Source: Saprospiraceae bacterium (lineage in GTDB: Bacteria > Bacteroidota > Bacteroidia > Chitinophagales > Saprospiraceae). Taken from it: a DNA stretch of 64,000 nucleotides. The notes below the pieces were generated by a model, which saw nothing but the letters and a program-made list of their open reading frames with translations, made no database searches and had not been told where the DNA came from. Made by a program: the position numbers and the translations under genes. The stretch spans positions 1 through 64,000 of the forward strand of contig JAIYAP010000002.1 in NCBI GenBank assembly GCA_027488935.1, given 5' to 3'. This document shows, in pieces, positions 1 to 64,000 of the stretch. The first letter of the stretch is position 1. Each line of letters opens with the position of its first letter.

Positions 1-157
1 GGTACGGAGGGGCACGGAGGTAAAAAGTTCCACGGAGTTACGCGGAGGTACGGAGGGGCACGGAGGTAAAAAGTTCCACAGAATTACGCGGAGGTACCGA
101 GGGGCACGAAGGAAAAAAGTTCCATGGAGGTACGTGGAGGTACGGAGGGGCACGGAG
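1..157 (+). repeat. 46-bp tandem repeat array (3.4 copies)
   Basis: Three consecutive 46-bp units begin at 1, 47 and 93, and a partial fourth begins at 139. Each starts GGTACGGAGGGGCACGGAGG and continues through AAAAAGTTCCACGGAGTTACG. Units 1 and 2 are almost identical and unit 3 has drifted. The array abuts the window start, so it may extend further left. The same words recur after the neighbouring GxxExxY gene and, inverted, at 251-289 and 921-956. There are no unique spacers, so it is not CRISPR. Confidence 0.9.
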
Positions 158-250
158 TTTTTTTTGATTTGTTATAACTTCTTGATTTCAAAGTATTAAA
201 AAGGAAGATGCTTGCCTAATACCGAAATGATCCCCCTTTCGAAAATGAAT

Positions 251-289
251 AACTCCATGTCCCTCCGTACCTCCGTGTAACTCCGTGAC
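251..289 (-). repeat. Inverted copy of the GGAGTTACGCGGAGG repeat
   Basis: This stretch reads as the reverse complement of the unit at 1-157 (CTCCGTACCTCCGTGTAACT on the plus strand) with a few mismatches. It faces the tandem array across about 95 bp, so the two could pair as a hairpin. It lies about 110 bp before the GxxExxY start codon. The stretch 158-250 between the two repeats shows no gene. Confidence 0.8.
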
Positions 290-401
290 CCTTTTGTACG
301 TGGCACCCTTTTTTCACCAAACCAACAATAAACTCCCGAATCAAACGTTAACGGTTTTTTTCACCATAATCTTCACAGCATTAATCCATAATCAAAACAC
401 T

Positions 402-776
402 ATGCAACACCACGAAATCACCCAATTAATCATTGGAAAAGCCATTGAAGTACACAAGGTATTGGGAAAAGGCTTGTTAGAATCCACTTACCGGGAATGC
501 CTTTTTTACAAGTTGAAAAATGCTGGCTTAATTGTAGAAAAAGAAAAGCCAATGCCCGTTATTTACAAAGAAGTTAGGTTAGACTACGGTTATCGAATTG
601 ATTTATTAGTAGAAAATACCATCGTAATTGAGTTAAAATCCGTAGATGAATTGCACGAATTGCATGTAGCGCAAACGCTTACCTATATGAAACTAGGCCA
701 ATTTAAAATCGGACTTTTGATTAATTTCAATGTTCAGGTGCTTAAGGATGGGTTGAAGCGGCTTGTGTTGTCGTAA
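402..776 (+). CDS. GxxExxY family protein
   Basis: The 124-residue protein carries the family signature G24-x-x-E27-x-x-Y30 within LGKGLLESTY, preceded by the usual IGKAIEVHKVLG helix. A PD-(D/E)XK-like core follows: D67 in YRIDLLV and E77-L78-K79 in IVIELKS. The family is small, widespread in Bacteroidota and other environmental bacteria, and has no established function; the fold suggests a nuclease relative. I chose the ATG at 402 because the family begins just before this helix. An upstream in-frame start near 285 would add 39 residues unlike the family, partly encoded by repeat DNA. The gene stands alone between repeat clusters, an arrangement often seen for this family, which may indicate mobility. 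Confidence 0.88.
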   Translation: MQHHEITQLIIGKAIEVHKVLGKGLLESTYRECLFYKLKNAGLIVEKEKPMPVIYKEVRLDYGYRIDLLVENTIVIELKSVDELHELHVAQTLTYMKLGQFKIGLLINFNVQVLKDGLKRLVLS

Positions 777-777
777 A

Positions 778-957
778 GGGGAGGTATGGAGAAAAAAGGG
801 TGCCACGGAGTTACGCGGAGGTATGGAGGGGCACGGAGAAAAAAGGGGTTTCACGGAGTTGATTGGAGGTACGAGGGGTTTCACGGAGTTGATTAGAGGT
901 ACGGAGTTACACGGAGAAAACTCTGTGCCCCTCCGTACCTCCGCGTAACTCCGTGGA
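778..957. repeat. Repeat cluster with 36-bp inverted repeat downstream of GxxExxY gene
   Basis: Degenerate forward copies of the same family run from 778 to about 917, with recurring words CACGGAGTT, GGAGGTA and CACGGAG. The segment 803-838 and the segment 921-956 are reverse complements at 34 of 36 positions, so the DNA or transcript could form a long hairpin. Together with 1-289 this brackets the GxxExxY gene with near-identical repeats on both sides. Short reading frames through this stretch are repeat-encoded and are not treated as genes. Confidence 0.85.
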
Positions 958-973
958 ACCCTTTCTACGTGGG

Positions 974-1046
<73 letters not shown>

Positions 1047-1099
1047 TTCATTCAAAAGCGGCCGCAAATATAGCGCAACCGTCGCCAAAATAGCAAATA

Positions 1100-3127
1100 T
1101 TACACGCCTTTTTTGTGGATGCGTACGGTAATGCCTTCCAGGGTTTTGCCCAAGGCATTGGTGCCGCCACAAATCGCGCCGTTGCGGGCAAGATTGAGCG
1201 CCTGCTGGCCTTTGAAACGTCCGGCGTATTCTACCTCGTAATTTGATGCAGCGCTGCCTTCCAAGTAAACGGAAAAACCCACAATGCGCTGACGGGCATT
1301 GCCCACGCCGATGTACCCACCGGGCTCGGAGTTTTCTAGAATGCCCAATTCAGGGATATTTACCCGGTATTTGAGCGCTAAACCAGCAATGGGGTTTTCC
1401 AATGCAAGGCGCAAGCCCAGTACTTTGCGGGCAGGTTGAAATCCGCCGGTGATGCTGTTTTGCGATAAAGGCAATTCACCCAACACGGTGAAACGTACGG
1501 AGCCTGTTATGTTCGGTATTTCTGGATGGGCTACGGGCAGGGCATTGCGTACGGCCAATCCGGCATCAATGCGGCCATAACCATATAAATTGCTGTGTCC
1601 GTTTTCGTTATAAGCGCCTGTTTCCGGGTCGATGCGTACACAGGAGCGCCGAATGAGGTCTTTTACTTCGGAGGAGCTTAAGTCGGGATTTACAGATAGC
1701 ATGAGTCCTACAACGCCCGCTAAACCCGGACAAGCGCCGGATGTGCCGCCAAAGGTATCGGTGTAGTCGCCGGTTTCGTATCCATCTTGCAACAAACGAT
1801 CGGTGGTACGCAAGCCGCTGCTGATTGGGGCGGGATGGTTTAAACCGGAGTGGCCAAAATCATTGCTTGGAAAACAAGCCCATACGGCCGGACCAAAGTC
1901 GCTGTACACCGAGCGTTTGCCCGTTTCGTTGCAGGCTGCCACGGCAATTACGCCCGGAAAAGAGGCATAACCATCATTCAGGATGTTTTCATTGCCATTG
2001 CCTGCCGCAAACAAAATCACACAACCTTTGCCCCCGCGGCCTTCATTGATGGCGTATTCTATGGCGAGGCGGGTATGATCGGGTAACATTTGTTCCTCTT
2101 GATGCACCGGATCCTTGTCGTCCCACCATGCACCGTCGCGGGGGCCCCAGGAGCAGGAAATCACGTCGGCACCGTGGTCGGCGGCCCACACAAAAGCATT
2201 GGCTTCGTTCATGCTGCCCAAGCCGCTGCGCAAGCGAATGGGCATTAAATTGGCTTCAGGGGCCGTGCCGGAAGCGCCGTTGGGCAATCCCGCCGCACAA
2301 GCCATGCCCGCGCAGGAGGTGCCGTGGTTTTCTTTTGGGTCTTTCGGCCGCGGATCGTCGCTGTTCTCCGTCGCATCGAACGGCGCTACAATGCGGCCTT
2401 CAAACTCGGGATGCGCCAAATCCAGGCCATCGTCGATAACGGCAATGGTAACGCCCTGGCCTTTAGATACTTGCCAGGCCTGTTCGATATTGACGTGCGC
2501 ATCGATGTGGGTGTTGTTAATTCGGGTAGGTGCCAGGTGCCATTGCAAAGGGTGAATGGCTTTAAATTGCCGCTCCTGAATCAATTCGGGGTGGCAATAA
2601 TCCACCTGCTTTTCGGCAAGCAGCTTTTCGGCAATTTCAAATACTTTCAATCCGGTGCCTTCTGCCGCTTCTACAAAATAGGCATTGGTGGCAAACGGCA
2701 ACTTGCGTTTGATGCTGAGGCCATATTCCGCTATGATCCGGGTACAAGCATCCGGGCCGAGTTTGTCTTTAAATTTTACAAAAAAATTCTCGGTATAAAG
2801 TGTCACCGCGCCGGTATCCGGATTTTGGAGCACCCGGCCCGCAAAACGAATGTCGTCTTCCTGCTTGAGCACTGCCCGCATGCTGTCCCGGCGGCTGAGT
2901 GCCATCGACAGGTTCTGTTGGGGTGGGGTCAGTAGTCGGCGCACCGAAACACCGGCTTCCGGAAAACCCAGTACTTCGGTGGATTGATTGATAAAGGATT
3001 GGCTTTCAGCACCGATCGATAGACTTTCCAGGTCTTGGTTGCCCACGGTGCGAATCACCACCATGTTTGGACTTTCTACCAATTGGAAGGATTTGCCGCG
3101 TTTGCCGCCAAATTTTACTTTATACAT
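1100..3127 (-). CDS. S8 family subtilisin-like serine peptidase
   Basis: This 675-residue protein has the full subtilase triad: D232 in IAVIDDGLD, H268 in NHGTSCAGM and S463 in GGTSGACP. The oxyanion asparagine N377 lies in FAAGNGN. The serine motif departs from the common GTSMAAP and is closer to kexin-type variants. Residues about 110-185 resemble a fervidolysin-type N-terminal prodomain. The C-terminal 120 residues form a beta-rich region resembling a proprotein-convertase P-like domain. There is no obvious signal peptide and no T9SS sorting domain, so the site of action is unclear. It follows the upstream gene by 12 bp on the same strand and is probably cotranscribed with the two genes at 3140-5246. 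Confidence 0.9.
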   Translation of the reverse strand: MYKVKFGGKRGKSFQLVESPNMVVIRTVGNQDLESLSIGAESQSFINQSTEVLGFPEAGVSVRRLLTPPQQNLSMALSRRDSMRAVLKQEDDIRFAGRVLQNPDTGAVTLYTENFFVKFKDKLGPDACTRIIAEYGLSIKRKLPFATNAYFVEAAEGTGLKVFEIAEKLLAEKQVDYCHPELIQERQFKAIHPLQWHLAPTRINNTHIDAHVNIEQAWQVSKGQGVTIAVIDDGLDLAHPEFEGRIVAPFDATENSDDPRPKDPKENHGTSCAGMACAAGLPNGASGTAPEANLMPIRLRSGLGSMNEANAFVWAADHGADVISCSWGPRDGAWWDDKDPVHQEEQMLPDHTRLAIEYAINEGRGGKGCVILFAAGNGNENILNDGYASFPGVIAVAACNETGKRSVYSDFGPAVWACFPSNDFGHSGLNHPAPISSGLRTTDRLLQDGYETGDYTDTFGGTSGACPGLAGVVGLMLSVNPDLSSSEVKDLIRRSCVRIDPETGAYNENGHSNLYGYGRIDAGLAVRNALPVAHPEIPNITGSVRFTVLGELPLSQNSITGGFQPARKVLGLRLALENPIAGLALKYRVNIPELGILENSEPGGYIGVGNARQRIVGFSVYLEGSAASNYEVEYAGRFKGQQALNLARNGAICGGTNALGKTLEGITVRIHKKGV

Positions 3128-3139
3128 GGTTGGGTCGGT

Positions 3140-4108
3140 TTATAATGGTTCTTCCTTCTGTAAATCAGCCCCGGAAATAACGGTCGTAACGAAGTCGTAA
3201 TTTGTATTTAACAAAAATCGGAAATCGTTCTTAACAGTCATCAAAAAGGGCAAATGTTCCAAATAATACCGTCCCACCAGACAGCCGATGCTATAATCGC
3301 CCACATACATGGGTAAGTTGTTGGTAGAGTGCTGGTTAATGCCAAACACGCCGACGTATACTTTGTCGCCGCTGCGCACATTATCGCGGTTTTTATCGCG
3401 GTACACTTTCACCGGACCGCTTTGTACCAGCGCCAGTTGCCGTTCTTTGTGCAGGCCTTGCCGCCAGCTTTTGTATTGTCCGAACCCAATGCGGGCGGTA
3501 CCGGAAGGATTGATGTTGTGGGGCGATGGAATACCCGGCTCGGTGGTGGCTTCGTGGTTGATGAGCACTTCGGGCCGACCACCGGGGGCAATGCGAATGA
3601 CCATGCGGCGGTCATTCCACAAGTTAATCGTATCCGGATTGAGGGTTCCATTGGCGTTGGCGCCTTCCACGTACACAATATTGCAGGCGTTGGGGCTGCG
3701 GGCAATCCAGTAGCCCTTTTTACGCATGTAGCGTAGGATTCTTTTGGCAAAACGGGTACCCAAATCATCGTCGGAGGCATATTCAAATTCGACGTGCAAA
3801 AAAGTATTTGGGTCGGCGGCGGCCAAAGTGTGGATGGCGGCCAAACTCAAGGCCCCTTCCTGGTCGTACGAAACACCAGCCAGGCGGCAAAACTCAAAAA
3901 TAGCATTGCGCGTATTTTGCCCAATGCTGCCATCGGCTTTGGCAATCGGGCCAAAATCGCGTGCTTCCGAGCCGCCAATGATGGGATCCAGGATACCCAG
4001 ATCGCACAAAATAGATTGTATGGTGACTACAGCGGGGTGGTACTTGGATTGTGCCAATTCGGCGGTGGTAACCCCTCTGCCGAGATTGAGAATTGCTTGA
4101 AGCGACAT
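3140..4108 (-). CDS. Peptidoglycan-binding-like protein with SIGCLVG motif
   Basis: The 322-residue product starts with a segment (about 1-95) built like a peptidoglycan-binding domain: VVTIQSILCDLGILD followed by DGSIGQNTRNAIFEF. The C-terminal half contains FGINQH, VGDYSIGCLVG and a later conserved-looking hydrophobic stretch. This His...Ser-x-Gly-Cys pattern recalls L,D-transpeptidase-like or related cysteine enzymes, but I cannot assign the family. No signal peptide is visible. I use the ATG at 4108; the longer frame opens with a TTG inside the hairpin at 4134-4185 and is less credible. The stop lies 12 bp before the subtilase gene. Confidence 0.7.
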   Translation of the reverse strand: MSLQAILNLGRGVTTAELAQSKYHPAVVTIQSILCDLGILDPIIGGSEARDFGPIAKADGSIGQNTRNAIFEFCRLAGVSYDQEGALSLAAIHTLAAADPNTFLHVEFEYASDDDLGTRFAKRILRYMRKKGYWIARSPNACNIVYVEGANANGTLNPDTINLWNDRRMVIRIAPGGRPEVLINHEATTEPGIPSPHNINPSGTARIGFGQYKSWRQGLHKERQLALVQSGPVKVYRDKNRDNVRSGDKVYVGVFGINQHSTNNLPMYVGDYSIGCLVGRYYLEHLPFLMTVKNDFRFLLNTNYDFVTTVISGADLQKEEPL

Positions 4109-4133
4109 GCTTTCTGTTTTTGGTAACGCTTTA

Positions 4134-4185
4134 ATACGCCATAACAATCCGTTTTTAAAGGTCAAAACCGATTGTTATGGCGTAT
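4134..4185. promoter_or_regulatory. Perfect 16-bp inverted repeat between two genes
   Basis: The left arm ATACGCCATAACAATC at 4134-4149 and the right arm at 4170-4185 are exact reverse complements around a 20-bp spacer. It lies in the 97-bp gap between the stop of the membrane-protein gene and the start of the peptidoglycan-binding-like gene. Neither side has a T-run, so a simple rho-independent terminator is unlikely. An operator, attenuator or processing hairpin are alternatives. Confidence 0.7.
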
Positions 4186-4205
4186 AAATGAATAGTTTAT
4201 GCTGG

Positions 4206-5246
4206 CTACCCGAATCCTTCCTGGTCTTTTTCGCTTTTATCGTCTTTGGCAGGGGCCTTTGCTTTTTCAAACATCAATGTTTCGGCAACTTGGTTATTGA
4301 CGGGTATGGTCGTCCCACCAGATGTATTTACAACCACCGTGGAGGAACCGGATCCGCCACCGCCAGCACCCGATTTGATGCTGATGAGTTTTTTCAAAAT
4401 TTCAAACCAAAATGGCGCGCCAAACGTAACTGCAATGCCCGATAACAACCAACCCAGCAGTTTTACCAGCCATTGGGTTGTAGTCAGGTTAAATTGGCTT
4501 TCGCTCCAACCCAAGCCCAGCGGAGAAGTAACGGACTCTTTGTAAGTCTTGGCCATTTCCGTAAATTGAGGCACTACCACATCCAATGCCTTTTCTTGAT
4601 TGGCATCAAAACTCGGTACCGAGTCATTGTGCTCAATAAATTTTGTCGCCAGGGTTACAAAATCTTCCCGAAGTACCGAATTGGTAGACAGGCTGGAATA
4701 AATCTGGATTGTATCGGTATTAAAAATGATCGCCATCGTAAAACCAACGCCAAACAACCACCATTTGGTAGAGCGTTTGTACCAGTCGGACGCGCGTTCC
4801 ATCACTTCATCAAACCAGTTTTCAACTTTATTTTTAAATTGCGTTAGGGTGCCATCCGTTTGGCGGTAGAGGTAAAGCAACAGTTCCTTTAGGTCACCAT
4901 CTGGCAAGGCATGGATTTTTTGCTCAAGTTCCCCACCACTATTTGATTCCAGTAAATCGATCAAAATAGCGCTAAACGTCGATTTATTGATCCATGCTGG
5001 CAACGAATAGGCCGTCATGGGCGTTTTTCGGCCGGTTGCGTAGGCTAATTGGCGAAAAAATGGATGTTCCAGAAATTTGGAAGTTTGATCGCCCAACATA
5101 TTTTTAAGGGTGCGCAACAAATGAAGTCCGCGCAGGGAAAGCAAGGCTGCCAAAATCTCCATGACCGTGGAGGCCAAAAGGCTGAACAACATCAGGACAA
5201 ATACAATACCGATGATGACAGAAAGAATGGTGATGAGTGTTTGCAT
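4206..5246 (-). CDS. Hypothetical two-to-three-helix membrane protein
   Basis: The 346-residue protein begins with a hydrophobic helix (about residues 5-38, ITILSVIIGIVFVLMLFSLL). A soluble helical region follows, then a second hydrophobic segment near KWWLFGVGFTMAIIF and a third near LVKLLGWLLSGIAVTFGAPFWF. The motif GAPFWFEILKKL, followed by a glycine-rich linker and a charged tail ending KDDKSEKDQEGFG, is reminiscent of an uncharacterised bacterial membrane family. I do not recognise a named domain. It is the first gene of a probable three-gene unit with the peptidoglycan-binding-like protein and the subtilase, so it may supply the membrane component. Confidence 0.75.
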   Translation of the reverse strand: MQTLITILSVIIGIVFVLMLFSLLASTVMEILAALLSLRGLHLLRTLKNMLGDQTSKFLEHPFFRQLAYATGRKTPMTAYSLPAWINKSTFSAILIDLLESNSGGELEQKIHALPDGDLKELLLYLYRQTDGTLTQFKNKVENWFDEVMERASDWYKRSTKWWLFGVGFTMAIIFNTDTIQIYSSLSTNSVLREDFVTLATKFIEHNDSVPSFDANQEKALDVVVPQFTEMAKTYKESVTSPLGLGWSESQFNLTTTQWLVKLLGWLLSGIAVTFGAPFWFEILKKLISIKSGAGGGGSGSSTVVVNTSGGTTIPVNNQVAETLMFEKAKAPAKDDKSEKDQEGFG

Positions 5247-5480
5247 CAGATAAAATCAAAACAGTGAACAATTTTGGTCTGTAAAGACAAGTATTATCTT
5301 TTAAACAAATGAATATTTTACATTAAATTTTCATTGCAAAAAGATTTGGTGCGCTATTTGCATAGCCCTGGAAACGGCTTTTTAGGGCCGAACACGCGAT
5401 AATTGCTGCAAAAATACGCGGAATTTTAATGTAACAAAACGGGCCATGTGTAAGCCACACGCCACGAACACAATAATTCC

Positions 5481-5488
5481 TACTTTTG
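5481..5488 (+). promoter_or_regulatory. Possible Bacteroidota -7 box (TACTTTTG)
   Basis: TACTTTTG matches the Bacteroidota sigma-A -7 consensus TAnnTTTG and lies 36 bp before the start codon of the UDP-xylose synthase gene. No clear TTTG box is seen at the -33 distance, so support is moderate. Confidence 0.4.
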
Positions 5489-5523
5489 CGCATGATTCAA
5501 TTTTAATATATCGAACAAACGTA

Positions 5524-6474
5524 ATGGCCACTCCACGCATTCTTATTGCCGGCGCCGCCGGATTCCTCGGTTCGCACCTTTGCGACCGGTTTATCGCCGA
5601 AGGGTACCATGTCATTGGCATGGACAACCTGCTCACAGGCGACCTGAATAACATCGAACACCTCTTCAAAGAAAAGAATTTCGAGTATTATCACCACGAT
5701 ATTACCAAATTCGTGCATGTACCGGGCCATCTTGACTACATTCTGCACTTTGCCAGTCCCGCCAGCCCGATTGATTACCTGTTGATGCCAATTCAAACGC
5801 TGAAAGTGGGTTCTTTGGGTACGCACAACCTGCTGGGCCTTGCCAAGGAGAAAAAAGCGCGCATTCTGGTAGCGTCAACTTCCGAGGTGTACGGCGACCC
5901 GCATGTACATCCGCAAACCGAAGAATACTGGGGAAATGTAAACCCGGTCGGTCCGCGTGGCGTGTATGACGAGGCAAAACGTTTTCTGGAAGCCATTACG
6001 ATGGCCTACCATACTTACCACCAGGTAGAAACCCGCATTATCCGTATTTTCAATACCTACGGTCCGCGTATGCGCGTGAACGATGGTCGGGTATTGCCGG
6101 CATTTTTCAGTCAAGCCATTCGCGGTGAAGGACTTACGGTGTTTGGCGATGGTTCACAAACGCGTTCTTTCTGCTATGTCGACGATTTGGTGGATGGCAT
6201 TTACCGCTTATTGTTGAGCGATTATCCCCAGCCGATGAACATTGGCAATCCATCTGAAATCACGGTGATGCAATTTGCGCATGAAGTTTTGGCCCTGGTC
6301 GACAATCCAAAAGCGTTTATTGATTACCGTCCTTTGCCCGTGGATGACCCGAAACAACGGCAGCCCGATATCACCAAGGCGCGTACCATCTTAGGTTGGG
6401 AACCAAAGTACAACCGCGAGGAAGGCATGAAATTGACGTATGAATATTTTAAAAAAGCCGTTCCGCGCAACTAA
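5524..6474 (+). CDS. UDP-glucuronate decarboxylase (UDP-xylose synthase) type SDR
   Basis: This 316-residue extended short-chain dehydrogenase has the NAD-binding motif G10-A-A-G13-F-L-G16. The active-site region is ASTSEVYG (S118-T119-S120), with catalytic pair Y148 and K152 in VYDEAKR. The segment [20 protein letters not shown] is characteristic of UDP-xylose synthases, which convert UDP-glucuronate to UDP-xylose. The ATG at 5524 places the Rossmann motif at the expected position; an upstream start at 5446 would add 26 unrelated residues. It is followed after 23 bp by rmlB and probably shares its transcript, supplying activated sugars for surface polysaccharide or glycoprotein synthesis. 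Confidence 0.92.
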
Positions 6475-6497
6475 TCAACGATAAAACATTCAAATTC

Positions 6498-7544
6498 ATG
6501 CCTCATTTACTCATTACAGGCGGCGCCGGATTCATTGGGTCGCACGTCGTTCGTTTGTTTGTGCAGCGTTATCCGCACTACAAAATTGTTAACTTAGATG
6601 CGCTGACGTATGCGGGCAACTTAGAAAACCTGCGCGACGTAGAAAAAGCGCCGAATTATATTTTTGAACGCGGCGATATCACCGATGCTGCCTGGATCAA
6701 CGATTTATTTGCACGCTACCAGTTTGATGGCGTGATTCATTTGGCTGCCGAAAGTCACGTAGACCGTTCGATCACCAACCCATTGGCCTTTGTGGAAACC
6801 AATGTGATGGGTACGGTGAATTTGTTAAACGCTGCTAAAATAGCGTGGGAGGGAAACATGGAAGGGAAACGTTTTTACCATGTTTCGACCGATGAAGTGT
6901 ACGGCTCTTTGGGCGAAGAAGGTTTTTTCACGGAAGAAACCGCGTATGATCCGCGTTCTCCGTACTCGGCATCCAAGGCCAGCAGCGACCATTTTGTGCG
7001 CGCCTGGTATCATACTTACCATTTACCGGTAGTCATTTCCAATTGCAGCAACAACTACGGCCCTTATCATTTCCCGGAAAAGCTGATTCCGTTGATTATC
7101 AGCAACATCAAACAAGGGAAAGCGCTGCCAGTGTATGGCGATGGCAAATACACCCGCGACTGGCTCTGGGTAAAAGACCATGCCGAAGCGATCGACACCA
7201 TTTATCATAAAGGGAAAGAAGGCGAAACTTACAATATCGGCGGCAACAATGAGTGGAAAAACATTGATTTGGTGGAAAATCTCTGCGATATCATGGATGA
7301 ACTGCTCGGGAATGCACCACTCACTTCACGCCAACTCATCACATTTGTAAAAGACCGGCCCGGACACGACCGCCGCTACGCCATTGATGCGTCCAAACTG
7401 CGCAATGAATTAGGTTGGGAACCATCCATTCGTGCGGAAGAAGGCTTCCGTTTGACGGCGGAATGGTATTTGGAGCATGAAGAATGGCTGAACCATGTGC
7501 GCTCGGGGGCTTATTTGCAGTATTACGCGGAGCAGTACGAGTAA
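6498..7544 (+). CDS. rmlB: dTDP-glucose 4,6-dehydratase
   Basis: The 348-residue protein matches RmlB/RfbB along its length. It has the NAD motif GGAGFIGS (residues 8-15), the catalytic triplet T131-D132-E133 in VSTDEVYGSLGEEGFF, and the Y156-S-A-S-K160 pair. The segment SNNYGPYHFPEKLIPLII is diagnostic, as is the dTDP-site stretch VYGDGKYTRDWLWVKDH. It converts dTDP-glucose to the 4-keto-6-deoxy intermediate used for rhamnose and other deoxysugars. The remaining rhamnose genes (rmlA, rmlC, rmlD) are not in this window. Its partner at 5524 is another nucleotide-sugar SDR. Confidence 0.96.
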   Translation: MPHLLITGGAGFIGSHVVRLFVQRYPHYKIVNLDALTYAGNLENLRDVEKAPNYIFERGDITDAAWINDLFARYQFDGVIHLAAESHVDRSITNPLAFVETNVMGTVNLLNAAKIAWEGNMEGKRFYHVSTDEVYGSLGEEGFFTEETAYDPRSPYSASKASSDHFVRAWYHTYHLPVVISNCSNNYGPYHFPEKLIPLIISNIKQGKALPVYGDGKYTRDWLWVKDHAEAIDTIYHKGKEGETYNIGGNNEWKNIDLVENLCDIMDELLGNAPLTSRQLITFVKDRPGHDRRYAIDASKLRNELGWEPSIRAEEGFRLTAEWYLEHEEWLNHVRSGAYLQYYAEQYE

Positions 7545-7550
7545 GGTTGC

Positions 7551-8063
7551 CTACCGATACACTTTTTTGCCTTTGTGTAACCAAATGCCCCAGGTACGGT
7601 CGAAGGCATGCACTTCCTTCGTGGATCCGGCAGCGTTGTACACGGGATGCCCTTGGTTGACCCATTCGAAAATGCCGCCATAGAGGTTGGAAACATTGGA
7701 ATAACCGGCGTCCCGGAGTTTTTCGGCTATTTTTTCGCTGCGGTAACCCACCGAGCAATAGACCACAATGCCTTGATTTTTAGGGACTTGCGCCAGTGTA
7801 TTAGGATCAAAATGGTCGTACCCGGAAAAAACAGCGTTTTGAATATGACTTACTGCGTACTCACGCGGCTCGCGGGCGTCTACAAACACCAGATTCGAGC
7901 TATCTTGTACAACTTGTTGTATAGTGCGTTCCGGTACCGAATGTTTGAGCAAACCGTTCAGCATGACCCGATAGGCCGCGCTTTTGACCTGGCCGAAACA
8001 GGCAATGGCAAACAGCAGTAATCCTGCCGATAAGACGCGTCGTTTTTTTAGTTGAAATTTCAT
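7551..8063 (-). CDS. Exported rhodanese-like domain protein
   Basis: The 170-residue protein starts with a signal peptide (KKRRVLSAGLLLFAIACFGQ). A single rhodanese domain follows, with VDAREPREYAVSHIQNA and the active-site loop C103-S-V-G-Y-R-S. The C-terminal part, with NLYGGIFEWVNQGHPVY, is typical of single-domain rhodaneses. The cysteine implies sulfurtransferase or persulfide-carrying chemistry in the periplasm; the substrate is unknown. I use the ATG at 8063 because it places the signal peptide at the N terminus; the longer frame to 8231 runs through the prs terminator. Its stop lies only 6 bp from the convergent rmlB stop. Confidence 0.85.
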   Translation of the reverse strand: MKFQLKKRRVLSAGLLLFAIACFGQVKSAAYRVMLNGLLKHSVPERTIQQVVQDSSNLVFVDAREPREYAVSHIQNAVFSGYDHFDPNTLAQVPKNQGIVVYCSVGYRSEKIAEKLRDAGYSNVSNLYGGIFEWVNQGHPVYNAAGSTKEVHAFDRTWGIWLHKGKKVYR

Positions 8064-8187
8064 CGCACAGCCCTTGGAGGTGGAAAGAAAACGCAAAGAT
8101 AAGATCTTCCGCACCCGGCGCAGCCCTAAAAAAGCTGCGCCAAGTGCCAAACCGAATATTTGCGAGGGCCGAAAAGAGCGGATGATC

Positions 8188-8223
8188 AAAAAAATCCTAC
8201 TGCTAAGAAGGGACAGCAGTAGG
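8188..8223 (-). terminator. Rho-independent terminator, probably of prs
   Basis: CCTACTGCT at 8196-8204 pairs with AGCAGTAGG at 8215-8223. On the minus strand the hairpin is followed by a run of seven T (A-run 8188-8194 on the plus strand). It sits about 155 bp past the prs stop and upstream of the rhodanese gene. The remainder of 8064-8378 shows no further gene. Confidence 0.8.
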
Positions 8224-8378
8224 AAAATCAAAACATACTATGAGAAAACTTGCCTCAAAGGTAGTATGGTTTGGGCGCCTATTGCAATGGCTATTTATGG
8301 AACGGCAGGAAAAACCGGGAAGCGGTATGATTGGCTTACCCCGGCTTTTCTTGCTATGGATTTAAGGTCCTCGTCAGC

Positions 8379-9308
8379 CTACTGATGAAACAAAGCTGAA
8401 ATGGAGCGATGCTCTACGGTATTGCGGATAGCGCGGGCAAATAAATTGGCCGTCGATAATACTTTAATTTTATCTGATTCACGGCGCAACGGAATGGTAT
8501 CGCACACAATCAGTTCGGTGAGTTGCGAATTTTCCACGTTTTCATAGGCCTTTCCTGACAAAACCGGGTGGGTACAGATGGCGCGTACAGATTTTGCCCC
8601 TTTTTCAATCAGCGCGTCGGCGGCTTTGCACAGCGTGCCTGCGGTGTCCACCAGGTCATCCACCAGTACCACATCGCAGCCTTTCACGTCACCGATAACC
8701 GTCATTGCGGCTACTTCATTGGCTTTGGTGCGGTATTTATCACAAATGACCAACTCGCGTTTGAAGTGTTTGGCATAGATGCGGGCACGTTTCACGCCGC
8801 CTACATCCGGGCTGGCGAAAATGGTATTCGACATATCCTGTTCCGTGAGGTACGGAATGTAAATTGCCTCAGAGCGCAAGTGATCCATCGGAATATCGAA
8901 AAAGCCTTGAACCTGGTCGGCGTGCAAATCCATGGTCATAATGCGATTTACCCCCGAGATGGTGAGCAAATTGGCCATTAATTTGGCACTAATTGGCACC
9001 CGGGGCTTGTCTTTTCGATCCTGGCGTGCATAGCCAAAATACGGAATAACGGCCGTGATATAACCGGCAGAGGCACGTTTAGCCGTATCAATCCAAAGCA
9101 AGAGTTCCACCAGATTGTCGTGGGGCTGGCAAGTACTTTGAATAAAGAAGGTGTAGGCGCCGCGCACACTTTCGTTGATGATGGTTTGCATTTCCCCATC
9201 GCTAAACAGCGCGAGGGTCTTATCGCCCAAGGGGGCGTCGTAATAATGGGCGATATCTGCGGCCAACGCTTCGGAGGCCGTGCAAGAAAATAATTTGACT
9301 TCGGGCAT
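8379..9308 (-). CDS. prs: Ribose-phosphate pyrophosphokinase (PRPP synthetase)
   Basis: The 309-residue protein contains the class I PRPP synthetase landmarks. These are ARQDRKDKPRVPISAK (residues 94-109, ATP and flexible loop region), DLHADQVQGFF (127-137), and the PRPP-binding loop VVLVDDLVDTAGT (213-225). It makes PRPP from ribose 5-phosphate and ATP for purine, pyrimidine, NAD, histidine and tryptophan synthesis. Length is normal for the family. The loop arginine-lysine region DKYRTKANE is close to but not the most common form. It is transcribed away from the M36 peptidase gene and ends in its own terminator. Confidence 0.96.
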   Translation of the reverse strand: MPEVKLFSCTASEALAADIAHYYDAPLGDKTLALFSDGEMQTIINESVRGAYTFFIQSTCQPHDNLVELLLWIDTAKRASAGYITAVIPYFGYARQDRKDKPRVPISAKLMANLLTISGVNRIMTMDLHADQVQGFFDIPMDHLRSEAIYIPYLTEQDMSNTIFASPDVGGVKRARIYAKHFKRELVICDKYRTKANEVAAMTVIGDVKGCDVVLVDDLVDTAGTLCKAADALIEKGAKSVRAICTHPVLSGKAYENVENSQLTELIVCDTIPLRRESDKIKVLSTANLFARAIRNTVEHRSISALFHQ

Positions 9309-9372
9309 GATTTCAGTGCCTTGAGCGGCAATTGATAAGGAAAAAATCGATCAGGATGCTTCGGTAGTGCGG

Positions 9373-9380
9373 CAAAGGTA
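9373..9380 (-). promoter_or_regulatory. Possible -7 box for prs (TACCTTTG on minus strand)
   Basis: CAAAGGTA on the plus strand reads TACCTTTG on the minus strand and fits the TAnnTTTG consensus. It lies 65 bp before the prs start codon. A T-rich region stands where a -33 element would be expected, but TTTG is not exact. Confidence 0.4.
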
Positions 9381-9593
9381 GAAGAACCAAGGCTTAAAAG
9401 TGAAAAACGAAAAACGAAAAGTACGGAATGGTGCGATCTTTTTCATTTTTAACAGTTTTTGCAATTCCTGAACAAATCCAACACTTAACATTAAAGATAC
9501 ACAACAACCTAATTACCTTTGGCATTCTCCTTATAAATCGGCTTTTTATTTTAACCGCATATCATTGTCAAATTCAAACTTTTTGTCTGTTAT

Positions 9594-12500
9594 ATGACTC
9601 GACAATTTCTCCTACTTATCTGCCTTTCTCTGTTTGGCATCAGTGCTTCGGCACAAACAGCCCGTACCCCGCGCGAAACGGCGCTCCGCTTTTTACAAGC
9701 AGCGCCTGCCCGTTTTAATCTTGCTGCATCTGATGTAGCGGATGTACGCGTTACGGATGAATATGTTTCCAAAAACAATGGTTTAACGCATGTTTGGGTG
9801 CAGCAACAACACCATGGCATTCCGGTGTTCAATGCCCTTTTTGGCCTGCACGTGAAGCCCAATGGTGAAGTTTTGCACCTTGGACATCGTTTTGTAAGCA
9901 ACTTGGAACAAAAGGTGAATACCACCCTACCCTCCCTCAGTGCAGCTCGTGCACTCGAAATGGCCATGGGGCATCTTGGATTTGCCGGCTTTCCCGTGCC
10001 TGCAATACGGCAAAAAATCAACGACCAGAACTTCATTTTTGAAGGCGGCGCGGTATCAAAATCTCCTATTTCAGTTTCCATCTGTTATCAGGTACAAGCA
10101 TACGGCGACGTAAAACTGGCCTGGACGATGATCATCCAACAAGCGAATACCACGGATATCTGGAACTTGCGCGTGGATGCACAAACCGGAGTGTTGTTGC
10201 AAAAGATCAACCAAACAGTATATTGTGCTGCGGAACATGCTGACGCACTGGAAGCAGATTGTTTGGAAAATGCGCCAGCAACCGAAAAAAACATTGCAAC
10301 CGCTACCACCTTGGAAGGGGAAGTGTACAGTGTATTCCCATTACCTGTAGAAAGCCCTGCGCATGGTACGCGTGAATTGCTCATTGCACCCGCCGATCTT
10401 GAATCATCGCCATTTGGCTGGTTGGATGATAACGGCGTACAAGGCAATGAGTACACTTACACCCGGGGTAATAATGTTTGGGCCTTCGATGATAGTGCAA
10501 ACGATAATACCCCAAGCATTGGGGAATCCGCTGATGCCGGTGCTACCCTCGAATTTATTTTCCCATTCGACCCGGATGCTGAGCCTGTAGCCAACAGAAA
10601 TGCCGCTATTACCAACTTGTTCTACATGAATAACATGATGCACGACATTACCTACCGCTTTGGTTTTGATGAGGTGGCCGGTAATTTTCAGGCAAATAAC
10701 TACGGTAAAGGTGGTCAAGGTGGCGACTATGTGCTTGCACAAGCCCTCGATGGCAGCGGTACCGACAATGCCAATTTTGCTACGCCACCCGATGGCGGTA
10801 ACGGCAGCATGCAGATGTACACCTGGTCGCGCCAAGGTGGTAAAATTATTACTGTAAATGCGCCAGGTGCCATTTTGGGTTCTTACAGCGCAACTAACCC
10901 TACTTGGGGAACTCCGATTTCTTCAACACCAGTTACGGGCGATGTCGTGGTGGTCAATGATGGCACCCCGGAAGGCTCCCTGGGCTGCAATCCATATACC
11001 GGTGTGAGTGGTAAAATTGCGATTGTGGACCGTGGCGTTTGCCAATTCGGAGAAAAAGCCTTGAATGCCCAAAATGCCGGCGCAAAAGGCTGTATTATTT
11101 GCAATTTTGAAGACGGAACAATCAATATGGCAGTCGGCACGGTAGGTGGTTCTGTGACCATTCCCGTTGTAATGATGGGCAAAGGCGATTGCGACAAATT
11201 GCGGCAGTATGCTGGCGCTGGCCTGAATGTATCTATGGTACAGCCTGCTATTACCGGTCCGGCATTTTACGATGGCGATTTTGATAACGGGATTATTGCC
11301 CACGAATATGGACACGGTATCAGCAACCGCTTGACAGGCGGCCCCAATACAACCAGCTGCCTGGGCAATGCCGAACAGATGGGCGAAGGCTGGAGCGATT
11401 TCTTTACGCTTGCTACCTCTGCAAAAGCGGGTGATGTGGGTACAAAAAAACGCGGTGTAGGTACATATGTATCCCGCCAGGATAACGATGGACAAGGTAT
11501 TCGCCGGTATCCGTATTCTACCGATATGAGCATCAATCCGGTCACGTTTTCTACGGTGGCTGAAAATACCGCTGTGCATGCGTTGGGTGAAATATGGGCG
11601 CAAGTTAACTGGGACCTTTATTGGGCAATGGTGGAAAAATACGGATTTGACCCTACCCTCACAGATGTAAACAGTGGCAATGCCCGCGCGGTTCAACTGG
11701 TCATGGACGGCATGAAACTGCAACCCTGCAGTCCCGGTTTCATTGATGGCCGGGATGCAATCATCATGGCCGACCTCATCAACTACAATGGTGCGGATAC
11801 CTGTCTGATTTCGGCAGTTTATGCCCGCCGCGGTTTGGGCTACCTCGCATCGCAAGGTACTTCAGACAATGCAGGCGACGGTATTGAAAACTTTGATCCA
11901 ATTCCGACTTGTGTAAAAGAATTGAAAATCACCAAAGTAACCAGTACGCCAACTGTTGAACCCGGTGGCACTGCACAATACACCATTACAATTACCAACC
12001 ACAAAGACAATGCTGTAACCGGTGTAATCGTTAGCGATGAATTGCCAGCAGGACTGGAATTTGTAAGCGCTTCCAATGGCGGCACCTTGAATAGCGGTTT
12101 TGTAGTATGGAACCTGGGTACTTTGCAAACGCGCCAAACCGTAACCCTGACTTATACCGCAAAAGTGGCGGCTGGCGTAAATTCCCTGTGCTATTACAAA
12201 GATCCAATGGACGATACCAACAACTGGTTCTCGTTGTCCATTGAAACAGCCGGCGCGGAGGAGTTCTTTAACCTGCAAACTGCCGATAAAATTGTAGGTA
12301 CCGGTTCCTTTAAAGGCGTTGCCAGCACGACTGCCTTCACCGACTTTACCTTAGAGTCAGGCAATTTTGTCACGGTGTTTGGCAACAAACCTGTGTTGCG
12401 TTTTTGGCATAAATACAACACCGAAACAGGTGCAGATGCCGGTTTTGTTGAAATTCAGAAAGTAGACGACCCTTCCTTCCGCTGGAATCGCATCTCTGCT

Positions 12501-13109
12501 GACCGCGCTTTCCGCAACCCTTACACCGGAAAAGTACAATATGGCACCTTCGCAATTCCTTACCTGAGCGGTTACTCTGGCAATTCGAATGGCTGGATTC
12601 AGTCGTATGTTGATTTAAGCGACTACCTTGGCGAAGACATTAACATCCGCTTCCGTTTTGGCACCGACGATAATAATGGTCCTGCCGGTGGCGCTTGGTT
12701 TATTGATGAAGTGCAAATCATTGATATGGTGAACTTCGAAAGCGAGGCTACCGTAACTTCTACAGAAGGCGACCTGGCAAAAGCCGGATTGGATCAAGCG
12801 GGTGTAATTGTAAACACCAATTGTGCGGTAGTTGCAGCTGACGAAGCACAAAAACAGACTTTGGCCATGACGTTGCAACCCAACCCAGCACAATCCGTAT
12901 TGAGTATTTCCTTAAATACGGCTTTACAGGGCAATGTAAAAGTATCCCTGATCAGTGCAGAAGGCCGCATAGCCCTGCAAAACATGCAAGAAGACATGTA
13001 TGAAGGGCAAATTATCACCCTTGATGTAGAAAACATCCCAGCGGGTGTGTACATGGTACGCTTGGAAAGTAATGCAGGCATGTCGGTAGCCAAAGTGGTG
13101 ATCCAATAG
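9594..13109 (+). CDS. Secreted M36 (fungalysin-like) metallopeptidase with T9SS sorting domain
   Basis: This 1171-residue protein starts with a signal peptide (TRQFLLLICLSLFGISASAQ). An FTP/PepSY-like propeptide spans about 25-210. The M36 catalytic domain has H570-E571-x-x-H574 in AHEYGHGISN and the third zinc ligand E598 in GEGWSDF. A PA domain (about 449-542) is inserted before the zinc site. Then come a DUF11-type repeat (about 777-860), a jelly-roll or MAM-like region, and a C-terminal T9SS type A sorting domain (about 1088-1171, with LQPNPAQSVLSISL and IPAGVYMVRLES). It is probably exported by Sec, moved across the outer membrane by T9SS, and degrades extracellular protein. It is flanked by a terminator and stands alone. 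Confidence 0.93.
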   Translation: MTRQFLLLICLSLFGISASAQTARTPRETALRFLQAAPARFNLAASDVADVRVTDEYVSKNNGLTHVWVQQQHHGIPVFNALFGLHVKPNGEVLHLGHRFVSNLEQKVNTTLPSLSAARALEMAMGHLGFAGFPVPAIRQKINDQNFIFEGGAVSKSPISVSICYQVQAYGDVKLAWTMIIQQANTTDIWNLRVDAQTGVLLQKINQTVYCAAEHADALEADCLENAPATEKNIATATTLEGEVYSVFPLPVESPAHGTRELLIAPADLESSPFGWLDDNGVQGNEYTYTRGNNVWAFDDSANDNTPSIGESADAGATLEFIFPFDPDAEPVANRNAAITNLFYMNNMMHDITYRFGFDEVAGNFQANNYGKGGQGGDYVLAQALDGSGTDNANFATPPDGGNGSMQMYTWSRQGGKIITVNAPGAILGSYSATNPTWGTPISSTPVTGDVVVVNDGTPEGSLGCNPYTGVSGKIAIVDRGVCQFGEKALNAQNAGAKGCIICNFEDGTINMAVGTVGGSVTIPVVMMGKGDCDKLRQYAGAGLNVSMVQPAITGPAFYDGDFDNGIIAHEYGHGISNRLTGGPNTTSCLGNAEQMGEGWSDFFTLATSAKAGDVGTKKRGVGTYVSRQDNDGQGIRRYPYSTDMSINPVTFSTVAENTAVHALGEIWAQVNWDLYWAMVEKYGFDPTLTDVNSGNARAVQLVMDGMKLQPCSPGFIDGRDAIIMADLINYNGADTCLISAVYARRGLGYLASQGTSDNAGDGIENFDPIPTCVKELKITKVTSTPTVEPGGTAQYTITITNHKDNAVTGVIVSDELPAGLEFVSASNGGTLNSGFVVWNLGTLQTRQTVTLTYTAKVAAGVNSLCYYKDPMDDTNNWFSLSIETAGAEEFFNLQTADKIVGTGSFKGVASTTAFTDFTLESGNFVTVFGNKPVLRFWHKYNTETGADAGFVEIQKVDDPSFRWNRISADRAFRNPYTGKVQYGTFAIPYLSGYSGNSNGWIQSYVDLSDYLGEDINIRFRFGTDDNNGPAGGAWFIDEVQIIDMVNFESEATVTSTEGDLAKAGLDQAGVIVNTNCAVVAADEAQKQTLAMTLQPNPAQSVLSISLNTALQGNVKVSLISAEGRIALQNMQEDMYEGQIITLDVENIPAGVYMVRLESNAGMSVAKVVIQ

Positions 13110-13137
13110 TCGAAGAATATTCTTATATCCAGTTTCT

Positions 13138-13178
13138 TAAAAAATCTGCAGGCCCCATGGCTTGCAGATTTTTTTTTG
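13138..13178 (+). terminator. Rho-independent terminator of the M36 gene
   Basis: AAATCTGCA at 13142-13150 pairs with TGCAGATTT at 13163-13171, and the T run continues to 13177. It lies about 30 bp after the stop codon. Confidence 0.85.
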
Positions 13179-13341
13179 CCTTCGCTCCAAACTTGTCAGA
13201 GAAAAACAGGTCCTTATGCCAATTTGACCTCCATTGATCCTAAAATCTGCCAATTTTTCAAAAAAAAGCGCGATCTTTAAACTTGGAAACAGATTTGCTC
13301 AAATCGGTTAAATCCAACTTACAACGTGCAAATAAACAACC

Positions 13342-15996
13342 ATGACATACGATAATTTCACCATCAAAGCCCAGGAAGCCATTCTAAAAGCCCAGCAAAT
13401 TGCGGCCGGATACGAACAGCAAAACGTAGATTCGGCCCACTTGCTCAAAGGCTTGTTAGAAGTAGACGATTCTGTTACCGACTTTTTATTGAAAAAAACG
13501 GGCGCCAACATGAGCCGCCTGACCACCGATCTTGACAAACTCGTGTGGGATACGCCGCGTGTACAAGGCGGGGCCGACAAACAATTCCTGACAAACGACG
13601 CCAATAAAGCCGTGGCGGCGGCCAAATCCATGCTCAAGGATTTTGGTGATGATTATATTTCTCTCGAACTCATGCTGCTCGGTATTGCCAAAGGCGCCGA
13701 TAAAGCAGCCCGACTGCTCCGTGAAAACGGCGCTACCGTCGAAACCCTCACTGCAGCCATCAAAGAACTGCGCAAAGGCCGCAAAGTGACCGAACAAACC
13801 ACCGAACACGTGTACAATGCCCTCCAGAAATACGCCATTGACCTGACGGAAATGGCCGAAAATGGCAAATTAGACCCCGTCATTGGCCGTGATGAAGAAA
13901 TTCGCCGCGTTCTACATATTTTAAGTCGCCGGAAAAAGAACAACCCCGTCATCATTGGCGATCCAGGGGTGGGTAAAACGGCCATCGTGGAAGGCATCGC
14001 CTGGCGGATTGTGCGCCAGGACGTGCCCGAAAACCTGCAATCCAAAAAAATCTTCTCGCTGGACATGTCTTCCCTGATTGCCGGCGCGAAATACAAAGGC
14101 GAATTTGAAGAACGCCTCAAAGCGGTCATTAAAGAAGTCGTTGACTCCAATGAACAGGTGATTTTGTTTATCGACGAAATTCACACGCTCGTGGGCGCGG
14201 GGGGCGGACAAGGCGCAATGGATGCAGCCAATATCCTCAAACCAGCCTTGGCACGGGGTGAATTGCGCACCATCGGCGCGACCACACTCGATGAATATCA
14301 GAAGTATTTTGAGTCGGATAAGGCCCTGGAGCGCCGTTTTCAATCGGTGTATGTAGACGAACCAAGCGTTGAAGACACCATTTCTATCCTGCGCGGTATT
14401 CGGGAAAAATACGAGAACTACCACAAAGTGCAAATTCTGGATGAGGCCGTCATTGCCGCTGCCGAATTGTCGCACCGATACATCAGCGAGCGCAAATTAC
14501 CGGACAAAGCCATCGATTTGATTGATGAAGCAGCCGCCAAATTGCGTTTGGAACTGGATTCTGTACCTGAAGAAATAGACGAATTGGACCGCAAATTGCG
14601 CCAATTAGAAATTGAACGGGAGGCCATTAAACGGGAAAACGACGCTAAAAAACTGGAGGGTATGAACAAGCAGATCCAGGATTTGCGCGAAAAACTCGAC
14701 AGTTTGCGGGCCGTGTGGCATTCGGAAAAAGAAATCGTGGAAGCGATTCAGAATTGCAAACAAAAAATTGAAGCCCTGCATATCCAGTACCAGCGCGCCG
14801 AACGCGAGGGCAACCTGGAAGTAGCCTCCAAACTAAAATACCAGGATATTCCGGCCCAGGAAGCCATGTTGCTGGCTGCAGAAGATAAATTAGGCAGTCT
14901 TGCGCCCGAAAATCGCATGACGACCCAAACCGTGACCGCCAACGATATTGCCGATGTGGTAGCGCGTTGGACCGGCATTCCTGTGTCCAAAATGCTGCGC
15001 AGCGAGCGCGAGCGTTTGCTTAACCTGGAAAATGAAATCCACCAGCGCGTGATTGGCCAGGATGAAGCGGTGATTGCCGTGTGCGACGCCATTCGACGCA
15101 ACCGGGCAGGATTGAGTGATCCCGACAAACCCATTGGTTCGTTTATTTTCTGCGGACCGACCGGGGTGGGTAAAACCGAATTAGCCAAAGCCTTGGCGGG
15201 TGTTTTGTTCGACGATGAAAAAGCCGTAACCCGCATTGACATGTCGGAATACATGGAAAAACACGCGGTGAGTCGGCTGGTAGGCGCTCCTCCGGGCTAT
15301 GTGGGTTATGACGAGGGTGGTCAATTGACCGAAGCCGTACGTCGTCGCCCCTACTCCATCGTGTTGCTCGATGAAATAGAAAAAGCGCATCCCGATGTGT
15401 TCAATGTGTTGTTGCAGGTGCTGGATGATGGGCGCTTGACCGATAACAAAGGCCGGACTGCCAGTTTCAAAAACACCATCATCATCATGACCAGCAATTT
15501 GGCGAGCGATCGGATCATGGAAGTGTACGAAGATTACGATACCGTACCGGAAAAACGCAAACACGAACTCATTGAAACCGCCAAAAGTGAAGTGATGGAC
15601 GCGCTCAAAATGACCTTGCGTCCAGAGTTTTTGAACCGGATTGATGAGGTGATTGTGTTCCATCCCTTGCTCAAATCCCAAATGCGCAGCATCCTCACCA
15701 TCCTCACCAAGGACATTGTGGAACTGTTGCACAAACAGGAATTGAAAATAGAAATCACCAATGAGGCTTCAGAAAACCTTACCGAACAGGGTTTTGATCC
15801 GCAATTTGGTGCGCGGCCGCTGAAACGCACCTTGCAACGCACGCTTATCAACGAATTGGCCAAGCACCTGCTAGCAGGCAACTACGAAAAAGGCGATACC
15901 GTGCTGGTAGATGCCGATGGCGCGGGCCTGTTTTTTGGCCGGAAAGCGATGGTCAATGAAAAAGAGGTGGTTACGAAGCGGTTACCGGTGTTGTAG
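13342..15996 (+). CDS. clpB: ATP-dependent disaggregase ClpB
   Basis: The 884-residue protein has the full ClpB plan. The Clp N-domain repeats span about 1-145. NBD1 has Walker A GDPGVGKT (206-213) and the sensor region [13 protein letters not shown] long charged coiled-coil middle domain spans about 410-530 and distinguishes ClpB from ClpA or ClpC. NBD2 has Walker A GPTGVGKT (605-612), the pore loop GYVGYDEGG, and a C-terminal D2-small domain with [12 protein letters not shown]. It threads aggregated proteins together with DnaK. Length is slightly above the usual 860 or so. The gene is monocistronic, between two terminators; no HrcA-type CIRCE element is visible upstream. Confidence 0.97.
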
Positions 15997-16018
15997 CATA
16001 CAATTAGAAGATAAAGAT

Positions 16019-16059
16019 GCCCGGATATGTTCCTTTTGGGAGTGGATTCGGGCTTTTTT
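16019..16059 (+). terminator. Rho-independent terminator of clpB
   Basis: GCCCGGA at 16019-16025 pairs with TTCGGGC at 16047-16053 with one G-T pair. Six T follow at 16054-16059. It lies 23 bp after the clpB stop. Confidence 0.75.
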
Positions 16060-16096
16060 GTGGGAGATATCAATAGATCATTGGTAATGAATACGT

Positions 16097-16141
16097 TTTA
16101 TATCGTTTAAGCCAGGTTAAACCTGACAAAAGCGATATAAA
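16097..16141. repeat. Nested palindrome upstream of small membrane protein
   Basis: TTTATATCG at 16097-16105 pairs exactly with CGATATAAA at 16133-16141. Inside it, CAGGTT (16113-16118) pairs with AACCTG (16120-16125). The nested arrangement could form a cruciform or serve as a binding site. It sits about 100 bp before the next gene. Confidence 0.55.
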
Positions 16142-16238
16142 TGATCATTTGCTTTTCAAATCAAGGTTGTCTTCTTAAATTGTGCAGCGTATCGTTACTA
16201 TGACGCTTAAACGCAAAACATATTTACAATCGATCAAC

Positions 16239-16802
16239 ATGCAAAACAAAAATACTGTCCCACCAAAAATATTGATAACCACTTTGGTCACCATCGTGAT
16301 TTTTGGATTGCTTTTTTGGCAACACCTGCATGGTGGCGTGCCCAGTCATCATATCCTGCAGCGCGCCGACTTACCTGAAATTTCTAATTGGTGGGGTGGG
16401 TTGTTGCTGCCTGTTTTGACCTGGCTTGCATTGGGCCGGATAGAGAAGCGGTTGAATAAACAGGCTTTATCTACACAAAAAACAGATAATCAAAATATTA
16501 AAATCTTAGTGCGGTTCTTTTTGGGCTTAACCATGGGTCTTTTGATCGCGGTTTCCTTTACAAATGACTACCAACTTTTTTTAGACAACGTGCCTTTCGT
16601 ATTGCTACTGCTTAGTCTGCTCATTCCGATCTATTACAGCGAGTTCATGCTGGGTTTTATTTTGGGAATGAGTTATACCTTCGGCGCATTCTTGCCGACG
16701 GTTTTCATTTTGATCTTTGCTGGGTTGGGTTATCTTATTTTTCGATTTATTCGGCCGTTGATATTAAGGGTGTTTACAAGGAAACCATTTGTTTCGTTAT
16801 AG
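16239..16802 (+). CDS. Hypothetical multi-pass membrane protein
   Basis: The 187-residue protein has about five hydrophobic helices: ILITTLVTIVIFGLLFW, GGLLLPVLTWLALG, FFLGLTMGLLIAVSF, FVLLLLSLLIPIYY and a C-terminal FLPTVFILIFAGLGYLIF. The conserved-looking segment HLHGGVPSHHILQRADLPEISNWW precedes the second helix and is rich in histidine. I recognise no named family. The start is uncertain: GTG at 16182 and ATG at 16200 are in frame, but the ATG at 16239 puts a short hydrophilic N terminus directly before the first helix. A lipoprotein gene follows after 38 bp and may be cotranscribed. Confidence 0.65.
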   Translation: MQNKNTVPPKILITTLVTIVIFGLLFWQHLHGGVPSHHILQRADLPEISNWWGGLLLPVLTWLALGRIEKRLNKQALSTQKTDNQNIKILVRFFLGLTMGLLIAVSFTNDYQLFLDNVPFVLLLLSLLIPIYYSEFMLGFILGMSYTFGAFLPTVFILIFAGLGYLIFRFIRPLILRVFTRKPFVSL

Positions 16803-16840
16803 CGTCTTGGTTATTAGCCATCTAAACAGATAAAGCAACC

Positions 16841-17605
16841 ATGAAATCAGAGCAAATTCATATGACAATTTTTATACTATTTATTTTATCCGCGTGCTCA
16901 AGCGGCAATGTCCCCAAAACAGTCAGTTCTCCAGACCTTCCTGCGGATACTTTACAGGCCAAATCAAACATTGATAATCAAATTGAAAAGACCATAAAGT
17001 TTGACCATGACTTTGAAATAAAAGTCGGACGAAATGAAGATTTGGCCCCCTTGCAAGTTTATTCACTTTTTATTTTGACCCACAATAACAAACAAATTTA
17101 TATAGACACTTCATTTACAGAATATGAGTTTGGCGATTCGATATACCCAATTGTTAGAGCGATTGACCATGAAACATTCGAAGTTTTAGTCGAAATTAAC
17201 GATCGACCACTTAAAAATTATGTGAAATACTTTAAAGTGTTTCAAGATCAAATAATTTACACTGAAAAAATGCCGACATTTTTTCCGCGTGCTTTTAACC
17301 TAGACGAGGACGAAAATTTAGAACTGGCAGGTTTTTGGGGCGTCGGCGAAACCTGGGGTGTCAACCATTCCTTAACAGGTTACGCCCCAATCATTTATTA
17401 CGAAATAAGGCCTACAGGAATTACGCTTGATAGTGCGTTGACAATTAGCAAAAACCGTGAATTCTATGGTGACTTTTATGGTTTTAAATACAACGAAAAA
17501 GTAGAATTTAAGACCAGTGAAACCATAAAAAGGGATGACGAAATTCTAAAATTAGTTGAACAAAGTAGTAATCAAGTCAAGATGCCTGGGTCGGCGAATT
17601 GGTGA
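16841..17605 (+). CDS. Hypothetical lipoprotein
   Basis: The 254-residue product begins with a lipoprotein signal (IFILFILSAC, lipobox LSAC with the cysteine at residue 19). A serine/proline-rich linker follows. The mature part is beta-rich and acidic, with DEDENLELAGFWGVGETWGVNH as the most distinctive segment. I do not recognise the family. Being next to the small membrane protein at 16239 suggests a shared envelope role, but that is only positional. Base composition is more AT-rich than clpB. Confidence 0.7.
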   Translation: MKSEQIHMTIFILFILSACSSGNVPKTVSSPDLPADTLQAKSNIDNQIEKTIKFDHDFEIKVGRNEDLAPLQVYSLFILTHNNKQIYIDTSFTEYEFGDSIYPIVRAIDHETFEVLVEINDRPLKNYVKYFKVFQDQIIYTEKMPTFFPRAFNLDEDENLELAGFWGVGETWGVNHSLTGYAPIIYYEIRPTGITLDSALTISKNREFYGDFYGFKYNEKVEFKTSETIKRDDEILKLVEQSSNQVKMPGSANW

Positions 17606-17667
17606 GTAGGGAATAAGTTGTTTTTGGGTCACTTTGTAAAGGCGAATTGGCTCGCTCATTAACAATT

Positions 17668-17976
17668 TTACTCCCGTAAGCCATCTGGGAAAACCCCAGC
17701 AATTGGCAAAAAACCGATCATACATACAAAATAATAGGCAAACATTGTCCCGACAACAAACAGCGTCAAAGCCACTCCAGCCAAGTACTTTCGTGCTATG
17801 AAATATCTTATCGCCTTGGCAATTATATAAAATCCATTTAAACCCAATGTCACAAAAATAAACATCGTTCCGATCATGGTGTACACAAATGGAAAATGGA
17901 CTAGATCATATAAAGGCAAGCACAAAAAAACTTGTAATCCCAGCAGTAGAACATTCAAAATAATGTGATTTCGCAT
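17668..17976 (-). CDS. Hypothetical small membrane protein
   Basis: This 102-residue protein consists of about three hydrophobic helices: HIILNVLLLGLQVFLCLPLY, VYTMIGTMFIFVTLGLNGFYII and LAGVALTLFVVGTMFAYYFVC. The ATG at 17976 starts directly before the first helix; an earlier start at 18090 would overlap the upstream oxygenase gene. No family is recognised. It lies 79 bp downstream of the MpaB-type gene at 18056 on the same strand, so it may be cotranscribed. Confidence 0.5.
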   Translation of the reverse strand: MRNHIILNVLLLGLQVFLCLPLYDLVHFPFVYTMIGTMFIFVTLGLNGFYIIAKAIRYFIARKYLAGVALTLFVVGTMFAYYFVCMIGFLPIAGVFPDGLRE

Positions 17977-18055
17977 AATTAATGTGTTTAATAAATCAAT
18001 TTCAAACCAGGAATCTTTGCCGAAATAATTCAAAAAATGTTTTCCTGCCCTGTTT

Positions 18056-18895
18056 TTAACGCACCCCCAAATCCTCCACGATATACCCATCCGGGTAACT
18101 TTTTACCTGACGTTTCGTCCGAAATTTCGGCTCCTTCCGCAATGGCACACACGCAAGGATCCATTTTCGCAGCTCCATGGCGCTGTACAAACTGGCGCGC
18201 ACCAGCCAATTTGGGCGGGGGTAATGCATGGCCTGGCGCAGGCGTTCGTCCATAATGGCATAAGCAAAAGGTTTAGCTACCGGAAACAAAAACCGGGGTA
18301 AATACCAGCCCAACATCAAATGCAGGGTAGCATCCGCAACTTTTCGGCCAGCCTCGGTGTAGCCAAATTGCGTTTGTTCGTACTGGATGTTAAACTGCTC
18401 CATCGCCTCAAAACTCGGCGGAATATCCTGAATACCCATCCTGTTCCCGATTTCTGCCCATAAAGTATAGCCCGCAATCAGTTCTTTCGGGGTGGAAATT
18501 CGGTAGCCAAAACGTTTGTTCCAGCGATAAGGCTCAATGACAAAGGTGGTGAGCACATATTTAAAATCATCATTAGAAATCTTGAAGCGGCCGTGCATTT
18601 GGTTCATGCGCGCGAGGGCTGCTTTGCCCCGATCACTTTCGTACCCGTGCTCAATGATTTCACTCAGGATCAAATCGGTATCGTCGTAGCGTTTTTGGGT
18701 GCGCTCGGTGAATTCATGGGTACCCAACAGCAGTTTTCCGATACTAGGTACCGCAAAGGTGCGAAACAGTGCAAACTCCAGCGCGCGCGTGCTATCCCAG
18801 GGGAAATCGTGGTAAGCCACCCAATGACTGATTTCAAGATGGTCCTTTTGGGCATCTAAGGGAGCAATTTTGGATAGGAAGGTTTGTGTGCGCAT
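18056..18895 (-). CDS. MpaB/DUF2236-type oxygenase
   Basis: The 279-residue protein fits the oxygenase MpaB / rubber oxygenase catalytic family. Around residues 40-75 are the ALFRTFAVPSIGKLL and RYDDTDLI segments. The core ARMNQMHGRFKISNDDFKYVL contains H101, a candidate heme-binding histidine, followed by TTFVIEPYRW and EIGNRMGIQDIP. Characterised relatives are fungal MpaB, which cleaves a farnesyl chain, and bacterial rubber oxygenase Lcp; both act on isoprenoid double bonds. The natural substrate here is unknown. It is divergent from a second DUF2236-like gene at 19328, across an intergenic region of about 430 bp. Confidence 0.82.
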   Translation of the reverse strand: MRTQTFLSKIAPLDAQKDHLEISHWVAYHDFPWDSTRALEFALFRTFAVPSIGKLLLGTHEFTERTQKRYDDTDLILSEIIEHGYESDRGKAALARMNQMHGRFKISNDDFKYVLTTFVIEPYRWNKRFGYRISTPKELIAGYTLWAEIGNRMGIQDIPPSFEAMEQFNIQYEQTQFGYTEAGRKVADATLHLMLGWYLPRFLFPVAKPFAYAIMDERLRQAMHYPRPNWLVRASLYSAMELRKWILACVPLRKEPKFRTKRQVKSYPDGYIVEDLGVR

Positions 18896-19039
18896 CGTGA
18901 TAGGTCAGTTTCGGGTTCAAAGATAAATCCAGGTAATTTTATATCGTTCAATATGCGTTTGAATTTCCCCTCATCTACATATTTTAAATCCAATTAAAAT
19001 GACGGGAACCTACCAGGAATTATTAACACACGCGAGAAT

Positions 19040-19072
19040 TTTGTTGGATTTTATCCAAACTTTGTATTTTTG
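19040..19072 (+). promoter_or_regulatory. Possible Bacteroidota promoter before second MpaB-type gene
   Basis: TTTG at 19040-19043 and TATTTTTG at 19065-19072 (consensus TAnnTTTG) are separated by 21 bp, close to the expected spacing. The site lies in the 432-bp divergent gap 18896-19327, which otherwise shows only AT-rich DNA and no gene. The transcript would have a long leader of about 250 nt. Confidence 0.35.
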
Positions 19073-19327
19073 GCAAAAAAAGGCTCAATTGGGCAAAAAT
19101 CATCCAAAAGACTTTCATATTAGCGAAAATATAAATTTTTATAGACTCTTATACCCGGATTTAAATGGGTAAGACGTAATCCGTTTTCTTAACCACCCTG
19201 TGTCGGCTATAATCTGCTTTTATTCCAGATCCCGCGCTTCGAGAAAAACCATTTGAACAAAACAATCGAATCGATGTGGTGCCATCTGCATGGCAAACTT
19301 GTTTTCGATTGCACAACCAGTGAAAAC

Positions 19328-20479
19328 ATGAATGCTCAGGAGCTATTGCCCCGCGATTTTCTGGCACAGATGAGGTTGGAGGCCGATCCTGTTGCAGATC
19401 AGGCCATTGTTGACATTATGGCCGAAGGTTTTGGGCAGATGCAGCAATTGTACCAAACCTTATCTTCCAATCAAAAGTTAAAAGAGCTGCCGCCTTCCTC
19501 GGCGCTTCGGCGCTATTTTGAAACCAATGTAGTGCTTCCAGCATGGGCCGACGCGCAAAAGTGCGCCATCGGACAGGATGTGTTCCGGCGCTTTGGCGTA
19601 GAGATAACGATGTTACTTTTCTATGTTTCCCTGCCTGCGGCGTACAGTTGTCGGCATGGGGCGCATGTGTTGGTTGAAACAGGGCGCCTGATTACCCGTA
19701 AAGGAAAAGAGGACCGATTTGCCCATAGGTTGATGGAAACCGCCCAGTTTGTGCTCGACGTGATGGAGCCGGGTGCCTTTCTTGCTGAAGGAAATGGCAT
19801 TGAGGTTGCTTTAAAAATTCGGCTCATTCATGCCTCCATTCGCTACTATTTGAAAAGCCAAAGCCAGTGGGACCTGGCCACTTATGGAGAGCCCATCAAC
19901 CAGGAGGATATGGCAGGCACCTTGATGTCGTTTTCTGCCATGGTTTTGGAAGGATTGGAAAACATGGGCGCCCATGTCACTGCCGAGGAGCAAGAAGCCT
20001 ATTTCCATTGCTGGCGCATCGTAGGCCATTTGACTGGGCTCCGACCAGAATTGAATCCCGAAACCTATTCCGATGGCCTGAAATTGGGATTCCAAATTTT
20101 CAACGACCAAAAAGGCACTTCTAATGATGGTGAAATTTTGATAAAAGCCTTGGTAGATTTTATTTCCGGCATGTTGCCCCATCATCCGATAAAACGAAAA
20201 TGGCCCATCATGATGATCCGGTATTTTGTCAACAAGGACTTGGCAGGCGTTTTAAAGTTTGAAAAAACATCGGTCATCGAACGCGTGCTGCTCGATGCGT
20301 GGTTTAGATTGCATTTGTTTTTTCACCGCCTTTTTCAAAGACATCACTACGCTGTACCCCGAAAATACATAGGTCGCACCCGCAATCATTTTCTGCAAAA
20401 AATGATTTTGTACTTCAATGAACATAAAGGCATTCAGTTTCGCATACCGCCTTCTTTAATGAAAGACTGGCAATCCTGA
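19328..20479 (+). CDS. MpaB/DUF2236-type oxygenase (Lcp-like)
   Basis: The 383-residue protein shows the long form of the family. KIRLIHASIRYYL (H168, R172) matches the helix that carries the heme-ligating histidine in rubber oxygenases. GEPINQEDMAGTLMSFS (187-203) and WRIVGHLTGL (229-238) match the conserved core. I use the ATG at 19328; the frame opens at a TTG at 19253, and an ATG at 19274 is also possible. It is followed after 109 bp by a seven-helix membrane protein and then the large cyclase gene, all on the plus strand. The combination suggests isoprenoid-type chemistry, but no substrate can be named. Confidence 0.83.
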   Translation: MNAQELLPRDFLAQMRLEADPVADQAIVDIMAEGFGQMQQLYQTLSSNQKLKELPPSSALRRYFETNVVLPAWADAQKCAIGQDVFRRFGVEITMLLFYVSLPAAYSCRHGAHVLVETGRLITRKGKEDRFAHRLMETAQFVLDVMEPGAFLAEGNGIEVALKIRLIHASIRYYLKSQSQWDLATYGEPINQEDMAGTLMSFSAMVLEGLENMGAHVTAEEQEAYFHCWRIVGHLTGLRPELNPETYSDGLKLGFQIFNDQKGTSNDGEILIKALVDFISGMLPHHPIKRKWPIMMIRYFVNKDLAGVLKFEKTSVIERVLLDAWFRLHLFFHRLFQRHHYAVPRKYIGRTRNHFLQKMILYFNEHKGIQFRIPPSLMKDWQS

Positions 20480-20588
20480 TTTTTTACCGTAATCCGCCTG
20501 AAAAGTAGTTCTCATGCGCATAGGGCACGCTGTTTTTTTCAATAGCGCATGTTTCAAGCAAACCTGTCATTTCAATTCCAAAACATTT

Positions 20589-21278
20589 ATGAACCAACTG
20601 ATTAACACCACCGATTACAGCCCCCTTGTACTAATTTTAGCCGCTTTAGGCGCTATTGGCTGGATTGTTGCTTATTTTATAACCATACACAACATTCGGA
20701 AGCACCAGTTTGTAGAAATGCCTGTTTTTTGTGTATGTGGCGATATTGCCTGGGAATTTCTTTGGGGATTCGTTTTTCACGACAGGATCAACATGGGGCA
20801 GCTTTATGTTTGGTCATACCGTGCCTGGTTTCTGATCGATGTATATATTTTCGTTAGTGTGATGCGATACGGATACAAACAGATTGACTTACCCTTGTTG
20901 CGGCGGAACGCCAAGCCCATTTTTGTTGGTCTAACCCTCACATCGGCTGCCATTGTTTCCGCATTTGTCCAAACCGAGTTAGACAATCCGATGGGGGCCC
21001 AAACTTCTTATCTGCTCAATTTCCTGATCTCCTCCACGTATATTTTCAATTGGTTGCGCCTGCATAAAACCCAGACTTTCTCCAAATGGGTAGCCTGGAT
21101 GAAAATGCTGGGCACCCTCATGTACAGCATTTTCTTCTTAATTCAATTTCCCAAGGATTATGCTGTTACGGTCTTGAGCTCGGCAGTATTGATACTCGAC
21201 CTGATTTATATTTGGATGATATACTGCTATAAGGCCGACGAAGGAGAAAACACCGTGATTGTCCATGCAAATGCTTGA
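20589..21278 (+). CDS. Seven-helix membrane protein resembling PaxB/Pyr4 terpene cyclases
   Basis: The 229-residue protein has about seven hydrophobic helices and almost no soluble domain. Helix 2 carries CGDIAWEFLWGF with E56; helix 7 carries LILDLIYIWM with D204. Fungal Pyr4 and PaxB-type integral membrane terpene cyclases have the same size, helix count and a pair of essential acids in equivalent helices (E63 and D218 in Pyr4). The resemblance is read by eye and not proven. The ATG at 20589 starts just before the first helix. The last 14 bp overlap the start of the next gene, which implies translational coupling. Confidence 0.6.
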   Translation: MNQLINTTDYSPLVLILAALGAIGWIVAYFITIHNIRKHQFVEMPVFCVCGDIAWEFLWGFVFHDRINMGQLYVWSYRAWFLIDVYIFVSVMRYGYKQIDLPLLRRNAKPIFVGLTLTSAAIVSAFVQTELDNPMGAQTSYLLNFLISSTYIFNWLRLHKTQTFSKWVAWMKMLGTLMYSIFFLIQFPKDYAVTVLSSAVLILDLIYIWMIYCYKADEGENTVIVHANA

Positions 21279-24200
21279 TGCCTACACCGACGTGCAACTT
21301 TTATTTTCCGGAAAAACATTTTCCTGGTTTCGGGGAACGCACCGTACCGACGGGAAGGCACAACTATTTAAAACATTCAGTTCGGATTATCCAAAATCGG
21401 AAGATTTCCTCTTTTTTGAGCGCGATTTTGCCATTTCAGAACACCTGATATCCGAATTTGCCCTTCGTTCGGAAGGCATGTTACAAGCAGAAAAACGGAC
21501 TTACATTCAGTATCCCGATTTTTCAGGTTTGCCCCTGCTTCATTATTTGCGCACGCAAAATCGGTTGTACCTGGATCCCCAGGGAGCAATCAGGGTATTT
21601 GCAGCCATGGTGGAGGCCGTGGGAAACTTGCATAAAAACAAATTGGTGCACCGCGGCCTGAATCCGAGCGCCATTTTGTTTGATCCGGAAAGTGGCGAAA
21701 TCCGGATTACCGGTTTTGGATTTTCAACGTTCAACGATGCCGAAAAACTTGAAATCAATATTGATCTGTATGATGTAGAAAATGCATTGGCCTACATTGC
21801 ACCCGAGCAAACGGGCCGATTGCGGGCCGAGGTAGACCAGCGCAGCGATTATTACGCTTTGGGTATTGTTTTTTATGAATGTCTTTCCCGACAGCTGCCT
21901 TTCCCCTATTCAGACTCTATTAGTCTGATTTACAGCCATATAGCGCAAGAGGCGCCTTCGGTTAGGACGCTAAACCCCGCAGTTCCGGCGGCGCTGGCAG
22001 CAATTGTCCACAAGATGATGGCCAAAAATGGCCGCGATCGCTATCAAAGTGCACGGGGTATTCTTGCGGATTTGCAAAAGTGTTCCGATTTAATTGGGCT
22101 CGGAGTGGAGGAGCAGATGTTTCCATTAGGCGGGGGCGACATTTCAGATAGTTTGTACCTGCCCGAACACAGTTTTGGACGGGAAAATGAACTGGACCAG
22201 ATTGTTGACATACTGGAGAACCCAAGCCCCGATCGGTTTTCGGCGATCTGGATATCCGGTCCTTCCGGTATGGGCAAAACCACATTAATGCACGCCGTAA
22301 AAGCGCGGTTGGCGGGGCGAAGCGATATTTATTTTATATCGGGAACCTATAAAAATTATTCCCGAAATGTCCCCTTTGCTGGGATTTCGGAGGCCTTGGC
22401 CCGATTGGCCGAACAATTCCTGTCGGCGCCAACTGAAATATTGCACCAAAAACGACAGAAACTGCAGGCTGCGTTGGGGAATCAGGGGAAATTGGCAACC
22501 GACCTCATTCCCGAACTTGAATTATTGTTGGGTGTACAGCAGCCCATTGACTCTGACATCACGCCAGATGAAGCCGAAAACAGGTTGAAAACAGCCTTAC
22601 TCAACCTCATCACGGCTATGCAAGAGGAAGGCAGACGCATGGTGTTGTTTTTGGATGATCTTCATTTGGCCGATGAGCCGTCTTTGGCCTTTTTGAAAAC
22701 CCTTTCCCAGCACAATTTTAACCGCTCCTTGGTACTTATTGGTGCTAGTGTTGCACCGTTTCAAGCAGAAGATGCCCAATTGGCAGCCCTTCAGGAGGTT
22801 TTTCAACAAAATGCAAGCACCTTTATCATCGATTTAAAGCCGCTTTCGGTGGCAAATCTTCAGCAGCTGATTGCCCAGATTTTACCGGGTACGCAAGCAA
22901 GTATGCAGGAAGCGGTGCGGCAATTGCATGCTAAAACAAACGGCATCCCCATTTTCATCATCGAATTCCTGCACCTCGCCCACAAGCAGGGGGTGTTGTT
23001 TTTTGATGATTCCAGCAATAGTTGGTGTTGGCAAGAACAGGGACTGGAACATCTGCCGCTATCCGATAATGTTGCCGACCTGATGTTGGGAAAGGTACAG
23101 GAATTGCCGGTAGAAACCCTCGAATTACTCAAACTCGCCGCTTGCATTGGGCCCCGCTTTACCCTCGACCACCTCTCTGTGCTGGCCCAAAAAACAGAAG
23201 ACGCCTGCTGGTTGGCCCTCACAGAGGCCTTGCTTCATGCGTTTGTCATCGTTGACCGCCCCTTGAGTTTTGGGGCAGATGAGCCCGAAACCCTGGCCGT
23301 AAACGCCCTTGGAAATCTGAAAAATTTGTTGGCTTTCAGCCATGACCGGATTCAGCAAGCGCTCTACAGCTTGATCCCGGAGGCCGAGAAATCGCAGATT
23401 CATCATCAAATAGCCACCCATCAACTCCAATCACTTGCACAGAAGGAAATTGACCGAAATCTGTTTGATATTGCCCAACACCTGCATAACGGATTGGCGA
23501 TTTTGGCAAAGGATGCCTCCAACGAAAAAGCCGTTCAGGTATTCGCCGCAGCAGCAAGCAAGGCCAAACTCAACTCTTCTTACGGGCTGGCCTATACCTA
23601 TTTCAGCGATGCAGCCTTCCTGTATTTGCCCGAGTGGCAGGCAACCACTGCTCCCTGGTATTTTGATGTTTCGCTGGAGCATCTTGAATGCGCTTTTTTG
23701 GCAGGAAAAACAGAAGCAGGAGAAATTTTGTATCAACAACTGCTTGCAAAAGCCTCTGGCAGCATTGAAAAGGCACGAATCCTGCAAGTGAAGGCCATGT
23801 CGCAATTGCATTTGGCCAATTTTTCAGAAACTTATCGAGTATGCCGAGAAGCCCTGGGCTTATTTGGAATTCGGCTGCCCGATAAACCCCGTCAACTAGA
23901 CATTTTGCCTGAAATTATCCAAACACGTATTGCACTCGGTAATAAAACATCGGATGACATATTAGCACTGCCCTTGCTCCAAAACCAAAAGGCACAAATT
24001 ATTGAGGCGCTTTATTTCCGTTGCCTTTCCTATGCTTTGAGTACAAGCAAAGAACTTTATGCCATTATTTCTTTGCGCATATTTAGAAATACCTTGAAAT
24101 ACGGACATGGGGTATTTTCTTTCTCTGGATTTAATATTTACGGGCAGATTCTGGCACTCGGATTCGGTCAGTTTAACAAAGGCTTCGAGTTTACCCGCTT

Positions 24201-26502
24201 GGGCCTTTTATCTGCCCAGAAAGTTGGGAATAATGCCTCTGTGGGAGGGGCTAAATTTGGACTTGCTATATGTGGCGTGCATACCGAGGATTTGAAAACC
24301 TGCGCCGGGATCTTTGAAGAAGCGCACGAAAACCTGAATGTAAGCGGCAATATTTATTACGCTTCCACAGCAACCAGCTCCATTACCCTATTTTATCTAC
24401 TAATTGGATTACCTATTGATCAACTGCGGGAAAAAGCCTTGAGATTTCAACGGTTTGCCTTCAATGCCAATCAGCCGGATACCACCCAATTCCAGCAGGC
24501 TTGTGTGCTATTTATGGATATTCTACGCGGCACCTTACCTGCGACCGAACTGAAAATCGTAGATCCCTATCTGGTTTATCCCAATTTTTCCGACATCCAT
24601 GCCGGTTGGTTTTACACGCTTCAAATGCAACTGGCTTTTTATTTAAACCAGCCGGAATTGGGTGTAGAAGTAGCAAAAAATGCGGAACCAGATATCCAGG
24701 CCCTGTTTTTCGATATTATGTTTCCGGAGTTTTACTTTTTCCGGGCCCTGTTGTTTGCACGTGTGTATAAACAAAGCAACGCGTCGAAGCAACGCTATTA
24801 CTTGCGTGAAATACGCAAATCGGTGGGCATATTTCGAAAAAGGGCACAGTTTAGTCCCAACAATTACCTGCATAAATACCACATATTGAACGGTGTGTAC
24901 TTAGAATTGACCGGAAAGCCCCAGAAGGCGCTCCTTGAGTTTGAACAGGCCATTGTCTTAAGTTCCAAAGGGCAGTACTTTCAATATGAGGCCATTGCAC
25001 ACCAATACGCCGCCCAACATTCCGATGCCGCTTTTCACCTACTCCAGGCCTACAAAAAATTTGAAATGTGGGGTGCTCAGGCTGTTTGTATTCAACTGTT
25101 GCAGGCATATCCGGAAGCATTACAAGGGGTAACTAAAAAAAGTACCGAACACCCAGGCATTTCCGGGAGCAATTCCATTGATTTTAAATCTGTTTTGAAA
25201 GCCTCTCAAATCCTTTCAAAAGAAATAGAATTGTCGAAGGTGCTTTCCAGCCTCATCCGAATTACCATAGAAAATGCGGGCGCTCAACGGGGCTACCTGC
25301 TGGTGGCGGATGGGCAGGGCATCTGGAACGTTAGGGCCACTGGCACCCAGGAGCAGCGGGAGGTACATACACAAAGCGGGGCCCCTGTTTCCGCCCAGGA
25401 AGCGGAATTGGCCCTCGCGGTGGTCAATTATGTTTCCCGAACCCATAAAGCAGTTGTATTGGAAGAAGCCCTCAGCGACCAGCGGTTTGCCCTGGATCCT
25501 TATGTGATTGCTCAGCGCCCCAAATCCATTGCCTGTTACCCGATTCTCAACCAAGGCCAATTGATTGCCATTCTGTACCTGGAAAACAACCTAACAGCTG
25601 GCGCTTTCACCCCCGAACGCGCCGAAGTATTGGGTCTCTTGTCGAGTCAGGCTGGTATTTCGCTTCAAAATGCCCTGTTGTTTGATCAGTTAAACGCCCT
25701 CAACCGGGCTTATGAACGATTTGTACCCAAGGAATTTCTAAAATATCTGAATAAATCCCAAATTACGGAAGTCAAACTGGGGGATCATGTTCAACAGGAA
25801 ATGACCGTCATGTTTGCCGATATCAGACGCTTTACCATTCTTTCTGAACAACTCAGCCCAAGGGAAAATTTTCAGTTTATCAACCATTATCTGGGTATCA
25901 TGGAACCCGTGATTCGGAAATACCATGGGTTTGTCGACAAATACATCGGCGATGCCATTATGGCGCTTTTCCCTACTTCGGCAGAAGATGCCGTGAAGGC
26001 AGCGCTTGAAATGATGGATAAATTGGAAATTTTTAACCAGGAACAACAACATCAAGTACACATTGGCATCGGATTGAATACCGGAAAGCTTATTCTCGGT
26101 ACTGTCGGAGGGCAGGATCGTATGGAAGGCACGGTGATTTCGGATGCTGTGAACATTGCCTCGCGGATAGAATCACTCACCAAAACCTATGGTGTAAATA
26201 TTTTGATTGGCGAAAATACCTTCCTGCAATTACCTAACCCGCAACAGTTTCCCATCCGGCTGCTGGACCAGGTTGTTCCCGATGGAAAATCGGAAAGTAT
26301 TGCCATTTATGAAGTGGTTGCCGGAGAACGGCCCGCGGTGCTCGCGCTTAAAATGGAACTTCGCAGCACTTTTGAAGCCGCATTGATCTCACTCAAAATG
26401 CAGAAACTGGACGAAGCGCATGCCTTGTTTCAACAGATCGTACAAAAAAATCCAGATGACTTGCCCGCCCGTTTGTTGCTCGGTCGCTGTGTCCAATCTT
26501 GA
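21265..26502 (+). CDS. Pseudokinase-AAA ATPase-GAF-adenylate cyclase signalling protein
   Basis: This 1746-residue protein has four parts. Residues about 1-275 form a protein-kinase fold in which the catalytic Asp of HRD is G131 (HRGLNPSAIL) and the DFG Asp is G150 (GFG); the APE motif (YIAPEQTG) remains, so it is probably a pseudokinase. An AAA/ORC-type ATPase follows, with Walker A GPSGMGKTT (332-340) and Walker B VLFLDDLH. A long helical TPR-like region leads to a GAF domain (about 1315-1475). The C-terminal class III cyclase has metal ligands D1519 and D1563, base-selecting K1559 and D1627, and R1634, predicting adenylate cyclase. The ATG at 21265 overlaps the preceding gene by 14 bp. Confidence 0.9.
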   Translation: MQMLDAYTDVQLLFSGKTFSWFRGTHRTDGKAQLFKTFSSDYPKSEDFLFFERDFAISEHLISEFALRSEGMLQAEKRTYIQYPDFSGLPLLHYLRTQNRLYLDPQGAIRVFAAMVEAVGNLHKNKLVHRGLNPSAILFDPESGEIRITGFGFSTFNDAEKLEINIDLYDVENALAYIAPEQTGRLRAEVDQRSDYYALGIVFYECLSRQLPFPYSDSISLIYSHIAQEAPSVRTLNPAVPAALAAIVHKMMAKNGRDRYQSARGILADLQKCSDLIGLGVEEQMFPLGGGDISDSLYLPEHSFGRENELDQIVDILENPSPDRFSAIWISGPSGMGKTTLMHAVKARLAGRSDIYFISGTYKNYSRNVPFAGISEALARLAEQFLSAPTEILHQKRQKLQAALGNQGKLATDLIPELELLLGVQQPIDSDITPDEAENRLKTALLNLITAMQEEGRRMVLFLDDLHLADEPSLAFLKTLSQHNFNRSLVLIGASVAPFQAEDAQLAALQEVFQQNASTFIIDLKPLSVANLQQLIAQILPGTQASMQEAVRQLHAKTNGIPIFIIEFLHLAHKQGVLFFDDSSNSWCWQEQGLEHLPLSDNVADLMLGKVQELPVETLELLKLAACIGPRFTLDHLSVLAQKTEDACWLALTEALLHAFVIVDRPLSFGADEPETLAVNALGNLKNLLAFSHDRIQQALYSLIPEAEKSQIHHQIATHQLQSLAQKEIDRNLFDIAQHLHNGLAILAKDASNEKAVQVFAAAASKAKLNSSYGLAYTYFSDAAFLYLPEWQATTAPWYFDVSLEHLECAFLAGKTEAGEILYQQLLAKASGSIEKARILQVKAMSQLHLANFSETYRVCREALGLFGIRLPDKPRQLDILPEIIQTRIALGNKTSDDILALPLLQNQKAQIIEALYFRCLSYALSTSKELYAIISLRIFRNTLKYGHGVFSFSGFNIYGQILALGFGQFNKGFEFTRLGLLSAQKVGNNASVGGAKFGLAICGVHTEDLKTCAGIFEEAHENLNVSGNIYYASTATSSITLFYLLIGLPIDQLREKALRFQRFAFNANQPDTTQFQQACVLFMDILRGTLPATELKIVDPYLVYPNFSDIHAGWFYTLQMQLAFYLNQPELGVEVAKNAEPDIQALFFDIMFPEFYFFRALLFARVYKQSNASKQRYYLREIRKSVGIFRKRAQFSPNNYLHKYHILNGVYLELTGKPQKALLEFEQAIVLSSKGQYFQYEAIAHQYAAQHSDAAFHLLQAYKKFEMWGAQAVCIQLLQAYPEALQGVTKKSTEHPGISGSNSIDFKSVLKASQILSKEIELSKVLSSLIRITIENAGAQRGYLLVADGQGIWNVRATGTQEQREVHTQSGAPVSAQEAELALAVVNYVSRTHKAVVLEEALSDQRFALDPYVIAQRPKSIACYPILNQGQLIAILYLENNLTAGAFTPERAEVLGLLSSQAGISLQNALLFDQLNALNRAYERFVPKEFLKYLNKSQITEVKLGDHVQQEMTVMFADIRRFTILSEQLSPRENFQFINHYLGIMEPVIRKYHGFVDKYIGDAIMALFPTSAEDAVKAALEMMDKLEIFNQEQQHQVHIGIGLNTGKLILGTVGGQDRMEGTVISDAVNIASRIESLTKTYGVNILIGENTFLQLPNPQQFPIRLLDQVVPDGKSESIAIYEVVAGERPAVLALKMELRSTFEAALISLKMQKLDEAHALFQQIVQKNPDDLPARLLLGRCVQS

Positions 26503-26536
26503 ACGGAAGTGAACAATCGTTTTTAGCAAGCGTTTG

Positions 26537-27481
26537 ATGTTTAACTTTGATCCATCCAACCTTACTATTTTGCGCCCAGTTCGCTCCCGTTTTTTGTTCG
26601 GTATCCTTATCCTTGTGATCGCCAATGTTTGCTTTTCTGCAAAAGCCATTTTAGTCAAATTGTTGTACCGCTATGATATCGACACCGTGTCTGTCATTGC
26701 TCTGCGGATGCTATTTTCCTTGCCATTTTATGTTGCAGCAATCATTTATTTATCAAAACGCAGCAACAATGTGCGCCTTCGCCCGCGGGAATGGCTGGCG
26801 ATCAGCGGATTAGGCATTTTAAGTTATTACATTTCCAGCATGCTCGATTTCTGGGGATTGCAATATGTAACGGCCGGCGTAGAGCGCTTGGTGTTGTTTA
26901 CGTATCCGACCATGGTGCTGATTTTATCTGCGGTGTTGTTTAAGCGGCGCATTGTGCGCATTCAGTATATCGCCATGGCGCTCACGTATTTGGGCATTGT
27001 GCTCGTTTTTGTAGCCGAAAAAGGCTTTGGCGCTCAAACCGATTTGGTCAGGGGCGCACTGTTTGTGTTTGGGTGTGCCTTTACCTATTCTTTCTATGTG
27101 GTGTTCACGGGCGAGTATGTACACAAGGTAGGATCTGTCAAATTTACCAGTTATGCCGTATTGGCAGCCACCGTACCTGCACTGGTACAATCTTTGATAT
27201 ACAACGGGTTAGATATATTTCGTTATCCAATGGAAGTGTATTACTTGTCGGGTTGGCTGGCGGTAGTGGCTACGGTAATCCCTACTTTTCTGATTGTCGA
27301 AGGCATTCGGATTGTGGGGGCCAATAATTCCGGGATCATCGGGTTTATCGGACCGGTTTCTACCATTGCACTGGGGTATTTTATCTTGCAGGAACCAATT
27401 AGTACCCTGCAGTTGGCCGGAACGGCGGTGGTGATCACCGGGGTGGGATTATTGAGTTGGTTTGGAAAAACTCCTGCATAA
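26537..27481 (+). CDS. EamA (DMT superfamily) transporter
   Basis: The 314-residue protein has about ten hydrophobic helices in two EamA repeats. The first begins at FGILILVIANVCFSAKAILVK and contains the ALRMLFSLPFYV loop. The second begins near GALFVFGCAFTYSFYVVF and ends with the typical FIGPVSTIALGYFILQEPIS followed by GTAVVITGVGLL. Members export amino acids, metabolites or nucleotide sugars; the substrate cannot be read from sequence. Translation probably starts at the ATG at 26537 rather than the TTG immediately before it. It follows the cyclase gene by 34 bp and may be transcribed with it. Confidence 0.9.
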   Translation: MFNFDPSNLTILRPVRSRFLFGILILVIANVCFSAKAILVKLLYRYDIDTVSVIALRMLFSLPFYVAAIIYLSKRSNNVRLRPREWLAISGLGILSYYISSMLDFWGLQYVTAGVERLVLFTYPTMVLILSAVLFKRRIVRIQYIAMALTYLGIVLVFVAEKGFGAQTDLVRGALFVFGCAFTYSFYVVFTGEYVHKVGSVKFTSYAVLAATVPALVQSLIYNGLDIFRYPMEVYYLSGWLAVVATVIPTFLIVEGIRIVGANNSGIIGFIGPVSTIALGYFILQEPISTLQLAGTAVVITGVGLLSWFGKTPA

Positions 27482-27612
27482 TGTTGAAATTTCCTGCATA
27501 TTTGCGGGTTTATACGCCATCGCAATTGGTTTTGCTTCATTGGAAATGAGCGGTCAAGATAATTTACACAAAATCAATTGCCAGAGCGTTTACACAGGTT
27601 TGAAAAGTGTCC

Positions 27613-27987
27613 ATGAAACAGTTTAATAAATTTGCCCATTATCCCAAGCTCGTTTTTACCGCATTTTGGCAGGAGAGCGCTGAGACGACCAAAATGTTCC
27701 AGACTTTTCTGCGGGAAGGTCGCGGCCGGATACTGGTTTCTACGAAGTCTAAAAACCCCAGTCCGGAAGAATTACAAGCCGCTTATGCGCAGCTCCGGGA
27801 TTTACCACGTTTTTTGCCATTTTTTGTCGTAATTATTGCGCCTTTGCCGGGTGTTACAGAAGGATATGCCTTGGTTGCCATCACATTAGAGAAATGGATG
27901 GGGCATAAATTCCACTTTTTACCCAGTGAGTTTCGGAAAGTATTTCACAAGGAGTTGGAGCGGCCGAGTCGGGAGCTTGAAAATTAG
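27613..27987 (+). CDS. Small LETM1-like protein
   Basis: The 124-residue protein has a helical N terminus and the segment LRDLPRFLPFFVVIIAPLPGVTEGYALVAITLEKWMG. This resembles the amphipathic core of LETM1-like domains in Bacteroidota proteins, here as a very short version. One hydrophobic stretch could associate with the membrane. Function is unknown. The ATG at 27613 is preferred to the GTG two codons earlier. It lies 131 bp after the transporter gene and converges with the DUF4143 ATPase gene. Confidence 0.65.
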   Translation: MKQFNKFAHYPKLVFTAFWQESAETTKMFQTFLREGRGRILVSTKSKNPSPEELQAAYAQLRDLPRFLPFFVVIIAPLPGVTEGYALVAITLEKWMGHKFHFLPSEFRKVFHKELERPSRELEN

Positions 27988-28045
27988 AGATTCTGACAGC
28001 GTAGTCTGTTTCAAATGACCCAAGTAGCATATAGGAATCAGGGAA

Positions 28046-29332
28046 TTATCCAATTGTCGAAACGCCATACAAAGGTATATTGGTCATCCAATCTTGTACC
28101 CGATATGGGCTCATGGAGGTACGGATTGCCGTGTCCGATTTGTATTTTTCGACAAAAACTTTCAAACTTTTCGACTTTAAATTTTCTTCTGCTTTTACTT
28201 CAATAGGGATTACCTCGTTTTGTGATTGAATTAAAAAGTCAATTTCGGCAGTCGCGTTGGTAGCCGTCCAATAATAAAGTGTATGCTTGATTTGTAGTTG
28301 TTGCGCCACGAATTGTTCCGTTAGTGCACCTTTGAATTCCGTCAAAATATTGTTTTTTTCAAGCAGGATTTTTGGGTCAACTTCCGCAAGCGCATTTAAC
28401 AACCCGATGTCTAACAGGAACAATTTGAAGGCATCCATATCGGCGTATGCATTTAAGGGTATTGTTGGTTTTTCTACCAGACTTACCTTCAGCACCATAC
28501 CGGCGTCGGAAAGCCATTGAATGGCTGTTTCAAAGTCTTTCGCTCTTGCCCCTTTTTTGATTTGCCCATATACAAATTTTCGATGCTCTTTGGCCAATTG
28601 GCTGATCAAGGCATGCCAAACCAACCTGATTTTTGGCACAACTTCGATAGGGGCATATTTTGCAAAATCATTTTCATAGCCGATAAGAATCTTGTTCTGA
28701 ATTGCACGGACCTCTCTTAAATCACCTTGTTGGATATAAGATTGCACCGCTTCCGGCATGCCCCCTATGAAGTAATACAGCCGTAACAATTCCACGAGTT
28801 TATCGTGAAAAGGCTCGATTACCTGCCAGTTTTGCGCCTCCAAATGGTCTTTGAGCAGGCCCTGACCCGTATTTTCTAAAAATTCGAAAAAACTCATCGG
28901 GTAGAGTCGCAAAAAATCCACTTTACCAACGGGAAACGAGGTGTTTTGCTGCAAAGAAACACCCAATAAAGAACCAGCCGCGATGATGTAGTATTCCGGG
29001 GCTTGTTCACAGAAATATTTCAATGCTGTCAACCCTTTTTCCGCTTCTTGTATTTCGTCAAAAATGAGCAATGTTTTGTAGGGCAGTATTTTCTGGTTGG
29101 CTTCGATTTCAAGAACAGAAAGTACCCGCTTTATATCAAAATCCGATACAAACAATGATTTTAGACGTGTACTCGCCTCAAAATTCAGATAAACCACTTG
29201 TTCAAATTCGTTTTTGCCAAACTCCCGCATGAGCCAGGTTTTGCCCACTTGTCGCGCTCCCTGCAAGATTAAGGGCTTCCGATTCCGGGCATTTTTCCAA
29301 TGGACTAAAGCCGAATATAGGGCTCTTTTCAT
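28046..29332 (-). CDS. AAA ATPase with DUF4143 C-terminal domain
   Basis: The 428-residue protein has an N-terminal AAA_14 module with Walker A GARQVGKT (25-32) and Walker B LLIFDEIQ (88-95). The middle helical region contains YYFIGGMPEAVQSY, typical of the family. The C-terminal DUF4143 part ends in a PD-(D/E)XK-like core (AEIDFLIQ followed by IPIEVKAEENLKSKSL). Families of this kind are common accessory genes; their role is unknown, with proposals around defence or DNA transactions. I use the ATG at 29332; the frame extends upstream through repeat DNA. The region before the start contains repeated AAGGAAAAAATG boxes. Confidence 0.88.
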   Translation of the reverse strand: MKRALYSALVHWKNARNRKPLILQGARQVGKTWLMREFGKNEFEQVVYLNFEASTRLKSLFVSDFDIKRVLSVLEIEANQKILPYKTLLIFDEIQEAEKGLTALKYFCEQAPEYYIIAAGSLLGVSLQQNTSFPVGKVDFLRLYPMSFFEFLENTGQGLLKDHLEAQNWQVIEPFHDKLVELLRLYYFIGGMPEAVQSYIQQGDLREVRAIQNKILIGYENDFAKYAPIEVVPKIRLVWHALISQLAKEHRKFVYGQIKKGARAKDFETAIQWLSDAGMVLKVSLVEKPTIPLNAYADMDAFKLFLLDIGLLNALAEVDPKILLEKNNILTEFKGALTEQFVAQQLQIKHTLYYWTATNATAEIDFLIQSQNEVIPIEVKAEENLKSKSLKVFVEKYKSDTAIRTSMSPYRVQDWMTNIPLYGVSTIG

Positions 29333-29450
29333 TTTTTCCTTTGATTTTATGCGCAAATTTACATTTTTTCCTTTGAATAAATGCGACAAAACACACTTTT
29401 TCGAAGGAAAAAATGTAAAACCCAACACTTTTCCTAAGGAAAAATCGTAA
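29330..29450. repeat. Repeated AAGGAAAAAATG boxes upstream of the DUF4143 ATPase gene
   Basis: Read on the minus strand, the initiation context CAAAGGAAAAAATG occurs at the real start (29330-29343) and again about 32 bp upstream (ending near 29375). A third, inverted copy makes an exact 16-bp inverted repeat: TTTACATTTTTTCCTT at 29358-29373 with its complement at 29404-29419. A fourth, palindromic relative (TTTTCCTAAGGAAAA) lies at about 29429-29443. This could be an autoregulatory operator. In 29451-29775 I see nothing recognisable. Confidence 0.7.
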
Positions 29451-29775
29451 ATATAATTTCTTTACAGGAGGATTGTCCGCACTTCATATTGGATGCGAAA
29501 GTTGCATAACAATATTTTTTAAAGATGATGGGTGGGTGGCACATGGCCTCCGACTAAAGGTTGGAGGTTAGAAGATGGCTAGATGTGATTAAGGGTTGCG
29601 ATTGGCCTTTACATCTTCAAAAAGAAAAATCAACTTACGCCACGGTTTGGTTTCAGGCCCGCCACAATTGATGCACTATCGCAAAGGATGGTCTTTGAGC
29701 ATATTAATCAACAAAGTGGTTGCTGCACTTAAACAGTTTTTACTTCGCTTACAACTCCAGAAGCAATAATTTTAT

Positions 29776-30729
29776 TCATTTGTTCTCTTTATCTAGGTAT
29801 TTAAAGTAAGAAATCGCGGTTGCTAGTTTCACCTTCTGTTCTTCCATATCACCTATTAGTTGCTCAAGAATCCCAGAAAAGTGAACTTTATGTTGTTCCA
29901 TAGATTCAAATGATGTCTTGCAGTTGGATAAACCATTTATCATGCTTTGGCACCTAACATCGCCTAAATACTCATTACATACCTCTAATAAAGGTTGGAT
30001 AATATGATCAAAAAAGAACCCTGCATTTTTCAAACCCGAATGAGATACTGTGGCGATTTGATTCTCTTCAGCTATCTTAACAAACTTTTGAGTTACATCG
30101 TCACTCTTAGATTCGTTTATAGCCTCTACCAAAAGTCTTTGAAATTGACTCTCGATAGGCTTAGCATAGTACATATACTCTTTATTGATTGTCGTAAGTT
30201 TGTCAATAAAAGCATTGAATAACTCAGGTAAGGTTTGATCTATCACCTTATCGTAGTATTCGACAGAAGTCTTAAATATAGCGAAACTTTTCGTTTTCTC
30301 ATACCTGTCGCCATCTAGATTGAACACAAATGCAGCAAACAAATTTGTGTCATTTTGCTGTTTAATACTCTTAAAGTTGAATGAGGAGACTTGAGGAAAA
30401 ACGAAATCTACGTTGTCAAATGTCCTCATCTGATCAACTAAATAGTTAAGGTTTTCAATCTGTTCTTTGTAAGGATTTTCTAAAAATTCCAGAATTGTGT
30501 ATACATATGTTCTTAGGTCGCGCTTTTCTTTTTGACTTTTTTCTTCTTCTCTTTGTCTTCCCAACCGTTGGCCCAGATAAAAAACTGATATGGTGTAACT
30601 AGCCCTAATTAACTCAATTGTTAAGCTGTTTGTAGGGCTAAAATACATATTTGTAAACCAGAAAACCAGCAATAAGCCAAACACCAGTAGTGACATTTGG
30701 AACCATACTTTTTTGAACGCTTTTCTCAT
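29776..30729 (-). CDS. Hypothetical two-helix membrane protein with coiled coil
   Basis: The 317-residue protein begins with a short basic stretch (MRKAFKKVW) and a strong membrane helix (FQMSLLVFGLLLVFWFTNMYF). A second weaker helix lies near LIRASYTISVFYLGQRLG. A highly charged coiled-coil stretch follows (GRQREEEKSQKEKRDLR), and the remaining 250 residues are soluble, helical and AT-rich in codon use. The topology (two N-terminal helices and a cytoplasmic helical domain) is like several putative phage-infection-blocking membrane proteins, but I recognise no specific family. The ATG at 30729 is preferred over the TTG two codons upstream. It stands alone in the AT-rich region. Confidence 0.7.
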   Translation of the reverse strand: MRKAFKKVWFQMSLLVFGLLLVFWFTNMYFSPTNSLTIELIRASYTISVFYLGQRLGRQREEEKSQKEKRDLRTYVYTILEFLENPYKEQIENLNYLVDQMRTFDNVDFVFPQVSSFNFKSIKQQNDTNLFAAFVFNLDGDRYEKTKSFAIFKTSVEYYDKVIDQTLPELFNAFIDKLTTINKEYMYYAKPIESQFQRLLVEAINESKSDDVTQKFVKIAEENQIATVSHSGLKNAGFFFDHIIQPLLEVCNEYLGDVRCQSMINGLSNCKTSFESMEQHKVHFSGILEQLIGDMEEQKVKLATAISYFKYLDKENK

Positions 30730-30840
30730 TTTCAAATTAAATTTTCCAAATTTTGAAATTTTCGAGGCTAATTTACAGACTTATATTAGAAACTTTGTGT
30801 TAATGAATCGAATGAATATCATTCTTATATGAAAGCCAAC

Positions 30841-30965
30841 AGACAAACCGAATCTTGTGCCAAAGATATCGTATTGGGGATAAAAATCGTTGCTCCTATT
30901 TGAATTTCGATGGTGTTTCAGCAAGGCTATATCTAATATTGATTTTGGCTTATGCGAAGATTTGC
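30841..30965. repeat. Diverged duplicated intergenic segment, copy A
   Basis: This stretch shares AAACCGAAT, CCAAAGATATCG, a GATAAAAATCGTTGC-like word and a terminal TTATGCGAA with copy B at 31445-31565. The words occur in the same order and at nearly the same spacing (about 105 and 102 bp between the outer words). No open frame is maintained. The gap 30730-31069 holds no other recognisable feature. Confidence 0.5.
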
Positions 30966-31069
30966 TTCACCCAATACCACACCGTGTCTTGTATATAAAA
31001 CGGAAGATGGAGCGCATAAAGGCAATAGTCCTATCGAAAGTGAAGACTATGCGGTAGAAAAAACTCCTG

Positions 31070-31285
31070 TCATTGATTGGAGAAATTAGCTGCATGCGTC
31101 ATATCATAATCTAATGCCGCAACCACTTGCTCCCGATTCAAATGCGGATAAGCCTCTAAAATATCTTGAATACTAAATCCATCCGCAATTTTGCGGACCA
31201 CCAATTCAACAGTAATCCGAGTCCCTTTTATTATTGGTTTTCCAAGCATAACCTTAGGATCGCGCACAATAATAGATTCCTGCAT
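31070..31285 (-). CDS. DUF433 domain protein (antitoxin-like)
   Basis: The 71-residue protein fits DUF433 along its whole length: IIVRDPKVMLGKPIIKGTRI, the helix VELVVRKIADGFSIQDILEAYPHLN, and REQVVAALDYDMTHA. DUF433 proteins have a winged-helix-like fold and often act as VapB-like antitoxins beside a DUF5615 PIN-type toxin. No partner toxin gene is visible in the adjoining 400 bp on either side, so it is an orphan here. It lies between the two copies of a duplicated intergenic segment. Confidence 0.88.
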   Translation of the reverse strand: MQESIIVRDPKVMLGKPIIKGTRITVELVVRKIADGFSIQDILEAYPHLNREQVVAALDYDMTHAANFSNQ

Positions 31286-31342
31286 GAATTATTTATTAGG
31301 TATAAAAATATGTCAGATTGGGGGTTTATCAAAACATATCAA

Positions 31343-31425
31343 TCACACGAGCAGCGCCTCCACGGTTCCAGCCAGGTACTTTGGGGTTTGGTCGGCGAAT
31401 GATTAAAATCCACTTACATCGTGAG
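31343..31425 (-). pseudogene. Degenerate RHS fragment
   Basis: On the minus strand this reads HDVSGF, a stop, then SFADQTPKYLAGTVEALLV and a stop. It aligns with HDVSGLYAFADQAPNYLTGTVNALF of the intact RHS protein (DNA about 32620-32700). About 80 bp are clearly homologous, and one of the differences is an in-frame TAA. It looks like a remnant of a second RHS C-terminal region downstream of the toxin-immunity pair. In the rest of 31286-31786 I see only copy B of the duplicated segment. Confidence 0.75.
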
Positions 31426-31444
31426 AAAAGGATTATGCCAGCAA

Positions 31445-31565
31445 AGCAAATAAACCGAATATCATTCCAAAGACATCGCGTTTGAGACAAAAACCATTGC
31501 ACTCGCGCCGAAATCCTTTGCATAACCTCAGTTCCTAAATACAGATACCGGAATTATGCGAACAC
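31445..31565. repeat. Diverged duplicated intergenic segment, copy B
   Basis: Second copy of the segment described at 30841-30965, about 600 bp away, in the same orientation. It starts with AAACCGAATATCATTCCAAAG and ends with TTATGCGAACACCTG. The degenerate RHS fragment abuts it on the left, so the duplication may have included RHS-adjacent DNA. Confidence 0.5.
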
Positions 31566-31786
31566 CTGTTGCATTTTGCAATTTAGCCAGTACAATCCAT
31601 TAGGAACTAGGCCAACCTCAAAACTGCGCAAAAAGGTAATGATTCAGAAAGTATGTCAGTTCAAGTACTTCTTCAGTAAAAATATTGCTGCCCCAGAAAA
31701 CATTTCCGCAGCACTTACCAGGCAGGTTTCTGACCAATATGGAACATTTAAAAGCTCAATTGAAACGCCTGGACTATTTAAATGTT

Positions 31787-32227
31787 TTATACTAATTGTG
31801 CTTTGACTGCTGGAAGTAAAAAAACTTCTCCTATGGCTGCAAGATCTTTAAGTCCTTGTCGGCTCAAAGCTTTCTCAGTAAAAGGTATGATAAATTCAAT
31901 AAATAACTTTGTTAATCTTTCCTTCCGCTTCTCATCGTCCGTTGGTTGGTCAAAATCAAAGACATCTTTGTAGTGTGGCGGCTCACCCCTAAAAACATCT
32001 CCACCCTCTTTTTTAACAAGGTCTTTAGACTTTGAATACTTATTTCCAAACATACCTTGCACATAGACCTTTATCATCAATTGATAATAATCCCCAAAGT
32101 TCGATTTCTGTAAGTCAAGAACAACTATACACTCTTCCGCCTCTTTGAACCACCCCCCAAAGGATCTTTCAAAACCATTGGATTTGGCTACATCCCCAAA
32201 CACTTTCTTAAATTCTTTGCTTTTCAT
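31787..32227 (-). CDS. DUF4304 protein, candidate immunity protein of the RHS toxin
   Basis: The 146-residue soluble protein has the DUF4304 pattern. It starts KEFKKVFGDVAKSNGFERSFGGWFKEAEECIVVLDLQKSNFG, and YYQLMIKVYVQG follows. The rest is charged and helical. Its ATG at 32227 lies one base after the RHS stop codon, the usual placement of an immunity gene behind a polymorphic toxin. No signal peptide is present, consistent with cytoplasmic neutralisation of an incoming toxin. The immunity role is inferred from position and family context; DUF4304 itself is not biochemically defined. Confidence 0.78.
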   Translation of the reverse strand: MKSKEFKKVFGDVAKSNGFERSFGGWFKEAEECIVVLDLQKSNFGDYYQLMIKVYVQGMFGNKYSKSKDLVKKEGGDVFRGEPPHYKDVFDFDQPTDDEKRKERLTKLFIEFIIPFTEKALSRQGLKDLAAIGEVFLLPAVKAQLV

Positions 32228-32228
32228 A

Positions 32229-35200
32229 TCAATAAGTATCTAAAACGGTTTTCCATTGAATGCCCTGATATTTAGGCATGCCCTGCAATTCCTGCATGTA
32301 CATTTGTAACTGTTTCTGACCCTGCAAAATGGCTCGTGGGTTATTGGGCTTCAATTCGTAAATGATGCCTTTCTTTATATCAAGGAAGTCAATACGTTTA
32401 CCGCTTGGTAGAACAAATTCTTTAAAGGTGTTTACTTTATCCGCTAGCCCTGCTTTATACATCTTGTGCATTTGTTGTCCGAGCTGTAAACTGGACTTGG
32501 TAAACTGTGTCGTAAACGGTGTTACCCCCTTAGCTGCGACTTGAGAACCACGCTCCGCCAACTTCCGCATTCCAAACCGCCACAAAGACGCAGAAGCACC
32601 AATTAAAGATTCCCCCAAAAAAAGAGCATTTACTGTTCCAGTCAGGTAATTTGGGGCTTGGTCGGCGAATGCGTAAAGTCCGCTTACATCGTGAGAACTT
32701 GGGTTGTTTTGAGTGGCAATGGTAGCGCGTTGTAACCAATTTGTAACACCATCCAATGCATGCATTTTCTCCCCATAATCAAACCCTAAGTCATCATACA
32801 CATTCAATTTGTCACCGTCATATTCACCCCTAAAATAGTGATTCCGCGAATCCCCGTCATAAATCGTTTTTATAACCTCATTGTTAGTGTTTAGGTAAAT
32901 ATCCGTCAACACCATAGAACCATCTGGATCACTATTCCTAAACGGGTTATTGAGTGCATAATTGTATGGAGTGGCAAATTTATAATTTTCTGCCATAGGA
33001 TCGATACCTTGCCATTTACAAATTGAAGGATCATACCACCTTTGATCATAGTCGTACCAATTCAATCCGAAATCATCGTTAAATTCTTTACATGTATACA
33101 GGTATTTGTTATCCAAAGCGGCATCATTTATCCAAGGACCATCCATGGAAAGACCAAATGGGTAGTAATTAGATTCTTGAAGGACTTCGTTTGAAGATAA
33201 ATTATTTACGTCTATTTTGCCATCGTTGTTTTTATCAGTAAAGCTTAGCCTTGTGTTGCCCAAATGATCCGATATCCAGTATTCATAACGTAATGCATCC
33301 GAATTTGATGTGCCCACATTTGTGTTAAAAACCCTTCCTTCCTGATGATAAATAGACTCCAAGCTTAACGAGTTGGTAGAGGTACTTTGATATTCCATTC
33401 CATCCCAATAATCTTGTTGTTTGACAAGGATACCATTATCTGTGACAACCTTTCGGATTTTTCGACCTGATGCATCGTAAATAAAATCAATTACTTTCTT
33501 CCCGGCAAAAGTTACTCTCTTAGGGGAGTTGAGGTAATTATAGGTAATTGAGTTTATACCTTTGTATGGGTCAGCCACCAGATTCCCATTGGCATCATAT
33601 GAATATTGTGCCGTGGATGGCGCATTTGCAGCGTTATTCCAACCAAAGGATTTTGAAGCAGTGGGTGCAGCATCTGCCACTTTTTGGGTCCGGTTAGAAC
33701 CCGGATTTAATGTAAAAGTGAGGTTATCAATTACCCCATCAGTCCAACAGCTTGCACCAGGAGTTACTTTATATTTACCTGTTCTGTTTACTGAAAGAAT
33801 ATTGCTCCTCAAATCATAAGTTAAACTTTCATTCCACGCAGAGGAATTCGAAGTTGCTGTTCCCAGATCATTTATGTCTTGATAAGTAGATGTTGAAATT
33901 CGATCAAGAAAATCGTAATTGGATGAATAAGACTGACGTTCACGACCACGGACTCTCCAAATGACTTGACTAATATTTCCACTTTTTTGAACGGTTCCGG
34001 TTATACCTGTTTGTAGTTGGTCGTATTTTAAGTCCAGATAAAATAAATCATTCAAATCCGGAGAGGTACTTGCTGCTCCAGGGTTAGGAATATTAGAAGG
34101 TGTGGGACACGTAGTTATGTTGGTATTGGTTCCCCCCAATGAAGAACTGTTGATACTTTGCAACCAACTTTGTGGATTATAACTATAATCCACACTTTGC
34201 AAGTATTCAGTAAATGCAGGCGCTTTTCCAATATTCCGCTCGATTAACTCATCCTTAAAACTATAGTTTAATTGATTTAAAATATGTTCCGGTCCGCTTC
34301 CGACTTTATGTTTATTAATAGTATTACGCCCCCAATGATCAAAAAGATGATTTTGTGTAATTAAATAAGAGGTGGTAGTATTTTTTTTGCTAGTCTTAAT
34401 ATCCTGAAGAATATTATCTGCAAAGTCGTATGAAAAGGTAGTGCTTTCAGCATTAAAATCATTGGGGAGTAAATAATTATTGCCAGAAATAAGATTTACT
34501 CGCCCATAATTATCAAACGAATAATTAGATTCTAACCATGTATTTCCTGCATCAAATACACGTGTTCTATTTTTAATTAATTTTCCTTTCTGAATTGGCA
34601 GCGTACCATCATAAGTATTTTCAATATAATTGTCGGTTGGATCTAATGAAAGTGGAATTGGATTAGGAATAGTACCTGTAAACAAACCACTTTTTAATAA
34701 TCTTCCATAATCATCATATCGACTGCATTGCCAATTAGAAGTTTGTGCCAAATTCCCATCCTGTTCAAAGACAAGTTGATCACGGTCATTATATTTGAAG
34801 GTCATTAATCCAAGATCTGGCACCTTTTTCGTAAGTGTTTTATCTTCGCCATCATACGTATATTTAAAAACCAGATCAGCATCAGCTGCAGAGGCTCCAG
34901 GTGGAATTACCAATATTTCTCTATCTTTGTTATCGTATTTTGTATAAGTATCCGCAACTAAAGTCCCAGAAGCATTAGTTTCTCTCTCTAACACGACTCG
35001 ACCTTTCTTATCTTTAAAGGAAATTTTTCTATTCCCATTAGGAAATCCAGTTTTAGAACAAGTTGGATCTGGAAGAATGGTTGTTGTTTTAAATAAAGAA
35101 TTGGGTGTAAAATAAGTGCTTGTACCTGGAACTAATACTTCGTTTACAGCATTTGCACCATACAATACTTGTGTTGGATACCAATCAGGTGGTGTAACAA

Positions 35201-38200
35201 GTGATAGGCGGTTAAGTGGGGAGGGTTCGTAAATGTTTTTTGAAAAAAAAGTTCCATTGGGAATTGCGGTAAATGCTCCTGTGGTACCAGTGGTAACTTC
35301 ATAAGGAATGTAAACTTTCGATATACGACCATTTGGGTCATATTCCGTAGCCTCAGTTACGACATCTTTCTGGTTAGGCGATTGTTGTTTCCCAACCGTT
35401 TGAAGATGCCTTCCAAGACCATCCAAGTATTCAAATGATTCTTGTGAAATTATATTACTACCTGCGATTGGGGTATATGTTATCTTTGTTTTTGTATAAT
35501 TTTTTAAATTATTAATATTTATATACTGATAATTAAATTCAGAGTAAACATTCGCAGAGCTTTTATTTCCAATTGTGGTAGGTCTTGATGATATCTTTTT
35601 CAAACGCCAGAATTCATCATAATCATACCAAGTTTCCTGACCATCAATATTTTTTACATAAGACAAAAACTGGGTTCCTGGATGGTAGGTATATTCCCAA
35701 ACAAAATCTTTGTATGTTTTTTTCTTTAAAGTGCCAACTGTATTCCATTCATATGTAATAGGTAGCCAATTGGCAGCTTGGTAAGATGTTGGAAAACCCT
35801 TTGAGTCATAACTATTTATTGTAGCCTTTAGAATGGTATTCGGTCCAATAATTACACCATTGGCATCCCAGGTTGTTTCATATCTGTACTGCTTGTACAA
35901 TCTAGCAAATCCACCGGTCGATGAAGTTTGATAAGCCCCAGTTGTTAAATTATAAAAAGCATATTCATTATCTGAACCATCAACTAAAATATTCGAAACC
36001 CATTTTCTGACTCCCCATGGTTGAGAAATTATATTTCGGTTAATAAGAAATTGCCGAGTTAAAGCATCATTGAGTGTATAATTATACTTATATTCAACTT
36101 TTGAAATTAACCCATCAGAGTTCGTCATTTGTTCACTCTCTGGAGCTAATTGAAAATTAATTGGGTCATTATTATAAGTATAGGTAGTTATCGTAGAAAC
36201 TCCATCTAAAATAGATTCTTTTTGAGTTAAAAGAGAATAACCCGTATAGTTTGAAAATAAAGCATTCGCATATTTAGTTTGGGTGTCAAAAACCCCTCCA
36301 CAAGTGTAAGAAAAAGTTACAGGAGATACCCTTAAAAAATAATCATTTCCTTGTAAATAAGTTGCATTAAAAGTTGTGTTATTTACCCCCAAGGTAAGGC
36401 CGTTTGCAGTTACTACTGTATTTTTTGTTTGCTTTCCCAGATTTAATGCAATAGTTTCTGGAATACTTGGGAAAGAGGTATTCGGTTGTGGCGTAACTTC
36501 TGTTGAAATATATTCATATTCTATATAGCCATTGTTGCCAGATGATTCTTTTACCTTACTGTATGTAATATGTCGGCCTGAAAATGAACTTATTGGAAGA
36601 AACGGAATACTTGTCCATTTTCGCATAAATACAATTACAGAGAATGATGTATTGTAACAATCTTGACCGAGTAAGTCAATGAGTCCATTTAATATTATCC
36701 CATATACAGGAATTTTATACAAACTTCCTGAAGAAAAACCATCACTTCCCTTGTAAGAATATGATTTAACAATGTCATTCTGAGAATTAATACCGTCATT
36801 AATTCGAACTTCTTTAACCCTGAGTCCTCCAACCTTTATATCTGTACAAGGTTGGTATATCGTAAATGTCTGTTCAGAACTAGCTGTCAATATTTTAAAG
36901 TAATAGATATTATTTGCCTGAATTTGAGGGAATAAAGTTAATAAATCACCTTGAAGAACAACATTCGTCGCTGAATTAAACTGATAGGTATTAATTAATG
37001 TGTTATTACTCTGATTCCAAATTTGCAATGTGTAATTGTAATTTAATTGAACGCCTGAACCACATGTTGAAGGAGGAGTATGTGTTATCTTATAAGTTAA
37101 AGAAGACAACGAATTTGAATTAAAACTGATGGTATTGCTTGTAACATCAAATGCATGACAACTTGGTGCTGTAAACGAAAACAACGATACTGGGGCACCG
37201 ATTGTGCAAAGTTTATAATCATTTGCTTCATAAGTATACGAAACCGCTCCCCCTGTTGGGTAAATTACTTTTTTAAGGATCCCTTTTTTCATTTCAGTTT
37301 CATTACTTTCTCTACTACCACTACCAAAAGTAACAGGAGGAATTGGCCCACTTCCATCGGGATCAAGCGTTGTAGGAGGTACACCAGCACCTGCAGCATT
37401 ATAATAACCCCAATGGTCATATGCCCTACTGAGTGTGGAAGGCAAAAAATCACCCTCATATTGAAATAACTCCTTGGGTTTTGAAGATAATCCGTCACAA
37501 GTAATTTCTTGAATACTTAGGAGCCTTAAGTGTTTCTCCCAAAAGTTACTAGATGTAGGTGATACCTTGAAGTAATCAAAATCCAAGTCAAAACGTTTGC
37601 ACCAAATTGGCGAGACAAAAGTTTCGATTTTAATTCTATCCAAACGTTTTGCTTTAATTGTACTTCCAAGTGGAACCCCCGTATCCTCCCTATCGGTAGT
37701 TGCTTCAAAGGAGATTTTTTCCTGGGTTGTTTGAATCCACTTTAGCCTTTTTGAAGTTAAATTGATAAAATAATCTAATTGATAAGCTTGGGGTTGTTCA
37801 GGTAAACAACACACATTTGCAGTAAAATCAACAAAATCCTTTCCTGAAACGCCCTGAGAAACATATGTAAATTTCTCTTCTTCATAAGAAAAATCGATTT
37901 TATGTAATCCATCTGATGTTTCAATTCGCATTAAATACCACCCACTTCGATATTTTGACGTACCAAAGTTTGTATTTTCAATGGATTCAAACCCATTTTC
38001 TGATATTCCGGGTACGCTTCCAAATATATAGTTATTACCATCTGGTGTAATAACTGTAAAGTTTTGAAAGCGATCAGTTTGAGGAGATGAGCCTAACGTA
38101 TTATTACCATTAAATTTAATAACTAAATCTTGATGAGGTATCAATGTTGGCTGATGCAAATAATCAATATAAAAATATCCGGAATAGCCAGGAAACGAAA

Positions 38201-38669
38201 AGAAAAACAAGTCAGGCTCTCCGTCTGTGGTATTATTGACAATACTATTACTCAATAATTCTGAAATTGGTAAATTAGGCGCTACATTAAGATTTTGACC
38301 AGTATAATAAAAGCCCGCGTCAAACTCATCAGGCATACCCAAAACCGTGCGGGCCACCATTCCACCTGCCTTAAGCGCCCAGCCTGTCCCTACCCAAGTA
38401 GGAGTTTCTGCAACTTTACAACCAGAAGCATGGTAATCAAGGCTTATGGGTAATGATAATGGACCTTGCGTTAAATTATATATTGGCACACTAATCTGTG
38501 GTATGCCTGAGGATAAATCGACTGGTGCATCCGTATATTTCCCTAAGGCTGAAGCATTTGGCGATGGCATTACAACATCTCCAAATAAGTTGTTAACTGG
38601 TTGGGAATTTGCCTTGATGCACCAAAAAGAGAAGAAAAAAAATGAAAGTTGAAAGATAATTCTAGCCAT
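32229..38669 (-). CDS. RHS repeat polymorphic toxin with PD-(D/E)XK-like C-terminal tip
   Basis: This 2146-residue protein has a Sec signal peptide (ARIIFQLSFFFFSFWCIKANSQ) and an N-terminal domain typical of Bacteroidota RHS proteins (GDVVMPSPNASALGKYTDAP). Many YD-type repeats follow. The RHS core (about residues 1780-1910) contains DHLGNTRLSF, YYPFGLSM, YDYDQRWYDPSICKWQGIDP and NYALNNPFRNSDPDG. After the core a variable tip of about 220 residues ends in RIDFLDIKKGIIYELKP, with D2094, E2105 and K2107 fitting a PD-(D/E)XK nuclease, followed by GQKQLQMYMQEL. The toxin is thus probably a DNase or RNase. I use the ATG at 38669 because it gives a clean signal peptide. Confidence 0.9.
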   Translation of the reverse strand: MARIIFQLSFFFFSFWCIKANSQPVNNLFGDVVMPSPNASALGKYTDAPVDLSSGIPQISVPIYNLTQGPLSLPISLDYHASGCKVAETPTWVGTGWALKAGGMVARTVLGMPDEFDAGFYYTGQNLNVAPNLPISELLSNSIVNNTTDGEPDLFFFSFPGYSGYFYIDYLHQPTLIPHQDLVIKFNGNNTLGSSPQTDRFQNFTVITPDGNNYIFGSVPGISENGFESIENTNFGTSKYRSGWYLMRIETSDGLHKIDFSYEEEKFTYVSQGVSGKDFVDFTANVCCLPEQPQAYQLDYFINLTSKRLKWIQTTQEKISFEATTDREDTGVPLGSTIKAKRLDRIKIETFVSPIWCKRFDLDFDYFKVSPTSSNFWEKHLRLLSIQEITCDGLSSKPKELFQYEGDFLPSTLSRAYDHWGYYNAAGAGVPPTTLDPDGSGPIPPVTFGSGSRESNETEMKKGILKKVIYPTGGAVSYTYEANDYKLCTIGAPVSLFSFTAPSCHAFDVTSNTISFNSNSLSSLTYKITHTPPSTCGSGVQLNYNYTLQIWNQSNNTLINTYQFNSATNVVLQGDLLTLFPQIQANNIYYFKILTASSEQTFTIYQPCTDIKVGGLRVKEVRINDGINSQNDIVKSYSYKGSDGFSSGSLYKIPVYGIILNGLIDLLGQDCYNTSFSVIVFMRKWTSIPFLPISSFSGRHITYSKVKESSGNNGYIEYEYISTEVTPQPNTSFPSIPETIALNLGKQTKNTVVTANGLTLGVNNTTFNATYLQGNDYFLRVSPVTFSYTCGGVFDTQTKYANALFSNYTGYSLLTQKESILDGVSTITTYTYNNDPINFQLAPESEQMTNSDGLISKVEYKYNYTLNDALTRQFLINRNIISQPWGVRKWVSNILVDGSDNEYAFYNLTTGAYQTSSTGGFARLYKQYRYETTWDANGVIIGPNTILKATINSYDSKGFPTSYQAANWLPITYEWNTVGTLKKKTYKDFVWEYTYHPGTQFLSYVKNIDGQETWYDYDEFWRLKKISSRPTTIGNKSSANVYSEFNYQYININNLKNYTKTKITYTPIAGSNIISQESFEYLDGLGRHLQTVGKQQSPNQKDVVTEATEYDPNGRISKVYIPYEVTTGTTGAFTAIPNGTFFSKNIYEPSPLNRLSLVTPPDWYPTQVLYGANAVNEVLVPGTSTYFTPNSLFKTTTILPDPTCSKTGFPNGNRKISFKDKKGRVVLERETNASGTLVADTYTKYDNKDREILVIPPGASAADADLVFKYTYDGEDKTLTKKVPDLGLMTFKYNDRDQLVFEQDGNLAQTSNWQCSRYDDYGRLLKSGLFTGTIPNPIPLSLDPTDNYIENTYDGTLPIQKGKLIKNRTRVFDAGNTWLESNYSFDNYGRVNLISGNNYLLPNDFNAESTTFSYDFADNILQDIKTSKKNTTTSYLITQNHLFDHWGRNTINKHKVGSGPEHILNQLNYSFKDELIERNIGKAPAFTEYLQSVDYSYNPQSWLQSINSSSLGGTNTNITTCPTPSNIPNPGAASTSPDLNDLFYLDLKYDQLQTGITGTVQKSGNISQVIWRVRGRERQSYSSNYDFLDRISTSTYQDINDLGTATSNSSAWNESLTYDLRSNILSVNRTGKYKVTPGASCWTDGVIDNLTFTLNPGSNRTQKVADAAPTASKSFGWNNAANAPSTAQYSYDANGNLVADPYKGINSITYNYLNSPKRVTFAGKKVIDFIYDASGRKIRKVVTDNGILVKQQDYWDGMEYQSTSTNSLSLESIYHQEGRVFNTNVGTSNSDALRYEYWISDHLGNTRLSFTDKNNDGKIDVNNLSSNEVLQESNYYPFGLSMDGPWINDAALDNKYLYTCKEFNDDFGLNWYDYDQRWYDPSICKWQGIDPMAENYKFATPYNYALNNPFRNSDPDGSMVLTDIYLNTNNEVIKTIYDGDSRNHYFRGEYDGDKLNVYDDLGFDYGEKMHALDGVTNWLQRATIATQNNPSSHDVSGLYAFADQAPNYLTGTVNALFLGESLIGASASLWRFGMRKLAERGSQVAAKGVTPFTTQFTKSSLQLGQQMHKMYKAGLADKVNTFKEFVLPSGKRIDFLDIKKGIIYELKPNNPRAILQGQKQLQMYMQELQGMPKYQGIQWKTVLDTY

Positions 38670-38701
38670 GTTTCTATGTTTAAAAATTGTAAATTTTAGA
38701 T

Positions 38702-40012
38702 TTAGTGACTGACAATTATTTTCCTGAAAAGAAAACAATCCGTAGACTTTAAAATGATCAAATAAACCCCTTCATTCCAATTTGAGCAGTTTACTTCGCG
38801 AAAAAAATCCTCTTTTGAAACTGGAGAGTTATCATTCCAAATAACTTGGCCTAAGATATCAACAATTTGTAATTTTATTAAATCTTGACTATTAGTTGTA
38901 GAAACCCATAATCCAAACGAACTTGATGTTGGGTTAGGTTTAACTGACAAAGACAACCTATTATCATTTTGGATAATTAAATTTTTAAAATCAGATTTTT
39001 CAGATCTCCCATCAACTAACAGAGTATCATTACAGTGAAAACTATTTTTAACCAATCCATTTCTTGAGCCTCCAGGTGATAAAAACGCCTGCATACGAAG
39101 AATTTGTCCTTTTGTAAACATATACAATAATTCATCATCTGTATTGTCCATAAAGTTCATTGTCATTTCAACTTCGTTTCCAAAGCATGTACTTACATGC
39201 CTGTTTGCTAATTGGATTCCTCTATTCGGTTCATTATGGACTGGCGTATCAAAAACACCATCATCAAAGCAAGGGTAATATTCATTCCATAATTCATTAA
39301 GCCCCAAATAGCTGCCTACTAAGTGTGTAAGTGTTTTCCCTTGATTGTATGTACTATCGTTAGGTGATATTCCTAAAAAGTAGGAATAATCAATAACAAT
39401 CCCATCCGTTTCCAATGGTCCACAGGGCATTTGACTGAAACCACTTATCGAATCGACTAAATCGCATACCCATATATTAAGATATTTTTCTGGATTATAG
39501 GGGTCCGAACCACCATTTTGACTCGATTTCATCTGGTTTCCAACTTGCCATTTATTTTGTTTAGATGAAACATAATTGATTGGAGTAAGCCCTGTTGGAG
39601 CATTCTGTAAACTTGGTAAGCAAAAGCGTTTCAACGGAATACTTGCTCTATCAATAAAGGGCTCAGTATATTCGCTCATTCCATATACTTTTGTATCTAA
39701 ATCATCAAAATCACGATTAATTGCGTCTAATTGTTGACTTATCATATTAATTGTAATGGTTGGCATATCCGAATTACTAATTATATGAAACACCACTGGT
39801 ATAGTTAATTGCGTTGGTGAGCCCACTTTAATAAAATCAGTAATAAATGATTCCTGAATTTGTATACTATCTTTCAGATATAGATTGGATTCAATTAGTT
39901 TTTTTTGATATTCTTGGGTTCCATAGCGACGTATACTAGGTGTTTGGCTATGAAGACCAGAAAAACCAGGTAGGATAAAAATTAGCATTACGTAAAAAAT
40001 TGATGATCTCAC
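38702..40012 (-). CDS. Catalytically degenerate M43 (pappalysin-like) protein with T9SS sorting domain
   Basis: The 436-residue protein has a signal peptide (LIFILPGFSGLHSQ) and an M43-like fold marked by IPVVFHII, INRDFDD, LNIWVCDL and a Met-turn region MNFMDNTDDELLYMFTKGQILRM. The zinc motif HExxHxxGxxH is broken: H230-L231-V-G-S234-Y-L-G237-L-N-E240, so the glutamate and two of three histidines are lost. The last 80 residues form a T9SS type A sorting domain (VKPNPTSSSFGLWV, NEGVYLIILKS). It is probably non-catalytic. The frame begins with GTG; an ATG eight codons in is an alternative start. It ends 32 bp before the RHS gene, likely in one operon. Confidence 0.82.
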   Translation of the reverse strand: MRSSIFYVMLIFILPGFSGLHSQTPSIRRYGTQEYQKKLIESNLYLKDSIQIQESFITDFIKVGSPTQLTIPVVFHIISNSDMPTITINMISQQLDAINRDFDDLDTKVYGMSEYTEPFIDRASIPLKRFCLPSLQNAPTGLTPINYVSSKQNKWQVGNQMKSSQNGGSDPYNPEKYLNIWVCDLVDSISGFSQMPCGPLETDGIVIDYSYFLGISPNDSTYNQGKTLTHLVGSYLGLNELWNEYYPCFDDGVFDTPVHNEPNRGIQLANRHVSTCFGNEVEMTMNFMDNTDDELLYMFTKGQILRMQAFLSPGGSRNGLVKNSFHCNDTLLVDGRSEKSDFKNLIIQNDNRLSLSVKPNPTSSSFGLWVSTTNSQDLIKLQIVDILGQVIWNDNSPVSKEDFFREVNCSNWNEGVYLIILKSTDCFLFRKIIVSH

Positions 40013-40100
40013 GACAATCGAGGTTTAATTAAATTAATAGAAAACAAATAGTCAACTTGATGTTGCAAAGGTAAATAGCAATAAATTTATTACGTCACGC

Positions 40101-40133
40101 CAACTTCTGCCAACTTCTGCCAACTTCTGCCAA
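40101..40133. repeat. 10-bp tandem repeat (CAACTTCTGC x3)
   Basis: Three exact copies of CAACTTCTGC run from 40101 to 40130, followed by CAA. They lie in the 407-bp gap upstream of the M43-like gene, about 90 bp before its start codon, where a phase-variable spacing could influence promoter activity. Confidence 0.85.
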
Positions 40134-40191
40134 AGCGCGCCATTATGATTGTTAATTTAAACGACCTTTACAAATCCTATGCAATATGGAT

Positions 40192-40288
40192 TAGACATAT
40201 TGCAGTGGGAAGTTGAAAACGATGTAAAAAATCCAAGGCCATAAAATGGACTGTTCTTTTCATTACACTTCCCAGCACAATATGTCTA
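40192..40288. repeat. 22-bp inverted repeat, 97 bp overall (possible MITE remnant)
   Basis: TAGACATATTGCAGTGGGAA... at 40192-40213 pairs with ...TTCCCAGCACAATATGTCTA at 40267-40288, with 19 of 22 positions complementary. The 53-bp interior contains no gene. I see no convincing target-site duplication. The remainder of 40013-40419 shows no other feature. Confidence 0.7.
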
Positions 40289-40419
40289 TTAGTAGTTGTA
40301 CAAATTTTCAAGATATTTAGAGGAAAAATGCACTAAATCTATCACCGTATAATACATTACTATTTCGACAATAGGTGTACTTCCATCAGAACGAACATTT
40401 TGGACTAACTCATAGCAGA

Positions 40420-40602
40420 TTAACAACCTAACTGTTCTAAAATTTGTCGTACCTTATTTGGCGTCAATAGTTCAGGCCCTGTAATTATTTTTGCCTTTTT
40501 TAGCTTTCGATATAAAGTTCTCTCACTAATTTTAAGAAACTTGGCAATTTCTTTCTTGGTGCATAGACCCTGAAAGATTGGTTTTGGCTCATTTGTTTGC
40601 AT
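40420..40602 (-). CDS. Small helix-turn-helix protein
   Basis: The 60-residue protein is almost entirely an HTH domain: CTKKEIAKFLKISERTLYRKLKKAKI, followed by a short tail GPELLTPNKVRQILEQLGC. It resembles excisionase or DNA-binding-domain (HTH_17-like) small proteins carried by mobile elements. It lies upstream of the M43-like/RHS unit on the same strand and could regulate it, but that is positional inference. A start at 40602 is supported by the ATG and normal family length. Confidence 0.72.
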   Translation of the reverse strand: MQTNEPKPIFQGLCTKKEIAKFLKISERTLYRKLKKAKIITGPELLTPNKVRQILEQLGC

Positions 40603-41143
40603 GATAATTGTATTTTGTAAATTAAAGGTTTCAAACGATGGAAGTACACAGGAAATTTACTCAAGGAGCGGTACCTTTAGTGAACTTCAATCATAATTAT
40701 TAGTTTTCAATTGGAAAGTCCTAATCCATCTATTAGATAACGAGAGGGACCTAGTGCAGTAAGTGGTCTCAAATGGAATAAAAGCAAGTTTAACAAACCA
40801 TAAAAAAAGAAACTTCCAAAAGAAGTGTTTGGATGTTTTGGATTCACGATCAATCAAACTCTTACAAAAATAAGGGAAGACTCTTAGATATATATAAAAC
40901 AAATGTTAAAATTGCCACTGATGCTCAAACTTAACATATAAAATTTTAATCTATATAAAATATACTTATCAGTTTCTAGTATACAAATCTTAATCTTTTG
41001 CTTGCATAAAAATTCTTTTCCAGAATCGCCAAAACCTTATCTATTTCCTACGGGCAATACCCCCCCCTTGCAAATCCCCCAAATCCCCGCATATTTGTCC
41101 ATTACGGCCGAACGAAACGAACAAACGCCGTTCAAATTTACCT
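40603..41143. other. 541-bp AT-rich gap at the island's right edge
   Basis: No credible gene was found. The longest frame (about 71 codons on the minus strand near 40687-40902) has unlikely composition and no homologous features. The composition changes from AT-rich to the mixed composition of aroE at about 41040. No attachment-site repeat or tRNA end was recognised. Confidence 0.5.
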
Positions 41144-41878
41144 ATGCGACAATTTGCCCTGATCGGCTACCCCTTGGGACATTCTTTTTCGAAGCGCTAT
41201 TTTACCGAAAAATTTGAACGGGAAGGCATTATGGATGCGGCGTATGAACTCATGCCCATGGCCGATTTGCATACTTTTCCCGAAATTTGGCAAAAACACC
41301 CCGATTTGGTGGGCATGAATGTCACTATCCCTTACAAACAAGCGGTAATGCCCCTGCTGGATGCGCTCGACGAAAGCGCGCGGGAGGTGGGGGCAGTCAA
41401 TTGTATCCGCCGCAAAAACGGGGCCTTGGTTGGGTACAACACCGATGCTGCGGGTTTTGCGGCCGGATTAGACGCCGTTCATTGCCCTTTCCCCTTGAAA
41501 AAAGCACTGATTTTGGGGTCTGGCGGGGCGGCTAAAGCAGTTTCGTATGTGTTGCGGCAACGCGGCATTGACTATAAATATGTGTCCACCAGCCAAACCG
41601 GTGCTGAATTTGTGTCATATTCTGAGGCCACCCTACTCCTGGAAACGGTGCAATTGATTGTGCAAACTACGCCCCTGGGAATGGCACCTAAACTGGAAGA
41701 ATATCCGCCCCTTTCGCTGGAAAGCATTGGAAGTCAACATTTTGTATATGACCTTATTTACAATCCATTGGAGACTTTGTTTTTGCAGCATGTGCATAAA
41801 CAGGGCTGCCTTACCCAAAACGGCTTGATCATGTTGCACACACAAGCCGAAAAAGCATGGGAAATCTGGAATACCTGA
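41144..41878 (+). CDS. aroE: Shikimate dehydrogenase
   Basis: The 244-residue protein has the family signatures: substrate-binding GYPLGHSFSK (residues 8-17), NVTIPYK with catalytic K65, YNTDAAGF with D101, the NADP-binding glycine motif LGSGGAAKA, and YNPLETLFLQ with NGLIMLHTQA near the end. It reduces 3-dehydroshikimate to shikimate in aromatic amino acid synthesis. Length is at the short end of normal, as usual in Bacteroidota. No other aro genes are nearby. It is followed after 57 bp by proline dehydrogenase. Confidence 0.95.
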   Translation: MRQFALIGYPLGHSFSKRYFTEKFEREGIMDAAYELMPMADLHTFPEIWQKHPDLVGMNVTIPYKQAVMPLLDALDESAREVGAVNCIRRKNGALVGYNTDAAGFAAGLDAVHCPFPLKKALILGSGGAAKAVSYVLRQRGIDYKYVSTSQTGAEFVSYSEATLLLETVQLIVQTTPLGMAPKLEEYPPLSLESIGSQHFVYDLIYNPLETLFLQHVHKQGCLTQNGLIMLHTQAEKAWEIWNT

Positions 41879-41935
41879 CGTTTCTTTGTGGGGTCAAAAA
41901 ACCAAATTGTGCCGCCTAACCATAATCGAACCGAC

Positions 41936-43105
41936 ATGCAAGTAGATTTTAAGAATACCGAAATCGCCTTTTCCCACTTTAGCAATGCTGAACTGAAACG
42001 CACTGCCTGGCTGTTTAAAATGATGAACAAAGCCTCGCTGGTAAAATATGGCTCTAAATTGGCCTTGTGGGCCGTAGAAAACAAGCTGCCTTTTGCCGAA
42101 ACAGCGGTAAAAAGCACCATTTTCCCGCAATTTGTGGGCGGCACCACCCTGCTCGACAGTCAGCCCAGTATAGAAAGGCTTGCCGAGTTCAATGTGCTGA
42201 CCGTACTGGACTATGGCGCAGAAGCCAAGGAGACCGAAACGGATTTCAATTATACAATGAACGAAAATATCCGGGCGATTGATTTTGCCTCCCGCGCAAA
42301 AACAATCCCGGTGGTGAGTACGAAAATTACGGGTTTGGCGCGTTTTGGCTTGCTCGAACGCATGCAGGGCGCGCAATCGCTCAGCCGCGAAGAACTGGCC
42401 GAATACCGCAATGTACTCAAACGCATCGACGCGATTTGCTACCACGCTGCCAATAAAGGCATTTCGATTTTTATTGATGCCGAGGAAAGTTGGATCCAGG
42501 ACAGCATCGACCATTTGGTATGGCTGATGATGAAGCGCTACAACAAAACCCGGGTGGTGGTGTACAATACGTTTCAAATGTACCGCACCGACCGCCTACA
42601 GTTTTTGATTGAAAGTTTTGACCGGTCCCGCAAGGAAGGTTTTTTACTCGGCGCCAAACTGGTGCGCGGCGCCTACATGGAAAAGGAACGCAACCGGGCA
42701 GCAGCGATGGGTTATGTGAGTCCAATTAATGCCGACAAGTTGGCTACCGACGACCTATATAATACGGCATTGCGTTTTTGCCTGGATAATTACACGCACA
42801 TTGCCTTGTGCAATGCCAGCCACAACGCCGAAAGTGCCATGTTGCAGGTAAATTTGATGCAACAAAAGGGCATTCCAAGTGATCACCCGCATTGTCTGTT
42901 CAGCCAATTGTATGGCATGAGCGACAATATTACCTTCAACCTGGCCAAAGCAGGCTTCCGGGTGGGTAAATATGTGCCGTATGGACAGGTGCAGGACGTG
43001 ATTCCGTACCTTATTCGGCGTGCGCAGGAGAATACCTCTGTAACCGGCGATGCAGGCCGCGAATTTGCTTTGGTGCTGCAGGAGAAACGGAGACGTGGTC
43101 TTTAG
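41936..43105 (+). CDS. Proline dehydrogenase
   Basis: The 389-residue protein contains the FAD-dependent TIM-barrel signatures LVRGAYMEKERNRA, IALCNASHNAESA, FSQLYGMSDNI and YVPYGQVQDVIPYLIRRAQENTSV. It oxidises proline to pyrroline-5-carboxylate. It is a single-domain enzyme, not fused to P5C dehydrogenase as in PutA, and no P5C dehydrogenase gene is in the window. The ATG at 41936 matches the usual N terminus; an upstream frame start at 41888 is less likely. Confidence 0.94.
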   Translation: MQVDFKNTEIAFSHFSNAELKRTAWLFKMMNKASLVKYGSKLALWAVENKLPFAETAVKSTIFPQFVGGTTLLDSQPSIERLAEFNVLTVLDYGAEAKETETDFNYTMNENIRAIDFASRAKTIPVVSTKITGLARFGLLERMQGAQSLSREELAEYRNVLKRIDAICYHAANKGISIFIDAEESWIQDSIDHLVWLMMKRYNKTRVVVYNTFQMYRTDRLQFLIESFDRSRKEGFLLGAKLVRGAYMEKERNRAAAMGYVSPINADKLATDDLYNTALRFCLDNYTHIALCNASHNAESAMLQVNLMQQKGIPSDHPHCLFSQLYGMSDNITFNLAKAGFRVGKYVPYGQVQDVIPYLIRRAQENTSVTGDAGREFALVLQEKRRRGL

Positions 43106-43145
43106 GCTTATTTCAAAAAAAATAAACACATTTTTCACCATTAGC

Positions 43146-43177
43146 TTTGTAATTGGGTAATAATCGTATTACCTTTG
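43146..43177 (+). promoter_or_regulatory. Bacteroidota-type promoter of rplY
   Basis: TTTG at 43146-43149 and TACCTTTG at 43170-43177 are spaced by 20 bp, matching the TTTG / TAnnTTTG consensus. Transcription would begin near 43184, giving a leader of about 35 nt before the start codon at 43219. Confidence 0.6.
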
Positions 43178-43218
43178 CGCTCGCTTTTGAAACAGGTATA
43201 AATTTTAGCGCAAAAACA

Positions 43219-43785
43219 ATGGAAATCATTGCGATTCAGGGACATATTAAAGAGGGTTCCGGTAAAGAAAAAGCACGCAAACTCCGTGATGCGGGTATCA
43301 TCCCAGCGGTAATGTATAAGAGTGGTGGCGGTGAGAGCCATTCATTCGGCATCAATGCTCCAGAAGTACGCACTTTGGTGTTCACTTCTTCTTTCAAAAT
43401 GGTAGAAATCACTTTGGATGGCAAGGTGCACAAGTGCATTTTGAAGGATATTCAGTTCCACCCGGTAAATGATCAGGTGATTCACCTGGATTTCCTGGAA
43501 TTGGTTCCGGGCGTAAAATTCAAGGCTTCTGTGCCTTTGCGTTTTAAAGGTACTGCTCCAGGCGTAAAAAATGGTGGCAAGTTTTTGACCAAAATGCGCA
43601 ATATCAACATTCTTACCACACCAGAACACGTGGTGGATGAAGTGTTTGCGGACATTTCTGACATGGAATTGGGCTCTACCTTGCGTATTCGTGATATCAT
43701 CATTCCAACCGGAGTTGATATTACCAATAGCCCGGCTGTGCCAGTTGCTTCGATCGAAATTCCACGCGCACTCCGCGGAAAATAA
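43219..43785 (+). CDS. rplY: 50S ribosomal protein L25 (Ctc type)
   Basis: The 188-residue protein has the L25 N-terminal domain, which binds 5S rRNA: GSGKEKARKLRDAGIIPAVMYK, followed by VHKCILKDIQFHPVNDQVIHLDFLEL. The C-terminal TL5-type beta domain includes VPLRFKGTAPGVKNGGKF. The long two-domain version is the Ctc type, found in Bacteroidota. The ATG at 43219 matches the family start; an earlier start at 43153 overlaps the promoter. It ends at a strong hairpin terminator. Confidence 0.95.
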   Translation: MEIIAIQGHIKEGSGKEKARKLRDAGIIPAVMYKSGGGESHSFGINAPEVRTLVFTSSFKMVEITLDGKVHKCILKDIQFHPVNDQVIHLDFLELVPGVKFKASVPLRFKGTAPGVKNGGKFLTKMRNINILTTPEHVVDEVFADISDMELGSTLRIRDIIIPTGVDITNSPAVPVASIEIPRALRGK

Positions 43786-43813
43786 GGATTCATTTCCTGT
43801 GTTATATTTTATG

Positions 43814-43845
43814 CCAAAGGCAGGTCGCAACCGACCTGCCTTTGG
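43814..43845 (+). terminator. Hairpin terminator of rplY
   Basis: CCAAAGGCAGGTCG at 43814-43827 pairs exactly with its complement at 43832-43845 over a 4-nt loop. The T run after it is weak, but the 14-bp GC-rich stem is strong. Confidence 0.7.
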
Positions 43846-43929
43846 TGTGTTATATTTATACTAAACTATTGCCAAGTATGTGACACTTGGGTAGTTTTGC
43901 CGTTATAATAGCCAACTTATTCAAAACCT

Positions 43930-44760
43930 ATGTTGAAAAAACTTTTTTTCGTCCTCCCGATCCTGCTGGTGCTGCTTGCTTGCAGCAAAACCGCGTTTAC
44001 GGGCCGCAAACAATTGAACCTCATTCCGACGCAAACCATCAACCAGTTGAGTTTTACGGAGTACAAAACCTTCCTCCAGCAAAACAAAACCTTATCCTCC
44101 GGTAAGGAGGTAGACATGGTGCGCAGAATCGGGAATGACTTACGGGCTGCCGTGGATGTTTACTACAAGGCTAAAAACATGCAAAAGGATCTCAAGGATT
44201 TTGCCTGGGAGTTCAATGTGGTGGATGATGCCAATACCGTAAATGCCTTTTGTATGCCCGGCGGTAAAGTGGTGGTGTACACGGGTATTTTGAAAGTTAC
44301 TCAAAATGAAGATGCGCTTGCCTGTGTGATGGGCCACGAAATTGCGCATGCTTTGGCCAACCACGGCAACGAACGTATGAGCCAGGGCATGGTAGCACAA
44401 TTAGGCCTGAGTTCACTCGATCTTGCTTTGTCACAACAACCGGCGGCTACACGGCAGGTTTTGATGAATGCGGCAGGAGCAGGTGCACAAGTAGGCGTTT
44501 TATTGCCTTTTAGCCGCAAACACGAAACAGAAGCCGACGAGATAGGCCTGTATCTGATGGCCATGGCGGGCTACAACGCCAATGAAGCCGGCCCTTTTTG
44601 GGAACGGATGAATAAACTGGGCGGTAGCCGTCCGGCAGCATTTTTGAGCACCCACCCGGATCCTGCCAAACGCAGCCAAACCTTGAAAAGTTTGATTCCT
44701 AAGGCACAAGCGTATGCGCGCCGCTATCCAGTGACGGCCAGTTCCCGGTACAAAAAGTAA
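43930..44760 (+). CDS. M48 family zinc metallopeptidase, lipoprotein
   Basis: The 276-residue protein has a lipoprotein signal (VLPILLVLLAC, cysteine at 18). The M48 zinc site is H136-E137-I-A-H140, with third ligand E199 in HETEADEIG. NAFCMPGGKVVVYTGIL and THPDPAKRSQTL are the other family marks. It resembles LoiP/BepA-type periplasmic peptidases that handle misfolded outer-membrane proteins. It probably sits in the periplasm anchored to a membrane. Its stop codon lies one base from the convergent xseA stop. Confidence 0.93.
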   Translation: MLKKLFFVLPILLVLLACSKTAFTGRKQLNLIPTQTINQLSFTEYKTFLQQNKTLSSGKEVDMVRRIGNDLRAAVDVYYKAKNMQKDLKDFAWEFNVVDDANTVNAFCMPGGKVVVYTGILKVTQNEDALACVMGHEIAHALANHGNERMSQGMVAQLGLSSLDLALSQQPAATRQVLMNAAGAGAQVGVLLPFSRKHETEADEIGLYLMAMAGYNANEAGPFWERMNKLGGSRPAAFLSTHPDPAKRSQTLKSLIPKAQAYARRYPVTASSRYKK

Positions 44761-44761
44761 A

Positions 44762-45985
44762 CTACAAGGCTTTGCTTTGGATGGTTCCATCCTGCAAACG
44801 CGTTGTTAAGAGATCACCCGATGCTATATCAGACGGGGAGCGCAACAGCTCCCCGTTTTTTGTGGTGATGCTGTACCCCCGCTGCAAAACATTGTCGGGA
44901 TGTACGGCACGGCACAACAGCAAGGCTTGCTCTAATTGTTGTACCTGCCCCTGAATCAGGTGTTTGACCCAAACAGGCAAATTGCGTTCGATGGATTCAA
45001 GTTGAGCGGTTTGTTTGCGCTGAAAATCGCGTACGCCCCATTGCAGGGCAGATTCAATTCCTTGCAGTGCAAGTGTCTGATAACGAACTTGTTGGGTGGA
45101 TATTTGCGCCAAATGGTTGCTCAAACCCAAGAGTGCACCCTCAAATTGGGCATTATGCTGTACGATAAAATCGGCAACAGCGGTGGGAGTTTTCAAACTA
45201 CTGTGTGCGACCAGATCGAGCACGGTTTCATCTACATCGTGGCCGATGCCTACCAAAACAGGCAAGGGTAAATGCGCGATGGCCTGACACAATTGCAATC
45301 CGTCAAAAGCCGCCAAATCGAGGCGCGCACCACCACCGCGTAAAATTGCCACACAATCGAAATCGGTCACCCGTTTTTCAATTAATTCGGCAGCGGCTTT
45401 TATTTCCGATTCGGCATTGCGCCCTTGCATTGCCGCTGTAAATAATTGACAATCAAAATGATAGCCGAAAATATTTTGCTGTAAATGTTGGTTAAAATCT
45501 TGCAAACCCGCCGCCGTTTCAGAACTTATGATGGCGATGCGCTGTAAAACAAGGGGAAGTGGCAGTTTTCGATTTTTTTCCAGCAGCCCTTTTTTCCGTA
45601 AAATCTCCAGCGTTTCGCGGCGCTGCAAACTCAACTGACCAAAGGTAAAGGTCGGGTCGACATCCACTATTTGTAATTTCAGGCCATAACGCTCATGAAA
45701 ATCGACCTGCACGCGGATTTTTACTTCCAGGCCTTCGATTAAAATGGCTTCGAGCGTGGGGCCAATGCTGCGCAACAAACGTCGGTAATCGGCTGCCCAC
45801 AATACCGCCTGGGCCTGTGCGATGGGTTCGGCCCCCTCCCCTTTTTGCACCAATTCGAAATAAGTATGGCCCCGTGATTGCCCGGCTTGCGCAATTTCGG
45901 CAGCAATCCATACGGGCTGCTGAAAATTCAGGGCCAGCACCTGCCGGATGTGTTCGTTGAGGTCGAAAAGACTGTACACCTGCAT
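44762..45985 (-). CDS. xseA: Exodeoxyribonuclease VII large subunit
   Basis: The 407-residue protein has an N-terminal OB-fold (about 1-100, VWIAAEIAQAGQSRGHTYFEL), the catalytic core with IAIISSETAAGLQDF and AILRGGGARLDLAAFDG, and VGIGHDVDETVLDLVAHSSLKTPTAVADF. The C terminus has the usual VLQRGYSITTKNGELLRS. With the small subunit XseB it degrades single-stranded DNA. xseB is not visible next to it. The start codon lies 3 bp after the stop of the DUF3089 gene, so they form an operon. Confidence 0.95.
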   Translation of the reverse strand: MQVYSLFDLNEHIRQVLALNFQQPVWIAAEIAQAGQSRGHTYFELVQKGEGAEPIAQAQAVLWAADYRRLLRSIGPTLEAILIEGLEVKIRVQVDFHERYGLKLQIVDVDPTFTFGQLSLQRRETLEILRKKGLLEKNRKLPLPLVLQRIAIISSETAAGLQDFNQHLQQNIFGYHFDCQLFTAAMQGRNAESEIKAAAELIEKRVTDFDCVAILRGGGARLDLAAFDGLQLCQAIAHLPLPVLVGIGHDVDETVLDLVAHSSLKTPTAVADFIVQHNAQFEGALLGLSNHLAQISTQQVRYQTLALQGIESALQWGVRDFQRKQTAQLESIERNLPVWVKHLIQGQVQQLEQALLLCRAVHPDNVLQRGYSITTKNGELLRSPSDIASGDLLTTRLQDGTIQSKAL

Positions 45986-45988
45986 GGG

Positions 45989-47029
45989 CTATTTTTTCAT
46001 ATAGGCCTGTATACGATCTTGTGCATTTTTCTGCACATTCATATAAAATAGATTCAGATCGCCCGGATGGTAATTTTTGGTGCGCATGAATACACTACCT
46101 GGAAATTTAGGTTTTACACTCATCACCACCCCGTTGTACACTTCGGCATCGGTGAGTTCCGGGTAAATGGCACAAAAAGGCCGCACCACACCGCCCATGT
46201 TGGCCGATTTGGGCGCATATACCCTGGGCTCAATACTCCAGTTGATCGGGTTGGTGCATACGATGCCTTTTTGGGGCAGTTTTTCAGCATTTTTCAGCAC
46301 ATAATTGCGTTCGTAGGTGCGCCAGGTGCAATAACAGTCTGTTTGATCGGGTGTTGCACAAGGTTTGGCCGACTTAAAAAACGTAGGATCCACCGGCCAG
46401 CCAACGATATATGCCACGACTAACTGCTTTTGGAGGGGTGTGCCTTCGATCATATCGCGCAGCAGGTACATGGAGTGCATGCCGCCTTGGCTATGGCCAG
46501 CCAGGATAAAGGGCCTGCCTTTATTCCAGTGTTTTAAATAATAATCGAAGGCGGCTTTTACGTCCTCGTAAGCGATATCCAGGGCTTGTTTGGCCGATTT
46601 TTTATCCTTGGTATAAAAGGCATTTAGATGTGCCTGGCGATAGCGGGGGGCGAAAATGCGGCCACACCCGTTGAAAATGGAAGCTTGAAAAAGAATAGGT
46701 GACTCGTCTGTTTTTTTATTCAACAGGGTATCCTCCACGGCCCCGTTCCAGTTTTTTTCATACTTTTTGGAGCCGGTATAAGTCGTTGGATAAATATAAA
46801 AAACATCCACCGGGGCTTTTTCATCCAGGTTTTGCACCTCCGAACAAGGGGTGCGATCGGCATAATCCACTTTATCGGGATGGGCAGCCCAGTTGGCTAG
46901 CTGGGTATAATCTGGTTGTGCGGGAATTTTATCTGAATTAAAAGCCTCTTTGGGATGTACCCAACCGCAAGCGGTTCCAAGTAATATGAGTAGCAGATAC
47001 GTATAAGGAATAAACTTTATCTTAAACAT
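45989..47029 (-). CDS. DUF3089 alpha/beta-hydrolase-like lipoprotein
   Basis: The 346-residue protein has a lipoprotein signal (YLLLILLGTAC). The DUF3089 fold follows, with VDVFYIYPTTY, FAPRYRQAHL, the nucleophile elbow AGHSQGGMHSMYLL, and IVGWPVD. The serine in GHSQG suggests an esterase or lipase-like activity, but the substrate is unknown. I use the ATG at 47029 since it gives the lipobox; the longer frame to 47059 is weaker. It is cotranscribed with xseA. Confidence 0.85.
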   Translation of the reverse strand: MFKIKFIPYTYLLLILLGTACGWVHPKEAFNSDKIPAQPDYTQLANWAAHPDKVDYADRTPCSEVQNLDEKAPVDVFYIYPTTYTGSKKYEKNWNGAVEDTLLNKKTDESPILFQASIFNGCGRIFAPRYRQAHLNAFYTKDKKSAKQALDIAYEDVKAAFDYYLKHWNKGRPFILAGHSQGGMHSMYLLRDMIEGTPLQKQLVVAYIVGWPVDPTFFKSAKPCATPDQTDCYCTWRTYERNYVLKNAEKLPQKGIVCTNPINWSIEPRVYAPKSANMGGVVRPFCAIYPELTDAEVYNGVVMSVKPKFPGSVFMRTKNYHPGDLNLFYMNVQKNAQDRIQAYMKK

Positions 47030-47070
47030 AAAATCCGTATTTAGAAGGAAAGAAAACATGAAAAAACGAT

Positions 47071-47114
47071 AAATAACACGATTGAACGATAAAGATCGGC
47101 CAATCGTGTTATTT
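47071..47114 (-). terminator. Probable terminator of fabG
   Basis: AAATAACACGATTG at 47071-47084 pairs exactly with CAATCGTGTTATTT at 47101-47114. On the minus strand the hairpin is followed by ATCGTTTTTTC. It lies 27 bp after the fabG stop and before the DUF3089 gene. Confidence 0.7.
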
Positions 47115-47141
47115 ACAAGGTAGATACACGTTATTTCTTGA

Positions 47142-47882
47142 TTAACAATTCAACGCGCCACAAACGGAGATTACTTGTCCGGACACGTATCCGCCCATGT
47201 CGGAGGCTAAAAACACGCAGGTATTGGCCACTTCTTCGCCTTTGCCGAGGCGTTTCATCGGAATAGCGCTCAAATAGCCTTCTTTTGTTTTTTCATCCAG
47301 CACCGCCGTCATTTCAGTTTCAATAAAACCAGGGGCAACGGCGTTGCAGCGAATGCCGCGCGAGCCGTATTCTTTGGCAATCGACTTTGAAAAACCGATG
47401 ATTCCCGCTTTAGAAGCGGCATAATTGGCCTGACCTGCTTGTCCAAACACACCCACCACAGAGCTCATGTTGATGATAGAACCTCCAGTGCGGATCATGG
47501 GTTTGAGGCAATGTTTGGTGAGGTTGAATACCGATTTCAGGTTGGTATTGATCACATCGTCCCATTGCTGTTCGGTCATCCGCAGCATCAAAGTATCGCG
47601 GGTGATGCCGGCGTTGTTGACCAATACATCAATTTTACCAAAATCTTTAACAACTTGTGCAACAAGGGCTTCTGCTTGTGCATAATCGCCTGCGTCACTT
47701 TGGTAAGCCTTTACGGAAGGGCCCAGTTCAGCGGCTAAATTTTCAGACCGTTCCGCCGAAGATGCCGATACATACGTAAACGCTACTTGTGCGCCTTGTG
47801 CTGCAAACGTGCGTACGATGGCTTCACCGATTCCGCGCGCGCCACCGGTTACGAGCGCGACTTTTCCATCTAATAATCCCAT
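47142..47882 (-). CDS. fabG: 3-oxoacyl-[acyl-carrier-protein] reductase
   Basis: The 246-residue classical short-chain dehydrogenase has the NADP motif TGGARGIGE (12-20), NNAG (89-92) and catalytic residues S141, Y154 and K158 (YAASKAG). FabG-like features include VAPGFIETEMT, the C-terminal GKGEEVANTCVFLAS, and YVSGQVISVCGAL. It reduces the 3-keto intermediate in fatty acid elongation. No other fab genes are adjacent. Confidence 0.93.
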   Translation of the reverse strand: MGLLDGKVALVTGGARGIGEAIVRTFAAQGAQVAFTYVSASSAERSENLAAELGPSVKAYQSDAGDYAQAEALVAQVVKDFGKIDVLVNNAGITRDTLMLRMTEQQWDDVINTNLKSVFNLTKHCLKPMIRTGGSIINMSSVVGVFGQAGQANYAASKAGIIGFSKSIAKEYGSRGIRCNAVAPGFIETEMTAVLDEKTKEGYLSAIPMKRLGKGEEVANTCVFLASDMGGYVSGQVISVCGALNC

Positions 47883-47883
47883 G

Positions 47884-47916
47884 ATTAGTTGTTAGTTGTT
47901 AGTTGATAGTTGATCG
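47884..47916. repeat. Short TTAGTTG tandem repeats
   Basis: The stretch before fabG is made of TTAGTTG units (TTAGTTGTTAGTTGTTAGTTG, then TAGTTGATCGTTG). It is a simple low-complexity leader overlapping the fabG translation start region on the minus strand. The rest of 47917-48023 has no gene. Confidence 0.7.
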
Positions 47917-48023
47917 TTGGAGTGCAAAGGTTAAAAATTATCGTTTTCCAAACATTGAAATCTTGTAGTTAATCGTCGAAGGCGAATCTTTTCTGCAACT
48001 TTGCGGCTTAAAAATACCCTGTT

Positions 48024-49277
48024 TTGGATCAAGCAAACAAACCTGACGCGTACGCTGCGTTGCGCATACCCGATTACCGCTGGTTTTTGGCGATGCGCAT
48101 GATGACGACCTTTACGGTACAGATTATGTCTGTTGCGGTACAATACTACGTTTATGAGCTGACAAACAGTCCCTTGATGCTGGGCTTAATTGGCCTGGCG
48201 GAGGCAGTTCCGGCTATTGGCATCAGCTTGTGGGCGGGTCATTTGGCCGATAAATACAACCGCCGGAATATCCTGATTGGTTGTTTATCGTTGCTGTTGT
48301 TGTGTTCTGTGGCGCTGTGTGGATTGGTACTTTACAAGGACACCTTACCTGTTTCAACCCTTTTAATTGCGGTATACGGGATTATTTTTGCCAACGGGAT
48401 ATCGCGTGGCTTTTTCAGTCCGGCGAACTTTGCCTTTTTGCCACAATTGGTCGATCGCAAATTGCTGCCCAATGCGATTGCGTGGAACAGCAGTACCTGG
48501 GAAGTAGCGAGTATTGGGGGCTTGGGCATTGGTGGGTTGTTGTATGGTTTTTGGCATGGCCCGGAGTTGGCTTTTGGGGTAATGTCGGTGTTGTGCGCAT
48601 TGGCTTTGGTGTGTACGCTGCAAATCACCTCGAAGCCGGTACCGCCGACGCATTTGATGGAGCCCGCGCTGGTGCGCATACGCGAGGGCTTGCGGTTTGT
48701 TTTTAGCAATCAATTGATTATCACCACCATTGTATTGGATTTATTGGCGGTGTTGTTTGGGGGCGCGGTGGCTTTGTTGCCGGTTTTTGCCAAAGATATT
48801 TTGAAAGTTGGTCCGGAAGGATTGGGTATTTTACGCGCGGCCATGTCGATTGGGGCGATTTCCATGGCCTTTTTTATAGCGCACCGTCCGTTGGGTAAAG
48901 GGGCGGGCAAACTATTGCTGGCCAGTGTGGCAGGTTTTGGGGCTTGTATGATTGGCTTTGGCTTGTCGACCAATTTTTGGCTCTCGTTTGCATTTTTGGT
49001 TACGGCGGGCATGTTGGACGAGGTGAGTGTGTTTATTCGTTCTTCGCTGGTGCAGCACCTCACGCCGGAGCACATGAAAGGACGGGTATCGTCGGTGAGT
49101 ACGATCTTTATCACCTCTTCGAATGAAATTGGGGCTTTTGAAAGTGGCTTGGCGGCCAGTATGATGGGCACCGTGCCTTCGGTGGTCTTTGGCGGGGCGG
49201 TTACGTTGGTGGTGGTATATGCCACCTGGTTGCGGTCGCCAAAGTTGCGGATGTTGGATTTTTCGCGGTTTCGGTGA
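48024..49277 (+). CDS. MFS transporter
   Basis: The 417-residue protein has 10 to 12 hydrophobic helices and the MFS loop 2 motif GHLADKYNRRNIL. FANGISRGFFSPANFAFLPQLV and the early ALRIPDYRWFL segment are typical of the EntS-like (MFS_3) exporters common in Bacteroidota. The start is a TTG at 48024, because the in-frame stop (TAA at 48009) lies 13 bp upstream and the next internal ATG would lose the first helix. The substrate is unknown. It is divergent from fabG across 141 bp. Confidence 0.88.
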   Translation: MDQANKPDAYAALRIPDYRWFLAMRMMTTFTVQIMSVAVQYYVYELTNSPLMLGLIGLAEAVPAIGISLWAGHLADKYNRRNILIGCLSLLLLCSVALCGLVLYKDTLPVSTLLIAVYGIIFANGISRGFFSPANFAFLPQLVDRKLLPNAIAWNSSTWEVASIGGLGIGGLLYGFWHGPELAFGVMSVLCALALVCTLQITSKPVPPTHLMEPALVRIREGLRFVFSNQLIITTIVLDLLAVLFGGAVALLPVFAKDILKVGPEGLGILRAAMSIGAISMAFFIAHRPLGKGAGKLLLASVAGFGACMIGFGLSTNFWLSFAFLVTAGMLDEVSVFIRSSLVQHLTPEHMKGRVSSVSTIFITSSNEIGAFESGLAASMMGTVPSVVFGGAVTLVVVYATWLRSPKLRMLDFSRFR

Positions 49278-49364
49278 GGAAGGAGTTAGTGGTTGCAGGA
49301 AGTTGATTTGGAAATTTGCTTAAAAACTGTTTTCTTTGTAATTCACCTTAAAAACTATTAAAAT

Positions 49365-49562
49365 ATGCAATTTACGAAACAGGATGCCCGCAAGATGTTG
49401 TATCGTTTTGCTGGCATATATACATTGGTCAGTATTTTTTATGACGTTTTAAATGCATGCGGCGTAGCAGGTTTTGATCAGCATCCCACCTATTTTACAG
49501 CCATTGCCTATACCCTTATTTTGTATTTTGCTGATCTTTTTAAGTTGGACACTGCGCAGTAA
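49365..49562 (+). CDS. Small hypothetical membrane protein
   Basis: The 65-residue product has a basic N terminus (QFTKQDARKMLYR) and two hydrophobic stretches (GIYTLVSIFYDVLNACGVAG and YFTAIAYTLILYFADLF). The frame begins with an ATG preceded by AT-rich DNA and ends 12 bp from the convergent anti-sigma gene. Codon use is ordinary. No family is recognised; it could be a chance frame. Confidence 0.5.
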   Translation: MQFTKQDARKMLYRFAGIYTLVSIFYDVLNACGVAGFDQHPTYFTAIAYTLILYFADLFKLDTAQ

Positions 49563-49573
49563 AACCAACTTAC

Positions 49574-50161
49574 CTATTTTGTAAAAAAGCCCATTAAAGC
49601 CGGATCATCGGCCAGCGAGGAGCCTTTTGAAACTGAATTCAATTCGGTTGTATCAATGGGCAATACTGCAATTGGGACCGGGAAAAGATCGCTTGCAGCC
49701 ATTTCCGGATGATTTGGTTTTTCTCGAAACACAATGCGGGTGCGTATCTTAATACGATCTCGCCAAATGATTTTTTCTTGAAATACCGTATCTGTTTTGG
49801 TTTGAACCAAGGTTATTGGCTGCACTTCTCCTTGATTTTTAGCCCCTTGGGCAATGTATATCAAAGGAATTACCGCAGCGGCAGCAAGCAGCATTTGCCA
49901 AACGGGGACAGCGCGGTGCAACAAACCCCGTTTTGAAACGGCCAGTGCTGGCTTTTGGGCTAGCATTTGTGCCATCAAGCGCCCCTTCAATGCGGGAGGC
50001 GGTACAATTTCGGCATCTAATTGTGGCGCACAAAGGAGCAATGCCCGTAAATGCGCATATTCGGTTTGGGACATGTTTGCCAACACCTGCGCGCGCTCTT
50101 GTGGCAGCAGGGCATCGAAATCCTTTTGCAAGGCCAATTCTTCAATGTTTAAAAATTGCAT
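49574..50161 (-). CDS. Putative anti-sigma factor
   Basis: The 195-residue protein has a cytosolic helical N terminus (about 1-75), a single membrane helix (about 88-105, VWQMLLAAAAVIPLIYIAQ) and a periplasmic C terminus of about 90 residues rich in charged turns. This topology is typical of anti-sigma factors, although the zinc-binding HxxxCxxC motif is absent. It follows the ECF sigma gene by 67 bp on the same strand, which supports the pairing. Confidence 0.65.
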   Translation of the reverse strand: MQFLNIEELALQKDFDALLPQERAQVLANMSQTEYAHLRALLLCAPQLDAEIVPPPALKGRLMAQMLAQKPALAVSKRGLLHRAVPVWQMLLAAAAVIPLIYIAQGAKNQGEVQPITLVQTKTDTVFQEKIIWRDRIKIRTRIVFREKPNHPEMAASDLFPVPIAVLPIDTTELNSVSKGSSLADDPALMGFFTK

Positions 50162-50228
50162 TTTCCATTTATTTTATCAACAACAATAATTCTTTGATTT
50201 TAAGAGGATTATAATCAACGCAAAGTGG

Positions 50229-50807
50229 TTACGCTTTATAAAAAGCGCCTACTTTTTCGGTAATTTGTTTCAGCGCATAGTGTAACCGCGATTTTATGGT
50301 GCCTTCCGGGCAATCCATAATTTCGGCGATTTGGGCTACGGAGCAGTCTTCCTGATAGCGCAATACAAAGCATTGGCGGTGTGGTTCATTTAATTGTCCG
50401 ATGGCTTCCCGGAGTTCTGCATCGAGGCGTTGCTGGTCTAATTTTTCGGGTAAAAAAGTGTGGTAAATCTGCTCCTGAACCTCGGTTTCTTGCAGGCTAA
50501 GGGTTAGTTTTCGGCGATATTCATTTTTGCACATATTGGTTGCCAGGGTGTATAACCAGGTGCAAAAATTGCGGGAAGGGTCGTACAAATGCGGCTTTTC
50601 TATGATTTTCAGGAACAAATCTTGGGTAAAATCCTCCGACTTCGCAGCATTTTGCCATAATAAACGGTAAAAATAACGGTACATTCGGGCACTGTACCGG
50701 TCGTACAGCACCTCGAATGCCCGTTCGTTGTTGTGCAGGGCTATTTCTTGCATCAGCCTTGCATCGGGGTACGTTCTTATGTCTGGATGCCGATCAGAAT
50801 TGGGCAT
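50229..50807 (-). CDS. ECF-type RNA polymerase sigma factor
   Basis: The 192-residue protein has sigma-70 region 2 (about 28-95, AFEVLYDRYSARMYRYFYRLL then EDFTQDLFLKI and TWLYTLATNMCKNEYRR). Region 4 (about 132-185) has LNEPHRQCFVLRYQEDCSVAQIAEIMDCPEGTIKSRLHYALKQI. It would direct RNA polymerase to specific promoters under release from an anti-sigma partner, here probably 49574-50161. It follows the SUMF1-domain gene by 39 bp on the same strand. Confidence 0.93.
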   Translation of the reverse strand: MPNSDRHPDIRTYPDARLMQEIALHNNERAFEVLYDRYSARMYRYFYRLLWQNAAKSEDFTQDLFLKIIEKPHLYDPSRNFCTWLYTLATNMCKNEYRRKLTLSLQETEVQEQIYHTFLPEKLDQQRLDAELREAIGQLNEPHRQCFVLRYQEDCSVAQIAEIMDCPEGTIKSRLHYALKQITEKVGAFYKA

Positions 50808-50846
50808 GTTTAATTTGTAAAGCGTTTAAAATAACCATGGTCAAGT

Positions 50847-52469
50847 TTATTCCTCTATAACTTCCATGAATACCCGCAAGCCGACCGCTGGGTCTGGGCC
50901 AGCATATTTAGTGTTATAGGTCAGGCTTCCTTTATAAGGCAAATGATTCCAGCTGCCTCCTTTTACGATACCGGGCTCTTGCACCATTTCGGCCACATTG
51001 CCACTTACATTGTACAGTCCAAAATTATTCGGATAATACGTTGAAACAGGTACCGGGAAAAATCCGCCGTCATTGCAGTTGTTGGTATGTACGGCACACG
51101 TATCACACGTTTCATTGACCAAATAATTGCCAAGATAGCATCCCTTGCTGTTGCGCACATAATATCCGCCCCAGGGAAACCCCGCTTCTTTGATCCCGCC
51201 AGCGCCCGCAATTTTCCATTCATTTTCGGTAGGAAGGCGAAAAACGACCTTTTTAAACTTCTTTTTAGCGGTAGACTGGTTGTAAACGTCCGTAATCCAG
51301 GCACAATATCGCTCAGCAGATGCCCTGCTGATGTTCACGACGGGGGCTTCCGGGTCGTCGGGATGGCCATGTTTGAAGAGTACCTCGTCGGGCAAATTGC
51401 GCAGGTTTTCGGGTAACAAGGCCCGCCAATCTATTTTGGCCGTTTTACATTCCATGAGCTGGTCAAAATCCTTATTGCTGACTAAATCGCGCAAAAAGGC
51501 GGCATATTGAGCATTGGTCAGTTCGGTTTCGGAGGCATACAATTGTGTTCCTACCTTTTTCATGGGTTTTTCGAGCGTCTTCACGGTTATTTCAGAAACC
51601 AAGGCACCTGCTGGAATTTGGTTGAACAGAGCCTGGGTGGCCGCGAGTCGATCACCGGCGCGCGCAAGATCAAAGGCCATCTTTTGGATGTTTTCGGCGG
51701 CATTGGTATTGTTTACGCTGGCATAATAACGATACAGGAGCAAAAAAGCAGGAATATAATTGAGGTTTAAGCGGGCCATAACCGCCTGATTTTGAGTGGA
51801 TTCGAGGTTTAATTTTAAATAATCGACCCGAAAGTTGTTTTCATAGTTATCGCGTAATACGGCTACATTATCAAAAGGCTTTGGGCTGTATTTAATGGCC
51901 AATCCGGTGATGTATAAATTGTGTTGCGCAGGCGCCAGGTTTTTTTGATCGACCAGTACGCTAAAATAAAGTGGCGCTGCTACCGGTTCATTTTGTGCGA
52001 ATTTTAACAACTGGGGTACATCCGTTTTATCCAAAACAGCCACTTCAGGTTTTAAGTGGAGCCGATCGTTGAGCAGTTGTTGTACTTGCGGATCTTTTAG
52101 CCATGTATGGTGTAAAATGAGCACATCTTTGCGCACATGCAGGGCATTTTGAAGTAAAAGTGTCGGGTAAGTATCGTTTTCATTTTGGGTAATGATGATC
52201 GCACCTTGCTCGACCGACATCAGGGCGTTGTAGTTCCAGTTGAGCATGCCGGGTATAAATTGGCCACTTGCATACCAGGCTTCACAAATGGAAGCACAAA
52301 GGGCGGCATCTCCGGCGCGGGCTGCTGCATCGAGGCGGGTTTCAAAATCGGCCGTGCTGCTGTTGGTGTTAGTTTGGGCATGCAGCACAGGTAAAGGAAA
52401 GCCCGGAAGGAGGCTGGGCAAACATATCGCCACAATACAGAGGAGGCGATGGCAGGTGTTGTTTTTCAT
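50847..52469 (-). CDS. SUMF1 (formylglycine-generating-like) domain protein, secreted
   Basis: The 540-residue protein has a signal peptide (LLCIVAICLPSLLPGFPLPVLHAQ). A helical region follows; part of it (GAIIITQNENDTYPTLLLQN) resembles a segment known from DUF2723 proteins. The C-terminal SUMF1/FGE-sulfatase domain (about 300-538) has ETELTNAQYAAFL, RLPTENEWKIAGAGG, NVSGNVAEMVQEP and VKGGSWNHLPY. Many members of this domain are structural or ligand-binding rather than enzymes; the copper-binding cysteine pair of true FGE is not evident. It may be part of the sigma factor's regulon or sensing unit. Confidence 0.82.
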   Translation of the reverse strand: MKNNTCHRLLCIVAICLPSLLPGFPLPVLHAQTNTNSSTADFETRLDAAARAGDAALCASICEAWYASGQFIPGMLNWNYNALMSVEQGAIIITQNENDTYPTLLLQNALHVRKDVLILHHTWLKDPQVQQLLNDRLHLKPEVAVLDKTDVPQLLKFAQNEPVAAPLYFSVLVDQKNLAPAQHNLYITGLAIKYSPKPFDNVAVLRDNYENNFRVDYLKLNLESTQNQAVMARLNLNYIPAFLLLYRYYASVNNTNAAENIQKMAFDLARAGDRLAATQALFNQIPAGALVSEITVKTLEKPMKKVGTQLYASETELTNAQYAAFLRDLVSNKDFDQLMECKTAKIDWRALLPENLRNLPDEVLFKHGHPDDPEAPVVNISRASAERYCAWITDVYNQSTAKKKFKKVVFRLPTENEWKIAGAGGIKEAGFPWGGYYVRNSKGCYLGNYLVNETCDTCAVHTNNCNDGGFFPVPVSTYYPNNFGLYNVSGNVAEMVQEPGIVKGGSWNHLPYKGSLTYNTKYAGPDPAVGLRVFMEVIEE

Positions 52470-52537
52470 GTGCAGTTTATTTAAAGATGGAAGATAAACT
52501 GCTTACACGGGTGTGGGGAAAACGTTCAATGGTTTAT

Positions 52538-52581
52538 AAAAAAAACTGTTCCGCAAGAACGCTTTGGTTCTTACGGAACAG
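52538..52581 (-). terminator. Terminator of the giant HYR protein gene
   Basis: CTGTTCCGCAAGAAC at 52546-52560 pairs with GTTCTTACGGAACAG at 52567-52581 with one G-T mismatch. On the minus strand eight T follow (A-run 52538-52545). It lies 42 bp past the stop of the 2477-residue gene. Confidence 0.88.
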
Positions 52582-52622
52582 AAAATTTAAACAATCAAAT
52601 CAACATTGATAGACAAGCAATT

Positions 52623-55600
52623 TTAGTGTTGCACCACCATTTGGACCTGGTTTTTGATTTTTCCCGAAATAAATTGGACAAAATACAGTCCATCAGAAAA
52701 TGCATGCGTGTCTAAGAGCTGTATGTTTTCGCCCTCCATGCCTAAGGCCGCTTCCTCTAACATCAACCGTCCGTTCAAATCAAATATGCGCAAAACATAT
52801 TGCTGTTCAGCGGGTAATTTGAATACGATATTGGCTTGACCAGCATTTGGATTTGGAAAAATGTTCAAGAATGCATCCAGACTTTGGTCTTCCGTATCAT
52901 CTCGTTGTGTGGCAGATTGAGCGATGCTATAAGGCTCAACCGTCACTACGGCCGTACAGGTAGCGCTGTTTCCGGTGAAATCCTTTACCGTAATGGGCAG
53001 GTTATTCACGCCGATATTGGCAGTGGTGTACACTTTGGCTACCGGCGTAAAGGACCACACCGCACAGTTATCGTAACTATTTGAGGCCAGGCTGGCTCCG
53101 GTAACAGACACGGTGCCATTCGCACTCAGTTTTACCGTGACTTGTTTGCATTTTGCAACAGGGGCCATGGCGTCTTTCACCAACACCAGTGCCAGACAAG
53201 AACTGGTGTTGTTACTAGCATCTTTTAGGGTCATGACCACGGCTTGGCCTGAATTTGAAATGTTCGAACAATCAAAAAGCGTTTGGCTCAGCGTAGTAGA
53301 AACAATGCCACAGTTGTCGAAACTTCCGTTGTTTACCTGTGCCACGGTAAGGGTACCCTGGCCATTTGCGCTCAGGAACACGGTAGCACTTTTGCATAAG
53401 GCCGTTGGTGCGGTAGCGTCTTTAATAGAAACACGTGCGGTACAGGTGGCCGTATTCCCAGCGGCATCTGTGGCGCGGAAAGTCACGACATTCACACCAA
53501 TATTGGCACAAGTAAACGTGCCCGGTGTAAGGGTAAATACCATCGAACAATTATCCGTGCTACCATCGTCTACCAAGGCAGGATTGACGGTGATCGTTCC
53601 GTTTGGTCCCAGACTGGCGGTGATATTTTTGCATTTTGCAACGGGCAGGATAAAATCGAATACCGTTACAACGGACGAGCAAACGCTTTGATTACCAGAA
53701 GGATCTTTGCCGGTTAAGGTAATCAGGTTGGCGCCTAAGTTTGCACAGGTAAATAGCGTTTGACTCAGGGTAAGTTCGGCAATACTACAATTGTCGAAAG
53801 AGCCATTGTTGACTTGCGCGACCGTTAGGGTTGCCTGACCATTTGCATTGAGGTTCAGGGTGGCATTTTGGCAAATCATGGTCGGTTTAATGGTATCCAA
53901 AACCGTCACGATTGCAGTACAGGTGCTGTTGTTGCCATTGCCGTCATTTACAGTAAGGGTAACCGTATTGGGACCTACTTGGCCACAGGTGAAAATATTG
54001 GGTATGACGGAAACTTGGTTGACCGTGCCACAATTGTCGGAACCACTTTGAAATACATTGGCCGTTACAATATTGGTCAATCCGGTGGTATTCAAATACG
54101 TGGTAAAAGGTTTACACACCACAATAGGCGGCGTAATATCTTTTAAGGTTACCGTAAACGTACAAAATTGGGTATTGCCATTGCCATCATTGGCCGTGAG
54201 CGTTACCGTTTCCACATCATTATGCCCACTGAGCACCGTGCTGGCGGCTGGACTTTGGGTAACCACGGGATTTGCCGTACAATTATCGCTCAGGGTAACG
54301 GGTTGGTAAGCACCCACGATATTACTACACGTTGCATTGGCTGCGATGGTCGTATTCGCAGGACAAGTAATAACAGGTTTGGTAACATCCTTCAGGGTAA
54401 CGGTCAGACTGCAACTTTGGGTATTGCCATTTCCGTCATTGGCGGTCAGGGTGACTATTTCAACATCGTCGTGACCGTTGAGCAGCGTACTGGCAACCGG
54501 GCTTTGCGTTACCGTCGGATTGGCGGAGCAATTATCACTGACCGAAACGGCCTGGTAAGCACCCACGGGCGCACTGCAATTCGCATCTGCATTGAGGGTC
54601 ACATTGGCCGGACAGGTAATTACGGGCTTGGTAATGTCCTTTAAGGTTACGGTAAACGTGCAAAACTGTGTGTTGCCATTGCCATCGTCGGCAGTTAGGG
54701 TCACGGTTTCCACATCATTGTGGCCACTTAACACGGTACTTGCCACGGGGCTTTGCGTCACCGCAGGATTGGCACTACAATTGTCACTGACCGCAACGGG
54801 GGCATAGGCTCCTACCACACCGCTGCAATTCGCATCGGCAGCGATGGTAGTATTCGCAGAACAAGTAATGCTTGGTTTCGTGACATCCTTCAGGGTAACG
54901 GTCAGGCTGCAACTTTGGGTATTGCCGTTGCCATCGTTGGCCGTGAGGGTAACCACTTCCACATCATTGTGGCCATTTAGGACGGTACTTGCGGCTGGGC
55001 TTTGGGTTACACTTGGGTTGGCTGCACAATTGTCATTTAAGGTGATCGGCGCATAAGCACCTACCACACCGCTGCAATTCGCATTGGCCGCTATGGTCGT
55101 ATTGGCAGGACAGGTAATGACCGGTTTTGTAACATCTTTAAGGGTAACCGTCAGGCTGCAACTTTGGGTATTGCCGTTGCCGTCATCGGCGGTCAGGGTC
55201 ACCGTTTCCACATCATTATGACCGTTTAATGCGGTATTTGCCGCAGGGCTTTGGGCTACGACCGGGTTGGCAGCGCAGTTATCGCTCAAGGTCAGGGGCG
55301 CGTAAACTCCCACCACGCCACTACAGTTTCCATCCGCTGCGATGGTTGTATTAGCAGGACAAGTGATTACGGGTTTCGTGATATCTATCAACGTAACCGT
55401 CAGACTGCAACTGGTTGTATTGCCGTTGACATCATCGGCAGTGAGTACCACGGTTTCAACATCGTTGTGTCCACTCAAAACCGTATTTGATACAGGGCTT
55501 TGTGTTACCGTTGGGTTGGCATTGCAATTATCACTTACAATAACCGCCGAATAAGCACCTACGATCCCGCTACAGTTTCCGTCGGCTACGAGGGTTACAT

Positions 55601-58600
55601 TGGCTGGACATGTAATGCTGGGAGGCGTCAAATCTTTCAACACCACCTCAAAAGTACAGAAATTAGTGTTGCCGTTGCCGTCGTTGGCAGTCAAGGTAAC
55701 CAATTGTAAAGCATTGAGCGTTAGCACCGTAGCAGCTGCTGGGCTTTGCAAAACAGTTGGATTCGTAGTGCAATTATCGCTGACCGAAATAGGTGCAAAA
55801 GCACCTACAACACCACTACAATTGGCATTGGCCGTAATGGTGGTGTTTGGCGGACAAATTATTGCAGGGACTATGTTATCCTTCAAGGTAACAGTAGTTG
55901 TGCAAGAAGCTGTATTTCCAGCGGCATCGGTAGCCAGGTAGGTAACAACTTGTACCGTATTGTGCCCTGAAACGACAAAACCAGGTAATGGTGTTTGGGT
56001 AAAACTGCTGACCACACAATTATCGGAACTGGAAGCGCCCTGAAAAGCAGGCAAAGGCGCATTACAATTGTTATTTCCAGTAAAAATGGTCAGGGTAGCA
56101 GGACAATTAACCACAGGCGGCACAACATCACCAACCAAAACGGTTACCGAGCCGGTGCCCACACAGCCATTGTTGGTTACAGAAACCATATACGTGCCAC
56201 TTGCTGCTGCGGTGGCGGGTGAAATGACCGGGTTTTCTGCCACAGAACTGAAATTATTCGGGCCTGACCAACTATAACTTTGGCCGGTACCACCTGCAAA
56301 CAAATTAAGTGTTCCTCCAATACATACCGGACTGTTGCTACTTGGATTGACCGGGGGTGCGCTCACCACAACCGGAAGACTCGCCGTGCCTTTGCAATTG
56401 TTGTTGTCGGTAACGGTAACGGTATATACGCCATTTGCATTGCCAAACGCCAAAAACGGGGTCGGGTCTTCCATGCTGGAACTGAAATTATTGGGACCAG
56501 CCCAGGAAAAGGCGATATAGTTGCCCGTACCACCATTCGGGGAGGAATTGAGTACGAGGTTATTTCCTGCACAGATTGGGCCATTGCTAGTCGCCGTAAT
56601 GGTGGGCGCTGCGTTGCTGGAAACCGACAAAGTGGTAGAGGCCGTGCCAACACAACCAGCATTATCGGTAACGGTTACCCGATACACACCACCTTGATTG
56701 ATGGAATTTGCGATAAAACTTGGTGGATCTTCCTGGGTGCTGGTAAAATTCAATGGACCAGTCCAATTATAACTGCTGTAAACGCCCGAACCGCCAGTGG
56801 TGCTAGCTTGTAGATTGATATTAGCGCCAAAACAAACGGGTGAATTTGACGAGGCTATAATATTAGGCTTCGAATAAACCACCAAGTTCGTGGTAGCAGT
56901 GGCAGTACATCCCTGGTTGTCGGTTACCTTCACCTGGTACAAGCCTGCGGCTGCTATACTTGCAGTAAATGGAGCCGGATCCTCATTGGATGCGCCAAAA
57001 TTATCGGGGCCTGTCCACACAAACACATTGCCGCCCGAACCACCCACCGGTGTTGAAGTCAGAAGCGCGATTGCATTTTGACAAAGTGGACCATTATTGG
57101 CTGCGGTAATGCTTGGGCCAGATAATACATTAACGTTTACACTTGTGGTTGCGGTGCATCCGAGTTGGTCGGTTACCGTGACAGTATACGGACCTGAAGC
57201 ATTGCCATTTGCTTGAAAAGTAGCCGGGTCTTCTACATTGGAAGTATAGTTATTCGGACCAGACCAGGCAAAAACAGTATAAGGCAATGCTCCGCCAGCC
57301 GGGGAGGAAGTAAGGGTTATGTTACCGCCTATACAGGTGCTGCCCACAACCGCTGCGCTAATGGTAGGGCAGGCAACTACAGAAACGGTCGTGCTGCTGG
57401 TATTGCTACAGCCATTGCTGTCGCTGACGGTCACTTTATAAACGCCTGTTGCGGCCAAGGTTGCCGGAAATCCTGCCGGTTGCGCCTGACTGGAAACATA
57501 ATTGTTGGGTCCACTCCAGGTATATCCATACCCGCTACCCGAACCGCCCGTGGTCGTTGAATTCAGTAAAATATTGGCACCTACACTTACAGGGCTGTTG
57601 CTTCCCGCTGTTATAGCTGGCTTTGTATGCACTACAACAACTGTATTTCCAGTGCCAGTACATCCTGCATTATCGGTAACAGTCACCGAAAAAGTGCCAT
57701 TATAGGCAAGTATCGCCGTGAAAACCAGTGGATTTTGTCCTACCCCTATGTAATTATTAGGCCCTGCCCATTGAAACTGGTAACCATTACCAGTGCCCCC
57801 TGCCGGATTGGCACTTAATGCAATAGAGGCACCTTCACAAACGGGCGTATTACTGCTGGCCGTTACGGTTGGTGCTGCGTTCGAGGAAACCTGGATGGTT
57901 TTCGAAGCCGACGCGGTACAACCTTTGTTGTCGGTTACGGTAACGGTATAGGCCCCTGCCGCATTCGCTGTGGCTGGGAAAGCACTTGGATCTTCCTGGG
58001 TGGAACTATAATTGTTCGGACCAGTCCATGAAAAAGCAGTAAAGGGCAAGGATCCGCCACTTGGTGTGGAGCTCAATTGAATCGGCGTACCCAGGCAAAC
58101 GATCGCTGTATTCCCGGCCGCCGTGATAGTGGGCGGTGGTGCAACCGTCACCGAAGCAGTAGCCGTGCAAGCACCTGAACTGGTGGCTGTTACGGTGTAA
58201 ATACCGGGTGTGGTCACGACTATCGAACTTTGGGCGGAACTGTTGCTCCATTGGTAGGAAACACCTCCATTTGCCTCAAGCGTAACAGAAGCCGTTGTAC
58301 AAACCAATGCAATGCCACCGTTGATGCTGGCCGCAAAGGGTTCATTTGGCTGGTTGGTAATGGTCACCGTGAGCGCCAAGGTATCGGATAAACCCGACAG
58401 ATTTACAACCCTTATTTGAACCAAATACTGGTTGTTTTGGTCGGCATCCGCTGGATTTTCAAAATTGGGGGTAAAACCATTTGCCCAATTGAGCACCCCT
58501 GTTACGGCGTTGATGGTGAAACGATTCGCATCTGCACCACCGGCCAGGCTGTAGGTTAAACCCACGCCTTCGGTATTGTTCGGATCAGTCGTTTGTGCAT

Positions 58601-60056
58601 CATACAGGGTGTTACAGGCGTTTTCTTCAAAACTAACCGCAGGCGGCGTGGTAATTTCCGGGCGCACGTCTGAAACTACACTGAAAAGGACATTCACGGA
58701 GTCACGGCGCAATTGCGGGAAAAGACAATCCCATACCAATACCCTTACCGGGAAAGTACCCAACCAATTGGGATCCTGGATGCCAACTTGCACGACCCCG
58801 GCTGCATTGAGTGTCGGCACCAGCGGCGACAATTGCAGGCTGTAAGGCGCACCAACAGATCCTACTGAACCACCTGCTACAAAATTCAGGTTGCTTGTTT
58901 TTTCGTATAAATACTGCCGTGCAGCATCATAAAACCGAAAAGAGATGGCTCCAGACCCCACATTGCTCAGTTGAAGGGCATAGTGGACATTCGGTGCAAC
59001 ACCCGTTGGTGCAGCCCAGCCTGCCAGCACACCATTTACAAAAGCAGCCAGTTTGGTGCCCGGACCAGCCAATTGAATTTCGGCAAAAAGCGGTCGTACA
59101 ACGATTTGCATGGGCTGCACACCCGGTGCTACGATGGGCCATGCTGGATCAGCAACAGCACCTGTAAAAGGAAACGTTTTGAAGTCAAATTGCCGGCAAT
59201 TACCATTGAATGTCAGGTAATTATCCAAATCAAACGGGGTGAAATTTTGCCCCTGGAAAATGGTCTGGTTGGGTATGTTTTGAAATACCGGCGGCCCATA
59301 ATCTGCCAGCACGGTGAAACGGGCAAAAACCGTATCGGCCAATTGATTGGGCGTCGATTCTTTCGCAATGATGCGCACAGAATCGGTACCAATCCAAGAC
59401 CCGAGCACGGGACTTACGGATAGCAAGCCATTTACCAGGGTAACATTTAAATTAGCACTCGGCAACACAGAAATAACAACCGGATCCCCATCCAAACTCA
59501 CCAAATAATCGTTCAGGTTAATGGGGGCAAAAGGGATGGTTTGCAACGTTGTGTCTGCTGGAATAGGTAGCAAAACCGGCGGAAAATCCGCGTCAGGATC
59601 AATATCAATCCAGAAAGGTGTTTGCGCAGATCCGATGCTTTTATTGTGTACAAAAGTTTCGGTTTCCAGCACAGGGTAAACCACATCATCCGGGGCATAA
59701 TACACCCGAAAGTTTAGGTTTTCACCAAAGTATACATTGGAATAAATGGTGATAAAGTAGTAAGCCGCACCGTTAATCAGGGTAGGCACAGCAACACCGC
59801 GTACCTGGTTGCCTACAAAAACACCGATCTTGTTGTTCGGTGCATTATTAGCTACGCCCTGGTTGCTTACCCGAATCACCATGTTCATGCTGAATTCATA
59901 ATCGTCCGGGTTAACCAACCAGTTGGGCGGGGCATTGTTTAATGCATGGGCAGCGGCAATGTCCACTGCTGCTGCCAACCGAATGGGGCCAAACATGCAG
60001 CTTAGCAAAACGAACACCGGCAGCGCACGCTTAAAAGTGATGGAAAAAAAATTCAT
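52623..60056 (-). CDS. Giant secreted adhesin with PKD/Ig-like and HYR repeats and T9SS sorting domain
   Basis: This 2477-residue protein has a signal peptide and an unnamed module of about 105 residues twice (about 45-152 and 304-410). A cadherin-like stretch follows (AENACNTLYDAQTTDPNN region), then about ten PKD/Ig-like repeats of about 90 residues (pattern WSGPNNY...GxYxVTVTDxxGC). HYR repeats of 82-83 residues come next (CPANTTI...DNC...NDGNGNTQSCSLTVTLK), seven of them near identical, and several shorter HYR relatives. A T9SS type A sorting domain (FPNPNAGQANIVFKL, DGLYFVQFISG) closes the protein. It is probably a surface adhesin. The ATG at 60056 gives the signal peptide. Confidence 0.92.
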   Translation of the reverse strand: MNFFSITFKRALPVFVLLSCMFGPIRLAAAVDIAAAHALNNAPPNWLVNPDDYEFSMNMVIRVSNQGVANNAPNNKIGVFVGNQVRGVAVPTLINGAAYYFITIYSNVYFGENLNFRVYYAPDDVVYPVLETETFVHNKSIGSAQTPFWIDIDPDADFPPVLLPIPADTTLQTIPFAPINLNDYLVSLDGDPVVISVLPSANLNVTLVNGLLSVSPVLGSWIGTDSVRIIAKESTPNQLADTVFARFTVLADYGPPVFQNIPNQTIFQGQNFTPFDLDNYLTFNGNCRQFDFKTFPFTGAVADPAWPIVAPGVQPMQIVVRPLFAEIQLAGPGTKLAAFVNGVLAGWAAPTGVAPNVHYALQLSNVGSGAISFRFYDAARQYLYEKTSNLNFVAGGSVGSVGAPYSLQLSPLVPTLNAAGVVQVGIQDPNWLGTFPVRVLVWDCLFPQLRRDSVNVLFSVVSDVRPEITTPPAVSFEENACNTLYDAQTTDPNNTEGVGLTYSLAGGADANRFTINAVTGVLNWANGFTPNFENPADADQNNQYLVQIRVVNLSGLSDTLALTVTITNQPNEPFAASINGGIALVCTTASVTLEANGGVSYQWSNSSAQSSIVVTTPGIYTVTATSSGACTATASVTVAPPPTITAAGNTAIVCLGTPIQLSSTPSGGSLPFTAFSWTGPNNYSSTQEDPSAFPATANAAGAYTVTVTDNKGCTASASKTIQVSSNAAPTVTASSNTPVCEGASIALSANPAGGTGNGYQFQWAGPNNYIGVGQNPLVFTAILAYNGTFSVTVTDNAGCTGTGNTVVVVHTKPAITAGSNSPVSVGANILLNSTTTGGSGSGYGYTWSGPNNYVSSQAQPAGFPATLAATGVYKVTVSDSNGCSNTSSTTVSVVACPTISAAVVGSTCIGGNITLTSSPAGGALPYTVFAWSGPNNYTSNVEDPATFQANGNASGPYTVTVTDQLGCTATTSVNVNVLSGPSITAANNGPLCQNAIALLTSTPVGGSGGNVFVWTGPDNFGASNEDPAPFTASIAAAGLYQVKVTDNQGCTATATTNLVVYSKPNIIASSNSPVCFGANINLQASTTGGSGVYSSYNWTGPLNFTSTQEDPPSFIANSINQGGVYRVTVTDNAGCVGTASTTLSVSSNAAPTITATSNGPICAGNNLVLNSSPNGGTGNYIAFSWAGPNNFSSSMEDPTPFLAFGNANGVYTVTVTDNNNCKGTASLPVVVSAPPVNPSSNSPVCIGGTLNLFAGGTGQSYSWSGPNNFSSVAENPVISPATAAASGTYMVSVTNNGCVGTGSVTVLVGDVVPPVVNCPATLTIFTGNNNCNAPLPAFQGASSSDNCVVSSFTQTPLPGFVVSGHNTVQVVTYLATDAAGNTASCTTTVTLKDNIVPAIICPPNTTITANANCSGVVGAFAPISVSDNCTTNPTVLQSPAAATVLTLNALQLVTLTANDGNGNTNFCTFEVVLKDLTPPSITCPANVTLVADGNCSGIVGAYSAVIVSDNCNANPTVTQSPVSNTVLSGHNDVETVVLTADDVNGNTTSCSLTVTLIDITKPVITCPANTTIAADGNCSGVVGVYAPLTLSDNCAANPVVAQSPAANTALNGHNDVETVTLTADDGNGNTQSCSLTVTLKDVTKPVITCPANTTIAANANCSGVVGAYAPITLNDNCAANPSVTQSPAASTVLNGHNDVEVVTLTANDGNGNTQSCSLTVTLKDVTKPSITCSANTTIAADANCSGVVGAYAPVAVSDNCSANPAVTQSPVASTVLSGHNDVETVTLTADDGNGNTQFCTFTVTLKDITKPVITCPANVTLNADANCSAPVGAYQAVSVSDNCSANPTVTQSPVASTLLNGHDDVEIVTLTANDGNGNTQSCSLTVTLKDVTKPVITCPANTTIAANATCSNIVGAYQPVTLSDNCTANPVVTQSPAASTVLSGHNDVETVTLTANDGNGNTQFCTFTVTLKDITPPIVVCKPFTTYLNTTGLTNIVTANVFQSGSDNCGTVNQVSVIPNIFTCGQVGPNTVTLTVNDGNGNNSTCTAIVTVLDTIKPTMICQNATLNLNANGQATLTVAQVNNGSFDNCSIAELTLSQTLFTCANLGANLITLTGKDPSGNQSVCSSVVTVFDFILPVAKCKNITASLGPNGTITVNPALVDDGSTDNCSMVFTLTPGTFTCANIGVNVVTFRATDAAGNTATCTARVSIKDATAPTALCKSATVFLSANGQGTLTVAQVNNGSFDNCGIVSTTLSQTLFDCSNISNSGQAVVMTLKDASNNTSSCLALVLVKDAMAPVAKCKQVTVKLSANGTVSVTGASLASNSYDNCAVWSFTPVAKVYTTANIGVNNLPITVKDFTGNSATCTAVVTVEPYSIAQSATQRDDTEDQSLDAFLNIFPNPNAGQANIVFKLPAEQQYVLRIFDLNGRLMLEEAALGMEGENIQLLDTHAFSDGLYFVQFISGKIKNQVQMVVQH
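54141..55879 (-). repeat. Seven tandem DNA repeats of about 246 bp encoding HYR domains
   Basis: Within the adhesin gene, seven units of about 246 bp share long identical words, such as the plus-strand text CAGGACAAGTAATGACCGG-like and TTGCCGTTGCCATCGTTGGC-like. Protein identity between neighbouring units is about 70-90 per cent. The high DNA similarity means the repeat number can change by recombination or be misassembled. Confidence 0.85.
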
Positions 60057-60151
60057 TGTTTCTTTTTTTTGAATGAAGAACATTTTTCAATGCAATCAGT
60101 GGAACGCACTGCCCTATCTCTCCCCGACAAGGCAGGCGCCCACTGCTTCCC

Positions 60152-63100
60152 TTATTTTTGCAAAATCACTTTTCTAATTACACTGCCGGCAGCCGTTTCC
60201 AGGCGTATGAAATAAACACCCGACGAAAGCGGTGTTCCGGTTTCCGATTGTGCTTTCCAACGGAGGGTATTTAAGCCTTCTGAAGCATTTGCTTGTACAA
60301 AGGATACAAGGGCTCCGTTGATATTCAGCACACTAATACGGACCTCCTGTGCTTTTGGTAATACAAAACGCAACAAGGTTTCGGTACTGAAAGGATTGGG
60401 TTGTACCTCAAATGCCTGTTCGGACTGAATTTCATCGGTACCTGTGATGCCCATTGTAAAGGGCACGGGTGCCTCAATGCTGCCCTGGTGCAAATCCGGT
60501 GAGAAATACATGACTTCATTCAATACTTGAACCGTGCCCGTGCTGCTGTCAAAGAGTTTAAACCGCAATTGCTCCCCACCCGTGTTCGAATAGGTTGTCA
60601 GGAAGAACAGGTAGGATTGCAGCGGCGCAATGTAAATGGCCGTTGCCGTACCGCGAATTTCTGTTCCTGCAAAAACCCCAAGTTCCATCGTTGAACTTGT
60701 CGCATTTGATCCATTGACTCTTAGCATACCAATCAGGGTCATGCTTTTTTCGAACTTCGTTGGGTCCACCGTCCAGAAACTGGAAGTCGGCGCACCGCGA
60801 TCCAGGGTCTTTATTGGGGCCGTTTGAAGTGTTTGTCCTGGATTTATGCTTCTATTCGTACTGGGCGGCGGGTAGGTTAAAGTTCCGGGCACCGAAAGTT
60901 TGATCTGGTAACCATTGGGTGGCTGCATGTATTGCAAATTGCCGATCCAGCCAAAAGCGGGGTTGATGTATTGCGCAAAAGCGACCTGGCTTTTAATCAA
61001 ATCACCCGTTTGGGCAACCACCGAGCTCAAGGCTTGATTGATGGGCAGCGCATAATTGGGGATGTATCCGATCCAGTTCCAGCCCGCAACCAAAGGAATG
61101 GGCGTAGAAGCCGGGTTCAGTACATTACCCAACATTTGCAAGGTATCCGGCTGATCAGCCCGGTAGATGTACATGGTTTTGTTATCCAGCGTCTCCAGGG
61201 TACCCAGCCAGCCGCCTCCGTTGAAATATACGGAGAAGGCATTTTGCCCTTTCAGCAGGTCATTTGCCGGATAATTGAGCGAAATCAAGGCTGAATCTAC
61301 ATTCGGATTGGGGAATGCGAGGTTGAACGACAACCAGTTCCAGCCAAAGCCCAACGGCACTGCACGCAATACATTATTGCTGGTATGAATCACCAGGGGC
61401 GCTAAAGGATCACCCAGTACATCGTCGGGTTGGAACAGAAAATCATCTTCCACCACGCTGTAACGCAGGCAGGCCGATGCATCCCAAATTTCGAGCCGCA
61501 AGGGGGCCAAAACATGGTTTGGATTGCCATAAATAGTCAGATAAGCCAGGTATTTATCAACCTGGGGCACATAACGCACTTTCGCGCGTCCGCACAAGGT
61601 ATCGCCGATGTAGGCCACCACCATATCTTCCACATCGGTAGAAATTTCGCCCTGAATATTGAGTTCCAGTACCATATTTTCGGAATTCTCAAACAAATTG
61701 GCATTCAATGTCCAGTTCGGCGGACGACAAACTACCCGCACGCCAAAAGGAAGCCCTTCATCGCCGCCCATAAAGAATGGGTTTTGTCCTGTTTCCGTGT
61801 GCAGTACGATGGAGTCTGACCACAATCCAAAGGCCAAAGACGAATCAATGGTAAAGGAAATCGGGCGAATTTCGTTGGGCGCCAAAGTGCCTTGGTTGGG
61901 CACTACATGCACCCAATCAGGAATGTTTTTGAGGGTAAACGGCACCGGATAACCGCCCCGATTTTGGATGCTTGCGGTAACCGTTTGAGTTTCATCTTCA
62001 AATTTGGTCATCCCTAAACTATCCGTTAGCCAGGCCAATTCGTTGCGATCGACATAAAATTCCCATTGTGCGGATTTCAATTTATTGCCGATTTTATCCT
62101 CAATATCACGCAACTCGGCGCGTAGAATCCTGTTTTCAAAAAACTTGTTTTGGAAATTCGGATCCAGGATAATCTTGTTTTCGTAACAGGTGATGTCAAT
62201 ATCGATGGGCGTATCGGTCGTTGCATCAAACAACAAAACATTGTCCAAGGCATTGATTTTGCTGCAATTGACCGACTTATTGAACGAAAAAGAAATTTCA
62301 TCGCCAACATTATATACTCCGTCGGACGGCTCCGGCGTACCAATTAGGCTTGGCGGTTGGCGCTCAATCCGGCCTTTGATCACTTGCGAATAACCAGGTT
62401 TGTCGGATGCATCGCCGCTGCACACGGCAACGGCGCGTATTTCGTAAGGGCCATCAGACAGCCCGAGGGTATTCCAGTAGAATTGGGTAAAAATGTTCCC
62501 AAGATCGGATTTTTCAATTTCAGCCCCGGGTTGGGTGGCATTGATGAAGGGATCCACTGGCGGCACAATATTGATCCAGGCTCCATCCCCATCGGATCGC
62601 CGGTACTGCACCCGCACTTTATCAAATTCATCTACCGATTTGCTATAGCCGGAAACTGTAATGCGCATGATGTCATCCGAACCAGAAGTGATCGGATCCG
62701 GGAATATGACCCAATCCTGTTGTGGTACGTTGATGTCGACTTCACTACATGGGCGAATAAAATGGGCGCTGATGTATTGGGCAGAATACAAAACCGTGTC
62801 GGCATCCGGTAAAATACCCAGTGCATTGGCCCGTTCATCTTCGCACAAGGAGTACAGCACGATTTCCAGGCTGTCGTAGTCATATTCTTCTGGTCCGCGT
62901 TCGAGGGTAACGGTAATAGGAACCGATTCTCCGTAAGGAATTGCATAAAATACTGGATGGTCGAGCGCTGCGCCGTTCAGGAATATTTTAGCGCCATCTG
63001 GGTTACTTTCTGGGCCCGCAGTAAAGGCGTACGTCCAGGTTTCATTGGTTTCGCTTTTATTACCCAAGGTGAATTTGAAAACAGCGGGTTCATTGGCGGG

Positions 63101-64000
63101 TACATCTACGGCCACAGCACCGCTGCCATCTCTAAATTCCAGGGTATTTCCTTCCCGGTGTGCTGTTTTGGGCTCCCATGGACAGCTGGATTGGCCGGTG
63201 ACCGTTCGGAATACCGGGGTTTTGTACACGGAATCCATTGCAATATCCACGGTAAAGGCATCGCCGGGGTCGTTGTCACCCAATACATAACCGGTTGTTA
63301 TACCAGTCTGTTTCTTGTTTTCATCTTTTCGTCCGCCCATCGTTGCAAACTTGAAGCCCACCGTAGCATCTACTCCTACTCCATCAAATTTAAATCCGAG
63401 GGTGACGCTAGCATCAAGGGAAACACCACCAGAATTCTCCGTTGAACTTGTTTTTGTCGTATCACTTGTTTCGGAATATTCGTACTCTATGTTTCCGTCA
63501 TAGGACAAATTTTTCCGAAATTTTGCTGCTTTTATTTGCGCTTTATTATCATTCAGGATCTTTAACCAACTCGATTTGGATTGCAGGCAGGTATCACGTT
63601 TGCCCTGGTCTACCCCGGGATCTTGTATGATCGCATCTAGGTACCGGATGACATTGTTCCGAATGTAATATTCGGAATACAAGTATGTTGTTGCAAAGTT
63701 TTTAGGTGAAATGGATACACGTGACTTTACTTCACCTGCACAAATGGTATCATTGAAGGTTACTACGTCCACAAAGCCGAATTCGACATTGAGACCAGCC
63801 CCCATAAACAAATCGCCGCCTTGTACCCAACCATTGGCGTAAGGCGCTGTTGCACCAGATGGATCAGTCAGGTATGGAATGCTATCGGATGGCCCCACGA
63901 TCAATTCGTCGGCCCCTGTTGCAATCCGTTCCTTGAAGCTGGTGCACATTTCGATGGCATTCTCGGATGAGAATTTATAGGTAACCTCGCCATCGATGTT
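60152..64000 (-). CDS. Giant secreted T9SS protein (partial, cut by the window edge)
   Basis: The frame stays open to the window end: 17 codons upstream of the first ATG at 63949 read NIDGEVTYKFSSENAIE, so the real start lies outside. The 1282 visible residues contain beta-rich domains and a Big_5/SbsA-like Ig domain (PSDGVYNVGDEISFSFNKSV). Two copies of the same 105-residue module as in the adjacent adhesin follow (DNA about 61385-61716 and 60445-60780). A pair of GWNWLSF / GWNWIGY repeats lies between them. The T9SS type A sorting domain (VQPNPFSTETLLRFVL, SSGVYFIRLE) is at the end. It is transcribed in the same direction as the adhesin, 95 bp upstream of it. Confidence 0.88.
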   Translation of the reverse strand, partial: NIDGEVTYKFSSENAIEMCTSFKERIATGADELIVGPSDSIPYLTDPSGATAPYANGWVQGGDLFMGAGLNVEFGFVDVVTFNDTICAGEVKSRVSISPKNFATTYLYSEYYIRNNVIRYLDAIIQDPGVDQGKRDTCLQSKSSWLKILNDNKAQIKAAKFRKNLSYDGNIEYEYSETSDTTKTSSTENSGGVSLDASVTLGFKFDGVGVDATVGFKFATMGGRKDENKKQTGITTGYVLGDNDPGDAFTVDIAMDSVYKTPVFRTVTGQSSCPWEPKTAHREGNTLEFRDGSGAVAVDVPANEPAVFKFTLGNKSETNETWTYAFTAGPESNPDGAKIFLNGAALDHPVFYAIPYGESVPITVTLERGPEEYDYDSLEIVLYSLCEDERANALGILPDADTVLYSAQYISAHFIRPCSEVDINVPQQDWVIFPDPITSGSDDIMRITVSGYSKSVDEFDKVRVQYRRSDGDGAWINIVPPVDPFINATQPGAEIEKSDLGNIFTQFYWNTLGLSDGPYEIRAVAVCSGDASDKPGYSQVIKGRIERQPPSLIGTPEPSDGVYNVGDEISFSFNKSVNCSKINALDNVLLFDATTDTPIDIDITCYENKIILDPNFQNKFFENRILRAELRDIEDKIGNKLKSAQWEFYVDRNELAWLTDSLGMTKFEDETQTVTASIQNRGGYPVPFTLKNIPDWVHVVPNQGTLAPNEIRPISFTIDSSLAFGLWSDSIVLHTETGQNPFFMGGDEGLPFGVRVVCRPPNWTLNANLFENSENMVLELNIQGEISTDVEDMVVAYIGDTLCGRAKVRYVPQVDKYLAYLTIYGNPNHVLAPLRLEIWDASACLRYSVVEDDFLFQPDDVLGDPLAPLVIHTSNNVLRAVPLGFGWNWLSFNLAFPNPNVDSALISLNYPANDLLKGQNAFSVYFNGGGWLGTLETLDNKTMYIYRADQPDTLQMLGNVLNPASTPIPLVAGWNWIGYIPNYALPINQALSSVVAQTGDLIKSQVAFAQYINPAFGWIGNLQYMQPPNGYQIKLSVPGTLTYPPPSTNRSINPGQTLQTAPIKTLDRGAPTSSFWTVDPTKFEKSMTLIGMLRVNGSNATSSTMELGVFAGTEIRGTATAIYIAPLQSYLFFLTTYSNTGGEQLRFKLFDSSTGTVQVLNEVMYFSPDLHQGSIEAPVPFTMGITGTDEIQSEQAFEVQPNPFSTETLLRFVLPKAQEVRISVLNINGALVSFVQANASEGLNTLRWKAQSETGTPLSSGVYFIRLETAAGSVIRKVILQK

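Follow-up and report, generated by a model that had tools for sequence, protein, structure and literature searches.

What would a Pyr4-like transmembrane terpene cyclase (TMTC) do in a Saprospiraceae bacterium, beside heme oxygenase-like proteins of the MpaB/Lcp kind? As far as could be found, natural-product pathways are the only known setting of Pyr4-like cyclases, and the original prediction proposed that two MpaB/DUF2236 oxygenases and a cyclase form a compact terpenoid locus. Inspection of the window (the whole 64,000-nt stretch of contig JAIYAP010000002.1 that was analysed) and of related loci bears out the oxygenase and cyclase families, but adds a third recurring partner that had been missed, a signalling gene. 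In the profile, residue and neighbourhood comparisons, no outcome named beforehand as refuting the original prediction was observed. The conserved unit is oxidase, TMTC and signalling enzyme (Table 1).

Table 1. Features of the locus in the window
Feature	Position	Strand	Evidence
Small MpaB/DUF2236 protein	18056..18895	−	PF09995, 42.9 bits
Long MpaB/Lcp-type heme oxygenase-like protein	19253..20479	+	PF09995, 71.3 bits
Pyr4-like TMTC, 229 aa	20589..21278	+	PF25129 Pyr4-TMTC
Signal transducer: (pseudo)kinase, AAA_16, long middle region, GAF, class III adenylate cyclase, TPR	21265..26502	+	Pfam

The proteins of the locus

The open reading frames lie where they had been predicted, and both MpaB/DUF2236 calls stand. 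For the long protein, the MpaB/Lcp assignment is upheld by PF09995 together with the match of a profile of 16 long-MpaB homologues to Lcp K30 (5o1m/5o1l, E 4e-37). Its true start is probably the ATG at 19328 and not the listed TTG at 19253, because homologues begin there. Numbered from 19253, residues R159, T163, H193 and R197 correspond to Lcp Arg164, Thr168, His198 and Arg202, and the first three are invariant among the 16 homologues aligned to Lcp. The distal heme ligand of Lcp K30, Lys167, is absent and replaced by E162; according to PMC5522427, this lysine is conserved in only 59% of Lcps.

In profile comparison, the small MpaB is no more than weakly similar to the long group. Among the mapped loci it adjoins a long one in a single same-genus genome (L046), where an AAA_14/DUF4143 gene lies between them. 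It is thus a divergent, genus-local neighbour outside the widely conserved cassette, and the two MpaBs are rejected as a conserved unit with the cyclase; the association of MpaB with TMTC recurs in other genomes, whereas the pairing of two MpaBs is not widely kept. A search of the 6.28 Mb genome returns no other PF09995 gene than these two, and no other significant TMTC.

Profile search places the seven-helix candidate firmly in the Pyr4/PaxB family (PF25129, 69.4 bits for a cut-off of 27, E 4.9e-19). The acid pair E56 and D204, considered from the outset as the counterpart of the Pyr4 acids, is accompanied in the window by W25, Y29, D52, W55, D84 and Y207. In the 39 members of the clade to which this TMTC belongs (clade S, see below), W25, Y29, E56, D84 and D204 are invariant; in a wider set of 54 homologues, E56 is found in 51 and D204 in 52 of the 53 rows with a letter there. 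These residues, D84 aside, form two blocks spaced internally as W29-Y33-N56-W59-E60 and D214-Y217 of bacterial DmtA1, a match of spacing established with DmtA1 outside the alignment. By this spacing, W25, Y29, W55 and Y207 fall on matching residue types and D52 on N56. Mutations of DmtA1 at the residues equivalent to W25, Y29, E56 and D204 abolish or reduce activity, N56A is poorly active and W59A is inactive. Position 52 is N in 37 of the 39 clade members and D in the window and L052, W55 is kept in 31 (the other eight, all linked to a flavoprotein, carry Cys, Asn or Tyr) and Y207 in 36. From its sequence, this TMTC would cyclise a prenyl chain. Strict hydropathy gave three segments and an AlphaFold model seven long helices, at a pLDDT of only 44.8, the window and L011 being the sole sequences usable for modelling. 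Sequence search at E up to 1 found no relative in the PDB, and the idea of a rhodopsin-like lysine gained no support.

The transducer is a protein of ∼1.7 kaa with pseudokinase, AAA, GAF and adenylate cyclase domains, and its ATG at 21265 or 21271 overlaps the 3′ end of the TMTC gene by 14 or 8 bp. The kinase motifs in the window and in L045 are HRG and GFG, not HRD and DFG, and so lack the aspartates of an active Ser/Thr protein kinase. The class III cyclase domain carries the catalytic set D-K-D-D-N-R, which we take to be the two metal Asp, the Lys/Asp base pair, the Asn and the Arg. This set is complete in 15 of 18 domains, including that of the window, and the remainder keep five of the six residues. 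Hydropathy reveals no membrane segment in the window transducer, which speaks against the reading of a membrane lipid.

Genomic linkage of the cassette

The mapped genomes all belong to Bacteroidota, the phylum of the window. In the TMTC tree, clade S comprises 39 rows with support 97/99; every one of the 36 rows whose label names an oxidase or a signalling gene as neighbour falls inside the clade, and the labels of all 17 rows outside name neither. The TMTC of L119, adjoined by a flavoprotein, was added to this tree by hand, and the fragmentary L059 was left out. In a hand-typed table, 38 of the 39 clade S loci have an oxidase and/or a signalling neighbour, over 26 genera and 16 families; here adjacency is looser than in the operon test, L119 and L249 are included, and L128 is counted as cut, being in fact a 7TMR-DISM protein. 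L126 has neither partner.

The operon test, based on local profiles, links 52 TMTC loci to an oxidase in 27 cases, to a signalling gene in 28 and to both in 21, for 1, 22 and 0 among 407 background ORFs from the same regions. All linked cases come from the 37 loci of clade S (27/28/21), whereas the 15 others give 0/0/0. By the same profiles, no transducer is linked to the TMTC at L118, L119, L121 or L124, and L120 and L136 contain no ORF matching the TMTC profile; eight of the 14 genomes with family-f38 TMTCs fall outside the mapped regions. The downstream transducer ORF overlaps the TMTC by 4–20 bp in 11 of 39 rows, and by exactly 4 bp in seven, for starts picked mechanically. For two TMTC homologues on Nostoc plasmids, the gene table, itself incomplete, lists no transducer in the vicinity. 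MpaB does not carry the linkage on its own: of the long-type MpaB loci without TMTC, eight (L169–L175, L178) have no transducer by local profiles, with Pfam covering some of their neighbours, and three (L060, L176, L177) have one, so MpaB by itself is rejected as the signalling-linked element.

Interchangeable parts

The oxidase slot is occupied either by MpaB or by a flavoprotein nearest to HpnE and phytoene desaturases. For each of six flavoproteins tested, the top NCBIfam match is HpnE, with carotene/phytoene desaturases among the next, and one methyltransferase tested matches a geranyl-PP methyltransferase family, all below cut-off; the enzymes sharing the slots thereby point to isoprenoids. 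In versions without TMTC, its slot can be filled by a methyltransferase (L176, L177 and L060) or by a DUF6989 protein. The latter was considered as a remote TMTC and discarded, with an hhalign probability of 0.3% for one sequence only.

On the signalling side, three sensor types each pair with two or three of the outputs cyclase, histidine kinase and SpoIIE. In other Bacteroidota, where a flavoprotein serves as the oxidase, the reader frequently takes the form of a membrane sensor (7TMR-DISM, MASE7 or an unnamed multi-helix domain of ∼190 aa) joined to one of these three outputs. The membrane domain is common to the SpoIIE protein of L129, the histidine kinase of L047 and the cyclase of L103 (39% at 7e-48; 32% at 1.4e-29), and it also links the histidine kinase of L123 to four cyclases, with matches around 1e-16 or better. 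The 7TMR-DISM sensor is joined to SpoIIE or histidine kinase, and the STK-AAA-GAF module to cyclase, SpoIIE or, at a TMTC-less locus, histidine kinase. Each sensor type thus occurs with different outputs, and it is the sensor that the enzymes seem to track. Three genomes with AmOx-TMTC but no linked transducer by local profiles (G519, G527, G533) encode the shared membrane sensor, joined to a histidine kinase, elsewhere, as does G598, where the TMTC locus is cut. Systems of this kind can do without the TMTC, as AmOx-sensor pairs lacking any TMTC (L251, L256, L257) indicate.

A proposed signalling role and its alternatives

Given these families, catalytic residues and gene orders, it is tempting to propose a three-gene cassette in which the enzymes would act on an isoprenoid of the membrane to produce a signal that the neighbouring transducer senses, a proposal to which we give even chances. 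The MpaB/Lcp-kind heme protein would oxidise or cleave an unsaturated prenyl chain already in the membrane, for which a menaquinone tail is a guess, and the E56/D204 pair of the TMTC would protonate and cyclise the chain. The co-translated transducer would then respond either to the product or to falling substrate levels; its kinase domain would have turned into a module without catalytic function, and cAMP made by the class III cyclase is the predicted output. Counted against this cassette are D52 in the window, the partial loss of W55 and Y207, the TMTC-less AmOx-sensor pairs, L126, the transducer-less loci, and the failure to find the shared membrane sensor in the genome of the window. Slightly short of even odds is the broader idea of a widespread, undescribed signalling class, where a terpenoid second messenger or cell–cell signal would be the joint product of a membrane terpene cyclase and an isoprenoid oxidase and would be read by a directly coupled sensor whose outputs are interchangeable (cAMP, phosphorelay, PP2C phosphatase).

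The strongest competitor, although unlikely, is a classical terpenoid pathway on a small scale, meroterpenoid or otherwise, the product of oxidase and TMTC being secreted or membrane-bound and the signalling neighbours merely regulating or responding. The catalytic residues retained in TMTC and MpaB suit it, as do the five UbiA-family genes above cut-off in the genome of the window (all on other contigs), the UbiA gene adjoining a TMTC outside the clade at L050, the isopentenyl phosphate kinase beside a Nostoc TMTC, and the GH3 and CDP-alcohol phosphatidyltransferase genes upstream at L049. However, L050 holds the sole UbiA-profile match in the mapped regions, and the neighbours scanned around clade members show neither a recurring prenyltransferase nor a recurring terpene synthase. 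Pfam, applied to eight ORFs of the window (16182 to 27481), gives no match to a prenyltransferase, a terpene synthase or an FMO epoxidase, so that over these ORFs the cyclase lacks the terpenoid genes of a meroterpenoid cluster. What recurs instead is a transducer with swapped outputs and, in many cases, a membrane sensor, and the self-contained pathway of the original prediction is not borne out.

Rather unlikely too, and a shade more so, is a purely sensory role, in which a globin-like heme protein (sensing O2 or redox) or a flavoprotein (redox or light) would act through a seven-helix adaptor on the transducer. The swap of heme protein and flavoprotein in one slot, the rest being constant, fits redox sensing, the gene overlap suggests a complex, W55 is lost in part of the clade, and the Lcp globin fold is compared with globin-coupled sensors in a section of PMC5522427. 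Non-enzymatic subunits would, however, hardly account for five TMTC residues retained in 39/39, for the invariant Lcp active-site Arg, Thr and His in 16 MpaBs, or for a methyltransferase in the TMTC slot. Lastly, chance proximity in signalling-rich Bacteroidota genomes, where background ORFs do share operons with signalling genes at 22/407, is highly improbable and already contradicted by the signalling linkage of 28/52 (Fisher p 2e-17, the loci not being independent), by the oxidase linkage of 27/52 versus 1/407, and by the 26 genera of the hand-made table.

Significance and relation to known systems

If the isoprenoid-signal cassette is real, terpenoid chemistry gains a signalling role in Bacteroidota, and many orphan PF25129 and DUF2236 genes, which cluster-mining filters would discard, are explained. 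The set of enzymes and sensors would thereby be named and open to direct testing. No published description of a TMTC–oxidase–signalling linkage was found in the open-licence literature.

With the Pyr4/PaxB-like TMTCs (bacterial DmtA1, XiaH/XiaE, TylF, GroF and ZigF), the window protein shares PF25129 and a length of about 229 aa, and with DmtA1 in particular the block spacing of the acid pair and W/Y set. It differs in belonging to a clade that is separate among the compared rows, in a tree built without the named cyclases, in its tie to signalling genes and in the absence of a biosynthetic cluster beside it. In PMC13307353, 264 of 1107 bacterial TMTC sequences are retained for nearby terpenoid genes, a filter that would probably drop signalling-linked TMTCs. 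With Lcp, the long MpaB has in common the heme-ligand His and the catalytic Arg and Thr, but not the distal lysine, and its gene is linked to those of a TMTC and a transducer. A seven-helix protein, an isoprenoid-cleaving oxygenase and a cyclase or kinase output also come together in enzymerhodopsins that have a carotenoid-cleaving oxygenase. The same three kinds of part are predicted in the window; its TMTC, in contrast, belongs to another family, stands as a polypeptide of its own and has cyclase residues and no sign of a chromophore. Finally, signal synthase–receptor gene pairs such as LuxI/LuxR couple an enzyme gene with that of the reader of its product. The cassette likewise couples an enzyme gene with the gene of a would-be reader, but with enzymes of isoprenoid type and with membrane or STK-AAA transducers whose outputs are swapped.

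Conservation of an oxidase-TMTC-transducer cassette

The original prediction, that two MpaB oxygenases and a Pyr4-like cyclase form an undescribed terpenoid pathway, is sound in its observations. The three ORFs are seen in the window sequence, both oxygenases belong to MpaB/DUF2236 and the membrane protein to the Pyr4-like transmembrane terpene cyclases (TMTC). Its reading is extended here: the TMTC-family and MpaB-family proteins belong to a conserved oxidase-TMTC-transducer cassette of undescribed kind, for which we infer both a chemistry and a link to signalling. The transducer (signalling) ORF starts within the 3' end of the TMTC gene. Profile searches of the 6.28 Mb, 99.96% complete genome found no further PF09995 genes, and searches across the same genome no second significant TMTC gene.

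Genes of the studied locus with family assignments (Pfam)
Gene	Position	Strand	Assignment
Small MpaB/DUF2236	18056-18895	-	PF09995, 42.9 bits
Long MpaB	19253-20479	+	PF09995, 71.3 bits
Pyr4-TMTC	20589-21278	+	PF25129, 69.4 bits (cut-off 27)
Transducer	21265-26502	+	~1745 aa; Pkinase, AAA_16, GAF, Guanylate_cyc

PF25129 is present in 24/395 phylum, 22/396 order and 16/395 class genomes (overlapping samples). The TMTC surroundings were mapped for all but eight positive genomes, using local profiles for the ORFs and Pfam for part of the neighbours. The neighbourhood is conserved in related genomes, with an oxidase followed by TMTC and a signalling gene. The oxidase is either a long MpaB or a flavoprotein of 519-641 aa (PF01593, hereafter AmOx); each of the six flavoproteins tested against NCBIfam scores best with HpnE, and carotene or phytoene desaturases come among the following matches, with every score below cut-off. 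Depending on the locus, the signalling gene codes for a class III cyclase with a membrane anchor, a giant of STK-AAA-GAF type, a SpoIIE phosphatase or a histidine kinase (HK). Gene order varies, with MpaB-giant-TMTC in loci L116 and L135 and an upstream kinase in L133. At L049 (7549-9679), GH3-family and CDP-alcohol phosphatidyltransferase genes stand where the oxidase is usual, directly upstream of a TMTC of the signalling-linked clade and its cyclase.

Of 52 TMTC loci, 27 share their operon with an oxidase, 28 with a signalling gene and 21 with both, versus 1, 22 and 0 for 407 other ORFs from the same regions. The loci are not independent, so the Fisher values (2e-17 and 4e-28) should be read as indicative only, and the tree makes the better case for non-chance linkage. 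One 39-row clade (support 97/99; stem 1.03) takes in all 36 TMTC rows that carry an oxidase and/or signalling-neighbour label; the 17 rows outside it all lack such a label. Among the three unlabelled clade rows, L121 has an AmOx 279 bp upstream of TMTC and L135 an MpaB-giant pair 343 bp upstream; L126 is the true exception. A manually compiled table covers 39 loci (26 genera, 16 families); an oxidase occurs in 34, a transducer in 31 (32 with L128), both in 27 and at least one partner in 38. Nothing on TMTC-signalling linkage was found in the open-licence literature searched.

Enzymes seem to follow the transducer input

The enzymes seem to follow the input of the transducer, not its output. 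An N-terminal membrane domain of ~190 aa is common to a SpoIIE protein (L129), an HK (L047) and a cyclase (L103), and likewise to the HK of L123 and several cyclases. Similarly, 7TMR-DISM is joined to SpoIIE (L127, L130, L132) or HK (L117, L133), MASE7 to HK (L125), and the STK-AAA-GAF module is followed by a cyclase (window, L055, L135), SpoIIE (L051) or HK (the TMTC-less L060).

A membrane-domain search of the same 396 order genomes gave 43 matches at 1e-10. Sixteen are strong (E up to 1e-39). PF25129 detects TMTC in 12 of them, and a more sensitive search adds G553, where it is adjacent, and G588, where a fragment sits at a contig end; no TMTC was found in G592 or G606. Seven of the 16 supplied profile rows, leaving nine independent tests from three genera, with TMTC present in 7/9. 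G630 is the single genome among the 27 weaker matches with TMTC by PF25129. No match at 1e-10 occurs in nine of the 22 TMTC genomes, among them that of the window; their mapped clade members have STK-AAA or 7TMR-DISM transducers. G519, G527 and G533 carry an AmOx-TMTC pair without a linked transducer (local profiles), and the membrane domain joined to an HK lies elsewhere, as in G598, where the locus is cut. Sensor-like domains reach 16 and 13 copies in G371 and G379 (L052, L053) at E up to 1e-5, and the remaining 36 genomes searched have at most two each.

In the window, the cyclase retains the full D-K-D-D-N-R set, as do 15/18 domains compared, and from this intact set cAMP is the predicted output. 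The transducer's kinase domain has HRG for HRD and GFG for DFG, a pattern that suggests a role probably in binding or regulation. By eye, one or both aspartate motifs are lost in the window, L045, L048, L113, L116, L131, L135 and L177 (HRD kept in L177), and both remain HRD/DFG-like in L051, L055, L060, L114 and L176.

Other enzymes in the TMTC position

A class I methyltransferase lies beside MpaB and an STK-AAA giant at L060, L176 and L177, with no TMTC within the mapped stretch; the one methyltransferase tested best matches geranyl diphosphate C-methyltransferase in NCBIfam (73.6 bits, cut-off 400). Ten weaker-sensor loci (L250-L259) come from genomes without detected TMTC, and AmOx lies just upstream in five (L250, L251, L256, L257, L258). 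A DUF6989 (PF22497) membrane protein fills the TMTC slot in L250 (5568-6218), beside AmOx and a sensor-cyclase, and is fused to AmOx in L258 (2679-5090). DUF6989 has no detectable relationship to TMTC. Since a methyltransferase is hard to picture as a sensory subunit, the favoured reading is that cassette enzymes make or modify the ligand. No prenyltransferase occurs among the window neighbours tested (Pfam), and five UbiA-family genes lie above cut-off elsewhere in the genome. Our guess is that the substrate might be an isoprenoid already present in the membrane, for instance the menaquinone tail.

Comparison with characterised oxygenases and cyclases

A 16-sequence profile of long-type MpaBs matches Lcp K30 (E 4e-37). 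Invariant in these 16 are R159, T163, H193 and R197, the counterparts of Lcp Arg164, Thr168, His198 and Arg202. In Lcp, Arg164, Thr168 and His198 are active-site or heme residues and Arg202 is described as structural (PMC5522427). The distal Lys167 of Lcp is Glu in the long MpaB. The same paper draws a comparison between the fold of Lcp and globin-coupled sensors (PMC5522427). The small MpaB matches the long-type group weakly (profile), and in a sister genome an AAA_14/DUF4143 gene separates the two (L046:1349-2476). Same-genus genomes and one same-family genome (L142-L154) encode a PF09995 protein scoring 137-177 bits; none of this type was found in the genome of the window, where the best score is 71 bits.

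A published chart covers 1107 bacterial Pyr4-like sequences, of which 264 with nearby terpenoid genes were kept (PMC13307353). Sequence search found no solved TMTC structure, and model quality was too poor to use. W25, Y29, E56, D84 and D204 (window numbering) are invariant across 43 aligned TMTC homologues. The acid pair E56/D204 is kept more widely (51/53 and 52/53 rows with a letter, 54 aligned), all exceptions falling outside the signalling-linked clade. Tandem TMTC pairs between MpaB and transducer in L048 and L113 have both acids in 4/4 copies. In DmtA1, a characterised bacterial TMTC, mutations at W29, Y33, N56, W59, E60, D94, E133, D214 and Y217 matter (PMC6173783). Compared by internal spacing, with DmtA1 unaligned, window positions 25, 29, 52, 55 and 56 reproduce W29-Y33-N56-W59-E60, and 204 and 207 reproduce D214-Y217. 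W55 is retained in 31/39 clade members. Codon 52 (20742-20744) encodes Asp in the window and L052 and Asn in 37/39 clade members; in DmtA1 this Asn is proposed to modulate the catalytic Glu (PMC6173783).
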